The notes beneath the pieces were generated by a model. That model worked only from the letters and a program-made list of their open reading frames with translations. It had not been told where the DNA came from and made no database searches. 64,000 bases of DNA from positions 310,001-374,000 of the forward strand of contig JALHQT010000005.1 of NCBI GenBank assembly GCA_022841825.1, given 5' to 3'. A program made the translations under genes and the position numbers. Numbering within the stretch: the stretch's first letter is position 1; each line of letters opens with the position of its first letter. Shown here piece after piece: positions 1 through 64,000 of this stretch. Source of the DNA: Anaerolineae bacterium (GTDB taxonomy: Bacteria > Chloroflexota > Anaerolineae > Aggregatilineales > Phototrophicaceae).

Positions 1-157
1 AGCCAATTGCAAGACGAAGCCCAAATTAGCGTGAGCAAATACAAACGTCTCTTAAATCGATCTCCATCAATATTTTATACGTTCTTCATAAAGCGCGGGC
101 ACTATTGTGCACTGTACCTGTGAGAACGTTTACCGCTTCACAGAAGGACAATCGCCT

Positions 158-1024
158 ATGTCCAGCCCCGCGACCTATTTCATCCACATCACCGATACCC
201 ACGTCAAAGCGCCGTCCGGCAAGCCATTCCTCAACCTGGATACTACCGCCAAGCTGCGCGCCATCTTCACAGCGGTGCGCGACCTCAGCATCGCGCCATC
301 GTTCTTCGTCATCAGCGGCGACCTCGCCCACGAGGGCGATATCGAGGACTATCGCTTTCTCAAGACACTGATCGACGAAGAGAGCGCAGCGTTCGGCGTG
401 CCGATCTTCGTCGCGCTCGGCAACCACGACCACCGCGCACCCTTCCGCGAGGGATTTCTGGGCGAAGCGCCCTCCGAAGAGCCGTACTACTACACGGCGA
501 TGGTGGGCGATGCGCGCGTGATCGTTCTGAATTCGCAAATTCCCGGCAAAGTTGAAGGCGTCATCGACGAAACACAGCTCGCCTGGCTGCGCGACCAGCT
601 CATTACACGCGCCCCCGGCGGCACCGTCCTCGTGCTGCATCATCCGCCCACGCCTAACACCATGCCTCTGCTCAAGGATCACGGTCTCACCAATCCTGAC
701 GCGCTGGCAGAAGTCATTGCGGGCAGCGACATCGTCGGCGTGCTGTCCGGTCACATCCACTTCAACAGCATCGGCGTCTACGCGGGCACGCTGAGTGTCG
801 CGCTGGCGGGCAGCGCCTTCAACCTCGACCCGACGACGCCATCGAGCATGAAGATGTTCGACAGCAGCGGCTACAGCCTCTGCATGATCCGCGACGGCAA
901 GCTGATTGCGCAGCCGATGCCCATGCCCGGCGAACACCCCATGGTGCTTCACTGGCATGTCGGCGCGTCTCTTCACGACATCGCCGAGCATCCCGAACGT
1001 ATCCCGGAAGAAATCCGTTCGTAA
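158..1024 (+). CDS. Calcineurin-like metallophosphoesterase (cyclic-nucleotide/glycerophosphodiester phosphodiesterase type)
   Basis: A 288-residue protein of the class III phosphodiesterase (CpdA/GpdQ) fold. All dinuclear metal motifs are visible in order: DTH at residues 13-15, GD at 54-55, GNHD at 88-91, a mid-protein LHHPP, and SGHIH towards the C terminus. No signal peptide is seen, so it should act in the cytoplasm. The ATG at 158 is chosen over an in-frame start at 107 because AGAAGGA lies about 9 bases upstream of it. It precedes an ABC transporter and a phosphatase gene on the same strand, which suggests hydrolysis of an imported phosphodiester or sugar phosphate. That link is inference; the enzyme class is secure. 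Confidence 0.88.
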   Translation: MSSPATYFIHITDTHVKAPSGKPFLNLDTTAKLRAIFTAVRDLSIAPSFFVISGDLAHEGDIEDYRFLKTLIDEESAAFGVPIFVALGNHDHRAPFREGFLGEAPSEEPYYYTAMVGDARVIVLNSQIPGKVEGVIDETQLAWLRDQLITRAPGGTVLVLHHPPTPNTMPLLKDHGLTNPDALAEVIAGSDIVGVLSGHIHFNSIGVYAGTLSVALAGSAFNLDPTTPSSMKMFDSSGYSLCMIRDGKLIAQPMPMPGEHPMVLHWHVGASLHDIAEHPERIPEEIRS

Positions 1025-1056
1025 GCGAAAGCCTTTGCGCTCTATGTCTTTTCTTT

Positions 1057-1114
1057 GGCGTCCCTGGCGTCCTGGCGGTTCCATCGAATCAACCGCCAGG
1101 ACGCCAGGGACGCC
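1057..1114. repeat. Perfect inverted repeat, 24-bp arms
   Basis: Arms at 1057-1080 and 1091-1114 are exact reverse complements around a 10-base loop. Each arm is made of stuttering GGCGTCC/TGGCG words. One related arm occurs at about 34575-34614. There is no T-tract on the gene-proximal side, so it is not a textbook terminator. Confidence 0.85.
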
Positions 1115-1179
1115 AGAAAAACCTTGTGCTTTCTGCTTCTGTTCCTTCGTCATGTGCTTCGATAAGGAGAATCTGTTCA

Positions 1180-2472
1180 ATGCGCAAGTTGTTCCTTGGT
1201 CTCGTATTCGTCGTCGCGCTGCTCATCACCGGCAGCGCCTTCGCCCAGGACTTCCCGACCATTCCTGAAGGCGAAACCGTCACCATCCGCTTCTACAGCT
1301 ACAACCTCGGCAATGCGACGTTTGGTCCCGGCACCGAACAACTCATCGCCGAGTTCATGGAACTGAACCCGAACGTCATCGTCGAAGGTGTCGCCGTGCC
1401 CGCCGGTGAAATGACGGCGCGCGTCCAGGCGGACATCGCCGCCGGAACGCCGCCGGATGTCGCGCAGCTCATCTTCGACGCGACCGATTTCATCGTCAAC
1501 AACTTCGCCGCGGTGCCGCTGGAAAGCATCGTCCCTGCCGAAGAACTGGCGGCGCATTTTGAAGGCTTCTCGCCCAACGGCTTGCGCCTGGGTCAGTTGA
1601 ACGACCAGACCTACGGCTTGGCATTCACCTTCAGCACGCCCGTCCTCTTCTACAATGCCGACGTGCTGCGCGCTGCCGGTCTCGACCCGGAAAACCCGCC
1701 GACGACCTGGGAAGAGGTCAAGGAAGCTTCGCTGACCATCACCGAAACGACCGACTTTGAAGGCGTCCACATCGCAGGCTTGGGCGGTTTCGATTGGCTG
1801 ACCCAGTCGCTCATCAACAGCAATGGCGGCAGCGTCATGAACGATGACCGCACCGAGATCGCCTTCGGAAGCGAAGAAGCGATTGGCGCGATTTCGATGT
1901 GGCAGGATCTTGTCCTGAGCGGCGCACACACCCGCCTGACCGATGGTGAGGCGGTCGAGACCATGTTCACCGGGCAGCTTGGCTTCTATCTTCAGACCAG
2001 CGCCCTGCACTTCGGCATGAGCAATGCCGCCGAAGGTGCGGGCTGGGAACTGCGCGCCGCTCCGATGCCGCAGTTTGGCGACCTGCCGACCGTCCCGGTC
2101 AACTCTGGCAGCGCGCTCTTCATCCTCTCGGACGACCCGGCACGTCAGCGCGCATCCTGGGAATTCCTGAAGTTCGTCACCAGCGAGCGCGGTTATACCA
2201 TCATCACCAGCCAGATGGGCTACCTGACGCTCCGCCCGTCGATTGTCGAAGAGCCTGAATATCTTCAGGCATGGGCAGAAGAGAATCCGTATATCTTCGT
2301 CAATCTGGAGCAGCTTACACGGCTCGAACCCTGGGCATCGTATCCGGGTCCCAACTGGCGTCAGATCGAAACCATCCTGCTGGAAGCCGTGCAGACCGCC
2401 GTCACCAGCGAAGGCGATGTGGCGACCATCATGACCGATGCGGCGACGCGCGCCCAGGCGTTGATGCCGTAA
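1180..2472 (+). CDS. ABC transporter extracellular solute-binding protein (carbohydrate type)
   Basis: A 430-residue family 1 solute-binding protein that would deliver a sugar or sugar-phosphate-like ligand to the permeases encoded downstream. The N terminus (MRKLFLGLVFVVALLITGSA, then FAQ) is a signal peptide with an AXA cleavage site and no lipobox cysteine, unlike many monoderm binding proteins. Typical features are GTPPDV near residue 90 and a C-terminal TDAATRAQALMP helix. The start at 1180 is fixed by AAGGAGA at 1164-1170; an earlier in-frame ATG at 1126 lies inside an inverted-repeat region. No ATPase gene is adjacent, so a shared MsmK/UgpC-type ATPase elsewhere is likely. The ligand cannot be read from the sequence. 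Confidence 0.9.
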   Translation: MRKLFLGLVFVVALLITGSAFAQDFPTIPEGETVTIRFYSYNLGNATFGPGTEQLIAEFMELNPNVIVEGVAVPAGEMTARVQADIAAGTPPDVAQLIFDATDFIVNNFAAVPLESIVPAEELAAHFEGFSPNGLRLGQLNDQTYGLAFTFSTPVLFYNADVLRAAGLDPENPPTTWEEVKEASLTITETTDFEGVHIAGLGGFDWLTQSLINSNGGSVMNDDRTEIAFGSEEAIGAISMWQDLVLSGAHTRLTDGEAVETMFTGQLGFYLQTSALHFGMSNAAEGAGWELRAAPMPQFGDLPTVPVNSGSALFILSDDPARQRASWEFLKFVTSERGYTIITSQMGYLTLRPSIVEEPEYLQAWAEENPYIFVNLEQLTRLEPWASYPGPNWRQIETILLEAVQTAVTSEGDVATIMTDAATRAQALMP

Positions 2473-2490
2473 ACAGACAAGACAATGTGC

Positions 2491-2583
2491 GGACGAGGCA
2501 TGCCTCGTCCCTACGAACGCGCTTTTACGCGGGACGACCCATGGGTCGTCCCGCGCAAAACGGGCAGACACACGGGTCTGCCC
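2491..2583. repeat. Three consecutive perfect hairpins between binding-protein and permease genes
   Basis: Palindromes lie at 2491-2510 (GGACGAGGCATGCCTCGTCC), 2529-2554 (26 bp, exact) and 2562-2583 (8-bp arms). They differ in arm sequence but each is fully self-complementary. Stem-loops at this junction are known in other ABC operons to protect upstream binding-protein mRNA and lower permease expression; that role here is inference. Confidence 0.8.
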
Positions 2584-2621
2584 CTACAGACACCGAAAAC
2601 ACCGCCCATCACTAAAATGGG

Positions 2622-3605
2622 ATGACCGATATGCAACGAGACACGCGCCTGACACTCAACCCCGCTGCCGCCACGCGCAGCGCTGCTGTTTTAGCGAAAA
2701 CCCGTTCGAGCAGCCTCACCTGGCTGAACCGACTCGAACCGTACCTCTACCTCCTACCGGCGGTGATCGCCGTCGGCATCTGGATCTACCGTCCGCTGCT
2801 GCAAACCATCGAACTCAGCTTCTATCAGTGGAACATGCTGCCAACCGCGCCGCGAACCTTCGTCGGCTGGCAGAATTACGCGCAGCTCTTCGCACTGCCA
2901 GAGATGAGCCGCGCGCTCCTCAACACCGCCGTCTACATGCTGGGCATCCTGCCGCTCTCGGTCGTGCTGCCGATGGTCGTCGCCATTCTGACGCAGGACA
3001 TCGGCAAGCGCGCGCGCACGCTCTACCGCATGTTGATCTTCCTGCCTGTCATCATCGCCCCAGTCGTCGTCGCGGTCGTCTGGCGCTGGATTCTCCACCC
3101 GACCAACGGCATTCTGAACAATACGCTCGAAGCCCTCTCCCTCATCGAAGAACCGCTGCGCTTCTTCACCGACGAGCGGCTCGCCATTTGGGCGATCATC
3201 TTTATCACCGGCTGGAAACTGATCGGCTTCAGCACGCTGATCTTCTCCGCCGCGCTCACCAACATCAACCGCGAATACATCGAAGCGGCGCAGATCGACG
3301 GCGCGTCGCGCTGGCAGATCACCCGCTTCCTGCTTATCCCGCTCCTTTCGCCCACCATTCTCTTCATGACGATGCTGACGCTGCTGCTGGCGTCGCAGTG
3401 GTCGTTCGCCTACATCAACGTGCTGACGCAGGGCGGACCGCTGAACGCGACGACCAACATCTATTTCCTGCTTTGGAACTATGGCTTCCGCAGTTTCGCA
3501 GTCGGGTGGAGCTCGGCGGCGGCGACCGTCTTCTTCCTCGGCTTCAGCATCATCGCGCTGCTGTTCATCCGCCTGAGCAGCCGGTTTGCCTTCTATGACA
3601 ATTAG
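2622..3605 (+). CDS. ABC transporter permease, MalF/UgpA type
   Basis: A 327-residue inner-membrane permease with six predicted transmembrane segments, the first around residues 39-57 (YLYLLPAVIAVGIWIY). The cytoplasmic EAA loop is clear (EAAQIDGASRWQITRFLLIP), the docking site for an ATPase subunit. It forms a heterodimer with the permease encoded at 3744. It follows the binding-protein gene after 149 bp of hairpin-rich DNA, so it may be translated at a lower level from the same mRNA. Confidence 0.9.
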   Translation: MTDMQRDTRLTLNPAAATRSAAVLAKTRSSSLTWLNRLEPYLYLLPAVIAVGIWIYRPLLQTIELSFYQWNMLPTAPRTFVGWQNYAQLFALPEMSRALLNTAVYMLGILPLSVVLPMVVAILTQDIGKRARTLYRMLIFLPVIIAPVVVAVVWRWILHPTNGILNNTLEALSLIEEPLRFFTDERLAIWAIIFITGWKLIGFSTLIFSAALTNINREYIEAAQIDGASRWQITRFLLIPLLSPTILFMTMLTLLLASQWSFAYINVLTQGGPLNATTNIYFLLWNYGFRSFAVGWSSAAATVFFLGFSIIALLFIRLSSRFAFYDN

Positions 3606-3630
3606 GCAAAAACAGGTGATGAGAAATCGA

Positions 3631-3724
3631 GTGCGTAGTGCGTGGTGCGAAGTGCGAACATGCAAAACGTAACCGTGCCTGCACTGACCCGGCTTGTTCG
3701 CACGACGCACTGCGCACCACGCAC
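3631..3724. repeat. Inverted repeat of stuttering GTGCG words
   Basis: Imperfect 30-bp arms at 3631-3660 and 3695-3724, each built of about four GTGCG-like units (GTGCGTAGTGCGTGGTGCG). The same family recurs at 6279-6330 and 20860-20945. It separates the two permease genes. Confidence 0.8.
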
Positions 3725-3743
3725 TTCATAAGGATGGATGACC

Positions 3744-4562
3744 ATGACAACAACCGCCAGGCGTCCGCAGTATCTCAGCCACGCGCTGCTGCTCACCCTC
3801 AGCTTCCTGGCGATCTTTCCGATCTACTGGATGATCATCACGTCCGTGCGTCCCGAACGGGAGATCTATTCGCCCGCACCCATCCCTGGCGAGGTGAGCT
3901 TCGAGAACTACGAACGCGCTTGGAACGCTATCCCGATGGCGCGGATGCTGGGGAACACCATTGCCACCGCTGTTTCCCAGACGATATTTCAGCTCACCAC
4001 CAGCGTTCTGGCGGCATACGCCTTCGCGCGCTGGCGCTTCCCAGGTCGCAACATCCTCTACGCGCTCTTTGCGCTGACGTGGCTGGTGCCGTTCCAGGCG
4101 ATCATGATCCCCAATTACGTCCTGCTCACACAATTGGGCTGGCGTGATACACTCTTTGCATTGATCGTTCCGAATATTGGCTCGGCATTCGCGGTGCTGC
4201 TGCTCTTCCAGAGCTTCAAGGCATTCCCGCTGGAGCTGATCGACGCCGCGCGCATCGACGGCGCGGGGAGCTGGGGAATTCTGTGGCGGGTTGTGTTCCC
4301 GAACCTGCGCGCTTCGATTGCATCGTTGGGCGTCCTGCTCTTCATCTCGTCGTGGAACGATTACTTCTGGCCCCTGCTGGTGACGAGCCGACCGGAGAAC
4401 TCGACCGTTCAGATCGGCTTGCAGGCGTTCATGTCCAGCGATATGAACCTGTGGGGACCGCTGATGGCGGCGGCGACGCTCGCCAGCCTACCCATCCTCG
4501 TGATGTATCTGCTGTTACAGCGGCAGGTGATTGATTCGTTCGTGAAATCGGGGTTACGCTAA
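3744..4562 (+). CDS. ABC transporter permease, MalG/UgpE type
   Basis: A 272-residue partner permease with six predicted transmembrane segments and an EAA loop (DAARIDGAGSWGILWRVVFP). AAGGA at 3730-3734 favours the ATG at 3744 (9-base spacing) over the in-frame ATG at 3738. The short C terminus ending near FVKSGLR is typical of MalG-like subunits. The stop codon overlaps the start of the downstream phosphatase gene, so the two are translationally coupled. Confidence 0.9.
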   Translation: MTTTARRPQYLSHALLLTLSFLAIFPIYWMIITSVRPEREIYSPAPIPGEVSFENYERAWNAIPMARMLGNTIATAVSQTIFQLTTSVLAAYAFARWRFPGRNILYALFALTWLVPFQAIMIPNYVLLTQLGWRDTLFALIVPNIGSAFAVLLLFQSFKAFPLELIDAARIDGAGSWGILWRVVFPNLRASIASLGVLLFISSWNDYFWPLLVTSRPENSTVQIGLQAFMSSDMNLWGPLMAAATLASLPILVMYLLLQRQVIDSFVKSGLR

Positions 4563-5311
4563 TGATCGACATCTCCTCTGACGTCCAGCGCCGTGTCCCG
4601 CTGGAAAACGCCTATAACGTGCGCGAAATCGGTGGCTATCCTACGGCGTCCGGCGGGCGCACGCGGCAGGGCAGAATCTACCGTGCTGACAGCCTGCATC
4701 GTCTGAGCGCCGAAGACCAGGCGCGCCTGCGCGAGCGCGGCATCCGCACCGTCATCGACCTGCGGCGCGACGACGAAGTGGCGCAGGCACCCAACGTCTT
4801 CGCCAGCGCACCAGACATGATCTACCGCCATATCTCGCTCTTCGTCACACGCCCCAGCACGGGCGTCCAGCAGGGGACGTTCCCGCTCTCGCTGACGGAC
4901 GTCTATCGCTATATCCTGGAAAGCAGTCAGGCACCGATGCACATGGTGATGAGCGAGATCCTGTCGTCTGAAGGCGCGGTCTTGTTCCACTGCACGGCGG
5001 GCAAAGATCGCACGGGTCTCGTCGCCGCGCTGCTGCTCGACCTGGCAGGGGTCAGCCGCGAAGAAATCGTCCACGACTACGCACTGACGGAGCCTTATAT
5101 CGAGCCGCTCATGCACGAGCTGCGCGAGAATCGTCCTGCAGCAATGCCGCTGGAGCTGTACGTCAAGCTGCTCGACGCCAAGCCGGAATTCATGCGCGCT
5201 ACGCTCGAACATCTCGATACGACGTACGGCGGCAGCGCGGGTTACCTGCGCGCGCTCGGCTGGCGAGATGAGGATGTCGCGCGGCTGCGGAGCGTGATCG
5301 TCGAGTCTTGA
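4562..5311 (+). CDS. Tyrosine/serine protein phosphatase-like enzyme (Y_phosphatase3 family)
   Basis: A 249-residue cysteine-dependent phosphatase. The P-loop HCTAGKDRTG holds the nucleophile Cys144 and the phosphate-binding Arg150. The N-terminal NVREIGGYP motif and VIDLRRDDEV are family hallmarks. It has no signal peptide. The ATG shares bases with the stop of the permease gene (TAATG), so it is the last gene of the transporter operon. With the phosphoesterase at the other end it brackets the transporter with phosphate-removing enzymes, suggesting a phosphorylated substrate. The natural substrate may be protein, lipid or small molecule. Confidence 0.85.
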   Translation: MIDISSDVQRRVPLENAYNVREIGGYPTASGGRTRQGRIYRADSLHRLSAEDQARLRERGIRTVIDLRRDDEVAQAPNVFASAPDMIYRHISLFVTRPSTGVQQGTFPLSLTDVYRYILESSQAPMHMVMSEILSSEGAVLFHCTAGKDRTGLVAALLLDLAGVSREEIVHDYALTEPYIEPLMHELRENRPAAMPLELYVKLLDAKPEFMRATLEHLDTTYGGSAGYLRALGWRDEDVARLRSVIVES

Positions 5312-5426
5312 ACCAGAAGCATTGAAACACGAAGGGGCGAAGGGACGAAGGTTCACGGAGGGATGGATAATCTCCAATCCCCTATGCAGCAAGTTAGGGA
5401 TCACCTAGCTTATTTAGGTCGCGCGC

Positions 5427-5549
5427 CTGCGGTTCAAAACCGCAGCCTGACAATGGAATTGCAAGCCCGTAAACGGGCTGACGAAAGCCGTCACAGCCCG
5501 TTTACGGGCTTTTGCAGAGAGTCTTAGCCCGCAGTTTTGAACTGCGGGC
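5427..5549. repeat. Four-hairpin palindromic element (A-B-B'-A')
   Basis: Hairpin A at 5427-5445 (CTGCGGTTCAAAACCGCAG), B at 5464-5479 (AGCCCGTAAACGGGCT), B' at 5495-5510 (AGCCCGTTTACGGGCT, the reverse complement of B) and A' at 5527-5549. B and B' also pair with each other, so larger folds are possible. It fills most of the 298-bp gap between convergent genes; the rest (5312-5426) has only weak GAAGG-type repeats and no ORF. Confidence 0.8.
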
Positions 5550-5609
5550 GGACGAAATGCGACCAACAACGCTCAACTTGCAGGGTATGGCGCAGAGTGC
5601 ATCCTGCTC

Positions 5610-6245
5610 CTACAGTCGGGCGACGCTCTTCCGTGCCTCCGCGATTTCGTCGTCGCTGATGGTGTGCCCCATGCCCTGGTAGATGCGTTCGGTCACCTCC
5701 GCGCCCAGCACGCGAAGCTGCGCCGTCGTCTCCTGCACGCGCGCCACCGGGATATGAAAGTCCTGCGCGTCGCAGCCGATGAAGACCGGCGTTCCATCAA
5801 ACGAGCCGCGATAGCGCTGCGGATCGATCTCCTTGCCGATCAACCCGCCGCTGAAGACCAGCAGCCCGCCCCAGCGCTGTGCATGGCGCGCCGCGAACTC
5901 CGCCGCCAGGCATGCCCCCTGCGAAAAGCCCGCCAGCACGATCTTGTCCGCCGCAATGCCCTGCCCCTTCAAATGTTCGACCAGCGCGCCAACAGTCGCC
6001 AGCGCCGACGACAGATACGGCTCGTTGGCGTGGATCGGCTCGATGAAGCGGTAGGGATACCAGGTATTGCCCGCCGCCTGTGGCGCGATATACACCATGC
6101 CCTCGCGCGGCAGGACATCCGCCAGCCCCGCGATGTCCTCAGCGCTGCTGCCGCGCCCATGCAGCAGGATCATGGCGGAGGTCGCCTCGCCAAACGGCGC
6201 GCCTGTTACCAGGGCGCGTTGGTTTTCATGGATACGTTCGGTCAT
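5610..6245 (-). CDS. Carboxylesterase/phospholipase-type alpha/beta hydrolase (MhqD-like)
   Basis: A 211-residue serine hydrolase of the YpfH/MhqD carboxylesterase family. It has the oxyanion segment LLHGRGSS, the nucleophile elbow GFSQG with Ser108, a late Asp in GCDAQD and His in GMGHTI. It is cytosolic. It sits downstream of a VOC dioxygenase and a MarR gene on the same strand, the gene set controlled by MhqR in Bacillus subtilis, where MhqD is a hydrolase induced by quinones. The function in quinone detoxification is inferred from that context. Confidence 0.85.
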   Translation of the reverse strand: MTERIHENQRALVTGAPFGEATSAMILLHGRGSSAEDIAGLADVLPREGMVYIAPQAAGNTWYPYRFIEPIHANEPYLSSALATVGALVEHLKGQGIAADKIVLAGFSQGACLAAEFAARHAQRWGGLLVFSGGLIGKEIDPQRYRGSFDGTPVFIGCDAQDFHIPVARVQETTAQLRVLGAEVTERIYQGMGHTISDDEIAEARKSVARL

Positions 6246-6278
6246 CTGTGCGTCCTCATCCCTGCAATCGTTATGAGC

Positions 6279-6330
6279 AGTGCGTAGTGCGTGGTGCGAA
6301 CAAACAATTCAGCTTTTTCGCACTACGCAC
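6279..6330. repeat. Inverted repeat of stuttering GTGCG words (second copy)
   Basis: AGTGCGTAGTGCGTGGTGCG at 6279-6298 pairs with TTCGCACTACGCAC at 6317-6330. Same family as 3631-3724 and 20860-20945. It lies between the two genes of the hydrolase/dioxygenase operon. Confidence 0.75.
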
Positions 6331-6347
6331 CCGATTCTCGTTACTCT

Positions 6348-7301
6348 TCACGCATCCGTCGTCACGACCGGTATCTCGAACTTCGGCAGCGCCGCCGAGA
6401 TTTCTGCCCGCTGCGATTCGTACCACGATGGCAGCTTGAGCGCCGTACCGAGCGTCTCGACCGGCTCGTCATACAGAAAGCCGGGCGCGTCGGTCGCCAC
6501 CTCGAACAGCGTGCCGTTGGGCTCGCGGAAGTAGATCGAGTGGAAGTACTGGCGGTCGCGCACAGGGGATACGCTCAATCCCGCGCGCGAGAACTTTTCC
6601 AGATATTCCAACTGTTCGCTGTCATCGACCGTGCGGAAGGCGATGTGATGCACCGTGCCCGCGCCAAGCTGCCCCTGGGCTTCGCCGGGGCGTTCAAGCA
6701 GGTCGATATACAAGCCGATGTCGTTCGACGCGCCCTTGAAGCGCGTGCGGTTGCCATCGACGCCCGCCATCTCGTAGCCCATCAGGTCGAGCACGCGCGC
6801 CGTCGCCGCCGCCCGTGTCACGTTGAGTGTCACGCCATGAAAGCCACGCAGGGCGTGCGCTTCCGGCACGGGACCTTCTGCCCAATGCTGGATCGTCGCC
6901 GGCGCATCGTTGGCGACCAGCTCCAGACGCAGCCCGTCGGGGTCGGCAAAGGGGACGACCATGCTGCCCCAACGCTCGAAAGGCTGCTCGGTCAGCACGC
7001 CGTACCCTTGCAGGCGGTCGCGCCAATAGCCAATGGAGCCGGACGGGATGTTGTAGGCGACTGCCGCCGTCTCGCCGTTGCCTACCCGCCCGCGCTTCAG
7101 CCCGCGCCAGGGAAAGAACGTCATCACCGTGCCCGGCGTGCCGACCTTGTCCGCGTAGTAGAAGTGATAAGTGCCGGGGTCATCAAAGTTGACCGTCGTC
7201 TTGATCAGCCGCTGACCGAGGACGCGGTGGTAGAAATCGACATTTGCCTGCGGTTCGCTCGCCATCACCGTGACGTGATGAAGTCCCTGAATGCGCTCCA
7301 T
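6348..7301 (-). CDS. Ring-cleaving dioxygenase, VOC/glyoxalase superfamily (MhqA/MhqO-like)
   Basis: A 317-residue protein with two VOC halves. Metal-binding positions are visible: GLHHVTV at the N terminus, VHHIAFRT in the second half and a C-terminal TLFEVATD glutamate. This family cleaves catechol/hydroquinone rings or thiol-quinone adducts. The ATG at 7301 is preferred because GAAAGG lies upstream and the VOC fold begins straight after it; an ORF extension to 7334 is not needed. It lies between the MarR-type regulator and the hydrolase, all on one strand. B. subtilis MhqA/MhqO are the closest characterised analogues. Confidence 0.85.
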   Translation of the reverse strand: MERIQGLHHVTVMASEPQANVDFYHRVLGQRLIKTTVNFDDPGTYHFYYADKVGTPGTVMTFFPWRGLKRGRVGNGETAAVAYNIPSGSIGYWRDRLQGYGVLTEQPFERWGSMVVPFADPDGLRLELVANDAPATIQHWAEGPVPEAHALRGFHGVTLNVTRAAATARVLDLMGYEMAGVDGNRTRFKGASNDIGLYIDLLERPGEAQGQLGAGTVHHIAFRTVDDSEQLEYLEKFSRAGLSVSPVRDRQYFHSIYFREPNGTLFEVATDAPGFLYDEPVETLGTALKLPSWYESQRAEISAALPKFEIPVVTTDA

Positions 7302-7409
7302 CGGAACGTGCCTTTCGATTACTTTAGCATTCAACTATTGATTTATTAAAGTTTACTGGCATAAGAATCGCATCAGCGCAGCAAAACAGACTTATAAGAG
7401 ATCCCTGTT

Positions 7410-7859
7410 CTACTCACTCCCCATGCCGACTTTCTTGCACAATCGCGCCAATTCTTCCTGCTCGCCGGGCGACAGGCAGGCGAACGCTTCCACCACGCCC
7501 GTGATGTGGGTGGGCAAGACGCGCTCGACCATCGTACGACCCGCATCGGTCAGATGCACGGCGATATAGCGGCGGTCTTCACCGCTGCGCTCTCGTAAGA
7601 CCAAGCCACGCGCTTCCAGGTGGTCGATGACATGGGTGACATTGCCCGTCGTCTTGAGGATCTTCTCGGCGATCTGCGCCTGATACAACGTTCCCAGGTG
7701 ATAAAGGCTTTCCAACACGCCGAACTGACTGGGCGTGAGATGATAATCGTTCAGGTGGGCATTGATGCGCGAGCTGACCGAAGCAGAGGCACGGAATAAC
7801 TTAATGAAGGCATTGAGCGCACGGGTCTGCTCCTCAGTGCCGTCGTAATGGGTCGCCAT
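7410..7859 (-). CDS. MarR-family transcriptional regulator (MhqR-like)
   Basis: A 149-residue winged-helix repressor. The recognition region around residues 50-100 reads LTPSQFGVLESLYHLG, a TGNVTHVIDHLEARGLV helix and the wing RSGEDRRYIAVHLT, all MarR signatures. It is the first gene of a minus-strand cluster with the VOC dioxygenase and the carboxylesterase, and it diverges from the tag gene. Its likely role is release of the cluster on exposure to quinones or related electrophiles. That ligand assignment is by analogy with MhqR. Confidence 0.85.
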   Translation of the reverse strand: MATHYDGTEEQTRALNAFIKLFRASASVSSRINAHLNDYHLTPSQFGVLESLYHLGTLYQAQIAEKILKTTGNVTHVIDHLEARGLVLRERSGEDRRYIAVHLTDAGRTMVERVLPTHITGVVEAFACLSPGEQEELARLCKKVGMGSE

Positions 7860-7903
7860 GCAGTCGCCCCTAACGTGATGTATCGTTAATCATAACGTTT
7901 TCG

Positions 7904-7912
7904 TTCGAGATA
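7904..7912. promoter_or_regulatory. Possible MarR/MhqR half-site
   Basis: TTCGAGATA lies in the 95-bp divergent region between the MarR gene and tag. It resembles, from memory, half of the TATCTCGAA-type inverted repeat bound by B. subtilis MhqR. A longer imperfect pairing, GATGTATC with GATACACATC, spans 7877-7918. Weak support. Confidence 0.35.
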
Positions 7913-7954
7913 CACATCGTACTGGCGGATGAAACACAGATGATGAGGTGATGA

Positions 7955-8677
7955 ATGATGAGTCGCTGCGCCTGGGTCAACTTGAACGACGCGCTCTACG
8001 TGCGCTATCACGACGAGGAATGGGCTGTACCGCTGCGCGGGAACGACGCCGCGCTGTTCGAGCGCATCTGCCTGGAGGGCGCGCAGGCGGGCTTGAGCTG
8101 GATTACCATCCTGCGCAAGCGCGACAACTACCGCGCGGCATACGACGGGTTCGACCCGGCAGTTGTGGCGCGCTATGACGACGCGAAGGTCGCGGCGCTG
8201 CTGGCGAACGCGGGCATCGTGCGCAACCGCGCCAAGATCGCCGCGTCGATTGGCAATGCGCAGGCGGTTCTGCGCGTGCAGGAGGAATTCGGCTCGTTCG
8301 ACGCCTATCTGTGGCGCTATGTCGATGGCGTGCCAATCCAGAATCGCTGGCACAGTCTGAGCGAGATCCCCGCCGAGACGCCGCTTTCGCAAACGATCAG
8401 CAAAGACCTGCTGAAGCGCGGCTTCAAGTTCGTCGGTCCGACAATCTGCTACGCGATGATGCAGGCAGTTGGCATGGTCAACGATCATACGCTCGACTGC
8501 TTCCGCCACGATGAGGTCGCGGCGCTGGGGAAGGAGCATGATGACCTTGGCTTGCCGGATGGTGACGATGGTTCCACGCCACCGGAAATCATCCAAAGCA
8601 TTCAGCAGGGAATGCGCGAAGCGCTGGCGGGCAAAGGTCGCCCTGTTCAAGATCTGCTGGACGACCTTGATGGTTGA
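7955..8677 (+). CDS. tag: DNA-3-methyladenine glycosylase I
   Basis: A 240-residue base-excision enzyme that removes 3-methyladenine from alkylated DNA. The N-terminal Cys in MSRCAWV, the His in YHDEEWAVP and the pair in NDHTLDCF match the Cys-His-His-Cys zinc site of Tag. The central GLSWITILRKR and FDPAVVARY blocks are characteristic. Two adjacent ATG codons (7955 and 7958) are possible starts. The C-terminal tail from about residue 200 is longer than in E. coli Tag (187 residues) and is not conserved. It is monocistronic and divergent from the MarR gene. Confidence 0.93.
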   Translation: MMSRCAWVNLNDALYVRYHDEEWAVPLRGNDAALFERICLEGAQAGLSWITILRKRDNYRAAYDGFDPAVVARYDDAKVAALLANAGIVRNRAKIAASIGNAQAVLRVQEEFGSFDAYLWRYVDGVPIQNRWHSLSEIPAETPLSQTISKDLLKRGFKFVGPTICYAMMQAVGMVNDHTLDCFRHDEVAALGKEHDDLGLPDGDDGSTPPEIIQSIQQGMREALAGKGRPVQDLLDDLDG

Positions 8678-8751
8678 GCGTCGACTCTAAACCAATTTCT
8701 CAAAGGACATGGTCAATTTAGCGCTCTAAAAAATAGAGTGCCAATTCAAGC

Positions 8752-8801
8752 TTGACTCAGACCAGACTGCGCGCTAGATTCGCCGCAATTTCTAGCAGTC
8801 T
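8752..8801 (+). promoter_or_regulatory. Sigma-70-type promoter with overlapping inverted repeat
   Basis: TTGACT (8752-8757), 17-bp spacer, TAGATT (8775-8780). The inverted repeat AGACTGC (8764-8770) / GCAGTCT (8795-8801), with inner TAGA/TCTA, covers the -10 and start region and could be an operator. It drives the MFS transporter gene. A four-codon ORF (ATG at 8808) ends by overlapping the transporter ATG. Confidence 0.6.
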
Positions 8802-8818
8802 ACCGCAATGAGTGCTAA

Positions 8819-10156
8819 ATGACCGTCGAATCACGCCCGTTCAGCGCCTTCGTTCGCGTCTGGTTTGGGCAGCTCGTCTCGCTGCTCGGCAGCGCCATGA
8901 CGCGCTTCGCCCTAACGATTTACGTCTGGCAGCTCACGGAAGAAGCGACCCCAGTCGTGCTGATCGGCGTCTTCGCCGCCGTGCCCGCCGCGCTCGTCAG
9001 CCTGTTGGCGGGCGTGCTGGTCGATCGATGGGATCGCAAGCGCACCCTCCTGCTCGCCGATCTTGGCTCCGCCAGCGCGACGGGGCTGCTCTTCCTCTTC
9101 ATGGCGACCGGCGGCGCGCAGCTCTGGCAGATTTACCTTGCGGCGGCAGTCGGCGGCATCTGCAACACCTTCCAGTGGCTCGCCTTCTCCAGCACGCTGT
9201 CGTCGCTGGTCGAGAAAGAGCAGTTGAATCGCGCAAACGGCATGATGTCGCTGGCGGAGTATGTCGCACTGGTCGGTGCGCCGCTGCTGGCGGGCGTGCT
9301 CATCCCGCTCATCGGCGTGCAGGGCATCCTGACCGTCGACATCATCACCTTCCTGGTCGCCGTCTCGACCATCGCCATCAGGCGCATCCCCAACATCCGC
9401 GACAGCGCCGCCGATCCGGAGGCAACCGCGGGCGGCATCCTTCGCCAGATCACGTTCGGCTTCCGCTACATCTTCAGCCGCCCTCCACTACGCGCGCTGC
9501 TGATCGTGCTGTTCCTCTTTGGCGCGATAGAGGCGATGGGCTACACCCTGCTTGCGCCGATGATCCTGGCGCGCAGCGGCGGCAGCGAAAGCACACTCGG
9601 CATCGTGCAGGCGGTCATGGGAATTGGCGGCATCGTCGGCGGGGTGCTCCTGAGCGTGTGGGGCGGAGCGAAACGGCGCGTGTACGGGCTGCTCGTCGCG
9701 ATCGCGCTCACGGGCATCTTTGGCGATGCGCTGATGGGCTTGGGTCAGGGGCTGATGGTGTGGTTGATCGCAGGTTTCGCGCTCGAATGCTTTATCCCGC
9801 TGCTGATCAGCTCGCATCGCGGAATCTGGCAGTCGAAGGTCGCGCCAGCCGCCCAGGGGCGTATCTTCGCCACCATCGGCTTCATCATCGGCTTTGCAGA
9901 GCCGACCGCCAGCATCCTCGCCGCTGCGCTGGCGGATAACGTGCTGGAACCCGCCATGCGCTCGCAAAGCTGGCTCGCCGCGACCTTCGGCAGTCTTGTT
10001 GGCGTGGGCGACGGCGCGGGCATGGCGCTGCTGTTCGTCTTCAGCGGCGCGCTGCTGGGGATCACTGCTATACTGGGAGGGTTGATCCCCGCGCTGCGCA
10101 CCCTGGAGCGTGTGATTCCGGATCATGATGCGGGGAGTACTCACGCGAAAGGGTAG
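8819..10156 (+). CDS. MFS transporter (MFS_3/EntS-like exporter)
   Basis: A 445-residue major facilitator with 12 predicted transmembrane segments. The N-terminal FVRVWFGQLVSLLGSAMTRF and the loop motif GVLVDRWDRKRTLLLADLGS are typical of EntS-type exporters, which often export siderophores, macrolides or other small molecules. No clear ribosome site precedes the ATG; a mini-ORF overlapping the start may couple translation. The gene follows its own strong promoter and has no biosynthetic partner nearby, so the substrate is unknown. Confidence 0.85.
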   Translation: MTVESRPFSAFVRVWFGQLVSLLGSAMTRFALTIYVWQLTEEATPVVLIGVFAAVPAALVSLLAGVLVDRWDRKRTLLLADLGSASATGLLFLFMATGGAQLWQIYLAAAVGGICNTFQWLAFSSTLSSLVEKEQLNRANGMMSLAEYVALVGAPLLAGVLIPLIGVQGILTVDIITFLVAVSTIAIRRIPNIRDSAADPEATAGGILRQITFGFRYIFSRPPLRALLIVLFLFGAIEAMGYTLLAPMILARSGGSESTLGIVQAVMGIGGIVGGVLLSVWGGAKRRVYGLLVAIALTGIFGDALMGLGQGLMVWLIAGFALECFIPLLISSHRGIWQSKVAPAAQGRIFATIGFIIGFAEPTASILAAALADNVLEPAMRSQSWLAATFGSLVGVGDGAGMALLFVFSGALLGITAILGGLIPALRTLERVIPDHDAGSTHAKG

Positions 10157-10166
10157 GTCAGAGTCC

Positions 10167-11141
10167 ATGAAACGCGTTCAATCAAGGCGATTTATCGCAC
10201 GCCACCTCTACCTCATTATGATGGTGACGCTGACTGTCTCCATCGCAAACGCCCAACCTGCAACCTACACGACGCCGCCGACCGTCGGCAACTGCCCGGT
10301 CTTCCCGGCGGATAACCCCTGGAACTGGGATGTGCGCGGGCTGCCCGTTGACCCAATGAGCGAGACGTACATCGCCAGCATCAGCGCGGGCGGGAACGAG
10401 TTCCTGCACCCCGATTTCGGCGGCGGCGGTGAGTACGGATTGCCCTACGTCGTCGTCGGGGCGGATCAGCCGCGCGTGCCGATTACGTTCATTGACTATG
10501 GCGACGAGAGCGATCCGGGACCATATCCCATCCCGCCTGACGCGCCCGTCGAAAACGGCGGGGACCGCCATGTCATCACGGTGGATGGCGACAACTGCAT
10601 GTTGTACGAACTCTACAATGCCGAGTGGAACGGAGAAGGATGGAATGCGTCGTCGGGCGCGGTCTTCGACCTGCTCTCCAACCGCCTGCGTCCGACCTAC
10701 TGGTCAAGCGCGGACGCCGCCGGGCTGCCGATCTTCGCGGGCTTGGTGCGCTATGACGAGGTGGCGGCAGGCGAGATCCGCCATGCGCTGCGCTTCACGG
10801 TCGAGCGGACGAAGCGCGGCTTCATCCCGCCCGCGACGCACTTCGCCAGCAGCAGCGACGACCCGACCCTGCCGCCGATGGGCTTGCGGATGCGGCTGCG
10901 CGCCGACTTCGACACGTCCGCTTACACCGGGCAGGCGCGCGTGGTGCTGGAGGCGCTCAAAATCTACGGCATGATCCTGGCGGATAACGGGACAAGCTGG
11001 TTCATCACCGGCGCAAGCGACCCGCGTTGGGACGACGAAGACCTGAGGCAGCTCAAGACGGTGCCGGGCGCAGCGTTCGAGGCACTGGTCACAGGCTCCG
11101 TCATCCCGCCGCAAAACGAACAGGACGTCGGCAGGGGGTAG
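10167..11141 (+). CDS. Secreted protein of unknown function
   Basis: A 324-residue exported protein. The hydrophobic HLYLIMMVTLTVSIANAQ forms a signal peptide. The mature part opens with CPVFPADNPWNWDVRGLPVD and HPDFG, a pattern recalled from uncharacterised extracellular proteins of soil and aquatic bacteria; no catalytic motif is evident. The ATG at 10167 avoids the overlap with the MFS gene implied by an earlier in-frame start at 10125. A start 11 bp after the MFS stop suggests co-transcription. Function not assigned. Confidence 0.75.
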   Translation: MKRVQSRRFIARHLYLIMMVTLTVSIANAQPATYTTPPTVGNCPVFPADNPWNWDVRGLPVDPMSETYIASISAGGNEFLHPDFGGGGEYGLPYVVVGADQPRVPITFIDYGDESDPGPYPIPPDAPVENGGDRHVITVDGDNCMLYELYNAEWNGEGWNASSGAVFDLLSNRLRPTYWSSADAAGLPIFAGLVRYDEVAAGEIRHALRFTVERTKRGFIPPATHFASSSDDPTLPPMGLRMRLRADFDTSAYTGQARVVLEALKIYGMILADNGTSWFITGASDPRWDDEDLRQLKTVPGAAFEALVTGSVIPPQNEQDVGRG

Positions 11142-11191
11142 CCTCGATCAAAGCGACTGGGATACGGCGGTCAATGCGGGTGCAGGCGCGC

Positions 11192-11755
11192 TCATCCTGC
11201 CTGCGCCGCGCGCCACCGCGTATACACGCCGTTCAGCCACAGCAGCAGATAGCCGAGCAGCACATACTCGACGAAGCGGATGAGCATCGCGCCCCAGATC
11301 GGCACTTCCTGGACCACTGCCCCTGCCGCATCCAGGCAGTCGAACTGCTGCACGATCACGGTTGTGCCGGGGCGTGGATTGGAGATGTCCGCCTTGCGTG
11401 CGAGCTGCGTCCCCGCCGGGCAGAATGCCCACTGGATCGGCAGGTTGTAGAGAGCGTTGCCGGGCTGGTCGAGCGCAAACCCCGCAAACGCGAACGAGAG
11501 GATGCCGAGCGCGACGGCGATATTGTTGGCGAGCTTCTGCGCGTCATCCAGCGGGCGACGCCGCTGGTTCTTCGCGTGATAGCGCTCCGTCAGGATGCGG
11601 ATGCCGACCCAGCCGCCGACCAGCAGCAGGATCGAGCCTAAGCCCTCGATTTGCGTGAAGCCGAAGAAGGCGCCGTTGATCAGCGCGATCACGGCGACGA
11701 TGCCGAGGACGATCAGGATGACCCAGATGAATGAGGGCAGTGTGCGCAGGTTCAA
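11192..11755 (-). CDS. Four-transmembrane protein of unknown function
   Basis: A 187-residue integral membrane protein. Hydrophobic segments are at roughly residues 8-30, 36-55, 85-108 and 150-180. The stretch between the third and fourth segments carries polar DNPRPGT-like loops. It is the last gene of a minus-strand run after the two 361-residue paralogues, with a 9-bp gap. It could be a membrane anchor or target for them; no family recognised. Confidence 0.7.
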   Translation of the reverse strand: MNLRTLPSFIWVILIVLGIVAVIALINGAFFGFTQIEGLGSILLLVGGWVGIRILTERYHAKNQRRRPLDDAQKLANNIAVALGILSFAFAGFALDQPGNALYNLPIQWAFCPAGTQLARKADISNPRPGTTVIVQQFDCLDAAGAVVQEVPIWGAMLIRFVEYVLLGYLLLWLNGVYTRWRAAQAG

Positions 11756-11764
11756 TGGGGTCTC

Positions 11765-12850
11765 CTATTCATCGGCATAATCGCCCGCCGCAACTTTGTC
11801 CAGCTTGGCGAGATGGCGTTCCGGCTTGCGGAACTCCGTCACCAGCGCCCGCGCCGCCACCATCTCGTCATCGAAGGGCAGTCCCATGCGCCCCTTCAGC
11901 CGCGCACGCTTCAGCCGGCAGTCCATCAGCGCCGCCTGCCCGCCCAGCTTCTCCAACAGTCGAAGCTGCACGTCGCGCTCCGCCAGCGCCTGTTCTGCGT
12001 TGTCACACAGCTCGTAGTATTCGCACAGCGAGTCATAGTACCAGTTATCCGCCGTCAGGTTTGATTCTTCGTAGAAGCGCGCTCCCAGTCCAACCAGCGC
12101 CGCCGCCGCGTGATGATCGCCTTCACGCCGCTTATAGACCGCCTGCGCCACCTGCGCATACGCCACATCCTGCTCGCGCCCGGATATGCGTGCGGCGTCC
12201 TCGCTCTGCACAATATAGCCAAATCCGGTCGGGAAATCCCGCTGGTGGCAGGCGATGCGATGCAACATCTGGAAACCGTCTGTTTCGCGGTAGGCGTGAC
12301 CGCGCACCAGGTCAATATACTTAAGGGTCTGCACGCGCGCTTCTTCCCACTGGTCGAGATCGTAATAGATGCCCGACTGCCGCCACTTGACGAGATGATA
12401 GGTGTCCTCGTCCATCGGCACATGTGCTTCCATATAGCTGTTCATCGCGGAAATCTCGTCGAGATAACCGAGGTTATCCGTGACCGAGTAAATATCGACG
12501 AACATGCGGTAGACGCGCCCCACCACCGCGCACGTTGCGTAGTGCGGCTGCTGCGCCATGATAAACGCCTTGACCGCCTGCTGTCGCGCGCGGTTCATGT
12601 CGCGCTGATAAAACGCATATGCCTCGCACGACCAGTACTCGTAGAAGAGTTCCCAGCAGGGATAGCCCAACTGCCGGGCAAGCACCGCCGCGCCCTGGAA
12701 GATGTCCGCCGCGAACGATGGCTCTTTGCGCAGGTATTCCCAACCGCGCCGGAACTCACCATGCAGCTTCATGCGCACGGGGTCACGCAGTCGTCGCGCC
12801 TCCATGCCAAAGCCGTCGAACCAGCGCCACAAATCGACAAATCGCGGCAT
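11765..12850 (-). CDS. Helical-repeat (TPR-like) protein, paralogue 2
   Basis: A 361-residue cytosolic protein without signal peptide. It shares length and layout with the neighbour at 12857-13942: MPR-(F/M)-V-(D/N)-LW at the N terminus, GYPCWELFYE near residue 63, MAQQPHY near 95, and the ending KLDKVAAGDY. Regular amphipathic helices with aromatic and alanine spacing suggest a TPR-like solenoid for protein-protein contact. The upstream paralogue ends 6 bp before it. The gene order after Hsp90 suggests a co-chaperone or adaptor role, which is inference. No catalytic residues seen. Confidence 0.75.
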   Translation of the reverse strand: MPRFVDLWRWFDGFGMEARRLRDPVRMKLHGEFRRGWEYLRKEPSFAADIFQGAAVLARQLGYPCWELFYEYWSCEAYAFYQRDMNRARQQAVKAFIMAQQPHYATCAVVGRVYRMFVDIYSVTDNLGYLDEISAMNSYMEAHVPMDEDTYHLVKWRQSGIYYDLDQWEEARVQTLKYIDLVRGHAYRETDGFQMLHRIACHQRDFPTGFGYIVQSEDAARISGREQDVAYAQVAQAVYKRREGDHHAAAALVGLGARFYEESNLTADNWYYDSLCEYYELCDNAEQALAERDVQLRLLEKLGGQAALMDCRLKRARLKGRMGLPFDDEMVAARALVTEFRKPERHLAKLDKVAAGDYADE

Positions 12851-12856
12851 TGCCCT

Positions 12857-13942
12857 TCAATCCTCCGAGTAATCTCCAGCAGCAACACGTTCCAGCTTGC
12901 TCATGATGCGATCCGGCTTCTTAAGCGCGCGCGCCGCTTCGCGCGCTGCCGCCAGTTCCGCGTCAATCGGCAGCCCCAGCCGCCCGAATAAACGACAGCG
13001 CCCCAGGCGGCTTTCCGCAATCCCAGGCGCGCTGCCAATCATCATCTCTTCGGTCAAGTCGCGTTCCAGGTATTCCAATGCCTTTGCAGAATCGCCAACC
13101 TCCTCATAGTAGGCACTGACGATATGATAGAAACCGCCGCGCGGCTTGACCGCAATACGCGCGTAATGTGCCATCCCCTGCTCAAAGCGCCACGCCGCGT
13201 CGCTGCCATCGCCCCGGCGCAGCAGGTAGAGTGCCTGCGCCAGCAGCGCAAAGCCTATTGTCCGATCATCGCTCGCACGCCGGGCTGCTACCTCACTCAT
13301 GCAGATGTATTCATATGCCGCGTCGAAGCGCTTCTGACGAAACTCCACCCAATACAGAAAGCTGTAGGCGGTCGCCTCGCGGTAAGCGTTGCCGCGCACG
13401 AGGTCGAGGAATTTCAGCACCTCGATACGCGCATTCTCCCAGTCTTCCTCTTCGTAATACAACCCGGCGCGCCGCCGCTGGATCAGGTGGACAGTATCGT
13501 CATCAAGCGCGATGTTCTCCTCCATGTAGTCGATCATGGCGAGTACCTGCGCCTGGTTGCCGCTCATGTCGATGAAGCTGTGGATATCCATAAACGCGCG
13601 ATAAACACGCCCAACACACGGACAGGCGCGGTAATGCGGCTGCTGCGCCATCGTAAACGCCTTAACCGCCTGCGCTAATCCCTGACGATAATCCTGAAGA
13701 TAAAAGATGTACGCTTCGGCGCGCCACAGCTCGTAAAACAGTTCCCAGCAAGGATAGCCCAACTTCCGCGCCAGTTCCGCCCCCTCGGTGAACAACGACA
13801 GCGTGCGCTCAGGCTCGGTGAAGCGGCTGTCAAAACCAGGGTTGAAGTACCCGTGCAGGCGAATTCGTGCCGGGTCATTTTTGCGATGTGCATCAAAGCC
13901 GAAATCGTCGAACCATTTCCACAGATTGACCATGCGTGGCAT
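12857..13942 (-). CDS. Helical-repeat (TPR-like) protein, paralogue 1
   Basis: A 361-residue protein, exactly as long as its downstream paralogue. Shared landmarks are NLWKWFDDFG at the start, GYPCWELFYELW, FTMAQQPHY, VGRVYRAFMDI, the DLVRGNAYRE block and the ending KLERVAAGDYSED. A tandem duplication followed by divergence is the simplest explanation. It lies 65 bp after the Hsp90 gene on the same strand, with a perfect palindrome between them. Function unknown; a scaffold or client-adaptor role is plausible. Confidence 0.75.
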   Translation of the reverse strand: MPRMVNLWKWFDDFGFDAHRKNDPARIRLHGYFNPGFDSRFTEPERTLSLFTEGAELARKLGYPCWELFYELWRAEAYIFYLQDYRQGLAQAVKAFTMAQQPHYRACPCVGRVYRAFMDIHSFIDMSGNQAQVLAMIDYMEENIALDDDTVHLIQRRRAGLYYEEEDWENARIEVLKFLDLVRGNAYREATAYSFLYWVEFRQKRFDAAYEYICMSEVAARRASDDRTIGFALLAQALYLLRRGDGSDAAWRFEQGMAHYARIAVKPRGGFYHIVSAYYEEVGDSAKALEYLERDLTEEMMIGSAPGIAESRLGRCRLFGRLGLPIDAELAAAREAARALKKPDRIMSKLERVAAGDYSED

Positions 13943-13960
13943 GGGTCACCTCACCAGCAT

Positions 13961-13980
13961 GGGCATGGCGTACCATGCCC
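13961..13980. repeat. Perfect palindrome GGGCATGGCGTACCATGCCC
   Basis: Eight-bp arms with a CGTA centre, followed by CTACG, between the Hsp90 gene and the first helical-repeat gene. It matches the form of the palindromes at 33306-33339 and 2491-2510: different arms, similar centre and CTAC flank. Confidence 0.75.
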
Positions 13981-14007
13981 CTACGACGAACGGGGCGCGC
14001 CTTTACA

Positions 14008-15846
14008 CTACGCATGACTCGTCACCAGGGTATCGACAGCCCGCGTGAACGAGGTGTAGACATCCGACGCAACCTTCATATCGAGCATTCGCCCGCTGAA
14101 GAGCCGCGCAAAGCTGTAGATCAGGTCGAGCGCAGCGTCGCGCTCCCCGCCTGCTGGCATCCGCGCCAGCTTCTCGATCAGCGGGCTGGCGGCATTGAGA
14201 TGCAGCGTGCCCGCCGCCACATCGTGTGCCTCCTGGCTGCGCAGGAAATCGGCGATCAGGTCGCTGAAGGGCGGCGCAATCGTATCGTTGTCCAGCGCCT
14301 CACGGGCATCGCGCACGACTTCGGCGTTCTTGGGATAGATCATGACCGCGGGCAGGTGCGACGGCGTGAAGACCACCACCGACGCCTTGACATCGCGCGC
14401 GGCGAAGTAAGTGAGCAGCGCGGCGAAATCCGACGACGACGCGGGCGCGAGCAGTTCGCCGGAGCCTTCGCTGTCGAGCGCGACCGCACGCACCCCATCG
14501 CTGCGCTGTGCGTACTCAGTCAGAAAAGCGGGTTCGGCAAAGTATGAGGCATCAATAACGGGCTTGCCAAAGCCTTCGCTCAGGACCTGGTCTTGCAGCG
14601 CACCCGCCGGGCGGCTGCTGTAATAGAGCGTCCCATCAGTCAGCGTCAGATAGTCCTTCAGCGTCATCATGCCGCGCGTGGTGCGGAAGGCGATGATGTC
14701 GCGGATCTGCTCGAAGAACTCCGGCGACTTGACCGCCCAGCCAATCATCACGTCGCGGTGGCTGTCCACTACCTGCCGCCAGACGGGTGGGTTCTCGACC
14801 GCCAGCTTCGCCAGCCCACCTCCCAACTGCTCGTCGAGCGCGCGCTGCACCAGCAGATAGTTCTCGTCGCGCTGGATCTGTTCGCGTGATGCGGTCGGCT
14901 GAAGCTGTGGGCAGTCGATCACGCCGCTGACGAAGCGCGCCCAGGGCGGCAGCAGTTCCTTGACTGCCTCGCAAATGAACATGTGGCGGATGTAGACATC
15001 CAGGTCGCCGTACTCGTGCAGCGAGGCAACCGTCCCCGGCGGGATGAACAGAAAGCCGCCGAGCGGGATCTCCATCGTGTCATGACCCAGGTCGATGGTG
15101 TGCGGTTTGAGCTTGAGCACATAAAGTGGGTTATGAAACCCGTACTTCTGCTCGATATACGTCTGGATCGCTGCGTCCGGGTCTTCAGCATCCCAGGGCT
15201 GCACCATGACATTGAGCGGACGCCAATCGCCCGCGATGTGAATGGGGATCGGGAGGAAGTTGGCGTAGGTGCGAATCGCTTTCGCCAGGTTATCGCGTTC
15301 CAGCAGGTACGTCACCGTCGGTTTGAGAAACACCTCCACCTGGGTACCGACTGCCCGTTCCTCCGCCGCTGGCGTGACGAAGTAGTTGATGTCGCCTTTC
15401 GAGCGCCATTGCAGTGTGGTGCTGTCCGGGCGAAACGAGCGCGTGGTCAACACTACTTCTTCCGCGATCAGGAAGGCGCTCAGGAAACCCAACCCGAACT
15501 GCCCGATCAAGCGGTCGGCTTCCTCCGGCTGTAGGAAAGACAGGTTCTCACCAAGCTGGCGCGTATAGCTGCGCCCAATCGTCGAAAGATATTCTTCGAT
15601 TTCGGGACCCGTTAACCCCGACCCGTTGTCCTGGATAGCGATCACACGCCGCTTTGCATCCACACTGACGGTGATGCGTGGGCGCTGGTCATTCGCCTTG
15701 TCTTCGACAGCGCGGCGGACACAACTATCGTGGGCGTTTTGCAGCAGCTCGCGGATGGCGACCCGCTCATCCGAATACAGACTTTCGGCAAGGACGCGCA
15801 GCAAACCAGGGAGATAGATTTGAAACTGACGTGGTTCCGTAGACAC
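14008..15846 (-). CDS. htpG: Hsp90-family molecular chaperone
   Basis: A 612-residue Hsp90 homologue. The GHKL ATPase site is intact: catalytic Glu33 and Asn37 in ELLQNAHD, DNGSG at 73-77 and the lid GQFGLG at 115-120. Middle and C-terminal dimerisation regions are present and total length is close to E. coli HtpG (624). The GTG at 15846 is chosen because AAAGGA lies 8 bases upstream; the longer ORF runs back into a palindromic repeat. It heads a minus-strand run with two TPR-like proteins, an arrangement reminiscent of eukaryotic Hsp90-TPR partnerships. It is divergent, so substrate range may differ from housekeeping HtpG. Confidence 0.85.
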   Translation of the reverse strand: MSTEPRQFQIYLPGLLRVLAESLYSDERVAIRELLQNAHDSCVRRAVEDKANDQRPRITVSVDAKRRVIAIQDNGSGLTGPEIEEYLSTIGRSYTRQLGENLSFLQPEEADRLIGQFGLGFLSAFLIAEEVVLTTRSFRPDSTTLQWRSKGDINYFVTPAAEERAVGTQVEVFLKPTVTYLLERDNLAKAIRTYANFLPIPIHIAGDWRPLNVMVQPWDAEDPDAAIQTYIEQKYGFHNPLYVLKLKPHTIDLGHDTMEIPLGGFLFIPPGTVASLHEYGDLDVYIRHMFICEAVKELLPPWARFVSGVIDCPQLQPTASREQIQRDENYLLVQRALDEQLGGGLAKLAVENPPVWRQVVDSHRDVMIGWAVKSPEFFEQIRDIIAFRTTRGMMTLKDYLTLTDGTLYYSSRPAGALQDQVLSEGFGKPVIDASYFAEPAFLTEYAQRSDGVRAVALDSEGSGELLAPASSSDFAALLTYFAARDVKASVVVFTPSHLPAVMIYPKNAEVVRDAREALDNDTIAPPFSDLIADFLRSQEAHDVAAGTLHLNAASPLIEKLARMPAGGERDAALDLIYSFARLFSGRMLDMKVASDVYTSFTRAVDTLVTSHA

Positions 15847-15934
15847 GAAGGGAATCCTTTGCCACACCGACACAGGCAGATCAATCCAGCGGCACAAATT
15901 CCATTGTAGGTGGGGAACCAAAAACACGCAAAAG

Positions 15935-16032
15935 TAGGGGCGCACCCATGTGTGCGCCCGTCCTATGTGTGCGCACACGATCCGGTGTGTGCGCACGGAT
16001 CGTGTGCGCCCGATCCTGGGCGCACACGATCC
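15935..16032. repeat. Cluster of nested palindromes rich in GTGCGCAC
   Basis: The first hairpin pairs GGGCGCAC (15938-15945) with GTGCGCCC (15952-15959) after a GTAGGGG flank. It is followed by overlapping TGTGCGCACA, ACGATCCG and CGGATCGT words that pair in several registers up to 16032. It lies between the Hsp90 start and the end of the sensor-kinase gene. Confidence 0.7.
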
Positions 16033-16035
16033 GGA

Positions 16036-19000
16036 TTAGTCCAGTCGGTTCTTCGCCTCGTCGAACGTCGGCAGCGTGAACGCGAACAGCGATCCACCCT
16101 CCGGATTGTCTTCGATCCAGATCTTGCCGCCGTGCGCCTCAATGACGAGGCGGCAAAAGGTCAGCCCCAGTCCGCTGCCACGCCGCCGACCACTACGCCC
16201 CTGCACCTGCACGAAGCGGTCAAAGAGCGTCGCCCGTGCGGCTTCTGGCACGCCGGGTCCCTGGTCGATGACCTCGATTCGCGTGAAGTTGGGAGGCGCG
16301 CCGCGAGTCCCAGGCGGATGCGCGCGCATCGTCACGACGCCGCCTTCCGGGCTGAACTTCAGCGCGTTATCCAGCATGTTCAACAGCACACGCTCTACCT
16401 TATCGGTATCAACATCCATCAGTGTGAAGCCATCCGGGATTTCCGAACGCACCTCGACGCTCAGCTCGTGGGCGAGCGGGCTGAGTTCGACACAGGCACT
16501 GTCGATCATGGTCGCCAGTTCGGCAGGCTGTGTATCCAGTTCCAACTGCCCGCTTTCCATTTTCGCCACATCCAGCAGCGAATCGACGCGGTTGAGGAGT
16601 TTCTTAATGGCGCGGCGTCCGGCAGTACTGCTGGTTTCCACAACCGTCTTGTATTCGCTGTCCTCCGGGATGATGTCGTTCATCAGCTTGAGGCTGGTCG
16701 TCACCGCCGTCAGCGGTCCGCGCAGGTCGTGGATGATCATGCGGGCAAAGTCTTCACGCGCCTGCGCCAGCTTGCGCGTCTCGGTCTGGTCATAATAGAC
16801 GAACAACATCCCCACCGTCGTCCCATCCGCGCCACGCACGGGCAGGATGTTGCGCTGGAAGTAAGTCGGTTCGCCGCTGGTCTCAATCCGGAAAGAACTG
16901 GACGGGTAATGCGGCACCAATGGCTTGCCGAGACCGCGCAGCGTGCTTTTCACTTCGTCCGCCGTTCGGAAGCCAAGCTTCTCCGCAAACTGGAAGCCGG
17001 GATACGACAGCAGCGATTCAACCGTCTGATTGCGGACCAGGTCAATATGCAGCCCCAACCGATCGACATGCGGATTTGCCATACTGATCTTACCCGCGCG
17101 GTCGATCAGCATCATCGGCTCACTCATGTTGTCGATGATGAGCTGAATTCGGTCGCGCGTCTCGGTGATGTCCTGGAACAGCCGCGCATTGTCGATGGCG
17201 ATGACCGCCTGGTCGGAAAGCTGCTGGACGAACTCCTTGTCCTCCTGGGGAAATGCGCCCAGTTTTTCGCTCTCGACCGTGATCACGCCGATGATCTCGC
17301 CCGCGCGGACAATCGGGGCGGCAAGCTGCGCCTTGAGCGACGGCATCAACGGCTTGATGTCTGATCGACTTGACAGATCGGGGACGAAGACCGGTTCGCC
17401 CGTCCGCAGCGCCTCCAAAGTCACCCACTGACGAAGCAGATCGCGTCGGGAAACGCTTTCCAGAGGGTGATAGCCTGCCTGCGCCAGCACGTCGAGTTCG
17501 CCCAGGTCATCCTTCAGCATGACGGTGCCGATATGTGTATAGGTGGCATTGAGGGCAAACTGCAAGACCATGGTGCAAATCTGCGTCTGATTGACTGTGG
17601 CGGTCAGTTCGTGACTGACCGACGCGAGCGCCATCAACTGCCCCACGCGGCGCGAGAGCGCTTCGTCCGTACGCGCGTACTCGCCTGCGTTGCGGATGCT
17701 TTGCCCCGCCTGCGTCGCAAAAGCGCGCAGAAGTTCGGTATCTTCGTCGTCGAAGGAGCGAGGTTCACTAAAGAAGAGGACAAGGACGCCAATCCGATGG
17801 CTGGCGACGATCATCGGCAGTTCCATCCACGCTGCGATCTGATCGCGCGCGAGCTGTTCACGCATTTCCGGGCGACCCGCCTCGCGCGAGCCGCCGATGA
17901 CGACGACCAGCGGCTGGCGCGCGTCGCCAACCCACCCCGGCAGTCGAGCGGCGACATGGGGCGACACATGCATACTGCGAGCCAGCGTCAGGACATCCCG
18001 ATTTGCCTCGCGCATGACTTCGGCGTCCTGGAGAAGCACGGCGACGCCAGTCGCGCCAGAAAACTCGGTCGCCTTATCGACCACGGTGTCGAGGATGGCG
18101 TCGGATGAGAGCGATTCGGTGAGCTGGGCAACGATGCTGTTGAGCAGGCTCAGGCGTTGAGCACGCGCGATTTGACGTTCGTACAAGACGCTATTCTCCA
18201 GAGCCACACTTGCACTGGCGGCGACAATGTTGAGCAACCGAAGGTCATCCGACGTAAAGATGCGGTTAGCGTTCGACGAGGTGACGATCATCGCACCATA
18301 CAGACTTCCGCCTGCCTGGAGCGGCACGCCCAACCACGAATACACGCCTTCCGGGACGGCGAGCCCGCGCACCCAGCCTTCTTTCTGGGCATCACGACCG
18401 AGGAGCAGCGGAAGCTGGGTATCCAGCACACGGGCAACGGGCGAGTTGCGCACCAGGGATTGCGCGGGCTGTTCGACCATCACGCCATCGCGGATGACCA
18501 GCGGGTATTCCACCAAGCCTTCTTCCGGACGAAACAGCGCGACGGCGAAATTGTCGGTGTCCAGCAGGTTCGAGACCTGGACGTAGACCATATTCATCAG
18601 CGCGCGATACTCGTAGTTGGCGCGGATCGCCTGGCTCATCACCGAAAGCGAACTCAATTCCTCGATCTGCTTGCGAAGCTGCTTTTGTGTGCGGCTGATG
18701 ATATTGGGCGAGAGGATCGCCAGCGCCAGCCCGACCATGCAGATGGCAAAGGCGACGACGCTCAGCGTGTTGAAGATGTGCGCCCCCAGGACTGCGAGCG
18801 GCAGCGGCAGCCCCAACGCCGAGACGATTTCCGGCAGATTGAAGCGGATGATGCGGCGCAGCCCGTATGCGCGCCCATAGATCTCCAGGAAAAACAGCAG
18901 CAGATAAAACGACGTATACGCGGCACAGAAGGCGATGATGACGAGCAAATCGTTGAAGCTGGCGAGGCGAATGGGAAGCTGCCCGCCAACCATCAGATAA

Positions 19001-19407
19001 AACTCTGTCGTGACAACAAAGCTGAGGGTGACGCGCGCAACCAGCAGCAGAATGGTGCGCAGGCTGCGCTCATCCGCGCGCTGTCCGGGCAGCCGATGGT
19101 TGCCGAGCAGGGCAATAATGCTGCCACCCATTGCCGCGCCGACCGCGATTGCCCAGACGCTTGTGCCCAGGGCATTGGCAGGCAGCGACAACGCCGCCAT
19201 GACGCCGACTGCGTGTGCGGCGCTGAGTTCGCCTTGCAGCAGCGCCGCCGCGAAGACCAGCGCGAACGCCGTCAGCACGCTGAACAGCAGCAGCGGACCC
19301 GAGTACTCGGCGACGACAGATGGGTCCGGCAGGTTGAGCGCCAGAGCGAGCACGGTCAACCCGATAAACGTCATGGAGATGAGCAGCTTGACAGAACGAT
19401 ACTTCAT
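16036..19407 (-). CDS. Membrane-anchored multi-GAF/PAS sensor histidine kinase
   Basis: About 1123 residues. The N-terminal 240 residues hold some seven hydrophobic segments (a MASE-like sensor). Then come three GAF-like modules, a PAS module around ETRDRIQLIIDNMSEPMM, and a kinase core: H-box MIIHDLRGPLTAV, N-box NMLDNALKF, G1 DQGPGVP and G2 GSGLGLTF. It should sense small ligands or redox/light cues and phosphorylate a receiver. No response regulator gene is adjacent, so the partner is elsewhere. The start is uncertain: MKYRSVKLLIS at 19407 precedes the membrane domain, with a further in-frame ATG at 19458 and no clear ribosome site for either. Confidence 0.85.
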   Translation of the reverse strand: MKYRSVKLLISMTFIGLTVLALALNLPDPSVVAEYSGPLLLFSVLTAFALVFAAALLQGELSAAHAVGVMAALSLPANALGTSVWAIAVGAAMGGSIIALLGNHRLPGQRADERSLRTILLLVARVTLSFVVTTEFYLMVGGQLPIRLASFNDLLVIIAFCAAYTSFYLLLFFLEIYGRAYGLRRIIRFNLPEIVSALGLPLPLAVLGAHIFNTLSVVAFAICMVGLALAILSPNIISRTQKQLRKQIEELSSLSVMSQAIRANYEYRALMNMVYVQVSNLLDTDNFAVALFRPEEGLVEYPLVIRDGVMVEQPAQSLVRNSPVARVLDTQLPLLLGRDAQKEGWVRGLAVPEGVYSWLGVPLQAGGSLYGAMIVTSSNANRIFTSDDLRLLNIVAASASVALENSVLYERQIARAQRLSLLNSIVAQLTESLSSDAILDTVVDKATEFSGATGVAVLLQDAEVMREANRDVLTLARSMHVSPHVAARLPGWVGDARQPLVVVIGGSREAGRPEMREQLARDQIAAWMELPMIVASHRIGVLVLFFSEPRSFDDEDTELLRAFATQAGQSIRNAGEYARTDEALSRRVGQLMALASVSHELTATVNQTQICTMVLQFALNATYTHIGTVMLKDDLGELDVLAQAGYHPLESVSRRDLLRQWVTLEALRTGEPVFVPDLSSRSDIKPLMPSLKAQLAAPIVRAGEIIGVITVESEKLGAFPQEDKEFVQQLSDQAVIAIDNARLFQDITETRDRIQLIIDNMSEPMMLIDRAGKISMANPHVDRLGLHIDLVRNQTVESLLSYPGFQFAEKLGFRTADEVKSTLRGLGKPLVPHYPSSSFRIETSGEPTYFQRNILPVRGADGTTVGMLFVYYDQTETRKLAQAREDFARMIIHDLRGPLTAVTTSLKLMNDIIPEDSEYKTVVETSSTAGRRAIKKLLNRVDSLLDVAKMESGQLELDTQPAELATMIDSACVELSPLAHELSVEVRSEIPDGFTLMDVDTDKVERVLLNMLDNALKFSPEGGVVTMRAHPPGTRGAPPNFTRIEVIDQGPGVPEAARATLFDRFVQVQGRSGRRRGSGLGLTFCRLVIEAHGGKIWIEDNPEGGSLFAFTLPTFDEAKNRLD

Positions 19408-19591
19408 CAGGCAGTAATCCGATATTGGACGCAGCGGTTGCCGTGTGAACCGCCGCATACGGTCGGTGGTCTTGACAAGTTATTGACAACCAGCATTATA
19501 GCGTGGATTGAAAAGTGGGTAGCGAAAGGTTTGGAGCGAGATGTGTTAAACTCGCAGCCTTACCATCCGCCCACATACTGGGTACTTCCTC

Positions 19592-20842
19592 ATGCCTGAA
19601 CCCATTCGCCTGCTGCATTTCGCCGATATCCACGTCGGCATGGAAAACTTCGGCAAGTTCGACCCGGAGACCGGCTTCAGCAGCCGCGTCCGCGATTTCC
19701 TGCGCCGCATGGACGAGATGATCGCCTACGCTGCCGAACACGAGGTCGATCTCACGATCTTTGCGGGCGATGCCTTCAAGACACGCCAGCCCAACCCAAC
19801 CTACCAGCGCGAATTCGCCCACCGTGTGCGTGAACTCTCGCGGCTTGCCCCGCTGGTGATGCTGGTCGGCAACCACGATATGCCGCCGACGCAGCTTAAG
19901 GCGTCGTCTATCGAAATATACGATACGCTCGCCGTGCCCAACGTGATCGTCGCCGACGACTATCGCCTGCATATCGTGGAGACTCGGCGCGGTCCCGTCG
20001 CCGTCGGCGCAGCGCCGTACCCGATCCGCTCGCGCATCCTGACCGACGAGCGCACCGCCGGGCTGACGATTGCCGACATCGACGTGCTGCTGCAAAAGGA
20101 ACTGACCCGCATCCTCGATACGCTGGCGGAAGAAGCGGGCGAACACGACATGCCGCGCGTGCTGACCGGGCACTTCACCGTCAGCGGCGCGGTCACGGGC
20201 AGCGAGCGCGGCATCATGCTGGGGCGTGATGTGCAGGTGCTGCCGTCGTCGGTCGCCGACCCGCGCTGGAGTTATGTCGCCCTGGGGCACATCCACAAGC
20301 ACCAGAACCTGACCGCCAAACGCAGCGCGGGCTTGCCCCCGGTCGTCTACAGCGGCAGCATGGAGCGTATCGACTTTGGCGAGGAAAGCGATCCGAAGGG
20401 CTTTTGCTGGGTGGAACTGGCGGACGGCACGGCTCAGTACGAATTCATCCAGCTCCCCGCCCGACCATTCGTCACGCTGGAGATCGACTTACGCACGTCG
20501 GAGTCCCCGACCGCCGAGGTTGTGGATACGATCAACGCGCATCAACTGCATGAGGCGGTCGTGCGCCTGATCCTCCAGTTGACGCCGGAGGTCGAAGCAA
20601 AGCTGAATGAAGGCATCGTCCGAGACGCGCTGCGCCGGGCGGGCGTCAGCTTTATCGCGGCGATTCGCAAAGAGGTGGATGAGCCTGCGCGGGCGCGGCT
20701 CGGCGACAGCCCGGAAGGATTGACCGACCTGGAACTGCTCGACCGTTATTTCGCCAGCAGGGGCACGGACGAGACGCGGCGCGTGCTGCTGCGCGAACAC
20801 GCCGAGCGCGTGATCACTCAGGCGGGAGATTCGATAGAGTAG
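19592..20842 (+). CDS. sbcD: DNA double-strand-break repair nuclease SbcD/Mre11 family
   Basis: A 416-residue metallophosphoesterase nuclease. The five phosphoesterase motifs are present: FADIHVG near residue 12, FAGDAFKT, GNHDMP, GHFTV and GHIHKHQ. SbcD works with the SMC-like ATPase SbcC to open hairpins and blocked ends. No SbcC gene follows; the next 570 bp are non-coding on this strand, so the partner is either elsewhere or this is a stand-alone paralogue. A hairpin nuclease in a genome so rich in perfect palindromes is of interest. Confidence 0.88.
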   Translation: MPEPIRLLHFADIHVGMENFGKFDPETGFSSRVRDFLRRMDEMIAYAAEHEVDLTIFAGDAFKTRQPNPTYQREFAHRVRELSRLAPLVMLVGNHDMPPTQLKASSIEIYDTLAVPNVIVADDYRLHIVETRRGPVAVGAAPYPIRSRILTDERTAGLTIADIDVLLQKELTRILDTLAEEAGEHDMPRVLTGHFTVSGAVTGSERGIMLGRDVQVLPSSVADPRWSYVALGHIHKHQNLTAKRSAGLPPVVYSGSMERIDFGEESDPKGFCWVELADGTAQYEFIQLPARPFVTLEIDLRTSESPTAEVVDTINAHQLHEAVVRLILQLTPEVEAKLNEGIVRDALRRAGVSFIAAIRKEVDEPARARLGDSPEGLTDLELLDRYFASRGTDETRRVLLREHAERVITQAGDSIE

Positions 20843-20859
20843 ATCATCGCTTGATAACG

Positions 20860-20945
20860 GTGCGAGGTGCGTGGTGCGCAGTGCGAAAAAGCGTCCAACG
20901 CGCAGTGTTCTCGTTTGTTCGCACCACGCACTTCGCACCTCGCAC
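20860..20945. repeat. Inverted repeat of stuttering GTGCG words (third copy)
   Basis: GTGCGAGGTGCGTGGTGCGC from 20860 pairs imperfectly with the arm at 20915-20945. Same family as 3631-3724 and 6279-6330. It starts 18 bp after the sbcD stop. Confidence 0.75.
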
Positions 20946-20987
20946 TGATAAACACAGCACTCGTCACTCGTTACTCATCACTGATAT

Positions 20988-21028
20988 AAAAAGCGACGCC
21001 CCCGGACGAAGCCGAGGGCGTGCTTTTG
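20988..21028. terminator. Bidirectional intrinsic terminator
   Basis: Stem ACGCCCCCGG (20996-21005) / CCGAGGGCGT (21012-21021), with a 6-base loop. An A-tract on the left (20988-20992) and TTTT on the right make it usable from both strands. It ends the sbcD message and the minus-strand small transcript. Confidence 0.85.
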
Positions 21029-21088
21029 CTGTCTAGGAGTTGCGCCGCCTAAGTGCGACGCGCTCACTACAGAGAGACTCGTGAGGCG

Positions 21089-21127
21089 CTAGGAAGGGCG
21101 CACCCCCATATGACTGCGACAATTCAC
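21089..21127 (-). CDS. Candidate 12-residue peptide with near-ideal ribosome site
   Basis: GTG start at 21127 encodes MNCRSHMGVRPS and then TAG. AAAGGAGGTGATC at 21128-21140 is fully complementary to the standard 16S rRNA 3' end, far stronger than the sites of neighbouring genes. A GTG two codons earlier overlaps that site and is less likely. The peptide is too short for homology. Its Cys-Arg-Ser-His content could suit a leader peptide, but no downstream gene is present. Confidence 0.5.
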   Translation of the reverse strand: MNCRSHMGVRPS

Positions 21128-21165
21128 GATCACCTCCTTTATGGTCTAAGCCGACAACGAAAAAA

Positions 21166-21194
21166 AGCATAGCACAAGGTTCAATGCGGGTCAA
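21166..21194 (-). promoter_or_regulatory. Consensus sigma-70-type promoter for the small transcript
   Basis: Read on the minus strand: TTGACC (21194-21189), 17-bp spacer, TATGCT (21171-21166), then a T-rich start region. One of the best promoter matches in the window. Confidence 0.7.
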
Positions 21195-21251
21195 GAGGTG
21201 TAAAGGATATTCGTAACTACCTGTTTGGGTAGCTGGATTCTGCCTGATTCC

Positions 21252-21334
21252 AGAACCTCACCCCCGTCCCCTCTCCGTAAACGGAGAGGGGTAAACACGT
21301 TGCGCATGAGGCATCTTTGGCGGGGTGAGGTTCT
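21252..21334. repeat. 83-bp MITE-like element with 13-bp terminal inverted repeats
   Basis: AGAACCTCACCCC (21252-21264) and GGGGTGAGGTTCT (21322-21334) are exact reverse complements. An internal hairpin at 21268-21291 has 11-bp arms around a CGTAAACG core. The element at 24357-24542 shares the CCTCACCCC end. No ORF inside. Confidence 0.75.
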
Positions 21335-21416
21335 CGGATAGGTATAACTGAGTACAACATCGCGCTACAATTCCCCGTCGTGATCCGATAATGATCCACA
21401 CACGGGAGAATGCCCG

Positions 21417-24128
21417 ATGGCGCAGACGATCTTCATCAGCCACAGCAGCCGCGACGACGCCGACATCGACCGCATCGCCGAGGCGCTGCAAGCGGGGGGC
21501 TATGACTCGTGGGTCGATCATCGCCAGGGCATCACCCCCGGCGCGCCCTCTTGGGATGCCGCCATCCGCGCCGCCCTGGTCGATTGCGCGGCGGCGCTCT
21601 TCGTCATGAGCGGCGAAGGGCTGGCGAGCGAAATCTGCGGCAGCGAGTGCCTGCTCGCCCGCGAACTGGAGAAGCCGCTCTACGTGCTGCGCCTGCGCGA
21701 GGTGGAGCCGAAGGATGTCTGGCTCTACATCAAGCAGATCCAGTACGCCGATCTCGTCCACGATTTCGAGGCAGGGATGGCGCTGCTCCTGAGCACGCTG
21801 CGCGGCGAAAAGCGCGAAGGCGCGCCGGAAGTCGTGCGGGCGAAGTTCACCGGGCGCGCCGCGCTGCGCCTGACGCTGCCCTACATCGACACCAACCCGC
21901 TGCGTGGGCGCGCGGACGACCTGGAACGCCTGCGCGCAAGCCTGGGCGCGCATGTCGTCCAGGTGACGGGCACAGGCGGCACGGGAAAATCACGCCTGGC
22001 GGCGGAGGTGGCGCTCGAACACCCGACCGGCGCGCTCTGGCACCGCTGCACTGCGAACACGACGGCGAGCGACCTGCTGATCGGGCTGGCGGAGCATGTC
22101 GGCATGAAAGCGGATACGCCGCGCGCGGCGCTGCTGGCGGCGTTCAGCCGACGCCCCGCGCTGGTCGTCGTCGATAACGCGGAGGACGTAGCGCAGGGCG
22201 CGCGGCGCGACGACTACCGCGAACTCCTCTATGCGCTGATCGAGGCGGGCGCGCCCGTAATCCTGACGGCGCGCGCGCCCTGGAACGAGCTGAAGCCGCG
22301 CCGCGAGATCGTGCCGACGGCGCTGGACGAGGCGACCGCCGCGCAGATCGCGCTCGATTTCGCCGCCGCCGAGCAAATCGCCCTGAGCGCGGACGAGGCG
22401 ACCGAGCTGGCAACGGCGGCGCGCCTGTATCCCCGCCTGATCGAATGGGCAGTGACGCAGATCCCGGTGCAGACGGGCGGGCGGGCGCGCGTGCTGCGCA
22501 TGCTGCGCGACCTGAAGAGCCACGATGTGCAGGCGGCGCTGGACGAGATGATCACGCGCACGCTCGACCAGATGGAAGCGCAGGCACACGACGGAGCGGC
22601 GGCGCGCGCGCTGCTGGCACGGCTGTGCATCATGCCGGGCAGCTTCGACCGCCACGCCGCGCTCTATCTGCGCCAGCACGAGAGGGTCGATGAGGACGAC
22701 CTGGACGACGCGCTGACGACGCTGCGGGGCTGGCGCTTTTTGCGCGACGTGGGCGAGGAACGCTGGCGGGTCGAGGAGGTGGTGCGGCTGGCGGTGCACC
22801 ACGACGAGGACGCCTTCCTCCTTTTCGTCGATCACTACACAGAAGCCGCCGCGCAGTTCCTCAGCGTTCCGCCAGAGGAGTGGGCGGCGACCGTCGAACG
22901 CGACAGCGACAACATCACCGCCGTCGGCGATCTGCTGGTCGAACGGCTCGCCACCGCGCCGACCGCCGACCTGCACAAGCGCGCCGTCGCATTCGCAAGC
23001 AATATCAGAAACTACCTCGCTATGCGGCGCGAAGTCAGACGCGCTGCCTGGCTGGAGATGGGATTGGCGGCAGCGCAGGCGCTGGGTGAGGAGTATCGAG
23101 CGAAGAAGGCGAACTTCTTCAGCTCGATAGGTTTGCAAGCCCATGTTTATGGCGACATGGAGTCTGCCCTTGCTTCCTATGGGCAAGCGCTAATGATCCG
23201 TCGCGCTTTCAATGATAAACGCGGAGAAGCGACCATACTTAACAATCTTGGTGGTGTCTGGGCTGACCTGGGCGACCAGCACAAAGCGCTGGGCTTCTAC
23301 AACCAATCGTTGACCCTTTATCGCGCGAACAATGACAAGGGTGGAGAAGCGACATCGTTCAATAACATCGGTCTGGTATGGTCCCACTTGGGTGACAAGC
23401 AAAAGGCGCTCGATTACTTCAATCAGGCGATACCGCTCCTGCGCGATGTCGGCGACAAAGGCGGGGAGGCTGCGACGCTCAACAACATCGGCACAATCTG
23501 GTCTGCTCTGGGCGACAAACAGCAGGCGCTCGATTACTTCAAGCAGGCGCTGCTGGTGGTACAGGTAGTTGGTAACAAGGTTGGTGAAGCGAAGACGCTC
23601 AATAATATCGGCGATGTGTGGATTGAACTTGGCGAGCCTCAGAATGCGCTCGACTACTATGAGCAGGCGCTGCCGCTGCGTCGTGCGGTCGGCGACAAGG
23701 ACGGCGAAGCGAGGACGCTCAACAATATCGGCGGGGTCTGGTATGGCCTGGGCGAAAAGGATAAGGCGCTCGACTACTACCATCAGGCGCTGCCGCTGCG
23801 TCGTGCGGTCGGCAATAAGAGCGGAGAAGCGACGACGCTCAACAATATCGGCATGGTCTGGGATGACCTGGGCGACAAGCAGAAGGCGCGCGATTACTAC
23901 GAGCAGGCGCTACCGCTGCTTCGCGCACTGAGCGACAAGGGCGGCGAAGCCGTCACCTGCTTCAATCTCGGATTGCTTCATGAATCGCTCGGCGATCTCG
24001 AACAGGCGGTCAGTTATTTCGAACGCTGCATTACGTTGGGCGAGCAGGTGCAGAGTCCGCATCTCGAACGCTTCCGCGCGGAGATGGCGCGGTTGCGGGC
24101 GAAGCGGGATGGGGGGAGCGCGCCTTAG
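21417..24128 (+). CDS. TIR domain - STAND-type NTPase - TPR protein
   Basis: A 903-residue multidomain protein. Residues 2-130 form a TIR domain (IFISHSSRDD start, Cys74-x-x-Glu77 with Glu77 as candidate NAD-cleaving residue). A nucleotide-binding domain follows with Walker A GTGGTGKS (185-192) and Walker B LVVVDNAED (249-257), then a winged-helix/helical region, and eight 40-residue TPRs from about residue 580 (pattern GDKQKALDYFNQAL...NNIG). This layout matches NLR-like bacterial sensors where the TPRs detect a trigger, the NTPase oligomerises and TIR depletes NAD; several are anti-phage. It is a single gene flanked by repeats. Whether it is defence or signalling is not settled by sequence. 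Confidence 0.88.
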   Translation: MAQTIFISHSSRDDADIDRIAEALQAGGYDSWVDHRQGITPGAPSWDAAIRAALVDCAAALFVMSGEGLASEICGSECLLARELEKPLYVLRLREVEPKDVWLYIKQIQYADLVHDFEAGMALLLSTLRGEKREGAPEVVRAKFTGRAALRLTLPYIDTNPLRGRADDLERLRASLGAHVVQVTGTGGTGKSRLAAEVALEHPTGALWHRCTANTTASDLLIGLAEHVGMKADTPRAALLAAFSRRPALVVVDNAEDVAQGARRDDYRELLYALIEAGAPVILTARAPWNELKPRREIVPTALDEATAAQIALDFAAAEQIALSADEATELATAARLYPRLIEWAVTQIPVQTGGRARVLRMLRDLKSHDVQAALDEMITRTLDQMEAQAHDGAAARALLARLCIMPGSFDRHAALYLRQHERVDEDDLDDALTTLRGWRFLRDVGEERWRVEEVVRLAVHHDEDAFLLFVDHYTEAAAQFLSVPPEEWAATVERDSDNITAVGDLLVERLATAPTADLHKRAVAFASNIRNYLAMRREVRRAAWLEMGLAAAQALGEEYRAKKANFFSSIGLQAHVYGDMESALASYGQALMIRRAFNDKRGEATILNNLGGVWADLGDQHKALGFYNQSLTLYRANNDKGGEATSFNNIGLVWSHLGDKQKALDYFNQAIPLLRDVGDKGGEAATLNNIGTIWSALGDKQQALDYFKQALLVVQVVGNKVGEAKTLNNIGDVWIELGEPQNALDYYEQALPLRRAVGDKDGEARTLNNIGGVWYGLGEKDKALDYYHQALPLRRAVGNKSGEATTLNNIGMVWDDLGDKQKARDYYEQALPLLRALSDKGGEAVTCFNLGLLHESLGDLEQAVSYFERCITLGEQVQSPHLERFRAEMARLRAKRDGGSAP

Positions 24129-24251
24129 GTTGGAAACCTAAGGCTAGGGCGACGACGCCTGCTGCGCAGGCTGACTCAAGGTTTTTCGGTGCGCCTATTG
24201 CCAGCCTGCGCAGCAGGCGTCGTCCACCTGTAGCGGGCGGTTTTCAACCGC
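24123..24251. repeat. Four-hairpin element overlapping the TIR gene stop codon
   Basis: A at 24123-24143 (CCTTAGGTT/AACCTAAGG) contains the TAG stop. B (24151-24173) and B' (24202-24224) are exact 23-bp reverse complements, each also a hairpin GCCTGCTGCGCAGGC. A' is GCGGTTTTCAACCGC at 24237-24251. Same A-B-B'-A' order as at 5427-5549. Confidence 0.8.
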
Positions 24252-24356
24252 TCGCGGTCGTCGCGCGCCGGATGCTCAAGCGCAATACGGTAGAGATAAG
24301 GATTGTCGCCCTCACCGCCCACCTGCCCGCCTGCGCCCCATGCAATGTTGCGTTTC

Positions 24357-24542
24357 GCCCTCACCCCCAGCCCCTCTCCCGACCGCCGCGCATCAAGAGT
24401 CTGCAAGCGGCTACCTCCACGCGCGGCTAGGAGAGGGGAGCCAGAAGAGTCGCCATGCCTGGCGATCTTAAAGCCCCTCTCCCAGCGGTACTCCGCGTTC
24501 GGGACGCTGGATGCAGAGCGGAAGCGGGTTTGGGGTGAGGGC
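24357..24542. repeat. 186-bp MITE-like element with CCCTCACCCC ends
   Basis: GCCCTCACCCC at the left (24357) and TGGGGTGAGGGC at the right (24531-24542) are inverted. An inner GCCCCTCTCCC / GAGAGGGG pairing is present. No ORF with coding features. Confidence 0.65.
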
Positions 24543-24558
24543 TTATCCCTACTGTATT

Positions 24559-24668
24559 GATGCTCAAGCATCCGGCAACCCATGCGCCCGCTAAAGCAGG
24601 CGAACAACTCCCCCACGACCACCCTGCGCCTCGTTCACGAGGCGCAGTTTGCCAGATGCTTGAGCATC
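24559..24668. repeat. 110-bp GATGCTCAAGCATC element, copy 1 (inverted orientation)
   Basis: Ends GATGCTCAAGCATC (24559-24572) and GATGCTTGAGCATC (24655-24668) are hairpins and inverted to each other. Inner hairpins are CGCCCGCTAAAGCAGGCG (about 24584-24601) and TGCGCCTCGTTCACGAGGCGCA (24625-24646, 10-11 bp arms). Two more copies lie at 47237-47346 and 51247-51355 with the inner hairpins in the opposite order. Confidence 0.85.
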
Positions 24669-24701
24669 TGGCAGGGAGAGGCGGCGTCCTGGCGACTCCC
24701 C

Positions 24702-25721
24702 TCAATACCCCAGCTCCCGATGCACGAGGTTGAGCAGCGGGCGGTTCTCCAGATAGCGCGTCAGGTTCTCGATGAAGACATCGGCACATTTGTCATGATA
24801 CTGCGCGCTGTTGCCCGCCACATGCGGGCTGAGGATCACGTTGTCGAGGTTCCACAGCGGGCTGGTGATCGGCAGCGGTTCCTCGTCAAACACGTCCAGC
24901 GCCGCCCCTGCGATCTGCTTTGCCGCCAGCGCAGAGATCAGCGCCGCCTCGTCCACCAGCGCCCCGCGCGCCACATTGATCAGCACGGCGGTCTTTTTCA
25001 TCGCGGCGAGCACATCGGCATTAATCAACGCGCGTGAGCTTTGCGTCAGCGGCGCGACCACCACCAGGAAGTCCGATTCGCGCGCGACGGACGCCACCGC
25101 CTCTGGCGGATAGATGCGCAGCGGGATTTCGCCCTCTGGATCGCCGGTGTTGGACAGGCGGTAGGTATCATAGTCCGCTGGATGCATCACATTGCGCTTG
25201 ATTGCCAGCACCGACATGCCCAGCGCATCCGCCATCCGCGCCAGCTCGCGCCCGATTGCCCCGTAGCCGACGATACCGAGTGTCTGCCCGCGCAGGTGCT
25301 GCGGCGCGAACACCTCGTGCGGACGGCGGGGCCATTCCGGCACTGCCTGGTACGCCAGCAAGTGCGGCAGCTTGTAGGCGAACGCCATCATCATCATCAG
25401 GCAGAATTCGCTGGTCTGCACCGCGTGGACGCCGCTGGAGTTGGTGACTTCGACATCCTGCGCCTTCATGATCGGTTGGTCGATGGCGTGGTCAATGCCC
25501 GCCGTATGCATCTGAATCCAACGCAGACGCGACGCCTGCGCCGGATCGGGGAAATGGCGCAGCGTGTACAACACTTCGGCATTCTCCCAGACCTTGTCCG
25601 GCACATCGGGATAGTGGCGCTCGACCTTCAGGCGAGACGAAACTGCGCGGATGCGCTCGATGATGGCATCCGAAAAATCCATCGCGACGACGACATGAAC
25701 GGTTTCGCCAGTGTTGGGCAT
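24702..25721 (-). CDS. D-2-hydroxyacid dehydrogenase (NAD-binding)
   Basis: A 339-residue oxidoreductase of the D-isomer-specific 2-hydroxyacid dehydrogenase family. The Rossmann motif is GIVGYGAIGRELARM near residue 150. Catalytic Arg (NVARGALVDE), Glu (FDEEPLPITSP) and His (LSPHVAGNS) are all in place. It reduces a 2-oxoacid or oxidises a D-hydroxyacid in the cytosol; substrate not determinable. GAGGAG 8 bases upstream supports the ATG at 25721. It is monocistronic, with repeats on both sides. Confidence 0.9.
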   Translation of the reverse strand: MPNTGETVHVVVAMDFSDAIIERIRAVSSRLKVERHYPDVPDKVWENAEVLYTLRHFPDPAQASRLRWIQMHTAGIDHAIDQPIMKAQDVEVTNSSGVHAVQTSEFCLMMMMAFAYKLPHLLAYQAVPEWPRRPHEVFAPQHLRGQTLGIVGYGAIGRELARMADALGMSVLAIKRNVMHPADYDTYRLSNTGDPEGEIPLRIYPPEAVASVARESDFLVVVAPLTQSSRALINADVLAAMKKTAVLINVARGALVDEAALISALAAKQIAGAALDVFDEEPLPITSPLWNLDNVILSPHVAGNSAQYHDKCADVFIENLTRYLENRPLLNLVHRELGY

Positions 25722-25752
25722 GGCGCAGGCTCCTCGATGTGCGACCCCGCCT

Positions 25753-25853
25753 AATTGAACCGCAAAGGCGCGAAGGGCGCAAAGAACGGACAGGGCGCAG
25801 GGTCACTACAACACAGTTTGACTTCGCGTCCGTTGTGTCTTTGCGGTTCAATT
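25753..25853. repeat. 101-bp element with 15-bp terminal inverted repeats
   Basis: AATTGAACCGCAAAG (25753-25767) and CTTTGCGGTTCAATT (25839-25853) are exact reverse complements. The interior has GCGAAGGGCGCAAAG stutters. It lies between divergent genes for the dehydrogenase and a TetR regulator. No ORF. Confidence 0.8.
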
Positions 25854-25919
25854 CGCCTTGAATGCACGTTTCAATTCTGTGATAGGATAGGGCGGCTCTG
25901 AGTACGAAAGTTTGAGGTC

Positions 25920-26510
25920 ATGCCCGATCTGACGTTTGGCACGGACAGTCGCCCGAAACGCGCCGACGCGCTGGAAAACCACACGCTGCTGCTCGACACC
26001 GCCAAGCGGCTCTTCAGCGAGCAGGGGATCGAGAATGTCTCGATGTCGGCAGTGGCGGAGGCGGCGAACGTCGGCAAAGGGACGCTCTATCGCCACTTCC
26101 CCAAGGGCAAAGTCGAGCTGATGCAGGCGCTGCTGGACGAAGACCAGCGCGATTTGCAGGCGCGGGCGTTCGCGCGCTTCAACAGCGGCGGCGACGCAGC
26201 AAATCATCTGCGCTGGTTCGTCGGCGAAGTCTATGCGTTCGTCGCGCGCAATCTGGGGCTGATGCATCTCGACGCCACTGCGGGGGTCTGTTCGCTCATC
26301 GATCACCCCGCGCACTTGTGGTGGCGCATGACGATACGTGGGCTGCTGGCACGCGCCAACCGCCACGTCGATGCCGATTACAACGCAGACGTCCTCTACC
26401 TGATGCTCGACCCGCGCACCATCGACTTTCAGCGCAACACGCTGGGCTACGACGTAGACCGCATCACCAGCGGGCTGCTGGCGACGGTGGAAAAGCTCGT
26501 TCAGTCGTAA
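25920..26510 (+). CDS. TetR-family transcriptional regulator
   Basis: A 196-residue repressor. The N-terminal helix-turn-helix is clear: AKRLFSEQGIENVSMSAVAE, then NVGKGTLYRHFPKGKVELM. The ligand-binding C-terminal half is not diagnostic. It is followed 227 bp downstream by a YceI gene whose leader carries two copies of an ACGGACTnnAGTCC palindrome, probable operators for this regulator. The start is supported by GAGG just upstream. Confidence 0.88.
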   Translation: MPDLTFGTDSRPKRADALENHTLLLDTAKRLFSEQGIENVSMSAVAEAANVGKGTLYRHFPKGKVELMQALLDEDQRDLQARAFARFNSGGDAANHLRWFVGEVYAFVARNLGLMHLDATAGVCSLIDHPAHLWWRMTIRGLLARANRHVDADYNADVLYLMLDPRTIDFQRNTLGYDVDRITSGLLATVEKLVQS

Positions 26511-26613
26511 ACCGCCCCGACACGAAGCATTGTGAATGCCTGGTGTACGCACAAGCACCACCCGCTTCCCCACAACGACAGGCTCGCCTGTGCACCGTTC
26601 AACCTGCCCGTAA

Positions 26614-26702
26614 ACGGACTTCAGTCCACTTCTAATAATACTCTTACGTGCAAAGCCCGTAGAGTGTGTTATAGTTCACTCGTCAAACGGACTACAGTCC
26701 GT
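26614..26702. promoter_or_regulatory. Twin palindromic operators upstream of the YceI gene
   Basis: ACGGACTACAGTCCGT at 26687-26702 is a perfect 7+2+7 palindrome. ACGGACTTCAGTCCAC at 26614-26629 is a second, imperfect copy. They are 73 bp apart, close to seven helical turns, so bound repressors would face the same side. TATATT at 26702-26707 is a possible -10 overlapping the downstream copy. Confidence 0.65.
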
Positions 26703-26737
26703 ATATTGCTCCGGACAACAGATGAGGGAAATGCACA

Positions 26738-27283
26738 ATGTCTACCTGGACTCTTGATACCGCCCATTCGTACGCGAACTTCAGCGCCAAGCACATGATG
26801 ATCACCACCGTGCGCGGCAGCCTCGCCGTCGTCAGCGGCACCATCGAATTTGACCCCGCTAACCCGGCTGCCGCCAGTGTCGAAGCAACGCTCGACGCTA
26901 CCAGCGTCAACACCGGCATGGGCGACCGCGATGGTCACCTCAAGAGTCCCGATTTCCTCGACGTCGCCAATCACCCGACGATCACCTTCAAGAGCACCAA
27001 GGTTGAACCGACGGGCGACAACACCGCGCGCATCACCGGCGACCTGACCATTCGCGGCACCAGCAAGCCGGTCGTGATGGAAGCCGAGTTCCTCGGCGCA
27101 GGCAAAGACCCGTTCAGCGGCGCGGACAAGGCAGGTTTCACTGCCAGCACCGCCATCAACCGCGAAGACTGGGGTCTGACCTGGAATGTCGGGCTGGAAG
27201 CCGGTGGCTGGCTGGTCGGCAAAGAACTGAAGATCTCCCTCGACGTAGAAGCGGTCAAGGTCGCGGTCGCCACCCCCGCGTAA
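26738..27283 (+). CDS. YceI-family lipid/isoprenoid-binding protein
   Basis: A 181-residue beta-barrel protein of the YceI family, which binds polyisoprenoid or amphipathic ligands. Family landmarks are WTLDTAHSYANFSAKHMMIT at the start, HLKSPDFLDVANHPTITFKS in the middle and LTIRGTSKPVVMEAEF. There is no signal peptide, so it is the cytoplasmic type. GAGGGAAA lies before the ATG. It sits downstream of a TetR gene and twin operators and ends at a strong terminator, so it forms a regulated single-gene unit. Confidence 0.9.
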   Translation: MSTWTLDTAHSYANFSAKHMMITTVRGSLAVVSGTIEFDPANPAAASVEATLDATSVNTGMGDRDGHLKSPDFLDVANHPTITFKSTKVEPTGDNTARITGDLTIRGTSKPVVMEAEFLGAGKDPFSGADKAGFTASTAINREDWGLTWNVGLEAGGWLVGKELKISLDVEAVKVAVATPA

Positions 27284-27312
27284 CCGAACTCGCGCACGGA
27301 TTGCAATGCCAG

Positions 27313-27352
27313 GCTGCTGCCGGATGGGGAACCCCGTCCGGCAGCAGCTTTT
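27313..27352 (+). terminator. Intrinsic terminator of the YceI gene
   Basis: GCTGCTGCCGGA (27313-27324) pairs with TCCGGCAGCAGC (27337-27348), with an inner GGGG/CCCC pair, followed by TTTT (27349-27352). Confidence 0.9.
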
Positions 27353-27360
27353 GATTCCCG

Positions 27361-28854
27361 TCAATCAAACCGCTGCGCCAGCACCAGCACAAAGCCGCCT
27401 CGGCTCACCGGGCGATCTGCGCCTTCGTAGCGCGCCGCCTGCAGGTAGTAGACGCCGCTGTATGGCAGCGTATAGCGCTCGACCAGCGCGTTCAGGCTGC
27501 CGCCCCCGTTGTCGTCGCTCGTCAGGAGCTGCTGATTAGCGTCCAGCAAGCCGACCACCGGGTCGAGGTCGCCGCCCGCGTTAACCATGCTGATCGTGAT
27601 CGTTTCCCCCTGCGTGCCGTAAAAGGCGTAGATCAGCCGGGGCACCAGGTCGTCCAGCGTGCCATTGGTGCTCGTGCCATAGCCCAGCCGCTGAATATCG
27701 CCCGGCACACCGTCGAAGGCGTTGCCCCCGCCCCGCACATTGAGTATGTATGCACCGCTCGTCTCGCCCCCCGCGCCATTGAAGCGCGTCGCCACGATGT
27801 AGAACGCACCCCGGTACGGCAGCACGAAATCACGAATCGCGGCATTCTGCCCGCCCCCGCCATCATCATCCTCCGCCAGCACCGTGCCTTGGTCATCCGT
27901 CAAGCGCAGGAAGGCGTCAAGCGCGCCGCCATCGCGGTTCATCTCGACCGTCACACGGTCATACTGCTCGCCCTCGATGCGATAGAACGCCTCATAGCGT
28001 TCCGCGCCCAGTTCGCCCTCATAGGCGAAGTCGTACTGCGCGGGAATCGCGAAATCGACCGTCGCGCCCAAACCGCTCTCCGCGCCTGTCTCCAACGACA
28101 GGACAAACGAGCCGCTGCTGCGCCCCGCCACCTGCCCGTAGCGTGTGGCGACGATGATGTAGGTACCGTCTTCTTCGATGGTGTGTCCGATGATGCCAGC
28201 ATCCAGGCTGCCGCTGCCTTCGATCTCGTCGTTTTCGGCGACCACCACGCCATTGCTATCCACGAGTTGCAGCGCCGTATCCAGGTCGCCGGAGGTGCGC
28301 TCCATGCGGACGCTGAGGATGTCGCCGCGTTCGGCGCGGAAGGTGTAATACAGCAGCGGCGCGTTGTCGTCGATCTGGTTGAGTACGGTATCGCCGTAGC
28401 GTAACCCGCTGCCATCGGCGGACGAGACGCCAATGCGCTCCAGCCTCAGCTCGAACGCGCCGCTGGTCATCCCCAGCCCATAGCCAAAGCGCCCGACGAC
28501 CACGAAGTAACGATCGGTACGCGGGATACGCAGCGATTCGATGCTGATGTCGCGCCCGCCGCCGCTGTCGTCACGCTGCGCCAGCACCGCGCCCTGGCTG
28601 TCGATCACCAGCACCATCGGGTCAAGCGTGCCGCTCGTGGTGCGCAGCGCCAGCGAGATGAATTCGCCGCGCAGCCCGTCGAAGCTGTAGACGATACGCG
28701 GTGTACTGTCGTCAATCGTGCCGCTGGCGCTCAAGCCAAAGTCCAGCCCGGCTTCCTCGGTCACTTCCGGGGATGGCGATGGCGTCGCCTCCTGCGCGCG
28801 GACGAAAGGGGCGAAGGCAAGAAGGAAAAGCATGATTAGGAGGTGGATACGCAT
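27361..28854 (-). CDS. Secreted protein with four PPC-like repeats
   Basis: A 497-residue extracellular protein. The signal peptide (IHLLIMLFLLAFAPFVRAQ) is followed by a Pro/Ser/Thr-rich linker. Four modules of about 105-115 residues then repeat the pattern DxxPxxxYxFxGxxGexixixxxxxxGxLDPxxxLxDxxGxxLaxdDdxGGGxxA, the bacterial pre-peptidase C-terminal (PPC) fold. PPC domains are usually attached to secreted enzymes; here no catalytic domain is present, so this is a repeat-only adhesin, carbohydrate-binding or calcium-binding protein. It is convergent with the YceI gene. Confidence 0.82.
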   Translation of the reverse strand: MRIHLLIMLFLLAFAPFVRAQEATPSPSPEVTEEAGLDFGLSASGTIDDSTPRIVYSFDGLRGEFISLALRTTSGTLDPMVLVIDSQGAVLAQRDDSGGGRDISIESLRIPRTDRYFVVVGRFGYGLGMTSGAFELRLERIGVSSADGSGLRYGDTVLNQIDDNAPLLYYTFRAERGDILSVRMERTSGDLDTALQLVDSNGVVVAENDEIEGSGSLDAGIIGHTIEEDGTYIIVATRYGQVAGRSSGSFVLSLETGAESGLGATVDFAIPAQYDFAYEGELGAERYEAFYRIEGEQYDRVTVEMNRDGGALDAFLRLTDDQGTVLAEDDDGGGGQNAAIRDFVLPYRGAFYIVATRFNGAGGETSGAYILNVRGGGNAFDGVPGDIQRLGYGTSTNGTLDDLVPRLIYAFYGTQGETITISMVNAGGDLDPVVGLLDANQQLLTSDDNGGGSLNALVERYTLPYSGVYYLQAARYEGADRPVSRGGFVLVLAQRFD

Positions 28855-28872
28855 AGGGCGGCAATGATACCT

Positions 28873-29280
28873 CTATGGGTAACGCCCAGCTCCGATAAGC
28901 GCCCAGCGCGCTCGGACACGAAGCGGATCGTTGAGCTTCAGTACAAACACGGTGACACGCCCGATGGGAGTCACGGCGACAATCGTCGCACCATCCAACC
29001 GAAAATGATCATCCCACGTATGCTGACGCGGGTCGAACAACACTGATATGTGGTCAGTTTCTGGATCAAACGAAGCGAAGTCGCTCCCTTTGTTTCTATT
29101 GCAATCCAGGCAAGCCAGACAAAGATTAGGCAGTTCGGTTTCGCCGCGATGCTTGACGGGGATGATGTGATCGACTTCATGCACATAAAGACTATCTTGC
29201 TGATGCACACGACAATACTCGCATCGATCCTTTGCGCGTTCGATCACCTGACGCCGAATCGAGTCTGCAATGTAGCTCAT
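28873..29280 (-). CDS. HNH endonuclease-like protein (module copy 1)
   Basis: A 135-residue protein with a complete HNH motif: CEYC near residue 20, VDHIIPVKHRG with the catalytic His, NLCLACLDCNRNKG and a C-terminal FDPRQHTWDDHF block. It should nick or cut DNA, metal-dependent. Its ATG overlaps the stop of the small upstream gene by 4 bp. A homologue of equal length (135 residues) lies at 36917-37324 with the same upstream partner and overlap. It may be a toxin, defence nuclease or repair enzyme; the family is secure, the role is not. Confidence 0.85.
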   Translation of the reverse strand: MSYIADSIRRQVIERAKDRCEYCRVHQQDSLYVHEVDHIIPVKHRGETELPNLCLACLDCNRNKGSDFASFDPETDHISVLFDPRQHTWDDHFRLDGATIVAVTPIGRVTVFVLKLNDPLRVRARWALIGAGRYP

Positions 29281-29531
29281 CTTGCCTTGAGGGACTTGTG
29301 CGCCCTAGCCTTGAGCAACATCACCAGATGATTCATCTGACCTGCTTCATCGAGTTCTGCACGCTCGTCCGGCGTTAGAACACCCTGGCGATTTGCCTCC
29401 AGCAAATAACGTAGCCGCTCTTGAGCATTTTCGGAGGCATGAAAGTCAATCATCTCCTGTGGCGATGGCGCAGACATCAGAAAATCCAAGACATCGGATT
29501 GGATGCTGGTCGAGGGCGCGTAATCGGTCAT
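29277..29531 (-). CDS. Small partner protein of the HNH nuclease (module copy 1)
   Basis: An 84-residue acidic helical protein: FLMSAPSPQEMIDFHASENA, a RLRYLLEANRQGVLTPDE block and a basic LKARAHKSLKAR tail. ATG at 29531 is preferred over 29558 because AGGAAGAG lies about 8 bases upstream. It shares its pattern with the 81-residue protein at 36675-36920 (PTPQQIIAF, LLEKNRRGEISL, LKARAFKKL). Translational coupling to an HNH gene and the order small protein then nuclease resemble antitoxin-toxin pairs. That is an inference. Confidence 0.7.
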   Translation of the reverse strand: MTDYAPSTSIQSDVLDFLMSAPSPQEMIDFHASENAQERLRYLLEANRQGVLTPDERAELDEAGQMNHLVMLLKARAHKSLKAR

Positions 29532-29566
29532 GAAACAACTCTTCCTCATGCACGTCACTTGATCGA

Positions 29567-29594
29567 ATCATAACTATCTTATGGGTCAGTGCAA
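29567..29594 (-). promoter_or_regulatory. Candidate promoter of the small-protein/HNH module
   Basis: On the minus strand: TTGCAC (29594-29589), 16-bp spacer, TATGAT (29572-29567), about 30 bp before the AGGAAGAG ribosome site. Confidence 0.5.
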
Positions 29595-29686
29595 ATAGAG
29601 AGCAGTATCTGGAGAGAAACCACCACGCGAACCAAAGTCCTCATCCCCCTAGCAAGGTGTGTGATCTAATGGATCTTCGTGCAGAT

Positions 29687-30592
29687 TCAATGTGTCTTCT
29701 CCCGCCACAGCATGATCAGCGCGACGCCGCCGACGATGCATATCAGCGCAGGCAGCACATACTGCCCCGCGTGCTCGCCTGCCAGCACAACACCCAGGAA
29801 GACGGCGATCACCGGGTTGACATATGAGTAGCTGGTCGCCAGCGTCGGGCGGACGGTATCCAGCAGATAAACATATGACGTGTAGGCGATGATGCCGCCG
29901 AAGGTGAAGAGGTAGACGAACGCCAGCAGCGACTCGGTCGTCGGCAGCGCCGTCATGCGCTCGCCGCGCAGCAGCCCCGCCGCCAGCATCAGCACGCCCG
30001 CGCTCAACATCTCCGCGCCCGCGCCGGGCAGCCCCTTGGCGGTATCCCTGCCGCGCTTCCAGAACGAGCCGAGCGACCAACAGATCGTCGAAAAGAGGAT
30101 GATCGCGATGCCCAACCCATCTGCGCTCAGGTCGGCATCCACATTCAGCAGCACGATGCCGACGAAGCCCAGCAGCACGCCGATCAACTCCGTCATACCA
30201 GGGCGCTTGCCCCCTATCGCCGACCAGATCACCATCCACAGCGGCACAGATCCGATGATCACGGCGGCGACATGCGACGACACCTTCTGTTCGGCAAAGG
30301 TGATCCCGCCATTGCCCAAGCCCAGGATCATGCCACCAAAAAGCGCCGCCAGTCCCCACTGGCGCGCGCTGGGCAGCGGCTGCCCGCGCAGCCGGGTGAC
30401 CAGCAGCAGAATCGAGCCGGAGATGATGAAACGCCCGCCCGCCATCAGCAGCGGCGGGATCGACTGGATGGCGATGCTGATACCCAGGTACGTCGAGCCC
30501 CAGATGATGTAGACGGCGAGCAGCGCCAGGATGATCGTCAGGCGCTCTCGCGATGGGCGCGCAGACTCGGACGGGGCAGATACGGTGGTCAT
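29687..30592 (-). CDS. EamA/DMT-superfamily transporter
   Basis: A 301-residue membrane protein with ten predicted transmembrane segments in two EamA halves. The first half starts IILALLAVYIIWGSTYLGISIA with the WGS motif; the second half contains YLFTFGGIIAYTSYVYLL and VNPVIAVFLGVVLAGE. Members export amino acids, metabolites or drugs. It is monocistronic and divergent from the CAP-LysM gene. Substrate unknown. Confidence 0.88.
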   Translation of the reverse strand: MTTVSAPSESARPSRERLTIILALLAVYIIWGSTYLGISIAIQSIPPLLMAGGRFIISGSILLLVTRLRGQPLPSARQWGLAALFGGMILGLGNGGITFAEQKVSSHVAAVIIGSVPLWMVIWSAIGGKRPGMTELIGVLLGFVGIVLLNVDADLSADGLGIAIILFSTICWSLGSFWKRGRDTAKGLPGAGAEMLSAGVLMLAAGLLRGERMTALPTTESLLAFVYLFTFGGIIAYTSYVYLLDTVRPTLATSYSYVNPVIAVFLGVVLAGEHAGQYVLPALICIVGGVALIMLWREKTH

Positions 30593-30778
30593 GAGTACGT
30601 CTCGTTCAGAGTGAATAGTCAGACGGATGATCGTATTCCCGCTGTGCTGGATAGGCTAGTACCATGCTCACGCGATGGTTTGAATAAACAAATCAAACCC
30701 TTTTGTAATCTCGGCTAAACTAAGGCGAAAATCATAGAACTTCTCAACCGTGTTTCAATTCTTTCAGGGGATTTGGGC

Positions 30779-31720
30779 ATGAAGCAGCGTTTTGTTATTG
30801 TGGGGCTCCTCGCCGCGCTGGTCGTGCTTGGCACATTGGTCTTCGGGCGCGCGCAGTTCATCGCCTCGGCGGCCGTCACGCCGGGTCCCAACGCCCAGGT
30901 GCGCGAGATCTTCAACCGCACTAACCAGCTTCGCCTCCAGGTCGGGCTGCCCGCGCTGCGCTTCAGCGATGCGCTGGCGCTCGCCGCCTATGACCAGGCG
31001 GCGTATCAGGTCGCCAACGTCTGGTGGGGGCATGTCCGCCCCGATGGCAGCCGCCCCTCCGACCGCGCAGCGCTGGCGGGCTATGTCAGCCCGATCCGCT
31101 GCTGCGGCGAAAACTACTATATGAGCATCGACGCTGATGCCGACCTGGTCTGGAGCTTCTGGATCAACAGCCGCGACCACTACAACAATCTGACCAACGA
31201 GTGGTACAACGACCTTGGGATCGCCGTCGCCACCGATGGCTACCGCAAGAGCTACGTCATGGTGTTTGGCGTAGGACCCACCGTGCCGGTCGCCTCTGCG
31301 CCCCCCGTCCGCTTTGATGCGACGATCCAGACCGGCGTCGAGACCGGGACGGTCACTTACATCGTCACACGCGGCGATACCATGCAGGCAATCGCGCGTG
31401 CACACGGCGTCTCCATCGAGTCCATCGCCCGCGCCAACAATATCGCCAACCCCGACCGCCTGATGCCCGGCGATGTCCTCGCAATACCCGGCGTCCCGCC
31501 GATCTTCCTGACCGCGCTGCAACCCGCGTCCGTCGAGGACGACCCAAGTGTCGCCCCACTAATGGGCAGCGGAACGCACACTGTCGCGCCCGGCGAAAAC
31601 CTGTATCGCATCGCCCTGCGCTACGGCACGACCATCAGCGCGCTTTCCACCGCCAACGGCATCGCCGACCCGACCCGTATCTACGTCGGTCAGTTGCTAA
31701 CCATCCCCGCCGCGCCATAA
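30779..31720 (+). CDS. Secreted CAP-domain protein with two C-terminal LysM domains
   Basis: A 313-residue cell-wall-associated protein. Signal peptide at residues 1-30 (FVIVGLLAALVVLGTLVF). The CAP/SCP domain (about 35-160) has NQLRLQVGLPALRFSDALAL, WWGHVRPDG and NEWYNDLGIA. Two LysM modules follow: YIVTRGDTMQAIARAHGVS and HTVAPGENLYRIALRYGTT. LysM would hold it on peptidoglycan. The ATG at 30779 follows AGGGGA; a TTG two codons upstream is less likely. CAP domains in bacteria are often of unknown function (YkwD-like). Confidence 0.88.
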   Translation: MKQRFVIVGLLAALVVLGTLVFGRAQFIASAAVTPGPNAQVREIFNRTNQLRLQVGLPALRFSDALALAAYDQAAYQVANVWWGHVRPDGSRPSDRAALAGYVSPIRCCGENYYMSIDADADLVWSFWINSRDHYNNLTNEWYNDLGIAVATDGYRKSYVMVFGVGPTVPVASAPPVRFDATIQTGVETGTVTYIVTRGDTMQAIARAHGVSIESIARANNIANPDRLMPGDVLAIPGVPPIFLTALQPASVEDDPSVAPLMGSGTHTVAPGENLYRIALRYGTTISALSTANGIADPTRIYVGQLLTIPAAP

Positions 31721-31907
31721 CCCCCCGCGCGCCACAATGCGGCGACCCGGTATCGCGCCAGGTCGTCGGAATGCTGCCGCAACTTTTCATCGTATTCTCA
31801 GTCGTAGTGATGAGGGAAGCACAATTTCAGCGTGGGAAGCTGTTATTATTGTCTCCTAATGCCCCTACAGCACTGCATGATGCTGTTCGTGACGATAGGG
31901 AAACCGC

Positions 31908-32471
31908 GTGATTGTCATTGTCCTCCCCGAGATTGCTGAAGAAGACCGCCTAACGGAACGGGCGAGACGTGGCGACAAGCAAGCGATGAAGCAGATTTAT
32001 CAGGCATATTTCTCTCCAGTCTACAACTTCATCCGGCTGCGGGTGGACGATGCGCAGCAGGCGGATGACCTGGCGAGCGATGTGTTCGTCAAGCTCATGA
32101 TCGCCTTCCGCAACGGCAAGGCTCCACGCAAAAGCCTGCGCGGCTGGCTCTTCCAGGTGGCGCGCAATGTGCTGTACGATACCTATGGGCGTGGGCAGTC
32201 CTACACCGAAGAAGCGCTGGAAGAGTGGGTCCCCGCCGCGCGAGAGGATACCGATCCGGAAATCCAACTGCTTCAGGCAATGGACTCGCAGCGCGTCCGC
32301 CAGGCGATGCAGCGCCTGACACCCGACCAGCAGGAAGTGCTGGTGCTGCGCTTTGCACAGGCACTCAGTCTGGAAGAAACGGCGGACATCACTGGCAAGA
32401 ATATCAACACCGTCAAATCGCTTCAATTCCGTGCCGTCAACGCCCTGCGGCAGACTCTTCTGGGCGACTAA
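31908..32471 (+). CDS. RNA polymerase ECF sigma factor
   Basis: A 187-residue sigma-70 family ECF factor. Region 2 (YNFIRLRVDDAQQADDLASD, VFVKLMIAF) and region 4 (LTPDQQEVLVLRFAQALSLE then TVKSLQFRAVNAL) are complete. The GTG at 31908 is used. Nine bases after its stop comes a single-pass membrane protein, the usual place for an anti-sigma partner. The leader contains two GGGAAGC words 20 bp apart (31814 and 31834); no clear ECF -35/-10 pair was found. Confidence 0.88.
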   Translation: MIVIVLPEIAEEDRLTERARRGDKQAMKQIYQAYFSPVYNFIRLRVDDAQQADDLASDVFVKLMIAFRNGKAPRKSLRGWLFQVARNVLYDTYGRGQSYTEEALEEWVPAAREDTDPEIQLLQAMDSQRVRQAMQRLTPDQQEVLVLRFAQALSLEETADITGKNINTVKSLQFRAVNALRQTLLGD

Positions 32472-32480
32472 GGTCTTATC

Positions 32481-33263
32481 GTGGCAGCAAATCTTCTCGT
32501 TGACGCTTTTGAAGTCTGCGTGAGCCAGATAGCGCGAGGGCAAACCGTCGCGCAGGTCGTCGCGCAGTACCCGCAGTTTGCCGCCGAGCTGCGCCTGATG
32601 CTCACCGTCGGCAGTGCTGCCGCGCGTTACGGGCTGCCCACCGCAGAAGTCGAGGCGGCGCGCGCGCGTGTCCAGCCTGGGATCGATGACCTGATCGACA
32701 GCTTCCCGGATCGACGACTTCCACCCTGGGTCATCCCGCTCGGCATCCTGCTCGTCATCGCCATCGTCACCCTGCTGTTCATGTCCCAGCCAGGCGGTGC
32801 CTTCGCGCCAGCACCGACCCAGACGCCATCGCTCACGCCGACGACCACGCAAACCAGCACGCCGCTTCCCAGCACAACGCCGACACTCACACCCACATTA
32901 TCCCCCAGCATCACGCCAACAAATGCTGCCCTTGCCTGCACGCAGGCGCTGGTGCTGGAAGGTCCCATTGAAGCGATACGCGGAAATCAACTGGTGATTT
33001 ATGGTTTGACTGTAGTGACCAGCGATCCCGCCCGCTACCGTGTCGGGATGGTCGTACGCGCCGAAGTCTGCACATGTGACGGTGGCGACTGTACAGGCGT
33101 GACCGCTGCAGCTATCGCCATCCCCACGACAGCTCCCGTCGCCCAAGCGACGACCCCACCCGCACAGGGCGAAGGTGCGGTGTCCGGTGGCAGCCCACCT
33201 GCGAGCGGCGATGATGATGACGATGGGGACGATGATGGAGATGACGACGGCGGGGATGACTGA
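32481..33263 (+). CDS. Putative anti-sigma/ECF-partner membrane protein with poly-Asp tail
   Basis: A 260-residue single-pass protein starting at GTG 32481. The cytoplasmic N terminus (DAFEVCVSQIARGQTVAQVV, then YPQFAAELRLML) has the pattern seen in proteins paired with ECF sigma factors in Chloroflexota and Planctomycetota. A transmembrane segment lies at about residues 93-110. Outside are a Thr/Pro linker, a DUF5666-like unit (LEGPIEAIRGNQLVIYGLTV) with a CTCDGGDC cysteine cluster, and a tail of Asp/Gly (DDDDDGDDDGDDDGGDD). The tail could bind calcium or other cations and make this an ion-sensing regulator. The anti-sigma role is inferred from position. Confidence 0.7.
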   Translation: MAANLLVDAFEVCVSQIARGQTVAQVVAQYPQFAAELRLMLTVGSAAARYGLPTAEVEAARARVQPGIDDLIDSFPDRRLPPWVIPLGILLVIAIVTLLFMSQPGGAFAPAPTQTPSLTPTTTQTSTPLPSTTPTLTPTLSPSITPTNAALACTQALVLEGPIEAIRGNQLVIYGLTVVTSDPARYRVGMVVRAEVCTCDGGDCTGVTAAAIAIPTTAPVAQATTPPAQGEGAVSGGSPPASGDDDDDGDDDGDDDGGDD

Positions 33264-33305
33264 GGCGTTGATTTGTTCTGAACACGCGGTACTCATACCG
33301 CCCAA

Positions 33306-33339
33306 AATGCGGGGACGAGGCGTACCTCGTCCCCGCATT
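33306..33339. repeat. 34-bp perfect palindrome between convergent genes
   Basis: Fifteen-bp arms (AATGCGGGGACGAGG) around CGTA. There is no T-tract, so it is not a standard terminator. It shares the GGACGAGG/CCTCGTCC core with the palindrome at 2491-2510. Confidence 0.85.
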
Positions 33340-33364
33340 CGCGCCTGACGTGCGCTGATCGGAG

Positions 33365-34444
33365 TCAGCGCGGCATCACGCAGACCGTGATGCGCTCTGG
33401 GGATGCCGCCGGGCAGGCGCGCCGCAAGCCATCCCCCAGGCTGGCGATTTCAAACGGTGCCGCCCAGAAGCGCACATCTGCCGCAACCGAGAGGTCGCCC
33501 ACGACCAGGCACTGCGGCAGCATCGCACCGGACTCCTGCGGCACTGAACTCCGGAACAACAGACACTGCCCAGGGGCAAGGCGACCGATCTGCGCCAGCG
33601 GATTGACGTAGGTATACAGGGTCGGGTCTCCGACAGGCACGCCCAGACCCGGCTGTAGGGCATTGTTGTTGTACAGCATGTAGCCATCCAGCAGCATCCA
33701 CTGATCGTCGGATGTATTGCGGATCGTGAACCAGTCCTGGGTATAGGCGAAGTGGACAAAGTCGGTGCTTACATCGCCAGAAGCAGCGCCGTCACCGAGG
33801 TAGAACTCGCATAGTCCTGCGGTGCTGACGACGCAGACCGCCCGCAGATCGCCATTTTCCGAGATCGTGAACTGCGATGCGCCACCCTGCCCCGTCCAGA
33901 AATGCTCCTGGGCATTATTCGTCGTCAGCCAGAACTGCATACCCTGGCAGCCTTCAACATCCTTCGCTCCACCGCGACCGATCGACCAGACCTGGACGCA
34001 GCGCCCTGGCGGCAGCGTGTCCGACCAGCGTGCCCCGGCGAAGCTGGCGCTGCCGTCACCACCCATCGAGGCAAAGGTGAGTGTCGTCAGTGCAATCGGG
34101 CTGCTGCCCTGGTTGAGCAGCGTGAGATCGTTGTCGTCGTAGATGGCGACGACGTTCGCGCGGCGCAGCACGGTAATGTCGATGCGGCTGCCAGTCTCTG
34201 CCGCCGTATTCGGCGCGACCGCCTGGGCGACGACAGTCCCCGGCGACGTAGTAAGCGCGGGCGACCAGAGCTGCACGGTTTCCTCGCCCAGCGCGTACCC
34301 CGCCTCGTTCAGCCGCGCCGCTGCCAGCGCGACCGATATGCCCGTCACGTCCGGCACAACACCCTGGTCAGACTGCGCATACGCGCTCACGACCATCCCC
34401 ATGACCAACACCACCACGATGATAGACCGGATAAAGCGCTTCAC
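33365..34444 (-). CDS. Secreted PASTA-domain protein with C-terminal lamin-tail-like region
   Basis: A 359-residue exported protein. The GTG at 34444 is chosen because AGGAGG lies 9 bases upstream and the signal peptide (IIVVVLVMGMVVSAYAQ) starts right after; longer starts translate the ribosome site. Residues about 30-95 form a PASTA domain (VPDVTGISVALAAARLNEAG, ending SRIDITVLRR), a peptidoglycan/beta-lactam-binding fold. The rest has repeated blocks on NDLTLLNQGSSPI and WFTIRNTSDDQWMLLDGY that resemble lamin-tail/LTD-type beta sandwiches with conserved cysteines. Function unknown. Confidence 0.72.
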   Translation of the reverse strand: MKRFIRSIIVVVLVMGMVVSAYAQSDQGVVPDVTGISVALAAARLNEAGYALGEETVQLWSPALTTSPGTVVAQAVAPNTAAETGSRIDITVLRRANVVAIYDDNDLTLLNQGSSPIALTTLTFASMGGDGSASFAGARWSDTLPPGRCVQVWSIGRGGAKDVEGCQGMQFWLTTNNAQEHFWTGQGGASQFTISENGDLRAVCVVSTAGLCEFYLGDGAASGDVSTDFVHFAYTQDWFTIRNTSDDQWMLLDGYMLYNNNALQPGLGVPVGDPTLYTYVNPLAQIGRLAPGQCLLFRSSVPQESGAMLPQCLVVGDLSVAADVRFWAAPFEIASLGDGLRRACPAASPERITVCVMPR

Positions 34445-34643
34445 TTGCCTTTCCCTCCTCATTGGATTGAGTTCTCGCATCTTCCGAACGGACTTCCCTG
34501 CACTGTGAAATGCACTACGATACGTTTTTGGTGGCAGATGAAACCGGCAGGACACCAGTGCCGCCATGGGAAGAACACACGTCCCTGGCGCGCCTGGCGT
34601 CCTGGCGGTTCATTTTGCATTACGAAGTTGGTGGACGAAGCAT

Positions 34644-35603
34644 TTAGTCGTCGTCCCCATCATCATCGTCGTCATCATCGTCGTCATCATCGTCGCCACC
34701 GCCGCCGGTGCCGCCTGACGTGCCGCCGCTCGGGGTGTCCGAAGTGTTATTCGGCGTGCTGCCCCCTTGGCTGCCAGACGACTCAACACTCGTATTCACC
34801 GAGGTGATCACGTTCGCCACGACCTGCGCGCCGCTGCAATCATCGTCATCGTCTTCGTCATCGTCATCGCACCAGCGCCCTTCGACGCGCACGACCGACC
34901 CGACCGCAATATTGACGTTCGATTGCGCGTTCGTAATGACCACATTCACGTTATAGATGGTGATGATGTTGACGTTGATCACCTGGATGGGACCTTCGAT
35001 CACCAGGATGGCATCATCATCGTCGTCGGTCGCGGTCGGGGTAGCGCTCACCGTCGCTGTCAGTGTCCCGGTGACCGTGGGCGTCAGAGTGCCAGTCATC
35101 GTCGGTGTCAGTGTCCCAGTGACCGTAGGCGTCAGAGTACCTGTCGGCGTGGTGGTCGGCGCGGGTGTCTCGCTCACGGTTGGACTGACTGTAGGTGTGA
35201 CGGTCACCGTCGGCGTCGGCGTCTGGGTGACATCATCGTCGTCGGAGGTGTCGTTCGAGGTGTTATTCGAGGTGTTGTTGCTCTGATTGCTGGACACCGA
35301 TACGCCATTCAGGGTGAAGATCTGCTGCACGATCCAGATGCCATTCGTCTGCTGAATGGTCCCTGTGAAACTCTGCCCCACCTGGAGCACGATGGCGTCG
35401 TCGTCACGGTCCACCTGGCTGACATCGACGACCAGATTGCCGACGGTGACCTGCGTCCCGTTGATGGCGGTGATCGGTCCCTGGAGCGTGACGCCGTTAG
35501 CGTTGCTGATCTCAACGCCGACCAGCAACAAGACGACTGCTGCGATGAGTACGATGACCATCCTACTGAGAACGGACGTTGTGGACAATGTACTGCTCAT
35601 CAT
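34644..35603 (-). CDS. Secreted Thr/Pro-repeat protein with two DUF5666-like units and poly-Asp tail
   Basis: A 319-residue protein with an N-terminal hydrophobic segment (MVIVLIAAVVLLLVGVEI). Unit 1 is LQGPITAINGTQVTVGNLVV; unit 2 is IEGPIQVINVNIITIYNVNV. Between them is a linker of TGTLTPTVTG repeats (about 35040-35190) and Asn/Asp-rich stretches; the end is a run of 12 Asp and then GDDD. Its second unit and tail mirror the ECF partner at 32481. It is probably cell-wall-associated and cation-binding. Two ATG codons (35603, 35600) are possible. No catalytic motif seen. Confidence 0.72.
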   Translation of the reverse strand: MMSSTLSTTSVLSRMVIVLIAAVVLLLVGVEISNANGVTLQGPITAINGTQVTVGNLVVDVSQVDRDDDAIVLQVGQSFTGTIQQTNGIWIVQQIFTLNGVSVSSNQSNNTSNNTSNDTSDDDDVTQTPTPTVTVTPTVSPTVSETPAPTTTPTGTLTPTVTGTLTPTMTGTLTPTVTGTLTATVSATPTATDDDDDAILVIEGPIQVINVNIITIYNVNVVITNAQSNVNIAVGSVVRVEGRWCDDDDEDDDDDCSGAQVVANVITSVNTSVESSGSQGGSTPNNTSDTPSGGTSGGTGGGGDDDDDDDDDDDDGDDD

Positions 35604-35774
35604 TTCCTGCCTCTATTCATCATTCGGACACGCGATGCGCAGAAGTGCGCTTCTGTGAAAGTCGTCTGCGAAACCAACGGAAAGTTGCATCGCGTGCGCC
35701 GCACTCATCGCACTCTCATCTACACGAAATGGCAGCGCCTTTGTGACTAATTCACCCCCGCCAGACAATTTTCC

Positions 35775-35803
35775 TTGACAATATGTAAAGCTTGCTTTAC
35801 AAT
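35775..35803 (+). promoter_or_regulatory. Near-consensus promoter with embedded perfect operator
   Basis: TTGACA (35775-35780), 17-bp spacer, TACAAT (35798-35803). The palindrome TGTAAAGCTTGCTTTACA (35784-35801, 8+2+8, exact) fills the spacer and overlaps the -10, an ideal repressor site. The XRE regulator encoded at the end of this operon is the obvious binder. Confidence 0.8.
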
Positions 35804-35834
35804 TTTGGATGTTAGATAGGTAAGGATGCTTCGC

Positions 35835-35999
35835 ATGACTCCAAACACTCCACGCAAAATCTCCCCCACGCTGTCGCTCGGCGCGGCAATCGCCATCGGG
35901 ATAGGCATCGGCGCAGCGACCTCGAACATCGCCGTTGGGATCGCCATCGGGATCGTCCTCTTTGCCGCAAGCACGCGCCTGCGCCACCGCGACCAATAG
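35835..35999 (+). CDS. 54-residue glycine-zipper membrane protein
   Basis: A short ORF with AAGGA 8 bases before the ATG and a near-consensus promoter. Residues 14-45 are one long hydrophobic stretch with GxxxG spacing (GAAIAIGIGIGAATSNIAVG, IAIGIVLF), bounded by a basic N and C terminus (RLRHRDQ). It is likely a one- or two-helix membrane peptide. It is first in an operon with a four-helix membrane protein and an XRE repressor. No family recognised. Confidence 0.65.
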   Translation: MTPNTPRKISPTLSLGAAIAIGIGIGAATSNIAVGIAIGIVLFAASTRLRHRDQ

Positions 36000-36009
36000 G
36001 GCAAGCGCA

Positions 36010-36411
36010 ATGGCGTCGCCAAATCCAACCACCCGCGCCAATCGGCAGTATGCGCGCAGCTTCATCCTGACGATGGGGCTGTACGTGGTGACGCTGCCGT
36101 TCGCTGTCGGCTTCGTCAACATCCTGCCGGAAGGCGATCCCCTACGCTATCTGATCATCCTCGTCCCGGTGCTGCCGCTGTTGGCGACTCTGGTCGTCTT
36201 CATGCGCTGGCTGCGTCGGGTAGATGAGTTCCAGCGCAAAGTGCAGTTCGAGGGCTTCGCCTTCAGCATGGCGGTGACGATAATCGTCACGCTGACGCTC
36301 GGCTTCCTGGAACGCGCCGGCTTCCCCAAGCTCGATACGCTCTGGATACCAATCATGATGATCTTCCTATGGGGCATCGGCGTGGCGATTGCGAACGGTC
36401 GCTACCGATGA
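36010..36411 (+). CDS. Four-transmembrane protein in XRE-regulated operon
   Basis: A 133-residue membrane protein with hydrophobic segments near residues 18-36, 46-66, 84-103 and 110-128. An RRVDEFQRKVQ loop lies in the middle. It starts 10 bp after the glycine-zipper gene; an earlier in-frame start would overlap that gene and is rejected. Its stop overlaps the ATG of the XRE regulator (ATGA). Pairs of small membrane proteins with a 66-residue XRE regulator are common in bacteria but poorly understood. Confidence 0.75.
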   Translation: MASPNPTTRANRQYARSFILTMGLYVVTLPFAVGFVNILPEGDPLRYLIILVPVLPLLATLVVFMRWLRRVDEFQRKVQFEGFAFSMAVTIIVTLTLGFLERAGFPKLDTLWIPIMMIFLWGIGVAIANGRYR

Positions 36412-36608
36412 GAAATCGCCTGCGCGTGCTGCGCGCCGAACGCGAGTGGTCACAGGGGGAGCTGGCGGATCGGCTGGGCGTGTCGCGGCAGACGATCAAT
36501 GCGCTGGAGACGGGCAAGTACGACCCCAGCCTCGATCTGGCATTCAAAATCGCCCGGCTGTTTGAGATGAAGATCGAGGAAGTGTTCATGCCGGGGGAAG
36601 AGGAATGA
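36408..36608 (+). CDS. XRE/Cro-type DNA-binding regulator
   Basis: A 66-residue single-domain repressor, almost all helix-turn-helix: RNRLRVLRAEREWSQGELAD, RLGVSRQTINALETGKYDPS, then LDLAFKIARLFEMKIEEVF. Translationally coupled to the upstream membrane gene by ATGA overlap. The perfect palindrome in the operon promoter (35784-35801) is its likely autoregulatory site. It has no ligand domain, so induction may occur through the membrane partner. Confidence 0.88.
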   Translation: MRNRLRVLRAEREWSQGELADRLGVSRQTINALETGKYDPSLDLAFKIARLFEMKIEEVFMPGEEE

Positions 36609-36674
36609 CCTGAGTCTTGGATGGGCAGAAGCCGCTATAATGGATACACAACAATTGGAACAGGAATGACTGGC

Positions 36675-36920
36675 ATGGCAGTTCAACGGTTAGCGGCGTG
36701 GGAGGAGGTGGATGAGTTTTTGACGTCCACGCCTACGCCGCAGCAAATCATCGCGTTTCGTCTTTCCGATGCCTCTCAGCAGCGCCTGTCGATGCTGCTA
36801 GAGAAGAATCGACGTGGAGAGATCAGCCTTGCAGAAACCGAGGAACTTGATCAGATGCTGGCGATTGACACGTTCATGGGGCACTTGAAGGCGAGGGCGT
36901 TCAAGAAGCTGCGCAAATGA
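36675..36920 (+). CDS. Small partner protein of the HNH nuclease (module copy 2)
   Basis: An 81-residue protein paralogous in pattern to that at 29277-29531: STPTPQQIIAFRLSDASQQR, LLEKNRRGEISLAETEELDQ and LKARAFKKLRK. AGGA at 36662-36665 sits 9 bases before the ATG at 36675 and directly abuts the ATG at 36666, so the former is chosen. TATAAT at 36636-36641 is a likely -10. The stop overlaps the HNH start by 4 bp. Confidence 0.72.
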   Translation: MAVQRLAAWEEVDEFLTSTPTPQQIIAFRLSDASQQRLSMLLEKNRRGEISLAETEELDQMLAIDTFMGHLKARAFKKLRK

Positions 36921-37324
36921 CATACATCCCGGTGTCACTTCGTCGCATCGTAAGCGAGCGTTCGGGAGATCGCTGCGAATACTGCTTGCGTCCGCAGTGG
37001 ACGAGCGTACTCACATATGAAGTTGATCATATCATTGCGGAAAGTCACGGCGGCGACACAGTTGAAGAAAACTTGTGTCTTGCCTGCCCGCGCTGCAATC
37101 GACTCAAGGGCAGCAACCTATCATCCATCGATCCTGTCACGAAAGACATCACGCCACTCTTCAATCCTCGTAAGGATGTATGGCGTGAACACTTTTTACT
37201 AGACGGTGCATTGATCGCAGGTAAAACGAACATAGGTCGAACCACCGTCCGTCTCTTCAATCTGAATACCCCTGAAGAGGTCAGCCTGCGCAGAGAGTGG
37301 ATCGACCTCGGTATCTATCCTTAA
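36917..37324 (+). CDS. HNH endonuclease-like protein (module copy 2)
   Basis: A 135-residue HNH protein: CEYC near residue 20, YEVDHIIAESHGGD, NLCLACPRCNRLKGSNL and FNPRKDVWREHFLLDGA. Roughly half of its residues match the copy at 28873-29280 by eye. It is coupled to the small protein by ATGA overlap and ends 5 bp before the convergent oxidoreductase gene. Same open question of toxin, defence or repair role. Confidence 0.85.
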   Translation: MTYIPVSLRRIVSERSGDRCEYCLRPQWTSVLTYEVDHIIAESHGGDTVEENLCLACPRCNRLKGSNLSSIDPVTKDITPLFNPRKDVWREHFLLDGALIAGKTNIGRTTVRLFNLNTPEEVSLRREWIDLGIYP

Positions 37325-37329
37325 GACGA

Positions 37330-39348
37330 CTACATCCGCTCCGCGATGATCTCTGCCACGTCCTTGACTTCGGGACCACCCTCAACCGCCGTCTGCGCCG
37401 TCGTGAACATCTGCATACAGAACGGGCAGCCAACCGCCAGCGTATTCGCGCCGGTCGCCTTCGCCTCTTCGTAGCGCTCGATGTTGACCGCCTTCGTGCC
37501 GTGCTCCTCTTCCTTCCAGAACTGCGCGCCGCCCGCCCCGCAGCAGAACGAATTCTTCTTGCTGCGCGGCATCTCGGTCAGCGCGGCACCTGTGCTCGCC
37601 AGCACGGTGCGGGGCGCGTCAATCACGCCGTTATGACGCCCCAGGTAGCACGGATCGTGGAAGGTGACGTTCGACTGGCGTTTGGGATGCGCATCCGCCG
37701 GGATTTTGCCCGCCGCGATCAGCTCCTCGATCAGCTCGGTGTGATGAACGACTTCGTAATCGCCGCCGAACTGGTGATACTCCTTGCCGATGTTGTGGAA
37801 GCAGTGCGGGCAGGTGACGACGATCCGCTTGGGGTTGACGGCGTTCAGCGTCTCGACATTGCCCTGCGCCAGCTCCTGATAGAGATATTCGTTGCCCGCG
37901 CGACGCGCTGCATCGCCCGTGCAGTTCTCCTGCTCGCCCAGCACCGCGAACGAGACACCTGCCTTGTTGAGCACCTTGACGAGCGCTCGTGCCGTCAACT
38001 GCGCACGCGGGTCATAACTCGCCGCGCAGCCCACCCAGTAGAGGATGTCGAAGGTCGGGTTTTCCTCGACGGTCGGCACTGGGAATTCCAGCCCCTTCGC
38101 CCAGGCGAAGCGATTCTCCGTGCTGCCCCAGGGATTGCCGCGCCGCTCCATGCCCTGGAACGCCGTGCCGAGTTCGCTGGGGAATTCATTCTGCGTCAGC
38201 ACCTGGTCGCGGCGGATGTCGAGGATGTCGAGCATCGGCTCATTGCCGACCGGGCAGATGTCGATGCACGCGCCGCACGCTGTACACGCCCAGACAGCGC
38301 TCTCGCTGATCGCCCACCCCATCAGAGGCAGCGGCGTCGCCGCCCCGCCCGCCAGATCGCTGAAGTGTTCGCGGAAGATCGACCGCTTGTTGACCTCATA
38401 CGCCGCGGGCGACAGCTCCTTGCCCGTCGTGTAGGCGGGGCAGACATCCTGGCAGCGGTTGCACATGATGCAGGCGAAGCCATCGAACAGGTTGGTTTTG
38501 GTCAGCTCCTCGATCTTGCCCGCGCCGAACTGCTCTGCCGTCTCGTCTTCGAGGTCGAGCTTTTCCATCTCGCCGAGCGAGCTGCGGCGTGGGCGTGTCA
38601 GGAAGTTGAGCGGTGCCATGAAGAGGTGCGCGTGCTTGCTGTAGGTGAAGTACGGCGTGAAGAGCAGGATGCCGCCGAGCGCTACCCACCAGAAGAGATG
38701 CTCCATAATGCGCGCGCCATCCGGCGTCAGCACCGCCCAGATCGGCGCGACGGCGCTGGCGAATGGCATGAACGGATCGGCGTCGCGCGACGCGATCACA
38801 CTCTCGCCGAGGAAGCGCGCGCCGACATGCAGCAGGATGAAAACGCCGACGATCAGCGAGTCGTTGCTGACCGCGCCTTCTTTGACCGACTTGTGAAGCA
38901 GCACATTGTCGTGGTATTGCAGCTCGCGCTTGTTGGGCAGCACGAAGCGCCGCAGCAGGAAGTAGACCACGCCGACGATCACGGCGACGCTGAAGACATC
39001 CGCCAGAAGCCGGAAGATGTCGTAAACAGCCCCAAAACTCTTGAGCGTGGCGTCGAAGTCCGGGATGTAGCCGCGCAGCAAATCGACCGCGTTGACAAGG
39101 AAGTAAAAGGTGAAGCCCCAGACGATGCCGAGGTGGAACAGGCTGGAAATCCTGCGGGTTTTGAGCGTGGTGGATTGGGACAGATACACGCTCAGGGCGC
39201 GCCAGGCGCGGCGCGGCAGGTCATCGAGATACAGCTCACCTTTGCCACGATGAATGATCGCGACCATCTTCTGGAATCCCGCGACCGTCGCGCCGATGGC
39301 AAACAGCGCCAGCATGAAGAACGCCATCTTCTCGACCAGTGTGAGCAT
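37330..39348 (-). CDS. Membrane-bound iron-sulfur oxidoreductase (heterodisulfide-reductase-like, NarI-CCG fusion)
   Basis: A 672-residue fusion. The N-terminal 270 residues have about six transmembrane helices like the gamma subunit of nitrate reductase/HdrE. Then two 4Fe-4S motifs occur (CIMCNRCQDVCP and CTACGACIDICP), followed by two CCG domains (YWVGCAASYD...CPHC; DPCYLGRHNG...FCCGAGG). Such proteins pass electrons between soluble donors (often electron-transfer flavoprotein) and the quinone pool. No ETF or acyl-CoA dehydrogenase gene is adjacent. AGGGGGA lies before the ATG. Good family call; redox partner unknown. Confidence 0.88.
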   Translation of the reverse strand: MLTLVEKMAFFMLALFAIGATVAGFQKMVAIIHRGKGELYLDDLPRRAWRALSVYLSQSTTLKTRRISSLFHLGIVWGFTFYFLVNAVDLLRGYIPDFDATLKSFGAVYDIFRLLADVFSVAVIVGVVYFLLRRFVLPNKRELQYHDNVLLHKSVKEGAVSNDSLIVGVFILLHVGARFLGESVIASRDADPFMPFASAVAPIWAVLTPDGARIMEHLFWWVALGGILLFTPYFTYSKHAHLFMAPLNFLTRPRRSSLGEMEKLDLEDETAEQFGAGKIEELTKTNLFDGFACIMCNRCQDVCPAYTTGKELSPAAYEVNKRSIFREHFSDLAGGAATPLPLMGWAISESAVWACTACGACIDICPVGNEPMLDILDIRRDQVLTQNEFPSELGTAFQGMERRGNPWGSTENRFAWAKGLEFPVPTVEENPTFDILYWVGCAASYDPRAQLTARALVKVLNKAGVSFAVLGEQENCTGDAARRAGNEYLYQELAQGNVETLNAVNPKRIVVTCPHCFHNIGKEYHQFGGDYEVVHHTELIEELIAAGKIPADAHPKRQSNVTFHDPCYLGRHNGVIDAPRTVLASTGAALTEMPRSKKNSFCCGAGGAQFWKEEEHGTKAVNIERYEEAKATGANTLAVGCPFCMQMFTTAQTAVEGGPEVKDVAEIIAERM

Positions 39349-39570
39349 AAATTGTCCCCCTGAGGCTCTCCCCTGCTTGAGGCTGGCTTGAGCGCAGCAA
39401 GAATTGTAAATCTCTATCAGATAATTCGAGTCTACCCCGCTCTCTCAGAAGCCGCAAAAGTCGCCAACTTGGTCGTGAAAAGCGAATTATGCGTGAATAT
39501 TAACGCCGCGTAAGCGGACTATCCGTTAGAATGATCCAGACTTAACCTTGTTTCTTCATTCAGTTGAGTG

Positions 39571-41496
39571 ATGCCCATGCAGAGAGTGTTCACCCCGGCG
39601 ATTCGTGTGATGAATCGCCTACGCTATCCTTTCAAGTTTCTCCTGGTTGGGCTGCTTCTGCTCATCCCGACCATTGTGCTGCTGACGCAGTACATCGACA
39701 GCATCAACCATGACATCACATTCTCCGCCAATGAGAAGCTAGGCGTGGAATACAACGCGCCCCTGCTGGCATTGTTGGAGGGGATCAATACGCATGGTTA
39801 CTATGCTTATCTGGTCAAACTGGGGAGCGAGATTGAGTATGCGGATGAGTTGGCGGCTGCCGCGAGCGACATGCAAGATGCGTTAGACACGCTGACGACG
39901 ATCAACGCGCGTTTGGGATCTCTACTCCATGTAACCTCAGATTTCACGCGCACGCAGGTATCCGTGGAGAGATTATTGACCGACGTGGGGCAGATGTCTG
40001 CTGAGGAAAGCAATAATGCCCATCTCGCGGCGCGAACGAGCGTACTCAACCTGATCGTTGTGGTGGGTAACAACTCGAACCTGATCCTCGACCCAGACAT
40101 CGACAGCTACTATCTGATGGATGCCGTTATCAACAAGCTCCCTCAGCTCTTGAGCTATCTGTCGCAAATCGAAATTGCGGGTGCCGTTGCGATACAGGAA
40201 CGTTCCCTCGACGAAGACCGGCTGCCCATGACGCTGCTGGCAGAAAACGCAGGCTCCATTCTTCAAAGTAATGAAAACGGCTACGAATTCGCGTTCGACT
40301 ATAATCCACTGGTGTCCGTGCCGTTGCGTCCCCCAGTATCAGAAGCGTTCGACACCACCCGTGCCTACTTGCGAAATGTCACCCGGTCAGACGATGATCT
40401 GGGTACGATCCCCGAATTTCATGAGTACAGCATCCGCGTACGCCAGCAACTCTTTGCCCTTTATGACCTCGTCGCCGAGGAGCTGAACATGCTGCTGGAC
40501 GCACGCATTGATGACTTCATCGCGCAGCGAAGCGCGGTGCTCGCGGTCGCGGCGCTGGCAGTGCTGGCATCCGTCTATTTCTTCGTCGGCTTCTATCTCG
40601 CGGTTCGCCGCACGATCGACGACCTGCACCGCACGTCCGAGAGCATGATCAGCGGCAGGCTGCAACAGTCGATGGTGTTCGAGAATCGTGACGAGTTCCA
40701 GGAAGTCGTCACAGCGTTCAACAATGTCGCCAACGAAATGGTCGCCGCTCGTGACCGCGCGCTCCAGGCGAGCCGCCTGAAAGATGAGTTCCTCGCCACG
40801 ATGTCACATGAACTGCGCACGCCGCTCAATTCGATCATTGGCTATACGGGCATCCTCGTCACCGGGATGCGTGGCAGCATTGACGACACGGCAAAAGGAC
40901 TGCTTGGGCGTGTCCGCGAAAGCAGCCAGAGCCTGCTCAATCTGATCAACGACATCCTCGACATCGCCAAAATCGAGGCAGGACGCATGGACATCATCGA
41001 TGCGCCGTTTGTGCTGCGCAATCTGGTCGACTCGCTGAGCGGGGAAGCAGAAGTTCTCTCGCGCCAGAAGCAGGTCAATTTTGAGGTCGTCGTCGATCAG
41101 GAACTTCCGGATACTGTGATCGGCGATGTGGATAAGCTGAGGCAGGTCGTACGTAACCTGCTCTCGAACGCCATCAAGTTCACTGACGAAGGCGTTGTGC
41201 GCCTGAAAGTGTACGGCAAGAGCGAGACGCTGCATTTCGAGGTGAGTGATACCGGGATTGGCATTCCGCCCCAGGCACTCGACTACATCTTTGATGAGTT
41301 CCGGCAGGTGGATGGTTCGACCCGCCGTGTGTATGGCGGTACGGGGCTGGGATTGGCGATTGTACGCAAGTTATGTCTAGCGATGGGCGGGCGCATCACC
41401 GTACAGAGCAAGTTGGGCGCGGGCAGCACATTCACGGCGATCGTGCCGCTGCGCGTCGATGTTTCGCAGACTTCAAGTGCCATGAGGAGTGCATGA
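39571..41496 (+). CDS. Transmembrane HAMP-type sensor histidine kinase
   Basis: A 641-residue kinase. Two transmembrane helices (FLLVGLLLLIPTIVLLTQYI near residue 20; AVLAVAALAVLASVYFFVGF near 315) flank a ~270-residue external helical sensor. A HAMP linker follows, then H-box ATMSHELRTPLNSIIGYTGI, N-box NLLSNAIKFTDEG, G1 VSDTGIGIPP, and G2 GGTGLGLAIV. Hybrid-type sequence but without a fused receiver; two stand-alone receivers follow instead. ATG at 39571 is taken, with GTG 39568 and ATG 39577 as alternatives; no strong ribosome site. Confidence 0.88.
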   Translation: MPMQRVFTPAIRVMNRLRYPFKFLLVGLLLLIPTIVLLTQYIDSINHDITFSANEKLGVEYNAPLLALLEGINTHGYYAYLVKLGSEIEYADELAAAASDMQDALDTLTTINARLGSLLHVTSDFTRTQVSVERLLTDVGQMSAEESNNAHLAARTSVLNLIVVVGNNSNLILDPDIDSYYLMDAVINKLPQLLSYLSQIEIAGAVAIQERSLDEDRLPMTLLAENAGSILQSNENGYEFAFDYNPLVSVPLRPPVSEAFDTTRAYLRNVTRSDDDLGTIPEFHEYSIRVRQQLFALYDLVAEELNMLLDARIDDFIAQRSAVLAVAALAVLASVYFFVGFYLAVRRTIDDLHRTSESMISGRLQQSMVFENRDEFQEVVTAFNNVANEMVAARDRALQASRLKDEFLATMSHELRTPLNSIIGYTGILVTGMRGSIDDTAKGLLGRVRESSQSLLNLINDILDIAKIEAGRMDIIDAPFVLRNLVDSLSGEAEVLSRQKQVNFEVVVDQELPDTVIGDVDKLRQVVRNLLSNAIKFTDEGVVRLKVYGKSETLHFEVSDTGIGIPPQALDYIFDEFRQVDGSTRRVYGGTGLGLAIVRKLCLAMGGRITVQSKLGAGSTFTAIVPLRVDVSQTSSAMRSA

Positions 41497-41927
41497 TGAA
41501 AGCAATACGTCAAGACCTGTTAAGTGGGTGGAAGGTGCTGGTTGTCGAAGACGATCCCTTCAGCCTCGACGTCGCAACGATCATGCTGGAAGCCCACGGC
41601 GCCCAGGTGCATACGGCGGAAGATGGTGCGCAGGGTTACAAGACTGCGCAGGTGGTGCGCCCCAACTTCATCCTCTCGGATATTTCGATGCCAGGCATGG
41701 ATGGCTGGATGATGATCGACGCGCTCAAGGCAGACCCGCGCACCAAAGACATCCCGGTGATCGCGCTGACCGCGCACGCCATGAAGGGCTACCGCGAGCG
41801 GGCGATTGCCAGCGGCTTCCACAACCTGCTGACCAAGCCGCTGACGCCAGAGACCTTCATTCATGACCTGATCGTGCTGTTGGTTGATGTGCCGGAGCTG
41901 ACCGCCGCGCTCAAGGACAGCGTGTGA
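41496..41927 (+). CDS. Stand-alone receiver protein 1
   Basis: A 143-residue response-regulator receiver without an output domain. VLVVEDDPF carries the acidic pair, the phosphoacceptor Asp is in ILSDISMPGMDGW, Thr is in IALTAHAM and Lys in LLTKPLTP. GAGGAG (41484-41489) favours the ATG at 41496, which overlaps the kinase stop. It should receive phosphate from the upstream kinase and act through protein contacts. Confidence 0.88.
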   Translation: MKAIRQDLLSGWKVLVVEDDPFSLDVATIMLEAHGAQVHTAEDGAQGYKTAQVVRPNFILSDISMPGMDGWMMIDALKADPRTKDIPVIALTAHAMKGYRERAIASGFHNLLTKPLTPETFIHDLIVLLVDVPELTAALKDSV

Positions 41928-42006
41928 ATGGTCACGTCAATGCAGTAGAGCCAGGTTATGGTCGTATTATGAGAACACTTCGCAATCCAAACAGGGAGAG
42001 TACCTG

Positions 42007-42372
42007 ATGAGTGAATGGCACATGTTGGTGGTCGAGGACGACCTGTACAGCCAGGATGTTGCTTCGACGATCCTGCAATATCACGGCGTCCATGTCGATG
42101 TCGTCGCGACTGCGGAAGAGGGGCTTTCACTCCTCCAGAATAATCATTATCACGCGGCGATCATCGACCTCTCGCTGCCGCAAATGGATGGCTGGGGGTT
42201 GCTGCGTCAGATCAAAGGCAGCCCTGCCCATGCCCACATGCCCTGTATTGCCGTGACCGCCTATTACAGCGGACAGGTCGCACAGCAGGCAATTGAGTCG
42301 GGTTTCACGGCGTTCTTCCCCAAGCCGCTCGAACCGGAGAGCTTTGTTCAGGATCTGGCACAGTACCTGTAG
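42007..42372 (+). CDS. Stand-alone receiver protein 2
   Basis: A 121-residue CheY-like receiver: MLVVEDDLYS, phosphoacceptor Asp in AIIDLSLPQMDGW, Thr in VTAYYS, Lys in FFPKPLEPE. It lies 79 bp after receiver 1 with AGGGAG upstream. Two output-less receivers behind one kinase suggest a branched phosphorelay or phosphate sink. It is convergent, by 1 bp, with the AI-2E-family gene. Confidence 0.88.
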   Translation: MSEWHMLVVEDDLYSQDVASTILQYHGVHVDVVATAEEGLSLLQNNHYHAAIIDLSLPQMDGWGLLRQIKGSPAHAHMPCIAVTAYYSGQVAQQAIESGFTAFFPKPLEPESFVQDLAQYL

Positions 42373-42373
42373 G

Positions 42374-43405
42374 TCACACCTTTTCGCTGACGAGGGCGAC
42401 CAACCCCTTCGCGTCGTCCTCGCCATCCAGCAGCATGATCTTGACCAGCAGCGTCAGCGGCACCGCCAGCAGCGCGCCCGACGCCCCCAGCACCCATGTC
42501 CAGAAGATCAGCGAGAGGAAGATGAAGAGGCTGGTGATGCCCAGGTCTTCCGCCATGAAGCGCGGCGCAATGAAGCTCTCGATCACGTTGTTGATGACGC
42601 TGTAAAGCACCAGCAGCACCACCGCCATCAGCGGACCCTTCTCCAGCAGCGTCACGACGACGGGCGGGATGACGCCCAGCACAAAGCCGATGTTCGGGAT
42701 GTAGTTGGTAATGACCGACAAGACACCCCACTGCACTGCGAAATCGACGCCAATGATCAGCATGACCACCGTCTGCACGACGGCGATGATGACGCCGAAG
42801 ACGGTGCGCAGGATCATGTAGCGCTGCACGCTGCCGATGAACAGCGCCGCCTTATCCAGCCAGCGGCTGTCCTCCGGCAGCACCGCGCGCAGCCGCGCCG
42901 GGATGTTCGGTGCGTCCAGCAGCATGTAGACCAGGATCAGGAAGACCAGCAGAACATTGCCGAGCGAATTGCCGACCGCGCCCAGGATGCCGCTGACGAA
43001 CGGAAAGAGCGAGGTCGGGTCGAAGGTCTCAATCGCCTCGGTCGCCTGCTCGGATAAGCCGAGCGACTCGATCTGCGTAGTCACCCCTTCCTCCAGCGAC
43101 TGCACCTGCGCTTCGTAACGCGGCAGCGCGCGGATGAGCTGGTTGGCGGAGACACCGACAAAGACCACCAACGCCGCGCCGATGCCAAGGATCAGCAGCA
43201 GGATGACCGCCAGCGACGTGCCCTGCGACATGCCGCGTCGCATCAGCCCATTCCGCAGTGGCGCGCAGAGCATGGCGATCAGCGCCGCCAGGAAGAAGGC
43301 ACTCAGCGGCTCGGCGAAGGCGCGCATCCCAGCGACGACGACGATGACGGACGCGGTGACCATGAGCAGGCGCGCGGGGCGCGAGAAAGCGGGGAGGGTG
43401 GGCAT
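42374..43405 (-). CDS. AI-2E-family transporter (PF01594)
   Basis: A 343-residue membrane protein with seven to eight predicted transmembrane helices in the family's usual layout: an N-terminal pair, a long amphipathic section (LPRYEAQVQSLEEGVTTQIE), then LLVFLILVYMLLD and VLLVLYSVINNVIESFIAP. Members export autoinducer-2 or act as Na+/H+-type exchangers. The ATG at 43405 has AAGGAA 8 bases upstream; a TTG at 43426 is rejected. Monocistronic. Confidence 0.87.
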   Translation of the reverse strand: MPTLPAFSRPARLLMVTASVIVVVAGMRAFAEPLSAFFLAALIAMLCAPLRNGLMRRGMSQGTSLAVILLLILGIGAALVVFVGVSANQLIRALPRYEAQVQSLEEGVTTQIESLGLSEQATEAIETFDPTSLFPFVSGILGAVGNSLGNVLLVFLILVYMLLDAPNIPARLRAVLPEDSRWLDKAALFIGSVQRYMILRTVFGVIIAVVQTVVMLIIGVDFAVQWGVLSVITNYIPNIGFVLGVIPPVVVTLLEKGPLMAVVLLVLYSVINNVIESFIAPRFMAEDLGITSLFIFLSLIFWTWVLGASGALLAVPLTLLVKIMLLDGEDDAKGLVALVSEKV

Positions 43406-43476
43406 GGGCGAGTTTCCTTCTGACAAGCGCTACAGCATAGCATACACGAAACGCACGATTGTTAACCACCGACCCC

Positions 43477-43506
43477 TTGACATCAATCGAAATTTCGTTC
43501 TAAGAT
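43477..43506 (+). promoter_or_regulatory. Promoter with CGAAATTTCG palindrome in the spacer
   Basis: TTGACA (43477-43482), 18-bp spacer, TAAGAT (43501-43506). The spacer holds the perfect 10-bp palindrome CGAAATTTCG. It drives the PD-(D/E)XK-like gene. Confidence 0.65.
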
Positions 43507-43541
43507 CGCACTAATGTTCTCATGGCGATGTGAGGAACGCC

Positions 43542-44036
43542 ATGCACAAGGCAGCTCCTGAGCACAGGTTCCGCGATCAACTCGACCAGGGCAAACGCGC
43601 CGAAGCCTTCCTTGACATCTACTTCTCCCGCTGGTTCCACATCCACCCCGTCTCGCTCGATACCGAGCTGCGCGACGGCTACGACCGCATCTTCCAGCGC
43701 CGCAACAACCCCGAACGGCTCAAAATCGAATACAAGGCAGACTGGCAGGCGGTGGAGACGGGCAACGCCTTCATCGAGACGATCTCCGTCTACGAGGAGC
43801 GCAAGCCCGGCTGGGCGCACACCTCGCAGGCGGACATGCTGATCTACTTCGTACCGCCGCGCGGCGCGGTCTACATGCTGCCGCTGCCCGCCATCCGCTT
43901 CATGCTGCCGAGCTGGAAGCTGCGCTACCGCGAAGTCCCTGCGCCCAACCAGGGCTACAAGACCTATGGGCTGCTTGTTCCGCTGCTCCAGCTTGGGCGC
44001 TTCGGCAATGTGCGCCAGGTGGCAACTATGCGATGA
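43542..44036 (+). CDS. PD-(D/E)XK nuclease-like protein of unknown role
   Basis: A 164-residue protein. A candidate nuclease core is visible: Glu21 in the first helix (GKRAEAFLDIYF), Asp48 (YDRIF) and Glu63-x-Lys65 in LKIEYKADWQ, then a Thr/Ser-rich beta strand. The spacing fits Holliday-junction resolvase or restriction-like folds. AGGA 5 bases before the ATG at 43542 selects that start over GTG 43530. It has a strong promoter with operator-like palindrome and overlaps the convergent hydrolase gene by 11 bp. Not assigned to a known system. Confidence 0.6.
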   Translation: MHKAAPEHRFRDQLDQGKRAEAFLDIYFSRWFHIHPVSLDTELRDGYDRIFQRRNNPERLKIEYKADWQAVETGNAFIETISVYEERKPGWAHTSQADMLIYFVPPRGAVYMLPLPAIRFMLPSWKLRYREVPAPNQGYKTYGLLVPLLQLGRFGNVRQVATMR

Positions 44037-45831
44037 TCATCGGCAGCGTGATGTACGATGCCTGCGCCCCGCCGCGCCCGACCTGCCAGATCGGCGTCCC
44101 CTGCGCCGGGATGCGCGCGAAGGTGTCCTTATCCGCCCCCGCCAGCGCGACGCGAATGCAGTGATCCTTGCGGATCAGCACCGAGGTTGGCTGGAGCGCG
44201 AAGGTGAGTTCGACGTACTCTCCGCGCGGCAGCGGCGAAGCGTCGGCGCGTCTGAAGGTGCGATGCGGCATCGGCGTGATGTAGGGTGCGGGTGCATCCG
44301 CCAGCTTGCGATGGATGCCGCGCAACTGCCCTTCTGTGATGTAGCGCACGACGCCCTGCGGATCGACATCTTCCAGATAGACGAAGAATGCCCCGTCGTC
44401 TTCACTGCTGGCGATATGCAGCGTCACCAGCGGGTAGCCCGTGATCTCGACATCCTGCCGGAGCGGCGCGGTCGTGTAGATGAGCAGGCGCTGGTCTGCC
44501 TCGGCACGGTCGGGGTAGATCAGCGGCTTCGCCATCTGCGTATGCCAGCGGTTTGTTTTGCCGGTCGTCGCCTCAAAATCGACCGTGTAACTGTCCGCCG
44601 TCGTCTCTCCCGGCGCGGTTTCGACCAGCGCGTGATCGGCGGCGAAATAGAGCCGCTGCGGGCGCGCGTTGGGCGGCGGGAATGACTCCGCGCGCTTCCA
44701 CGCCTCCTCGCCCAGCGTGTAGTAGAAAAGCGTCTTGCCCTGCGGCGGCGCGTCCTCAACCAGCGTCTGTTGGAAGAACTGCGCCATCGCCGCCCACTGC
44801 TGCTCTTTCAGCGGATCGGGCGCGTCATTCGGCTTGCGATAGGGGCTGCCATGCGCCGTCATCTCGTGCTTCCAGCCGCCGATGACGGTGATCTGCGGGG
44901 CGCTGTAGGTGTTGTGATTGCGCAGCGCCGACTCTGCCGCAGCACCGTCCAACCAGCTCCCCCAGTTGAAGAGCGGCACCTGCCTGCCCTCGATGGCGGC
45001 GTTGTGGGCGAAGACGCTGAAGTCGTCCAGCGTGACGCCTGTATCGCCAAATGGATCGTCGCGGTAGGTGATGCGACTCAGCGCCGCGAACACATCGGTA
45101 TTGCCCGCGTGTTCCGCCACCGCCGCCTTGAGCTGCGCCCGACTCTTGCGATCCTCGTCCACCGAGCGCACGCCGCGAATAAACAGGCGGGCAAGCGCAG
45201 GGAACAGGCTGGACGTCTTGTTGCTATCCAGGCGTTGATTGCTCTCGCTCCAGGCGCGGGTGAAGGCTTCGTTGAGGATTCCGCCAGGGAAGGCGATGTC
45301 GGTATAGACATCGTACTCGATCTCCTGTGGGATGACAGCCTTCACCCCCGGCGCATTCGTCGCGATCAGGCGCTCGGCGGTCGCCCCTTCGTAGGAGATC
45401 CCATACGCGCCGATGCGCCCATTGCACCACGGCTGCGCCAGGATGTGCGCCGCGACCTCGCCATAGTCCGCCAGCTCGGCGCTCGACCAGGGATGACGGC
45501 TGACGCCGAATGACGCGCCTGTGCCGCGAGCATCGACCACCACCAGCGCGAAGCCGCGCGCGACGAAGAAATCGACCGTGTTCTCGCGTGGACCGATGGG
45601 GGCAGCGTTGGGCGGCGAGGGCATCCACAATTCCATGCTGCGCCAGTAACGCGCCATGATCATCAGCGCGGGGATGCGCGCGCCAGGCGCAAGGTCGGCG
45701 GGCAGCATGATGTCGATGGCAATCTTTGTCCCGTCGCGCATCGTCAGGTAGCGCGATTGGGTCGACACGCCCTTGTAGCGCGCTTCCGGCGGGTGGGCGA
45801 ACAGGTCGGCAAGCTGAGTGGGCGTGGGCAT
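44026..45831 (-). CDS. CocE/NonD (X-Pro dipeptidyl-peptidase S15) family hydrolase
   Basis: A 601-residue alpha/beta hydrolase. The nucleophile elbow is GAYGISYEGATAERL (Ser near residue 145), preceded by VVVDARGTGASFGV. The C-terminal jelly-roll of the family is present (LPRGEYVELTFALQPTSVLI, CIRVALAGADKDTF). Members cleave esters or peptide bonds; cocaine esterase and X-Pro peptidase are the known examples. No signal peptide. Substrate unknown. Confidence 0.88.
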   Translation of the reverse strand: MPTPTQLADLFAHPPEARYKGVSTQSRYLTMRDGTKIAIDIMLPADLAPGARIPALMIMARYWRSMELWMPSPPNAAPIGPRENTVDFFVARGFALVVVDARGTGASFGVSRHPWSSAELADYGEVAAHILAQPWCNGRIGAYGISYEGATAERLIATNAPGVKAVIPQEIEYDVYTDIAFPGGILNEAFTRAWSESNQRLDSNKTSSLFPALARLFIRGVRSVDEDRKSRAQLKAAVAEHAGNTDVFAALSRITYRDDPFGDTGVTLDDFSVFAHNAAIEGRQVPLFNWGSWLDGAAAESALRNHNTYSAPQITVIGGWKHEMTAHGSPYRKPNDAPDPLKEQQWAAMAQFFQQTLVEDAPPQGKTLFYYTLGEEAWKRAESFPPPNARPQRLYFAADHALVETAPGETTADSYTVDFEATTGKTNRWHTQMAKPLIYPDRAEADQRLLIYTTAPLRQDVEITGYPLVTLHIASSEDDGAFFVYLEDVDPQGVVRYITEGQLRGIHRKLADAPAPYITPMPHRTFRRADASPLPRGEYVELTFALQPTSVLIRKDHCIRVALAGADKDTFARIPAQGTPIWQVGRGGAQASYITLPMIIA

Positions 45832-45881
45832 GTGGCGATACTTTCAGGAGGAAATCGGATATATGTCATATATAACGAGTT

Positions 45882-46448
45882 TCATATGACAGAAGTTGCG
45901 AGGCACCGCTCGATGTCGCCCGCGTGCATGGTACTGTGGTGGATGGTGAAGAACAGCATCTCGCGCAGCGTCAGCACTTCGCCCATCGGGTGCGGGATGA
46001 CGAGGCGGTCGAGGTCGGCGTCGCTCATCGCCTCCATCCCGGCGATCAGCTTGTCGTTGCCGTCGTTCCACGCCTGCACGAGATGCGCCTGCACATCCGT
46101 CACGCCCTCTGGAAAACGGTAGCTCGTCGGCAGCACGGGCGGACTCATCTCCGCGCGCATCCCGCCCGCCAGCTTCGCGCTGTAGAGCACCGCGATCTCG
46201 TCATAGGTGCGTTCCGGCTGCGCCGCGACGCCGAACATCGCCGCGATCTTGTCCGGCGGCAGGTGGTAAACCTTCGCCGTCGGTTTGACGCTCAGGACGA
46301 GATGCGCCAGATAGCCGGACGCCGACCAACCGCCCGTCGAGTCGTCCATGAATACCGCGTAATCCGCTGCTGCCACAGCATCCGCCACCCGCTTCTGCAC
46401 TGCCCGCAGCGCCGCCGTGATCTCGTCTTTTGTCCAAATTGCCATCAT
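45882..46448 (-). CDS. DinB-like protein
   Basis: A 188-residue four-helix-bundle protein of the DinB/YfiT-like superfamily. The metal-site pattern His (SGYLAHLVLSV), then the C-terminal FFTIHHSTMHAGDIER, is present. Members include thiol transferases using bacillithiol or mycothiol and many of unknown function. Two ATG codons at 46448 and 46445 follow AAGGAG. It overlaps the stop of the TetR gene by 4 bp and is the probable target of that regulator. Confidence 0.78.
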   Translation of the reverse strand: MMAIWTKDEITAALRAVQKRVADAVAAADYAVFMDDSTGGWSASGYLAHLVLSVKPTAKVYHLPPDKIAAMFGVAAQPERTYDEIAVLYSAKLAGGMRAEMSPPVLPTSYRFPEGVTDVQAHLVQAWNDGNDKLIAGMEAMSDADLDRLVIPHPMGEVLTLREMLFFTIHHSTMHAGDIERCLATSVI

Positions 46449-47050
46449 GCCTCTCCTTTTTCGTCAATGAACGTCCCAAGATACGCACGCAGGTGCGCGA
46501 CCATGTAATGCACGTGGCGGGCGTCGCCGTAGGTCTTGCTCAGGACGATGGCACCCTCCATGCCGCCGACGATCACCGATGCAATCGCCTCCGCGTCCGC
46601 CGCCGCATCGACGTCGCCGAGCTGCACCCCCTTCTCGACCGTGCGGATGATGAAGGCGCGCCAGTCGTCGAAGGCGCGCTGCGCCCGCTCGCGCAGTGCG
46701 GGATGCGTATCATCCGCCTCGACCGCCGTCGTCAGCAGCACGCAGCCGCCCGCGAACATCGGCTCGTCGATCAGGCTGCTGAACAGGTCAATCGCCGCTT
46801 CCAGGCGCGTGCGTGTCGTGCGCTTGCCCTCCAGCGATTGGCGGAAGCGCTCACGCATCATCGCCACCGCATGGTCAAAGACTTGCAGCGCCAGATCGTC
46901 CTTGCTGCCAAAGTGGTTGTAAATGCCGCCCTTCGTCAAGCCCGTCGCGCGCGTCAGCTCGTCCATCGACATGCTACCGAAGCCGCGCACGCTGAATACC
47001 TGCACCGCCTGATCGAGGATTGCCGTCTTCGTCCGCTCGCCCTTGCTCAC
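46445..47050 (-). CDS. TetR-family transcriptional regulator
   Basis: A 201-residue repressor starting at GTG 47050 with GGAG 5 bases upstream; the longer ORF runs over the operator and is rejected. The HTH is standard: DQAVQVFSVRGFGSMSMDEL, then TGLTKGGIYNHFGSKDDLAL. The C-terminal part (PMFAGGCVLLTTAVEADDTH) fits the TetR_C class with LmrA/YxaF-like members. The imperfect palindrome around ACCGGT at 47063-47086 lies immediately upstream, indicating autoregulation. DinB-like partner downstream. Confidence 0.88.
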   Translation of the reverse strand: MSKGERTKTAILDQAVQVFSVRGFGSMSMDELTRATGLTKGGIYNHFGSKDDLALQVFDHAVAMMRERFRQSLEGKRTTRTRLEAAIDLFSSLIDEPMFAGGCVLLTTAVEADDTHPALRERAQRAFDDWRAFIIRTVEKGVQLGDVDAAADAEAIASVIVGGMEGAIVLSKTYGDARHVHYMVAHLRAYLGTFIDEKGEA

Positions 47051-47062
47051 CGCTGCTCCAAT

Positions 47063-47086
47063 AAAATACCAACCGGTCGGTTTTAT
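47063..47086. promoter_or_regulatory. TetR operator-like palindrome
   Basis: AAAATACCAACCGGTCGGTT at 47063-47082, continuing to 47086, is an imperfect palindrome centred on ACCGGT and resembles ACCGACCGGTCGGT-type TetR operators. It lies 13-36 bp before the TetR start. Confidence 0.65.
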
Positions 47087-47236
47087 TGTGTGGCGATTTG
47101 TGAGAAATGTCAACCTGTTTATCCAAAACAAGACTCTAAGCACGAAGGAAATGAAGGCACACGAAGGCGCATGGAGAATTCTTGCAGACACATTTTCGTG
47201 CGATGTTATCAATCCGAATGCTCGACTTGCCCGCCG

Positions 47237-47346
47237 AATGCTCGAGCATCTGGCAAAGTAAGCCTCGTAAACGAGGCGATTGGTGGATGAAGCAGCAGCA
47301 TTTGCCCGCTTCAGCGGGCAGCCTGTTTGCCAGATGCTTGAGCATC
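47237..47346. repeat. 110-bp GATGCTCAAGCATC-type element, copy 2
   Basis: Order: ATGCTCGAGCAT (47238-47249), GCCTCGTAAACGAGGC (47262-47277), GCCCGCTTCAGCGGGC (47304-47319), GATGCTTGAGCATC (47333-47346). TCTGGCAAA and TTTGCCAGA flank the end hairpins on their inner sides. Each of the four words is its own hairpin. Same order as 51247-51355. Confidence 0.85.
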
Positions 47347-47482
47347 TTGCAGCGGAGGAACATCTTCACGGCGAAGATCGTCTATCGGATGCAGCATCGA
47401 TCAGGCGTAGGCTGCGCGTAGTCTGCGCCGGAATCGAACGGCTGTACAATGAATCGCTAAACTGAGAATCACAGGATTAGTT

Positions 47483-48682
47483 TTGAAGATGAATGCGCTT
47501 CCGCCGCGTTCGCTGCCCCGCAAAACCTCACCCCAAAAGCGTGCCCGCCCGGCGCAGACCACACGCCGACGCGGTGGTCTCCCACTGCAACCCGCCGCGC
47601 TGATCGTGGCGCTGCTCGCACTCGGCGGCGCGGTCATGCTCGTGGCGGCGCTGGCGGTCGGCGCGGCGGTGCTGGCGAACAATCGCGTCGCGCCTGGCGT
47701 CAGCGTCGGCGCGGTCGAAATCGGTGGGCGTTCGCTCGACGCGGCGCAGGCGGCGCTCGAAGATGCCTATGCCAGCGCGCAGGTCACGCTGATCGATGGC
47801 GAACGTTCGTGGCAGGTTGGGCTAAGCGAGCTGGGCGCGATGGTCGATGCGGGTCGCGCCGCGAATCAGGCGCGCCGCGCGTCCGCCAACGCACAGATCG
47901 CCCCCTATTACACCATCGACCTCGTGCGCACGCAGGAGACGTTGATCGGTCTGAGCGAGACGATCAACATCGATGCCGTGCCGGGCAATCCGCCGCAGAT
48001 CGGGCGTGCCATCGACATCCCCTGGGCGCTCGACCGCCTGCGCATTGACCCGACGACGGAGTTGGCAGACGGCGTCTTCGAGCTGCCCATGATCGAGAGC
48101 ATTCCGGAGGTGGTGGAGACGCGCCCGGCATACACAGGAGCGACGACCACGCACATTGTCGAGGCGGGGCAGGAACTCGGCTTGATCGCCCGCGAGTACG
48201 GCGTCGGCATCGACGACATCCTCGCCAGCAATGACATCAGCGACGCCAATCTGATCTTCCCAGGGCAGACGCTGCTCATCCCGGCGGCGGGGCGATTCGT
48301 GCCGGCGGTCATCCCGCCCGCGCCGACCCCCAGCGGGCGCGCCATCCTGGTCTCGACGGGCGAGCAGCGCATCTACGCTTACGAAAACGGCGAGATGGTG
48401 CGCACGCATCTCGTCTCGACAGGCACCGCCGAGACGCCGACCGTGCTGGGCGATTACCGCATCTATGCGCGGCTGGTCGCCGACGATATGCGCGGACCCG
48501 ATTACTTCCTGCCGCAGGTGCCGTACACGATGTACTTCCATCAGGGCTACGCCATTCACGGGACGTACTGGCACAACAGCTTCGGGCGACCGATGAGTCA
48601 TGGCTGTGTCAACCTGCCCGTCCCTGAGGCGGAGTGGTTCTTCAACTTCGCTGACCAGGGGACGCTGGTGCGGGTGATCTAA
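47483..48682 (+). CDS. L,D-transpeptidase (YkuD) with LysM and membrane anchor
   Basis: A 399-residue cell-wall enzyme. A basic N terminus (PRKTSPQKRARPAQTTRRR) precedes a transmembrane helix near residues 38-62. A peptidoglycan-binding-like region follows, then LysM (HIVEAGQELGLIAREYGVGI) and a C-terminal YkuD domain with catalytic HGTYWHNSFGRPMSHGCVNL (His, Ser-His-Gly-Cys). It forms 3-3 cross-links or attaches ligands to peptidoglycan. AGGA lies 6 bases before TTG 47483; ATG 47489 is the alternative start. Monocistronic. Confidence 0.9.
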   Translation: MKMNALPPRSLPRKTSPQKRARPAQTTRRRGGLPLQPAALIVALLALGGAVMLVAALAVGAAVLANNRVAPGVSVGAVEIGGRSLDAAQAALEDAYASAQVTLIDGERSWQVGLSELGAMVDAGRAANQARRASANAQIAPYYTIDLVRTQETLIGLSETINIDAVPGNPPQIGRAIDIPWALDRLRIDPTTELADGVFELPMIESIPEVVETRPAYTGATTTHIVEAGQELGLIAREYGVGIDDILASNDISDANLIFPGQTLLIPAAGRFVPAVIPPAPTPSGRAILVSTGEQRIYAYENGEMVRTHLVSTGTAETPTVLGDYRIYARLVADDMRGPDYFLPQVPYTMYFHQGYAIHGTYWHNSFGRPMSHGCVNLPVPEAEWFFNFADQGTLVRVI

Positions 48683-48758
48683 CGTCTTTTCCGCGTTATG
48701 ATGGTCGCGGGCGCAGTCTGGTGCGCCCGTTATCCTTCGACGCTGGAAAGCCAATGCT

Positions 48759-50099
48759 ATGCTGGACAGAGACTCGCTCGCACTCCTGAGTGATGTGGCG
48801 GCGACCATGGAAGCAATGTTCGCCCATATGCCGGATGTGCCAGGCGACGTAGACATCGAGCCGCTGCGCAGCGTGCTGATGCGCACCGCCGAACGTATGC
48901 AGGACAACTATCCCTATCCACACCCGCTCTACGCGGGGCAGATGCTCAAGCCGCCGCATCCCATCGCGCGGCTGGCGTACACCATGGCGCTGTGGGTCAA
49001 CCCCAACAATCACGCCCTCGACGGTGGCAAGGCAAGCTCGCGGATGGAACTGGAATGCATCCGCGAGTTGGGGGCGATGTTCGGCTGGGCGGGACATCTG
49101 GGTCACCTGTGCGGCGGCGGCACGGTCGCTAATCTGGAGGCGCTCTGGATTGCCAACTCGCTCTCCAATCGCCGCAAAGTCGTCGCCTCCGAGCAGGCGC
49201 ACTACACCCACCAGCGCATCTGCGGCGTACTGGGTGTTCCGTTCGAGGCTGTGCCCTGCGCTGCAGATGGTCGTATGGACGTGCGCGCGCTCGAACGGAT
49301 GCTGGAAGCGGGCGATGTCGGCACTGTCGTCGCGACAATGGGAACGACCGCGCTCGGCGTCGTCGATCCACTCCGGGACATCGTGGCGCTTCGGGATCGC
49401 TACGGCTTTCGGCTGCACGCCGATGCGGCATATGGCGGCTACTTCACGCTGGTGGATGATCTCAACCCGACCACACGCGATGACTTCGACCACCTGCGTC
49501 ACGTCGACTCGATTGTCGTCGATCCGCATAAACACGGCTTACAGCCCTACGGCTGCGGCTGTGTGCTGTTTCGTGATCCGTCCGTCGCCAGGTTTTATAA
49601 ACACGACTCGCCGTACACCTATTTCACATCCTACGACCTACACCTGGGGGAGATCAGCCTGGAATGCTCGCGTCCTGGCGCGTCGGCGGTCGCGTTATGG
49701 GCGACGCAGCAGATGTTCCCGCTCGTCCGGGGTGACGAATTCGCGCGCCAGTTGACGAAATCGCGGCGGGCGGCGCTGGCGCTCTATGCCCGATTGAAGG
49801 ATGACGCGCGTTTCGTGGTTATGACAGAGCCGCAGTTGGATATTGTGGTGTGGACGCTCGCTGGGAGTTCTGCAAGCGAGATTTCCGCGACGATACGTCG
49901 GGTTTTCGACGCCTGTGCCGAACAGCATTTATTCCTGGCGCTGGCGGAAGTCGCCTGCAGTCTGCTCCCCAACAGCGCCTTCGCCTTCGATCAGCCGACC
50001 ATCACCTGCCTGCGCTCCTGCCTCATGAAGCCGGAGCACCTGGATTGGCTGGACGATATCTGGAAGCGGCTGGATCGCGCGATGAGCGTGGTGGAGTAG
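48759..50099 (+). CDS. Group II pyridoxal-phosphate amino-acid decarboxylase
   Basis: A 446-residue PLP enzyme. The Schiff-base lysine is in DPHKHGLQPYGCG; HADAAYGGYF carries the PLP-binding Asp; NGG-like glycine loop GHLCGGGTVANLEAL. The family includes glutamate, aspartate, tyrosine and diaminobutyrate decarboxylases and yields amines. Side-chain specificity cannot be read. Its start at 48759 is in frame with a second ATG five bases earlier in another frame; no clear ribosome site. Confidence 0.87.
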   Translation: MLDRDSLALLSDVAATMEAMFAHMPDVPGDVDIEPLRSVLMRTAERMQDNYPYPHPLYAGQMLKPPHPIARLAYTMALWVNPNNHALDGGKASSRMELECIRELGAMFGWAGHLGHLCGGGTVANLEALWIANSLSNRRKVVASEQAHYTHQRICGVLGVPFEAVPCAADGRMDVRALERMLEAGDVGTVVATMGTTALGVVDPLRDIVALRDRYGFRLHADAAYGGYFTLVDDLNPTTRDDFDHLRHVDSIVVDPHKHGLQPYGCGCVLFRDPSVARFYKHDSPYTYFTSYDLHLGEISLECSRPGASAVALWATQQMFPLVRGDEFARQLTKSRRAALALYARLKDDARFVVMTEPQLDIVVWTLAGSSASEISATIRRVFDACAEQHLFLALAEVACSLLPNSAFAFDQPTITCLRSCLMKPEHLDWLDDIWKRLDRAMSVVE

Positions 50100-50120
50100 C
50101 CAACGGTGCGCGGCGTGGGA

Positions 50121-51224
50121 CTACACGCCAAACACCCAGCGCAGCGCAAGGGGCAGCGCCTCGCCCCACATCACGAAGTCGTGTCCGCTGACGTAGCGCG
50201 CTTCAAAAACGTCCAATCCGGCGCTCCGCAGTCCGTCCGCGACGCGCGCGGTATTGCGGATGAACTCCAGTTCGAGCGTCCCGGCAGCAAAGTAGTAGCG
50301 CGCCTGCGCAGGCGCGCTGAGATCAAGTAACCCAGGCGGTGCGCCGGGCGAAAAGCTGACAACATTGCTGTACAAATCGGGGTGCCGAAGCCCCATCGCG
50401 GTGGAGAAGACGCCGCCATTCGAGAAGCCGAAGACGATGCGGTCGTCGCGCGCGGTCGATGCGCCCAGCATCTCCTCCGCCCATACGCGCACCTCCTGTG
50501 TGAAGAACGCCTCATGTGCCGTGAAAGCAGCTTCGTTTAGGTTAGGGATGTACTCGTCAGCGCGCCCGGATCCCGAAGCCGAATGCGTGCCGATCATGAC
50601 CAGCGGCGGGATCGTCTCGTCGCGGATGAGCGGCTCAATCACGCGGGCGAATGGTTCGACGGTCTCACCGTCGGTCGCGTAGAGCACTGGGTAAACGCCA
50701 TCGGGGTCATATTCCGGCGGCAGGTACACCGTGATAGCGCGCGTTTCGCCGAGCGCCTCGCTCTCGAAGCTGTACTCCTCGATCCGCCCCATGAGTACCT
50801 CTGCCACTTCGACGGGAGGCGGCGCTTCCGAGCCGCGCCATACTCCGCCTGGGACTTCCCCACCTTGCCCATCGACCGCCGTGACGAATCGGTAGCTGAT
50901 CACCGCCTTTGCTAAATCTCGGATGCGCAGCATAAGCGCCCAATAGTCGCTCTCGCCGACTCGGTCGAGTCGTTGCGCCAACCCGCAGCAGATGGCGACC
51001 CCATCCACTGCTCCTGCAAACAGGAACGTCAGTTCCTCCGCCGCCACATCCGCGATCACCGCCGTCGCTTCGCCCGCCAGCAGCGACTCGATTTCGTCAA
51101 CATCCCAATCGCGCGCCACCTGGCATACGGGCGCGCGGCTGCTCGTCGCGCAAGCCTCGAATGTCTGTGCGGAGACGATGCGGACGCTGAAGAGGAGTGC
51201 CGCACAAATCAGGACGAGGCACAT
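50121..51224 (-). CDS. Secreted esterase D/feruloyl-esterase-like hydrolase
   Basis: A 367-residue exported alpha/beta hydrolase of the esterase D (PF00756) family. The signal peptide is MCLVLICAALLFSVRIVSAQ. The core has ITVYLPPEYDPDGVYPVLYA, nucleophile Ser in GFSNGGVFSTAMG, and His in SGHDFVMW. A roughly 130-residue N-terminal region ahead of it has GDVD-type strands of unknown fold. The start is placed at 51224 because the longer ORF runs into the repeat element at 51247-51355; a GTG at 51236 is also possible. Confidence 0.8.
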   Translation of the reverse strand: MCLVLICAALLFSVRIVSAQTFEACATSSRAPVCQVARDWDVDEIESLLAGEATAVIADVAAEELTFLFAGAVDGVAICCGLAQRLDRVGESDYWALMLRIRDLAKAVISYRFVTAVDGQGGEVPGGVWRGSEAPPPVEVAEVLMGRIEEYSFESEALGETRAITVYLPPEYDPDGVYPVLYATDGETVEPFARVIEPLIRDETIPPLVMIGTHSASGSGRADEYIPNLNEAAFTAHEAFFTQEVRVWAEEMLGASTARDDRIVFGFSNGGVFSTAMGLRHPDLYSNVVSFSPGAPPGLLDLSAPAQARYYFAAGTLELEFIRNTARVADGLRSAGLDVFEARYVSGHDFVMWGEALPLALRWVFGV

Positions 51225-51246
51225 CCCATGTCGCACACCATGCCAG

Positions 51247-51355
51247 GTGCTCAAGCATCTGGCAAAACACGCCTCGTAAACGAGGCGATCTGAAGGCGAC
51301 AAGCGAGGAATCGCCTGCTCTAGCGGGCGCACCCTTTGCCAGATGCTTGAGCATC
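51247..51355. repeat. 110-bp GATGCTCAAGCATC element, copy 3
   Basis: GTGCTCAAGCATC (51247-51259), GCCTCGTAAACGAGGC (51271-51286), CGCCTGCTCTAGCGGGCG (51312-51329), GATGCTTGAGCATC (51342-51355). The third hairpin has paired changes relative to copy 2, keeping most of the stem. Confidence 0.85.
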
Positions 51356-51381
51356 CGGCGCGCGGGACGGGTGCGGGAGGG

Positions 51382-51897
51382 TTAGTGTACATCCGGTGTG
51401 TACGGCGCTTCGGCGTGGATCGCGCCGACGAACATCGGCAGATCCATGTGACCGAGCATCTGCCGCACTGCCTGCGATTCGCCCAGGTGATACCAGTAAT
51501 GATAGGTCATGCGCAGCATCACCGAGCCAATGCTCTCGCGATGCGGTTTGCCGTTGACCTCCCAATGCGTGATCATGACCTCAGATGTGAGCGTGTCCAG
51601 ATAGGCATCGGCGGCAGTGGTGATCTCCTCCCAGCACGCCCACATCGCGTCGAGCGGCGGCGTCGAGGCAGGCTTGCCGATCCCCGCCAGGTCGTTGATC
51701 TCCGGATGAGGCGTCAGCCCTTGCGCACGTGTCAGCCAGCAGAGCTGCTCATGCCATGTCAGATGCGCCACCATCCAGCCAAGCGAATTCATCGGCAGGA
51801 TACGTCGCTCACCGTCTTCATTCGAGACGCCGTAAATCGCCCGTCTGAACTCAGTGCGAGCAAAGCGCAGTTGGACGACGAGAGGGTGTGCGATCAG
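51382..51897 (-). CDS. DinB-like protein, possible CTG start
   Basis: A 171-residue four-helix-bundle protein: NSLGWMVAHLTWHEQLCWLT, WACWEEITTAADAYLDT and RMTYHYWYHLGESQAVRQML with the family's histidines. No ATG lies near the start. GGAGG sits 6 bases before a CTG at 51897 that overlaps the stop of the SGNH gene (CTGA), a translation-coupling layout. The first ATG is 36 codons further in and would cut off a helix. The CTG start is an inference. Confidence 0.7.
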   Translation of the reverse strand: MIAHPLVVQLRFARTEFRRAIYGVSNEDGERRILPMNSLGWMVAHLTWHEQLCWLTRAQGLTPHPEINDLAGIGKPASTPPLDAMWACWEEITTAADAYLDTLTSEVMITHWEVNGKPHRESIGSVMLRMTYHYWYHLGESQAVRQMLGHMDLPMFVGAIHAEAPYTPDVH

Positions 51898-53012
51898 GAT
51901 GAGCCTCCAGGAATAAGCCGCGCAGCACCGATTGTAGCGGCGATCAGCGCTGCCTGCCGCTCCGTCCCTTGCGCCGTCATATGCACATGATCGCCCTGGT
52001 AGTACGCGCCGTCGCCCATCTCCGCCGCCAGATCGACCAGCGTCACATCCAGCGCTCCCGCCATCGCACGCACCAGGGCGTTCTGCTGGTCGATGGCGCG
52101 GATCAGCGCCTCCGCCTGGTACTGCTCCGGCGTCGCATCGACCTGCGCTTGCAGCGCCGCCCGATTCCAGGCGAAGGTCGTGAAGACGACCTGCGCGCCC
52201 GCTGACCGCGCCAGCCCCGCCATGCCGCGCAGGTTGCGCTCGAAGAGCATGGGCGGGTTGGCGGCGAGCGTATCGAGCGGGTTGACGCCTTGCGGCTCCG
52301 GCGGGCACAGCCGAGTTGGGGCGAGCTGCGCATCGAAGACCGCCGGGTCGGGCATCCAGCCCAGGCGGATGGCGACCAGGCGGTAGAGCGCGCTCGGCGG
52401 CAGCGGAGTCTCATCCACCGTCCAGATGCCGCGATCCAAGCCCATGCCAAAGAGCGGGTTCTCGCCCGCCGTGCAATCGGGCGATTGGAAGATGCGCAGC
52501 GCCGCGTCGTTGACGCCGTCGTAGACGATGACGACATCCGGTTCGAGCGCTACGCCGCGCGTCGCCAGATTGACGAGTGAGTCGAGGCTGAAGTAGCCCG
52601 GCACGCCCAGGTTGACGACTTCGACACGGTCGCCATACGTCTCACGCAGCAGGCGCTGAAGCTGGGCGGGGTACGCTCCGTCGGCGGTCAGCGCGTGCCC
52701 GTAGGTGGTCGATCCGCCGAGCGCGACGATGCGGAAGACGCCCTCCGGCTTAGGGATCGCCACGTCCTGCCCGCGAAAGCCGCGCGCGTTCACGTCGTCG
52801 CGCGCCGGGTTGAGCGCGTAATTGAGGTACGGGATGCCGATCAGCTCGGCGTCGCGGTCGGCGATCTGCTCACGCGCATCGAGGTAGCGCACGCGCTCCT
52901 GCTCTGTACCGCGCAGCGAGAACCAGACGCGCACGCCGACTTCAAGCACGACGAGCGTGAGGAGGAAGGTGACGAGGATGACGATGGAGGGTCGTGTAAA
53001 GCGTGTGGGCAT
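51894..53012 (-). CDS. Membrane-anchored SGNH-hydrolase-like protein
   Basis: A 372-residue protein. An N-terminal anchor (SIVILVTFLLTLVVLEVGVRVW) is followed by an SGNH domain: block I IVALGGSTTYGHAL with Ser, block III-like VYDGVNDAALR with Asn, and the C-terminal DHVHMTAQGTE with Asp/His. Likely an extracytoplasmic esterase acting on acetylated wall or lipid substrates. The ATG at 53012 is used; a TTG four codons earlier is rejected. Coupled to the DinB-like gene downstream. Confidence 0.82.
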   Translation of the reverse strand: MPTRFTRPSIVILVTFLLTLVVLEVGVRVWFSLRGTEQERVRYLDAREQIADRDAELIGIPYLNYALNPARDDVNARGFRGQDVAIPKPEGVFRIVALGGSTTYGHALTADGAYPAQLQRLLRETYGDRVEVVNLGVPGYFSLDSLVNLATRGVALEPDVVIVYDGVNDAALRIFQSPDCTAGENPLFGMGLDRGIWTVDETPLPPSALYRLVAIRLGWMPDPAVFDAQLAPTRLCPPEPQGVNPLDTLAANPPMLFERNLRGMAGLARSAGAQVVFTTFAWNRAALQAQVDATPEQYQAEALIRAIDQQNALVRAMAGALDVTLVDLAAEMGDGAYYQGDHVHMTAQGTERQAALIAATIGAARLIPGGSS

Positions 53013-53164
53013 CAACGAACTCAAAGTGCATCCGTAAAGGCTCGATTATGCCTCAAATGTGAGAACGCCGCCTTTATCGCGAATCAGTTGTGCGAAGCGA
53101 ATGCGATCATCCAGCGCTAACGTGCCACACTTCCCTCACTCATTTGTGAAATTTATCATTATCA

Positions 53165-53190
53165 CGATGTTCAGAATATTTTGAACATCG
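53165..53190. promoter_or_regulatory. Inverted repeat upstream of the rhodopsin gene
   Basis: CGATGTTCA (53165-53173) and TGAACATCG (53182-53190) are exact reverse complements around an AT-rich 8-base centre, 34 bp before the GTG start. It could be an operator or an mRNA hairpin in the leader. No known light-regulator consensus was matched. Confidence 0.6.
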
Positions 53191-53223
53191 TGGACGTTTT
53201 TGTTTTCTCATGTGAGGTGTATC

Positions 53224-54024
53224 GTGCCTGAACTGTCTATCTCACAGTTTGGAGTGGTGTATAACGCCTTCTCCTTTACTTTTGCCGCCATGATGGCGAC
53301 GTTCATTTTCCTGCTCCTGTCACGCAGCAACATCGCCCCACAGTATCGCGCTGCCATCACCATGTCGGCACTTGTGGTCGCCATCGCCGGTTACCATTAC
53401 TTCCGCATCTTCGAAAGCTGGGATGCCGCGTTCGTCCTTTCAAGCGTTGCGGATGGTGGGGCACGCTACGTCGCCAGCGGCAGCCTTTTCAATGACACAT
53501 ATCGATACATCGATTGGTTGTTGACGGTGCCCTTGCTGGTGGCAGAGCTGATCGCAGTGATGACTCTCGCCCCTGGCAAGAAGGGTGCTCTCACATTCCG
53601 ACTGGCGCTCGCCGCCGCGCTGATGGTTATCCTGGGTTACCCTGGCGAAATCGCTGGCGATACGGCTTCGCGCGCGCTCTGGGGCTTCATCAGCACCATC
53701 CCCTTTATCTACATCGTCTATGAGCTGTTTGTTGGGCTGGGACCTGCGATCCAAAAAGAGACGGGTGAAGCAAAGACACTCCTGAGCAATATTCGTCTGC
53801 TTCTGCTGGGGACGTGGGGCTTCTACCCCATCGTCTACCTGCTGCCCATTCTGGTCGGCTCGACGGTTGACGCCAACACCATTGTCGCCGTTCAAATTGG
53901 CTACTGCATCGCGGATGTGGCAGCAAAGTGCGGCTATGGCATCATGATCTACGCGATTGCTCGCGCAAAGAGTCGGCAGGAAGGTTACGACTTGTCTTCT
54001 CGTGCAATTGCAGCGAGCGGTTAG
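53224..54024 (+). CDS. Proteorhodopsin/xanthorhodopsin-type light-driven proton pump
   Basis: A 266-residue seven-helix retinal protein. TGAGG 6 bases before GTG 53224 fixes the start. With this start the key residues fall on green-proteorhodopsin numbers: Asp97 (acceptor), Thr101, Glu108 (donor) in RYIDWLLTVPLLVAEL, and Leu105, the green-tuning residue. Lys235 in DVAAKCGYG binds retinal; His58 on helix B matches the acceptor-coupled His75. Gly154 lies 57 residues after Asp97, the same spacing as the carotenoid-fenestration glycine in Gloeobacter rhodopsin. It should pump protons outward. No retinal or carotenoid synthesis gene is in the window. Confidence 0.93.
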   Translation: MPELSISQFGVVYNAFSFTFAAMMATFIFLLLSRSNIAPQYRAAITMSALVVAIAGYHYFRIFESWDAAFVLSSVADGGARYVASGSLFNDTYRYIDWLLTVPLLVAELIAVMTLAPGKKGALTFRLALAAALMVILGYPGEIAGDTASRALWGFISTIPFIYIVYELFVGLGPAIQKETGEAKTLLSNIRLLLLGTWGFYPIVYLLPILVGSTVDANTIVAVQIGYCIADVAAKCGYGIMIYAIARAKSRQEGYDLSSRAIAASG

Positions 54025-54155
54025 CCTGACCTGACAGGCGGTCGCACGATTTCCTGTTCTCCCCTGAACACAGGACACCCGCGAGCAATCGTGTGTGTCC
54101 TGGCACCTAGCCCCGCTTGTGCATCTTCATTCCCTGTGTTCACATCACAATCTGT

Positions 54156-56723
54156 TCAGGTTTGATCCGCGCCCCACGCCGCCAGCACCTGCCGGATGTG
54201 TTCGGGATCGCTGGGGTTGAGAGTCAGCGCCATCTGCATATCGCGTATCGCCGCACCGCTGTCGCCGCGCCCATTGAGCAAGCGGGCACGACGGATATAA
54301 CCGTCGGGGTCGTCAGGGTCGCACTCGACCGCTTTGTAGAAATCCGCCAACGCGCCATCCACGTCGCCCAACTCCTCGCGCAGCACCCCGCGATTGTAGT
54401 AGGCGTAACCCGCCTCGGCATCCAAGACGATGATCGCGCGGTAATCATCCAGCGCGCCTGCCAGGTCATCGCTGGCATAACGCAGCCGTGCGCGCGCGCC
54501 GAGATAGGCGATAGCCTGCGGCTCAAGCTGGATCGCACGATCCAAGTCGCCCAACGCGCCCTGGGCGTCGCCCAGCGTCTCACGCGCCTTAGCGCGCTGA
54601 TAATATGCCCCGGCGTGATCCGGCTTGAGGGCGACCACGGCGTCAAAGTCCTGGCGCGCGCCTTCGGCATCGCCGTGTTCCAGTCGCAGCATCCCCCGGT
54701 TATAACGCGCGCTGGCGAATTGCGGATCGGCAGTACACGCCGCGTCGTAATCGGCGTAGGCGCTGTCCAGCGCACCACGCTGGTAGTGGGCGTTGCCTCG
54801 GTTGAAGTACGCCGCCGTCATCGCCGGGTCAAGCCGGAGCGCCTCGCCAAAGTCGGCGATTGCACCCTCCAGGTCGCCCAATGAATAACGCAGTGTCCCA
54901 CGATTGTAATACGCCTGCGTGAATGCCGGGTCATGATGGATCGTCGCGTCGAGATCGGCAATCGCTCGTTGGTAGTCGCCCCGCGCTTCGTAGATCTGCG
55001 CACGATTGTAGTAGGCGACGGCGAACTGCGAGTCCTTTTCCACCGCTGTCGTGTAATACTCCAAAGCCCGGTCAATCCCCCCGCGCTTATAGGCGAGATT
55101 GCCCAGGTTGTAGTAGACCTCAGCAAAATCCGGGTTGAGCGTCAGCGCGTGGTTCCAGGCGGCTTCGGCTTGTTCCAACCGCTCCAGACGATAGCAGGCG
55201 TTGCCAATGTTGTAGTGGGTTGCCGCGTAATCGGGTTTGATCTGCGCGGCATGGCGATAGGCAACAAGCGACTGCTCGTAGTCGCCCCGTCGATACTGGG
55301 TGCTGCCGATGTTGTACTGCGCGATCCAGTTGCCCGGTTCGATCTGGGCTGCATGCTGATAATCCGCCAATGCTCCATCAAGATCGCCCTGCATGTCGCG
55401 GATGGTGCCGCGATTGTTATAGACCAGCGCAGGCTGCGGTTCGATCTGGATCGCAGCGTCGAAATCTTCCAGCGCCGCGCGCATCTCGCCTCTTTTGTAA
55501 TAGACGTTCGCGCGCAGGCGGTACGCCTCCGACGAAGGTTGGCGACGAAGCGCTTCCGTCAGATCCGCCAGTGCACCTTCCTGGTCGCCGCTCGTCGTCC
55601 GGGCGATGGCACGCAGGATGTAGGTAGGCGTGTCGCCGCGCAGTGCGACGACCTCGTTGTAATCGGCAAGCGCGCGCTCGCGGTCACCCTGCTGGCTGGC
55701 GAGCAGGGCGCGTCGGAAGTATGCCTGCGCAAAATCCGAATTCAGGCGAATCGTTCTGCTGTAGTCGGCGCTCGCGCCCTCGGCATCTCCCAAGGCTTCG
55801 CGCAGTGTCCCGCGATTCAGATACGCCTCGGCAAAGTCTGGGCTGTTGGCGACCGCCCGATTGTAGTCCGCCAATGCTTCGCTGTGCTCGCCAAGTGCCT
55901 GATGAAGCAGCCCACGATGGTTGTAGGCGATCCCGAGCGTGGGATCGAGCTTGATTGCCTGCGTGAAATCCGCAAACGCACCATCGTAATTCTTGCGCAT
56001 CTTGCGCAGCAGACCACGATTGATGTAGAAGGTCGGCACGCTGCCGTTCAATCGAATCGCCTGCGTATAATCCGACAGCGCGCCATCGGCATCGCCCGTT
56101 CTGGAGCGTACGACACCCCGGTTGTTGTATGCCCAGTCGAAGTTCGGGTCAAGCCGGATCGCCTCGGAAAAGGCAGCCAATGCTCGCGCCGTGTCGGCAT
56201 CCAGGCACTCCAAGCCCTGCTGCAAAAGCCGCTGCGCGTCCAGCGACTCGGTCGCGACCACTGGGGCAGCCAGGGGTGGTCGCTGCGCCCCGCTTGGCGC
56301 GAGAAACTGTTTGCGCAGTTTTTCCAGTGCTTCATCCAGATAGCCATCGGGGACTTTCAGGCGGTTGAAGCGACTGAAGGGAGTTACGATGCTGTCTGGC
56401 AGGTAACGTTCGATGTCCTTGGGGTCAAAGCCATCGACTTCGAGCGGGATGACGACACGCCCTTGTTCCATCGCGTAGAGGATTTCGCGCAGCACCCAAT
56501 CGCCTGCTTCGAGGCAGCGCGGCAGTGTACCAGGCGTCAACAGCGGCAGGAAGTAGGTGCGCACGCCGATCTCAGTCAGGATCTTCGTGTCAAACGCCCC
56601 GCTGCCGATGCTCTGCGTATCGAGAAAGACATCGTAGCCGTGCTCGGTCAGGTCCTTGTAGACGTACTGCGCAAGGTATTTGCCCGTATCACGGCGATAA
56701 CTGAGGAAAACGCTGGTGTTCAT
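54156..56723 (-). CDS. TIR-domain protein with 20 tetratricopeptide repeats
   Basis: An 855-residue protein. Residues 1-145 form a TIR domain (SVFLSYRRDTGKYLAQYVYK; candidate catalytic Glu80 in WVLREILYAM). After a Pro/Ala linker come 20 consecutive 34-residue TPRs (GDxxGALxDYxxAIxLDPx) up to residue 845. Unlike the TIR protein at 21417, it has no NTPase domain, so the TPRs alone would sense or scaffold. TIR-TPR proteins occur in bacterial NAD-depleting systems but a defence role is not shown. Monocistronic; convergent with the rhodopsin gene and co-directional with the dehydratase gene 24 bp upstream. Confidence 0.87.
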   Translation of the reverse strand: MNTSVFLSYRRDTGKYLAQYVYKDLTEHGYDVFLDTQSIGSGAFDTKILTEIGVRTYFLPLLTPGTLPRCLEAGDWVLREILYAMEQGRVVIPLEVDGFDPKDIERYLPDSIVTPFSRFNRLKVPDGYLDEALEKLRKQFLAPSGAQRPPLAAPVVATESLDAQRLLQQGLECLDADTARALAAFSEAIRLDPNFDWAYNNRGVVRSRTGDADGALSDYTQAIRLNGSVPTFYINRGLLRKMRKNYDGAFADFTQAIKLDPTLGIAYNHRGLLHQALGEHSEALADYNRAVANSPDFAEAYLNRGTLREALGDAEGASADYSRTIRLNSDFAQAYFRRALLASQQGDRERALADYNEVVALRGDTPTYILRAIARTTSGDQEGALADLTEALRRQPSSEAYRLRANVYYKRGEMRAALEDFDAAIQIEPQPALVYNNRGTIRDMQGDLDGALADYQHAAQIEPGNWIAQYNIGSTQYRRGDYEQSLVAYRHAAQIKPDYAATHYNIGNACYRLERLEQAEAAWNHALTLNPDFAEVYYNLGNLAYKRGGIDRALEYYTTAVEKDSQFAVAYYNRAQIYEARGDYQRAIADLDATIHHDPAFTQAYYNRGTLRYSLGDLEGAIADFGEALRLDPAMTAAYFNRGNAHYQRGALDSAYADYDAACTADPQFASARYNRGMLRLEHGDAEGARQDFDAVVALKPDHAGAYYQRAKARETLGDAQGALGDLDRAIQLEPQAIAYLGARARLRYASDDLAGALDDYRAIIVLDAEAGYAYYNRGVLREELGDVDGALADFYKAVECDPDDPDGYIRRARLLNGRGDSGAAIRDMQMALTLNPSDPEHIRQVLAAWGADQT

Positions 56724-56747
56724 AATCCCATTAGTTTAGCGCTGTTC

Positions 56748-57725
56748 TCATCCCCTCGCCCGCTCCTCGTACGCGCTGAACACGCTCTCCGCCGCCGCGT
56801 TGCCGCCGCAGATCAGCGCGACGGGCGCGCGCAGATGCGAAACATCGACCGCGCCCGTCCGCATCGCCGCGATCACTGCTGCTCCCGATGGCTCGACAAG
56901 CTGATTGGTGTGCAGCCACAACCAGCGCATGGAATCGACCATCGCCGCGTCCTCGACCAGCACGATCTCGTCCACGTACTGCGCGGTCAGCGCGCGCGTG
57001 CGCTCGCTCACGGCACGCGGCGAGAGGGTATCGGCAATCGTCCGCACCTGCGGCAGCTCGACCACCCGCCCCGCCTCAACCGCCGCCTGCATCGACGGCG
57101 CGCCGACCGGCTCGACGCCGATGATGCGCACCTCCGGCTTTGCCAGCTTGATGGCGTTCGCCATGCCCGCGACCAAGCCGCCGCCGCCAATCGCGATCAG
57201 CACGGCGTCCATGTCCGGCACATCGTCCAGCAGCTCTAAGCCCAGCGTGCCCTGCCCGGCGACGGTCATGTCGGCGTCAAACGGGTGGATGTACGGTAGC
57301 CCGTGTTCGGCGGCGTGAGCGCTGGCGACCGCGTGCGCGTCATCCCAGTTGCGCCCATGCTGAATAACCTCCGCGCCCCACGCTTCGACGCGCTTGACCC
57401 GGTCGCTGCTGGCGCTGGCAGGAAGATAGACTGTCGCCTTCATCCCCAGCCGCCACGCCGCGTAGGCGACGGCGACGCCATGATTGCCGCCTGACGCGGT
57501 GACGACGCCGAGCGCACGCTGTTCGTCCGGCAGTTGCAGCAGGGTATTGAAGACGCCGCGCGGCTTGAACGAGCCGACGACCTGGAGGTTTTCCAGCTTA
57601 AGGCGCAGCCCACGCGGCAGCTCGTCGGTCAGCGGCGGCAGCGGCATAATCGGCGTGTGGCGCACATACGGGCGGATGCGCGCCAGTGCCGCGCGGTACG
57701 TTTCGAGGGAGAGCGAGTAGGACAT
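56748..57725 (-). CDS. Threonine/serine dehydratase-type PLP enzyme
   Basis: A 325-residue fold-type II PLP enzyme. The lysine is in VGSFKPRGVFNTL, the phosphate-binding loop in SGGNHGVAVAYAA, and a second glycine loop in AIGGGGLVAGMANAIK. It has no ACT regulatory domain, so it is a catabolic threonine dehydratase or serine racemase-like enzyme. It probably shares a transcript with the TIR-TPR gene downstream. Confidence 0.88.
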   Translation of the reverse strand: MSYSLSLETYRAALARIRPYVRHTPIMPLPPLTDELPRGLRLKLENLQVVGSFKPRGVFNTLLQLPDEQRALGVVTASGGNHGVAVAYAAWRLGMKATVYLPASASSDRVKRVEAWGAEVIQHGRNWDDAHAVASAHAAEHGLPYIHPFDADMTVAGQGTLGLELLDDVPDMDAVLIAIGGGGLVAGMANAIKLAKPEVRIIGVEPVGAPSMQAAVEAGRVVELPQVRTIADTLSPRAVSERTRALTAQYVDEIVLVEDAAMVDSMRWLWLHTNQLVEPSGAAVIAAMRTGAVDVSHLRAPVALICGGNAAAESVFSAYEERARG

Positions 57726-57808
57726 CGTTTAACCCTTGGTGTGTGGTTCAGTTGGATCGCCTGTAGGGACGCCATTCTTGGCGTCCGATCTTCCTCAAAA
57801 TGCGCTCG

Positions 57809-58870
57809 TCACGACAAAAACACCAGCTCGTGCGGCGACTTGCTCATCTTCAGCGTCGTGCCGCTGATCGTCAGCACATCCGCCAGCCGCAAAAAGTCGC
57901 CGTCCGTCGTCACGTAAACATACGGGTTGCCATCCGCGAAGAAGTTGTCATATGCCGTCGCCGCGATGGGCAGGATCGGCGCGTCCGGACTGCGCAGATG
58001 ACTCCAGTAATGCTCCATCTTCTGGCGAAAGTCGTACTTGATCACGCGGCGGAACAGATACGGATAGAGCGCTTTTTCGCCCACCAGCGTTTGCAGATCA
58101 CGCACATCCACACCGCTCATCGTCTGGTCGATGCGCCAGAGCGACGGCGCAGGGTTCTTCGAGGCGCGCGCAGCATTCCGCCGCGCCTGTCCGACCGCCT
58201 TATCGAGGGTCTTGCGCAGCACGCCCGCCAGCGACATGAAGTAGTAAGGATAGACCTGTCCAAGGGCAAGCATCTTATAATTCAGAGCGTTCGGCAGCAT
58301 CTCCGCCAGCGATGCGTTGGTGATCGCGGTGCCATCGGCAAGCGGTGTTTCGCCCGTAAACACCCACGCCAGCGGGCGACCGTTCATCTCGACATCGTTC
58401 GTCACGATGTAGCCCGGCAGGGCGTCCTTGAGCTTCTCTTTGACCAGCGGCGCGCTTGCGTCCGCGCCCATCCGCGCCTCGCTCACGAACGCCGTCTTGC
58501 CGAACGCGCCCCACTTGACCGCCGACGCGCCCAGCAGCCCCAGCAGCACATTGGTCGATGCCCGCCCGAAGTCGATGAGCTGCGAATATTCGGTCGGCTT
58601 CGGCACGCTCATTGCCGCGCTCGTCTTGCCCAGGACATCAGGCGGCGACTGGAGCGGCGGCGCGGCGTAATGCGTCTCCAGCGCGTCGATCCCTTGCAGG
58701 CGCAGCGTGACGACACCTGCGTCTTCCGCCAACTTGCGGTCGAAGGTCGCGCGGTTATCGGTGTCGATCTGCGCCCACAGGTTGAAGTTAGCGGCGCGGA
58801 ACTTGACCGAGTCGGCGTCCGGCGACTGGCGGACGATGTGGTAGGTGCCCTTAATCAGGATGTATTTCAT
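57809..58870 (-). CDS. Staphylococcal-nuclease-like (SNase) protein with large insertion
   Basis: A 353-residue protein. The N-terminal strand set matches SNase: Asp20 in SPDADSVKF, then Arg57, Asp62 and Glu65 in TLRLQGIDALE, the same spacing as Arg35/Asp40/Glu43 of micrococcal nuclease. About 115 residues later GRPLAWVFTG and DGTAITNASLAEML resemble the SNase tail. The intervening insertion and the C-terminal 140 residues are not recognised. There is no signal peptide, unlike most thermonucleases, so a cytoplasmic role is likely. The start at 58870 is preferred to a long N-terminal extension. Moderately sure of the fold. Confidence 0.65.
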   Translation of the reverse strand: MKYILIKGTYHIVRQSPDADSVKFRAANFNLWAQIDTDNRATFDRKLAEDAGVVTLRLQGIDALETHYAAPPLQSPPDVLGKTSAAMSVPKPTEYSQLIDFGRASTNVLLGLLGASAVKWGAFGKTAFVSEARMGADASAPLVKEKLKDALPGYIVTNDVEMNGRPLAWVFTGETPLADGTAITNASLAEMLPNALNYKMLALGQVYPYYFMSLAGVLRKTLDKAVGQARRNAARASKNPAPSLWRIDQTMSGVDVRDLQTLVGEKALYPYLFRRVIKYDFRQKMEHYWSHLRSPDAPILPIAATAYDNFFADGNPYVYVTTDGDFLRLADVLTISGTTLKMSKSPHELVFLS

Positions 58871-58931
58871 CGGGGAGCGTCTTTCGGAGAACGATAGAAA
58901 TAAGCATGTGGCGGGGATTATAGCGAAAGTA

Positions 58932-59025
58932 GGTGATGAGGTGATGAGGCAAAAGGTGACGAGGGGAGAAAGCATCCGCACATCGTTTCCCTCCTCATCA
59001 CCTCATGCCTTATCACCCGTCACTT
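58932..59025. repeat. Inverted repeat of stuttering GTGATGAG words
   Basis: GTGATGAGGTGATGAGGC near 58933 pairs imperfectly with CTCCTCATCACCTCATGCC near 58991-59009, extending through GTGACGA and GTCACTTC words. It lies between the SNase-like and methyltransferase genes and slightly overlaps the latter's end. Confidence 0.7.
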
Positions 59026-59796
59026 CACGGGCGCGCGATACGCCCGCGCCACGAAGCGCGAGGGGATGATCTCCGGTGCCTCAGGATCGGGGTAGTGCTC
59101 CGCGACATACGCTTCGAGTGCCGCAATGCCCGCAGTCAGCGCCTCATCGCTCATCCGCCAGGTGCTCGACCAGATGCGGTCGCGCGCCTGCTGAATGAAC
59201 TGCGCGGGCGAGCGCCTCGCCTGATAATCCACCGCGCCTTCTCCGGCGGGTATCCAGCCTTCTTCTTCGGCGACCGTCTTGCGCTTCGCCCAGGGCATCC
59301 CGACATCCGCGCCGCGCCCGCTCCCCGTGATCTGTATCCAGATCTGATCCATCAGGCTTGTACGCTCATTATCGCTGAAGGCGTGGATCAGCAGACCGCT
59401 GGGCTTGAGCATTCGAGATGCCTCCGCCAGCGCCGCGCGGTAGTCTCCGACCAGATGGAAGACATGCACGGCGACTACCGCGTCGAACTGCGCCGACGCA
59501 AAAGGCAACCGAGTCACATCGCCCTGGACGACGCGAATATTCTCGCCAGATTGTTTGCTGCGCAGGCGGCGCAGCATCGGCTCAGACAGATCAACGCCCT
59601 CGACACGGCGGACGTGGCGTGCCAGCGGCAGCGCGATCCGCCCTGTGCCGATGCCGATCTCCAGCACATGACTCGCGGCATTCAAATGACCCGCTTCAGA
59701 GATGACCTGCGCCGCCTGAGCATCCACGCCGAGCGGGAAGGCGCGCGTCATGTCGTAAAAGTCCGCTGCACGGTCGAACGGGATCGATTCGGTCAT
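59020..59796 (-). CDS. Class I SAM-dependent methyltransferase
   Basis: A 258-residue methyltransferase (UbiE/Methyltransf_11 class). Motif I is VLEIGIGTGRIALPL near residue 45, the acidic SAM ribose ligand is in RVEGVDLSEPML, motif II is FDAVVAVHVFHLVG. Small-molecule target unknown. ATG at 59796 or GTG at 59802 could start translation; AAGGAAA fits either. Confidence 0.85.
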   Translation of the reverse strand: MTESIPFDRAADFYDMTRAFPLGVDAQAAQVISEAGHLNAASHVLEIGIGTGRIALPLARHVRRVEGVDLSEPMLRRLRSKQSGENIRVVQGDVTRLPFASAQFDAVVAVHVFHLVGDYRAALAEASRMLKPSGLLIHAFSDNERTSLMDQIWIQITGSGRGADVGMPWAKRKTVAEEEGWIPAGEGAVDYQARRSPAQFIQQARDRIWSSTWRMSDEALTAGIAALEAYVAEHYPDPEAPEIIPSRFVARAYRAPVK

Positions 59797-59897
59797 CAGC
59801 ACCTGTTTCCTTGATCGCCCTCAGAAATGCACACTGCTGATTGTAGTCGCAACGGTGCGCTGCCGCTATCGGCGCACCGCGCGGGGCGGGCAAGGCA

Positions 59898-59925
59898 TTG
59901 TTTCTCCGATATTCGGTGGCATAAT
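59898..59925 (+). promoter_or_regulatory. Candidate promoter of the sugar-modification operon
   Basis: TTGTTT (59898-59903), 16-bp spacer, CATAAT (59920-59925), about 50 bp before the first GTG. A GGTGCGC/GCGCACC hairpin lies upstream at about 59854-59878. Confidence 0.45.
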
Positions 59926-59976
59926 TCGCGTTCGGCTCACAGAGGGCAACCGTAAGGTGGCAAGGAACCCATCACC

Positions 59977-60651
59977 GTGCGTCTGTTATGGTATCTCGCG
60001 GGACTCTATCGTGTTCCCTGGCGCGCGTTGACGGTGCTGTTGACGGTGGCGTATGCACGTTGGATACGCGCAGTCTGGGGGGGTGAGGATGCCGCGCTGC
60101 TGCTGACACGGGCGCGCAAGCACGACATAAAGCCGCTGATGCGCAGCCTGGGTGCCCAGGTAGCAACCGACGCCGATATCGAGACCCACATGATTTTTCA
60201 CAACGTCCCGCAAGGGCTGGGACGCTTGCGCATTGGTCAGGCGTGCCATATTGGCAAAAACGTCTTCTTTGACCTGAGCGCGCCCATCACCCTTGGCGAT
60301 CGGGTGACGGTTTCGATGCGTGTCCAGTTCATCACGCACATCGATGTCGGACGCTCACGCCTGGGCACGACCGCCTTCCCGCCGCGCCACTCCGCCATCA
60401 GTGTGGACGATGACGCCTATATCGGCGTGGCGGCAACACTGCTGATGGGTGTGCACATCGGGCGGGCGGCGGTGGTGGCGGCGGGCGCAGTGGTGACTGA
60501 GGATGTGCCCGACCTGGCGGTCGTAGGCGGCGTGCCTGCACGGGTGCTGCGGATGCTGCCCGAATCGACATTGGGGACAAGTCATAGAACAGACAAAGGT
60601 AGAACAGACCATGACGACGCAGATACCAGTATTCAAGCCGGCAGTCGGTGA
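59977..60651 (+). CDS. Hexapeptide-repeat (LbH) acyltransferase
   Basis: A 224-residue left-handed beta-helix transferase. Hexapeptide rungs are visible from LRIGQACHIGKNVFFD to YIGVAATLLMGVHIGRAAVV and AAGAVVTEDVPDLAVVGGVP, the standard O- or N-acetyltransferase ending. It starts at GTG 59977 with AAGGA upstream. Its last 41 bp overlap the aminotransferase gene. The pair, an aminotransferase and an acetyltransferase, suggests making an acylated amino-sugar. Confidence 0.85.
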   Translation: MRLLWYLAGLYRVPWRALTVLLTVAYARWIRAVWGGEDAALLLTRARKHDIKPLMRSLGAQVATDADIETHMIFHNVPQGLGRLRIGQACHIGKNVFFDLSAPITLGDRVTVSMRVQFITHIDVGRSRLGTTAFPPRHSAISVDDDAYIGVAATLLMGVHIGRAAVVAAGAVVTEDVPDLAVVGGVPARVLRMLPESTLGTSHRTDKGRTDHDDADTSIQAGSR

Positions 60652-61726
60652 CGAAGAATGGCAGGCGCTGCGCGAATGCTTTGAAACAGGCTGGATTGGA
60701 CTGGGACCCAAGACGGGTGAATTCGAAAAAGCGTTTGGCGAATACATCGGCAGCCCCTATGTCGTCGGCTTGAACTCGGCGACTTCTGCGCTTGACCTGG
60801 CGTTCAAGATCCTGAACATCGAATCAGGCGAGGTCATCACGACTTCGCTGACGTTTGTCTCCACCAACCATGCCATCCTCTATAACGACTGCACACCTGT
60901 CTTCGCCGATGTGCAGCCCGATACGCTGACGATTGACCCGGACGACGTTCGGCGGAAGATCACGCCGCGCACGCGCGCCATCATGGCGGTGCATTATGCC
61001 GGGCATCCTGCTGAAATGGACGCGCTGACAACCCTCGCGCGCGAGCACAACCTCGCACTGATCGAGGACTGCGCCCACGCGGCGGGTTCGCAGTATCGTG
61101 GTCAATCAGCGGGCTTGATCGGCGATGTTGGCTGCTTCAGCTTTCATGCGGTCAAGAACATCGCCATGGGAGAGGGTGGCGCACTGGTCGTGCGCACCCA
61201 GGAGCAGTACGAGCGCGCGATGCGCCTGCGCTGGTGCGGTATCAACCGCAGCACCTGGGAGCGTGCCAAAGGTCGGTCATACGCCTGGCAGTACGATGTG
61301 CAGGAGCTTGGCTATAAATACCACCTGAGCGACCTCTCGGCAGCCATCGGGCTGGTACAGCTTCGTAAGGCGGAACAGCACCGTCTGGCGCGTGAACGCA
61401 TCTGGCAAGTCTATAACCAAGCATTCGCCGACCTTCCGGTGGTGCCGCTGGCAGTCCATGATGATGTAAAGACAACCTATCTGTTTTACGTCATCAGAGC
61501 CGAGCAGCGCGACAACCTGATGGCGGCGCTGGCGGAGCAGGGCATCGGCACGAGCGTGCACTACTATCCCAATCACCTGTTTGAAGTCTACCGCCCCTAT
61601 ACGACATCGCTGCCGGAGACGGAACGGGCGGGCGATTCGATCATCACACTGCCCTGTTACCCGACCCTGACCGACGAGCAGCAGGCGCACATCATCGCGG
61701 CGGTGCGTACATTCTATGGGAAATGA
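60611..61726 (+). CDS. DegT/DnrJ/EryC1-family sugar aminotransferase
   Basis: A 371-residue PLP aminotransferase that converts a nucleotide keto-sugar to an amino-sugar. Lys is in FSFHAVKNIAMGEGGALV; the PLP-binding region is IEDCAHAAGSQYRG; SATSALDLAFKIL is the N-terminal glycine-type loop. It overlaps the acyltransferase gene and precedes a glycosyltransferase by 6 bp, so a three-gene surface-sugar operon is likely. Confidence 0.9.
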   Translation: MTTQIPVFKPAVGDEEWQALRECFETGWIGLGPKTGEFEKAFGEYIGSPYVVGLNSATSALDLAFKILNIESGEVITTSLTFVSTNHAILYNDCTPVFADVQPDTLTIDPDDVRRKITPRTRAIMAVHYAGHPAEMDALTTLAREHNLALIEDCAHAAGSQYRGQSAGLIGDVGCFSFHAVKNIAMGEGGALVVRTQEQYERAMRLRWCGINRSTWERAKGRSYAWQYDVQELGYKYHLSDLSAAIGLVQLRKAEQHRLARERIWQVYNQAFADLPVVPLAVHDDVKTTYLFYVIRAEQRDNLMAALAEQGIGTSVHYYPNHLFEVYRPYTTSLPETERAGDSIITLPCYPTLTDEQQAHIIAAVRTFYGK

Positions 61727-61732
61727 CGCTCG

Positions 61733-62587
61733 ATGAAGCTCTCGACCATCATCGTTAACTATGACTCGCGCGACGAAATCCGCCGCCTGATCGAGTCGTT
61801 CCGGGCGAATGCAGGGGATCTCGCTCACGAGATCATCGTCGTCGACAATCATGGGCGTGACGGACTGGCGGACATGCTGCGCGCGGATTTTCCGCAGGTG
61901 CGGCTGGTTGAGCCTGGCAGAAATCTGTGGTTCACAGGCGGCAACAACACGGGCTTCAGCGTGGCGACGGGTGAGTACGTCTACTCGCTCAACCCGGATA
62001 CCCTCATCCTCCCTGGGGCGCTGCAAGCGATGGTGGCGTACCTCGATGCGCATCCCAATGTGGGCGGTGTGACAAGCAAAATGCTCTTCCCGGATGGCAA
62101 GCTGCAAAAGAATTGTTCGCGGCTTGCCCAATTTCATGATCTGCTGCTGGATTACACCCTGCTCGGCGCACTGCTGCGCCCGCTGCGCAAAGGACGGCAA
62201 GCCGTCATGTGGTATGCCGACTGGGATCGACTGAGCGATCATCCCGTCGAAGTCGCGCCAGACTCGAACCTGATGATGCGCCGGGTACTGGTGGAGCGCC
62301 TGGGTGGATACGACGAGCGCTTGAAACTTTACTTTACCGAGGATGACATTTGTCGCCGCATCTGGCAGGCAGGCAGTGAAGTCCACTATGTAGCGGCAGC
62401 CGAAATCATCCACGAAGAACATACCAGCGTGAGAAAAGTGCAGCGCATGGCAACGCGCGTGTACTTTGATGACCTGATGACTTACACGCGCATCTGGTGG
62501 AGCGCGGGTCATGCGGCGCTGCTGTCCGGGCTGTCATTTCCGACCCGGGCGGCGATGGATGTTGCCCACCGCCTGCGAGGGCAGTAA
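61733..62587 (+). CDS. Family 2 glycosyltransferase
   Basis: A 284-residue GT-A enzyme of the rhamnosyltransferase-like (WbbL) class: STIIVNYDSRDEIRRLIESF, EIIVVDNHGRDG, NLWFTGGNNTGFSVATG and the metal-site region LNPDTLI, then ERLGGYDERLKLYFTEDDIC. It would add a sugar, perhaps the amino-sugar of this operon, to a glycan or lipid carrier. Confidence 0.9.
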   Translation: MKLSTIIVNYDSRDEIRRLIESFRANAGDLAHEIIVVDNHGRDGLADMLRADFPQVRLVEPGRNLWFTGGNNTGFSVATGEYVYSLNPDTLILPGALQAMVAYLDAHPNVGGVTSKMLFPDGKLQKNCSRLAQFHDLLLDYTLLGALLRPLRKGRQAVMWYADWDRLSDHPVEVAPDSNLMMRRVLVERLGGYDERLKLYFTEDDICRRIWQAGSEVHYVAAAEIIHEEHTSVRKVQRMATRVYFDDLMTYTRIWWSAGHAALLSGLSFPTRAAMDVAHRLRGQ

Positions 62588-62686
62588 CTCTGTAACGTCC
62601 GGGCGCACCATTGCCTCATTCGCCGCGCATAACAACCTTCGCTATACTCTTCTGTATGTGCCCAACAGCCAGCAGGATGAGCGGAT

Positions 62687-64000
62687 ATGCCGAGCATCTA
62701 CATTAGCAACAGCCCCGCCGACCGGGAATTCGCCCGACGTATCGCCCAAACGCTCGTCGCACTTGGTGCTGATGTCTGGGTGGATGTGGTAGACCTACCC
62801 AACATCCGCTGGCACAACGATCTGACGACCGGCTTCGAGATGTCCGACGCGATGGTCGTCGTCCTCTCCCCCACTGCCGTTGCCGAGCGCAAGGTCATCA
62901 GCGATTGGAACGCCTATTTCGAGCGGCGCAAGCCCGTCGTGCTGGTCACCGATCACGACGACGCCGAGATGGGGATGCAGTTGACCGCTGGGCAGTATGT
63001 CGATTTCTACAGTCAGACCGACGAAGTTGCCACGCGCACCCTGATCGAAACGCTGCGCTTCTACAACGTGCTGCCTGCGACCGCACCGACACTCAGCCCG
63101 CCTGTAGTCATTCCGACGGCGGTCAATCAGGGCGCGACCATCGCCAGCCCTGCCGTCAACCCACAGCCCGCCACCCAGCAGCCGCAGTCGCGCACGCTCG
63201 GCATTCCGGGACTGGGCGCACGCCGCGACGCGGGCATGACGCAGCCTACGGTTGCGCAGGAAACGGCGATGGCGATGAATGCCCAGCAGCGGGCAGCCTC
63301 CGGGCGTTCGCGCTGGCTTGTTCCCGCAATCCTCGGCGTCGTGCTCGCGCTGTTCGCCATCGGTGCGCTGGTCTTCCTCGTCCTGCTGCCACAGAACGAA
63401 CGCGCCAATGCCGAAGCCACCGCCGCCGCCATGAATACGCTCAACGCGCAGTACATCCAGCTCACGGCGGATGCCATCCAGGTCGCAGCCGCCAGCACGC
63501 GCGCCGCCGAGGATGCCGCGCTGTTCGCCACCCAACAGGCAGCAGCGAACGTCGGGGCGGATGCGACGGCGACCGCCAACGCGGTCTTTACGCTCGCCAC
63601 CCAGAACGCGCTCCAGGCGACCCAACAGGTGTTAAGCGTGGCAATGGCGGCGACCGCCACCGCCGATGCCTTCTTCCAGGATGCTGCGGAACTCGGCGCA
63701 CTGCAAGCAACGTTGAGCGCGCAGCAGGCGGCAGATCGCGGTGTGGCACCCGCCAACGCGCCGACCACCCATCGCTTCGCCAACCAGAGTCTGATCTTCA
63801 ACCTTCAGCGCGAGTGGTTCATCAACAACTATGTCGTCCGCCTGTGGCAGGACCCGACCGCGATGTATCAGGCGCTGACGATTGACCGCGCCGGTCAGCC
63901 CCGCATCCAGCTCGACAGCATGATCGGCGGGCGCGTGGACGACCTGACCAGCACAGACATCACGGGCGAGGGCAACCCGGATGTCATCTACGAGATCGCC
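62687..64000 (+). CDS. Membrane-anchored TIR-like protein, cut by window end
   Basis: The ORF runs open to base 64000 (438 residues seen). Residues 1-130 are TIR-like: SIYISNSPADREFARRIAQT, VWVDVVDLPNI, DAMVVVLSPTAVAER. Where NAD-cleaving TIRs have Glu in the (W)xxxE helix, this one has Asp73 (KVISDW), so activity may be lost or changed. After a Pro/Gln-rich linker, one transmembrane helix (about 211-235) leads to a long Ala/Thr/Gln helical region and a beta-rich part likely outside the cell. TIR at the cytoplasmic face and an external sensor would make a receptor-like protein. The C terminus is unseen. Confidence 0.75.
   Translation, partial: MPSIYISNSPADREFARRIAQTLVALGADVWVDVVDLPNIRWHNDLTTGFEMSDAMVVVLSPTAVAERKVISDWNAYFERRKPVVLVTDHDDAEMGMQLTAGQYVDFYSQTDEVATRTLIETLRFYNVLPATAPTLSPPVVIPTAVNQGATIASPAVNPQPATQQPQSRTLGIPGLGARRDAGMTQPTVAQETAMAMNAQQRAASGRSRWLVPAILGVVLALFAIGALVFLVLLPQNERANAEATAAAMNTLNAQYIQLTADAIQVAAASTRAAEDAALFATQQAAANVGADATATANAVFTLATQNALQATQQVLSVAMAATATADAFFQDAAELGALQATLSAQQAADRGVAPANAPTTHRFANQSLIFNLQREWFINNYVVRLWQDPTAMYQALTIDRAGQPRIQLDSMIGGRVDDLTSTDITGEGNPDVIYEIA

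Follow-up and report, generated by a model that had tools for sequence, protein, structure and literature searches.

In leader-peptide attenuators, translation of a mini-ORF decides between alternative hairpins, which are followed by a terminator. Dual-function small RNAs (sRNAs) such as SgrS/SgrT and RNAIII/hld encode a peptide that is a conserved effector, and they also base-pair with other RNAs. The mRNAs of hok-type type I toxins sequester the Shine-Dalgarno (SD) sequence internally and possess an alternative 3′ arm; type I toxins are longer, hydrophobic membrane peptides, usually with an antisense partner. Rhodobacter CcsR-type RNAs bear an anti-SD loop motif, and such loops also occur in other sRNAs. 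The gene for CcaF1, a DUF1127 small protein, lies beside these Rhodobacter RNAs (PMC10253847). The Chloroflexi-1 RNA motif (RF01698) has been reported only from Chloroflexus aggregans (PMC2864571); it was the sole Chloroflexi-named motif met in our literature search, which returned no description of the unit reported here.

This unit is located on the minus strand of the window, a 64,000-nucleotide stretch from the genome of an Anaerolineae bacterium. Like the dual-function sRNAs, it is predicted to be a free-standing small transcript with a promoter, a short ORF, structure, and a terminator; unlike them, its amino acids are barely constrained and its ORF is part of a covarying helix. The layout of mini-ORF, hairpin, and terminator is similar to that of leader-peptide attenuators, but the unit serves no downstream gene and stands alone throughout its family. 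An SD predicted to pair internally and an alternative 3′ arm recall hok, but the predicted peptides, mostly 9–15 residues long and largely polar, are not those of a type I toxin, and no antisense partner was noted. As in the CcsR-type RNAs, an anti-SD in a small RNA is linked to a small ORF; the unit differs in possessing neither a DUF1127 ORF nor tandem copies, and its anti-SD faces its own SD.

Rfam 15, with a match defined as a covariance-model score above the gathering score, matched nothing in the window, and even with the E-value limit relaxed to 10 the locus itself yielded no relevant hit. Neither form of the unit (see below) was matched at 13 loci, in agreement with the first-pass annotation, which had recognized no known RNA family. 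Chloroflexi-1 shares the Chloroflexi name, but has no Rfam match to the window or to the second form. The tmRNA and 6S RNA are housekeeping RNAs that, like the unit, are single-copy, and tmRNA likewise carries a short ORF; identity with either was rejected, as the unit locus is without a covariance-model match and both genes lie elsewhere in the genome, apart from the unit (tmRNA, RF00023, at C4:172898-173282; 6S RNA, RF00013, at C1:309308-309482).

Organization of the unit

The putative promoter comprises a −35 hexamer TTGACC (21189..21194, minus strand, as are all elements below) and a TG-extended −10 hexamer TATGCT (21166..21171), read from the sequence with a 17-nt spacer; homologues repeatedly show similar promoters at a constant spacing to the ribosome site. 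From the end of the −10 hexamer to the SD there are 27 nt in the window copy versus mostly 22–25 nt in relatives. Just 3′ of the expected transcription start, as placed by the promoter position, would lie the 5′ end region TCGTTGTCGG (21151..21160), which alignments match to the conserved AUCGUCGG in relatives. The perfect SD stretch AAAGGAGGTGATC (21128..21140) is complementary over 13 nt to the 16S 3′ end. A 16S gene from the same order ends in GGATCACCTCCTTT, so the complementarity that had been claimed at first pass is real. No second copy of this 13-mer exists in the 5.9 Mb genome outside the minus-strand unit. A reverse-strand 16S fragment was considered and rejected: although AAAGGAGGTGATC complements the 16S end, there is no rRNA match at the locus, and the flanks are unlike 16S (compared with L188).

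The GTG start codon (21127-21125) directly follows AAAGGAGGTGATC and opens a mini-ORF (21089..21127) of 12 codons, GTG included, which ends in TAG and would encode the peptide MNCRSHMGVRPS; frame and stop are kept in relatives. Within the ORF lies TGGGGGTGCGCC (21097..21108), the 5′ arm of a helix termed P1, whose 3′ arm is GGCGCAACTCCTA (21034..21046); both arms were placed using covariation and the predicted fold. The fold further places an inner hairpin, GCGCCTCAC / GTGAGCGC (21060..21089), the 5′ side and loop of which contain TCACGA (21084-21079), complementary to TCGTGA (21129-21124) at the start codon. Following P1, AGACAGC (21028..21034) is by alignment the counterpart of the conserved GAGACCGC, and an intrinsic terminator (20987..21021), consisting of a 10-pair stem (21021-20996) and TTTTT, ends the unit; relatives have terminators as well. 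The window unit is a predicted structured RNA of about 175 nt, and is more stable than 200 of 200 shuffles (z −3.9). All of the elements listed at first pass (promoter, AAAGGAGGTGATC, GTG, 12-codon ORF, hairpins, and terminator) are present on the minus strand, and its verdict that the combination is too complete for chance is borne out, since homologues keep every element.

Homologues in the Chloroflexota

A DNA search of relatives yielded two full-length matches at 76% identity and further matches limited to the core around the ribosome site. The matches keep the promoter, a AUCGUCGG-like 5′ end, AAGGAGGTGAT, a short ORF, the long helix, a motif resembling GAGACCGC, and a terminator. A covariance model built from 11 sequences (R1) detected one copy in 70 of the 98 genomes of the window's family, and a second, built from 55 sequences (R2), raised this to 88, again as a single copy; R2 also found members in other families of the window's order. 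Across 400 genomes of the phylum its matches were weak, some of them clearly the same kind of unit. Plasmids gave chance-level matches only, and a viral pattern scan gave none. The genomes searched were those of Chloroflexota, mostly fragmented assemblies; all evidence is comparative, and the counts come from related sequences and overstate the number of independent events.

The covariance-model search among Chloroflexota genomes that the first-pass annotation had proposed thereby retrieved the unit from most of the family; the promoter, ribosome site, and stems, whose lack of conservation it had named as grounds for abandoning the claim, are all three conserved. The observation holds and is broader than first claimed: the unit is a near-universal gene in major groups of a large phylum. 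Apparently, this is a so far undescribed small RNA gene, single-copy, in most genomes of several Chloroflexota groups. It has probably been overlooked because ORFs of 9–15 codons are never annotated and because too few Chloroflexota genomes have entered RNA searches.

Genomic neighborhood

Both genes adjacent to the unit are on the opposite strand. The downstream gene (19592-20842) is convergent, and its product is a calcineurin-like phosphoesterase resembling SbcD/Mre11; as had been noted at first pass, nothing is encoded downstream on the minus strand. The upstream gene (21417-24128) encodes a 903-residue TIR domain–AAA–tetratricopeptide-repeat protein of signalling or defence type, which is not conserved beside the RNA in relatives.

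We examined neighboring genes at 61 loci using a simple ORF caller, with names judged from the sequences. An attenuator would place its terminator before a codirectional gene under its control; the downstream gene is convergent in the window and in 38 of the 60 scorable loci, and codirectional in 22. Neighbors vary by group: one genus has an exonuclease-like gene that is divergent, a few members have ClpB, and another family has a convergent bL25 gene. Promoters scoring at least 9/12 were detected in 46 of 112 distinct upstream regions (3.65 expected), and terminators in 60 of 112 members (2.7 expected). These comparisons establish the unit as a gene with its own promoter, its own terminator, and unrelated neighbors, which by design should be transcribed independently. 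It follows that it is neither an orphan, as the first-pass annotation had called it, nor a leader bereft of its gene, which had been among the possibilities raised: one copy is present in nearly every genome of the family, members are equally free-standing family-wide, and the neighborhoods across the family contradict a lost-gene leader.

An imperfect 39-nt inverted repeat, GGTGCGAGGTGCGTGGTGCG / CGCACCACGCACTTCGCACC (20855-20950, 79% complementary), separates the RNA terminator from the phosphoesterase gene; it has the appearance of a palindrome of the REP/MITE type or of a 3′ structure belonging to the phosphoesterase gene itself. Another inverted repeat, ATTCCAGAACCTCACCCC / GGGGTGAGGTTCTCGGAT around CCCCTCTCCGTAAACGGAGAGGGG (21247-21339), is positioned just upstream of the promoter and resembles a dispersed palindromic element.

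Helix P1 and the mini-ORF

Helix P1 pairs the second half of the ORF with the downstream arm. In the 90 distinct rows aligned by R2, which include two antisense strays, 80% of P1 cells are paired and two-sided changes occur at 15 of the 16 pairs. Doubly changed cells number 195 versus 61.5 in shuffles, an excess that is still large given that the alignment was fitted to a structure and is biased in its favor. Sliding the partner strand by 1–3 columns lowers the pairing from 80% to 50–55%. On this comparative evidence, the predicted helix P1 is conserved with strong covariation. An additional pairing of the 5′ end with the SD (AUCGUY with GGUGAU) was rejected, for which a single compensated case was found (L175, AUCGCC/GGCGAU) and the other members are without covariation.

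In all 113 distinct members a start codon lies ~10–18 nt downstream of the first SD nucleotide and is followed by a stop 9–22 codons later, nearly all at 9–16; as the ORF search window spanned 8–24 codons, the presence of an ORF is partly circular. Two further signs are independent of that search, one from spacing and one from stop codons. Although the distance from SD to start ranges over 11–18 nt, the spacing from start codon to helix is 11, 14, 17, 20, or 23, which maintains one frame in 84 of 89 members; of the five exceptions, the majority seem to stem from how the start or the helix was called. Among nearest neighbors, 29 stop codons are changed, 19 of them to another stop, whereas single changes at random should yield a stop in 1/9 to 2/9 of cases; the remaining ten include several shifts in ORF length. 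The comparison thus shows a reading frame and stop conserved through indels and stop swaps. In one member (L153) the usual stop is lost (TAG to CAG) and the ORF is extended to 21 codons; its close relatives L151 and L152 keep the stop.

Constraint on the amino acids is a different matter. The pN/pS ratio is 0.78 over 46 nearest pairs, with power limited on ORFs of 9–15 codons, which is not the signature of the selected peptide that defines a dual-function sRNA, and all three codon positions have changed to a similar extent. The peptides repeatedly show a loose pattern, Ser/Asn/His-rich and then Gly-Val/Ile. With frame and stop kept and amino acids little constrained, selection on translation (frame and termination) seems to exceed selection on the peptide. 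The earlier suggestion of a small-protein gene is accordingly upheld in its canonical parts (promoter, SD, start, in-frame stop, and terminator), but is weakened by how little the amino acids are constrained.

Pairing of the ribosome site

In the form of the unit found in the window's order, hereafter the first form, a 16S anti-SD hexamer, mostly CACCTC, is present within 35 nt after the stop codon in 54 of 80 distinct sequences versus 7.9 expected; in most relatives the stretch, for example TCACCTC, occupies the place of the inner hairpin. The next two segments contain 6 hexamers versus 4.2 expected and 0 versus 5.1 expected. Sequence comparison thus demonstrates an anti-SD stretch in most members, 3′ of the stop in the window's order and within the ORF in the second form. 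Some members without the hexamer are complementary to their own ribosome site through a different sequence, for example ATCATCTCC in L170-L172 or CACGATC, which faces GATCGTG in L029, L030, and L037. The loop of the window copy likewise has no anti-SD hexamer, TCACGA facing TCGTGA instead, and its SD pairing alone is no better than chance when duplex energy is compared with shuffles. Over all first-form members the SD-to-loop duplex energy has a small average advantage (mean z −0.76), with 15% of members at p<0.05; for this form the hexamer count is clearer than the duplex energies. The SD itself barely varies, so covariation can hardly test its pairing.

A second form of the unit

A pattern search together with a third covariance model, R3, surfaced a second form. 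It consists of AAAGGAGGTGATGCCC-ATG and an ORF of mostly 13–16 codons (for example, MSNKRKGITVEVVR and MSSKRMGVTAGEAR), followed by an arm resembling GGTGATGCCC and by a terminator. R3 matches 79 of the 400 phylum genomes, and several near-complete genomes of another order carry this form. In another order (that of G319) it matches 56 of 60 genomes, representing 23 of 23 genera and nearly always once; in the window's own class it matches 17 of 298 genomes, and the R3 search gave no match to the window copy. The two forms likely share one ancestor, given their shared layout and the cross-matches of R2.

The second-form ORF codons, typically GGCATCACC, complement the SD (mean z −3.3, 28 members), and they also complement the downstream arm with an energy similar to or greater than that of the SD pairing. 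Two close relatives, L131 and L134, take opposite members of this pair of alternatives as their minimum-energy folds. In a formal test of 13 sequences covariation is weak; compensated changes are seen in single members, GGGCATTACC/GGTAATGTCC (L236) and GGGTATCGCC/GGTGATACCC (L246).

Proposed mechanism and alternative explanations

We favor, with somewhat better than even confidence, a stand-alone translated mini-mRNA in which internal pairing gates the ribosome site and which ribosomes remodel. The near-perfect SD stretch would recruit 30S subunits, and the 9–15 codon ORF would be translated. By pairing the ribosome site with its internal anti-SD stretch, the RNA could gate its own translation; as the latter half of the ORF is paired to the downstream arm in P1, a ribosome reading the ORF would have to open that helix, and ribosome loading would thereby switch the RNA between folds. 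The two pairings may thus constitute a switch, of which the effector would be the refolded RNA and not the peptide. With no neighboring gene to serve and little constraint on the peptide, the RNA's own state is the likeliest output, and the sequences that face the ribosome suggest translation capacity as input or target. Most likely, the RNA would report or act on translation capacity, for example by exposing the anti-SD or by holding 30S subunits. We put forward more tentatively, and with appreciable doubt, the wider proposal of a phylum-wide free-standing RNA gene in which translating a throwaway mini-ORF sets the fold and so gauges or regulates ribosome availability. Were translation the conserved function, the unit would represent a free-standing relative of leader-peptide regulation and, possibly, a built-in gauge of ribosome supply.

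Much of the same architecture might instead belong to a trans-acting sRNA that pairs its anti-SD loop with the SDs of other mRNAs, the ORF controlling release of the pairing region, or, in a variant, pairs the 5′ AUCGUCGG and 3′ ACCGC motifs with its targets in place of the loop. The anti-SD loop is conserved, as are the 5′ and 3′ motifs outside P1; the window copy, however, has TCACGA and no anti-SD hexamer, and in the second form the anti-SD sits within the ORF, paired, and we regard the two versions jointly as unlikely, if deserving of some weight. The retention of start, frame, and stop would also be accounted for by a functional micropeptide of 9–15 residues whose RNA structure merely tunes expression, a reading with which the loose, phylum-wide recurrence of M-[SN]-S-x-S-H-x-G-[VI] or MSS-x-G-I-T-x-E-V is consistent. 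Much of this pattern is a consequence of RNA pairing, because the ORF codons complement the SD or the downstream arm; with peptides as diverse across the family as MNGHKGATL and MNDSMVEVRL, a nearest-neighbor pN/pS of 0.78, and changes even across codon positions, we judge the micropeptide improbable.

A sink or decoy, a possibility also raised at first pass, that merely uses the 13-nt pairing to retain 30S subunits or ribosomes would explain why the window 13-mer is perfect and unique in the genome and why promoter and terminator are strong, but neither conservation of frame and stop codon nor a covarying helix would be required of a passive sink, and many members carry SD variants (GGTGGT, GGTGAA); this explanation is decidedly improbable. 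Least credible is a leader or attenuator of a neighboring gene lost in this genome only: the ORF, helix, and terminator are laid out as in leader-peptide attenuators and a minority of members (22/60) have a codirectional downstream gene, but family-wide the downstream genes are unrelated and mostly convergent, which leaves it barely tenable.

In a few genomes the RNA gene is present as two distinct copies, whose peptides differ where these were read; the genomes are G553 (L243, L244), G461 (L194, L245), and G567, and, for the first form, G008.

Follow-up and report, generated by a model that had tools for sequence, protein, structure and literature searches.

A xanthorhodopsin-family gene of an Anaerolineae bacterium and the conserved, probable operator that precedes it

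The DNA analysed here (the window, 64,000 nucleotides; C5:310001-374000 in a genome of 5.9 Mb and 21 contigs) carries the single rhodopsin gene of an Anaerolineae bacterium whose nearest named relatives are Chloroflexota MAGs. The locus raises the question of which kind of rhodopsin is encoded, how the gene is controlled and from where its product obtains retinal. To our knowledge, little is known about the switching-on of rhodopsin genes in non-marine groups. Judged from the sequences and a structural model, the likely explanation as a whole is that of a proton pump of the xanthorhodopsin (XR) family placed under an operator of four half-sites, with retinal supplied from elsewhere in the genome or by uptake.

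The gene occupies positions 53224..54024 of the plus strand, from a GTG start codon to a stop codon at 54022-54024, and encodes a protein of 266 amino acids that matches PF01036 with 127.5 bits. An alternative TTG start at 53200 would add eight amino acids. The GTG at 53224 is supported as the start by a probable ribosome binding site, GAGGTG, read directly from the plus strand at 53214..53219, four nucleotides 5' of it. With this GTG as residue 1, all the residues named in an earlier sequence-only reading of the locus (His58, Asp97, Thr101, Leu105, Glu108, Gly154 and Lys235) are present. By alignment, Asp97 is the acceptor, Glu108 the donor and Thr101 the threonine between them, His58 is the histidine beside the acceptor and Lys235 the retinal lysine; the histidine, aspartate, threonine, leucine, glutamate and lysine are conserved across every xanthorhodopsin-type row listed. 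The codons of Asp97 to Glu108 span 53512..53547 (computed as 53224 + 3(n-1)), and alignment combined with reading of the open reading frame places the codon of Gly154, at the fenestration position, at 53683..53685 and that of Lys235, the site of the retinal Schiff base, at 53926..53928, all on the plus strand. The frame and the residues support the earlier claim of a complete pump with a proton-pump motif. The identity of these residue numbers with those of green proteorhodopsin would presumably reflect merely the length of the N-terminus.

As a statement of descent, the label "proteorhodopsin-type" given in the same reading has to be replaced. A sequence search against solved structures returned 3ddl, xanthorhodopsin, as the best PDB match with 297 bits; the other solved relatives are Kin4B8 (243 bits), Gloeobacter rhodopsin (GR, 243 bits) and TR (236 bits), with psXR also within 236-243 bits. 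Outside the set of XR, TR and actinorhodopsin, scores reach at most about 110 bits: sodium pumps score about 101 to 110 bits (the KR2 type about 101), and green proteorhodopsin 79-82 bits, so far under XR that proteorhodopsin proper was rejected. The AlphaFold2 model of the protein (pLDDT 88.9) has 3ddl as its top Foldseek match (TM 0.89-0.95), and ranks 1-11 of this PDB search are exclusively XR, TR, psXR, Kin4B8 or GR. In a tree of 59 rows, with the sphingomonad rows thinned and SH-aLRT as the only support measure, the protein belongs to a set of 22 Chloroflexota rows (support 90), in which its closest neighbours are loci L002-L006 (support 94). On match scores, tree and predicted structure, the protein is a member of the xanthorhodopsin family and ordinary by kind, and from its sequence and predicted fold we infer a light-driven outward proton pump. 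With Salinibacter ruber xanthorhodopsin (3ddl) it has 53% identity over the structure alignment and the aspartate, threonine, glutamate, histidine and lysine positions in common; the segment ahead of helix E, the place of XR Leu148, is shorter by three residues in this protein.

Three database titles among the compared loci deserve mention. L049 (CAMAXZ010000048.1) and L021 (CAMDWA010000173.1) come from MAGs titled Klebsiella pneumoniae and Thermoflexus hugenholtzii, respectively, titles that may be wrong; the tree places their rhodopsins with Myxococcota-type rows and with MAG REEB501, which has an identical protein. L009 (JAHHHY010000011.1) is titled Pleurocapsa minor, a cyanobacterium, which looks wrong; it corresponds to G012:C18, and G012 belongs to the same genus as the source genome.

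In the proposed mechanism, light would isomerise the retinal on Lys235, the proton would pass to Asp97 with His58, and Glu108 would reprotonate the Schiff base. Gly154 would keep the fenestration open, and a carotenoid beside the retinal could possibly pass light on. The claimed correspondence of Gly154 to Gly178 of Gloeobacter rhodopsin agrees with a gap-free alignment, in which Asp97 falls on GR 121 and Gly154 on GR 178; the same residue aligns with XR Gly156 and Kin4B8 Gly153, and the fenestration thus bears a glycine and no bulky residue. This glycine had been singled out as a candidate antenna feature of the gene. It is, however, no distinction, since it is found in 111 of the 114 aligned rows (counting duplicate loci) and is therefore a trait of the sampled clade.

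The nature of any pigment at this site can be considered by comparison with two known pockets. According to the available part of PMC13093654, the pocket residues of Kin4B8 (PDB 7ytb, 8i2z) for hydroxylated carotenoids include Gly153, Thr157, Tyr204, Ser208 and Tyr209. The first three correspond to Gly154, Thr158 and Tyr205 here, whereas Ser208 and Tyr209 are replaced by Ile209 and by Leu210 or Val211, and this pair of Kin4B8-like polar residues is absent from the aligned protein. The loss of these polar anchors disfavours a hydroxylated pigment, as had been proposed from the sequence. The residues that we take to be the salinixanthin contacts of Salinibacter ruber XR are Leu148, Phe157, Thr160, Asn191, Leu197, Ile205, Tyr207, Met208 and Met211. 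Six of these (Phe157, Thr160, Asn191, Leu197, Ile205 and Tyr207) are conserved here, whereas Met208 and Met211 correspond to Leu206 and Ile209, and Leu148 lies in the gap. A carotenoid antenna on this rhodopsin is possible, and for any that is bound we would expect XR-like rather than Kin4B8-like chemistry. The same kind of gene is described from the same phylum in freshwater and mat Chloroflexi (Mehrshad 2018, PMC6169038; Ward 2018, PMC5826079; Thiel 2017, PMC5459899), and the available portions of these papers already treat the possible antenna and the missing oxygenase, including Chloroflexi rhodopsins in which as many as 10 of the 12 salinixanthin contacts are present (Mehrshad 2018) and a xanthorhodopsin in Ca. 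Thermofonsia (Ward 2018). Chloroflexi xanthorhodopsins with antenna residues are already published; new here are the control element and a group-wide table of missing retinal enzymes.

The control element came to attention as a perfect 9-bp inverted repeat at 53165-53190. The repeat is real, but this description understated it: the perfect arms measure 11 bp (53163-53173 and 53182-53192) and enclose a loop of 8. A bare repeat of this kind is not rare, as perfect 11-bp arms occur in 21 start/loop combinations, many of them nested, in the 64-kb window; it is conservation in relatives, not the repeat itself, that raises it above chance. Alignment with the 13 nearest rhodopsin loci reveals the repeat to be the centre of a symmetric element of 34 bp with the consensus TTCA-N5-TTCA-N8-TGAA-N5-TGAA, which in the window reads ATCA-N5-TTCA-N8-TGAA-N5-TGGA (53161..53194, without assigned strand). 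The exact core TTCAN8TGAA is found within 220 bp upstream of the gene in all 14 loci (the window and L002-L014), compared with 0.86% in shuffles, and the 22-bp site starts 51-78 bp 5' of the start codon in these loci. Over the whole extent of L002-L014, there is one further exact match (L005:8931). Across 10 representatives, identity falls from 100% (core half-sites) to 70% (outer half-sites), 46% (remaining columns of the element) and 29% (flanks). The outer half-sites lie 9 bp off on both sides, where 3.1 and 3.4 of 4 letters agree; at the other offsets (5-8 and 10-14) the agreement is 0.5-1.7 of 4 letters.

These properties suggest that the 34-bp element is probably an operator, kept before the rhodopsin gene by many relatives. 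Among the 21 Chloroflexota-type loci L002-L022, it is absent from seven remoter ones (L015-L018, L020-L022), and L019 has only a weak N9 form. Neighbour genes recur chiefly within L002-L006, with a few scattered exceptions, among them the pairs L014/L019 and L008/L010. As the gene neighbours are mostly different outside L002-L006, the element appears to accompany the rhodopsin and not the region, staying with the gene while most of its neighbours change. The listings of literature searches contain no published description of the element, and the available portions of the Chloroflexi xanthorhodopsin papers (PMC6169038, PMC5826079, PMC5459899) mention no promoter element.

In several relatives, the alignment places a TATATT-like box 5' of the element. 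The corresponding place in the window (53153..53158, plus strand) is weak (TTATCA), and a promoter scan of the window called no box there. Because the box precedes the element in the relatives, the element would lie over the transcription start, in the place of a repressor. The probable transcription start is within the element or just 5' of it. A regulator, as two dimers or as a tetramer, would occupy the four TTCA/TGAA half-sites and probably repress the rhodopsin gene. Repression might last until light or pigment is present, as suggested by the genes behind the element in relatives.

The inverted repeat might instead act as RNA: folded into a hairpin at the 5' terminus of the rhodopsin mRNA, it would protect the message or control its translation. 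Stable RNA folds are indeed predicted for several loci (z of -2.9 for the window, -3.9 for L009 and -3.7 for L014), although the helix forms no part of those of L008 and L010. The arms also covary, with 15 cells altered on both sides compared with 8.4 in shuffles and 86.8% paired compared with 81.5%, yet any DNA palindrome gives the same covariation. Moreover, the pairing is broken in 24 of 182 cells, the core TTCA/TGAA letters are invariant, and the half-sites recur at 9 bp, which is needless for a simple hairpin. The fixed N8, the 9-bp repeats, the invariant core letters and, in several loci, the broken pairs speak for a bound protein, and a function as hairpin appears rather unlikely. The scan also returned a terminator-like call with the tail ACGTTTTTGT, which would make the repeat an intrinsic terminator for a transcript entering from the left. 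The upstream gene (51894-53024, minus strand) is, however, oriented away, and the T run is not conserved in the relatives; on this ground the reading, highly improbable, was rejected.

A protein-bound operator of this form recalls those of CarH/LitR, which also target pigment genes and comprise several half-sites each; in some loci, TGAACA fits TnnACA. In the available part of PMC9304148, CarH binds tandem 11-bp direct repeats, whereas the element here is inverted with a 9-12-9 spacing. A CarH operator was rejected on this spacing: in a comparison that used the TTCA/TGAA half-site alone, offset 11 gave 0.8 and 0.6 of 4 letters and offset 9 gave 3.1 and 3.4.

The distribution of the probable operator beyond this gene was followed with two descriptions of it. 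The strict pattern AYKTTCAN8TGAAMRT was shaped on rhodopsin promoters, which makes genome-wide counts partly circular. It has one match in the source genome, the rhodopsin element, and thus no regulon is demonstrable in this genome. Near the genome's own crt genes or oxygenase, exact TTCAN8TGAA does not occur in L110 or L138, and R1, a sequence-only model built from the 14 sites of the window and L002-L014, has no match in L110, L138 or L187. Across 151 genomes of the group, the strict pattern has 63 sites, compared with 19 for the reversed control, and by position eight of the 63 are xanthorhodopsin promoters. Outside its training set, R1 recovered the rhodopsin promoter of G071 (L097; 12.6 bits, E 0.11 and 0.036) and a partial (half) element 67-98 bp 5' of an NDQ rhodopsin gene (L104, G020; E 0.0027). 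A degenerate four-part form, TTCA-N5-TTTA-N8-TAAA, is visible by eye 5' of another NDQ rhodopsin gene (L106), and L105, L108 and L109 have fragments of the element at most. NDQ-motif rhodopsins, of the sodium-pump type, occur in five group genomes (L104, L105, L106, L108 and L109), and G045 and G114 hold an NDQ rhodopsin plus a xanthorhodopsin in the same genome.

One pattern site in G021, chosen out of the 63 sites in 151 genomes, lies directly 5' of a gene for a CrtD-like desaturase. Downstream of that gene, in the same orientation, come genes encoding a photolyase, a putative hydrolase (by eye), a redox protein, an SDR protein, phytoene synthase and a CarR-type cyclase. Most other pattern sites inspected lie within or 5' of unrelated genes (TetR genes, HemQ and others, one of which we take to encode an L21-like ribosomal protein). 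The two strongest non-rhodopsin copies under R1 (L204 1485-1533, 36.5 bits, and L222 1493-1539, 34 bits) and the strong sites of L216 and L218 stand before genes without visible light link, and the gene products near the L204 and L222 sites have no NCBIfam match. A further strong copy (L223 2516-2554, G020:C35; 29.5 bits) lies between a GNAT gene and a gene for a PUCC-family transporter. The transporter gene was discounted as a target, as the site is symmetric and a -10-like box faces away from the gene; this plus-strand box, together with a GC stem and T run on the same strand, points to a short transcript (about 100 nt). Tentatively, the 34-bp element may be the operator of an undescribed light/pigment regulon of Chloroflexota, in which one regulator other than CarH would govern both xanthorhodopsins and sodium-pump rhodopsins, and in some species a carotenoid-photolyase operon as well, the operator being co-transferred with the rhodopsin gene. 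A conserved operator could serve directly as bait for its regulator.

The third part of the question concerns retinal. The neighbours of the gene include a GDSL-type hydrolase gene and a TIR-TPR protein gene, both on the minus strand, and a retinal-related function was found in none of the seven window proteins scanned. PF00494, PF15461, PF03055 and PF18916 have no match in C5:310001-374000, in agreement with the earlier observation that retinal synthesis genes are missing nearby. A search of the genome for blh and crt genes, which had been suggested, showed crtB, crtI and a CarR-type cyclase, and no blh by PF15461. The crtI and crtB genes adjoin each other on C9, and the cyclase gene, found by PF18916 and confirmed by TIGR03462, lies at C5:267620-268444, some 95 kb away from that of the rhodopsin; PF05834 (CrtY/CrtL) has only a weak match in the genome (E 4.6e-4). 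A single divergent oxygenase of the RPE65 family is encoded at C9:139377-140300 (161.5 bits; best PDB match 6vcf), with three of the four conserved iron-binding histidines aligned. A phrase search of the literature for an archaeal oxygenase gave no match. In the proposed mechanism, beta-carotene would be made by crtB, crtI and the CarR-type cyclase elsewhere in the genome, and would be converted to retinal by the divergent oxygenase or by a yet-unknown enzyme; alternatively, retinal would be taken up.

Blh (PF15461) is found neither in the source genome (0/1) nor in the 151 group genomes (0/151); among control rhodopsin genomes, PF15461 was positive in 5/5 from outside Chloroflexota and in 0/4 Chloroflexota. 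The Bacteroidetes genome L031, related to Salinibacter ruber, has Blh, in contrast to the source genome. The group includes 21 xanthorhodopsin genomes, defined by matches of at least 57% identity, which excludes G016, G020, G021 and G028 (24-32%). RPE65-family genes occur in 17 of the 151 genomes, namely in 10/21 xanthorhodopsin genomes and 7/130 others, and the PF18916 cyclase occurs in 19/21 and 44/130, about half of the PF18916 genomes falling under the family's cut-off; both comparisons ignore relatedness. In eleven of the 21 xanthorhodopsin genomes, Blh and RPE65-family genes are both missing.

The lack of both enzymes in these genomes, and that of Blh throughout the group when all five controls from outside Chloroflexota are positive, could mean that the rhodopsin does not function in its host cell because retinal is lacking, or that it is a sensor. 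However, the pump residues are all conserved in the relatives, no transducer gene adjoins the rhodopsin gene, and the available part of Nakajima et al. 2020 reports a bacterium that lacks both blh and diox1 and in which retinal and pumping were observed. We therefore consider a nonfunctional or sensory rhodopsin improbable and retain the proton pump. The available text of Nakajima 2020 presents the retinal source of blh-less bacteria as an open question, and that of Thiel 2017 (PMC5459899) treats the same gap. The 11 rhodopsin genomes with a cyclase match and neither Blh nor RPE65 narrow down where the unknown retinal-forming enzyme may be sought.

Two minor observations concern neighbouring and distant loci. 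The TIR-TPR gene of the window (54156-56723, minus strand) encodes a protein of 855 amino acids in which a TIR domain is joined to an extended array of TPR repeats. Second Blh-family loci, L136 in Sphingomonas sp. Leaf34 and L137 in Novosphingopyxis, lie beside further distant rhodopsin matches, and the match in L137 has an NTQ-like motif.
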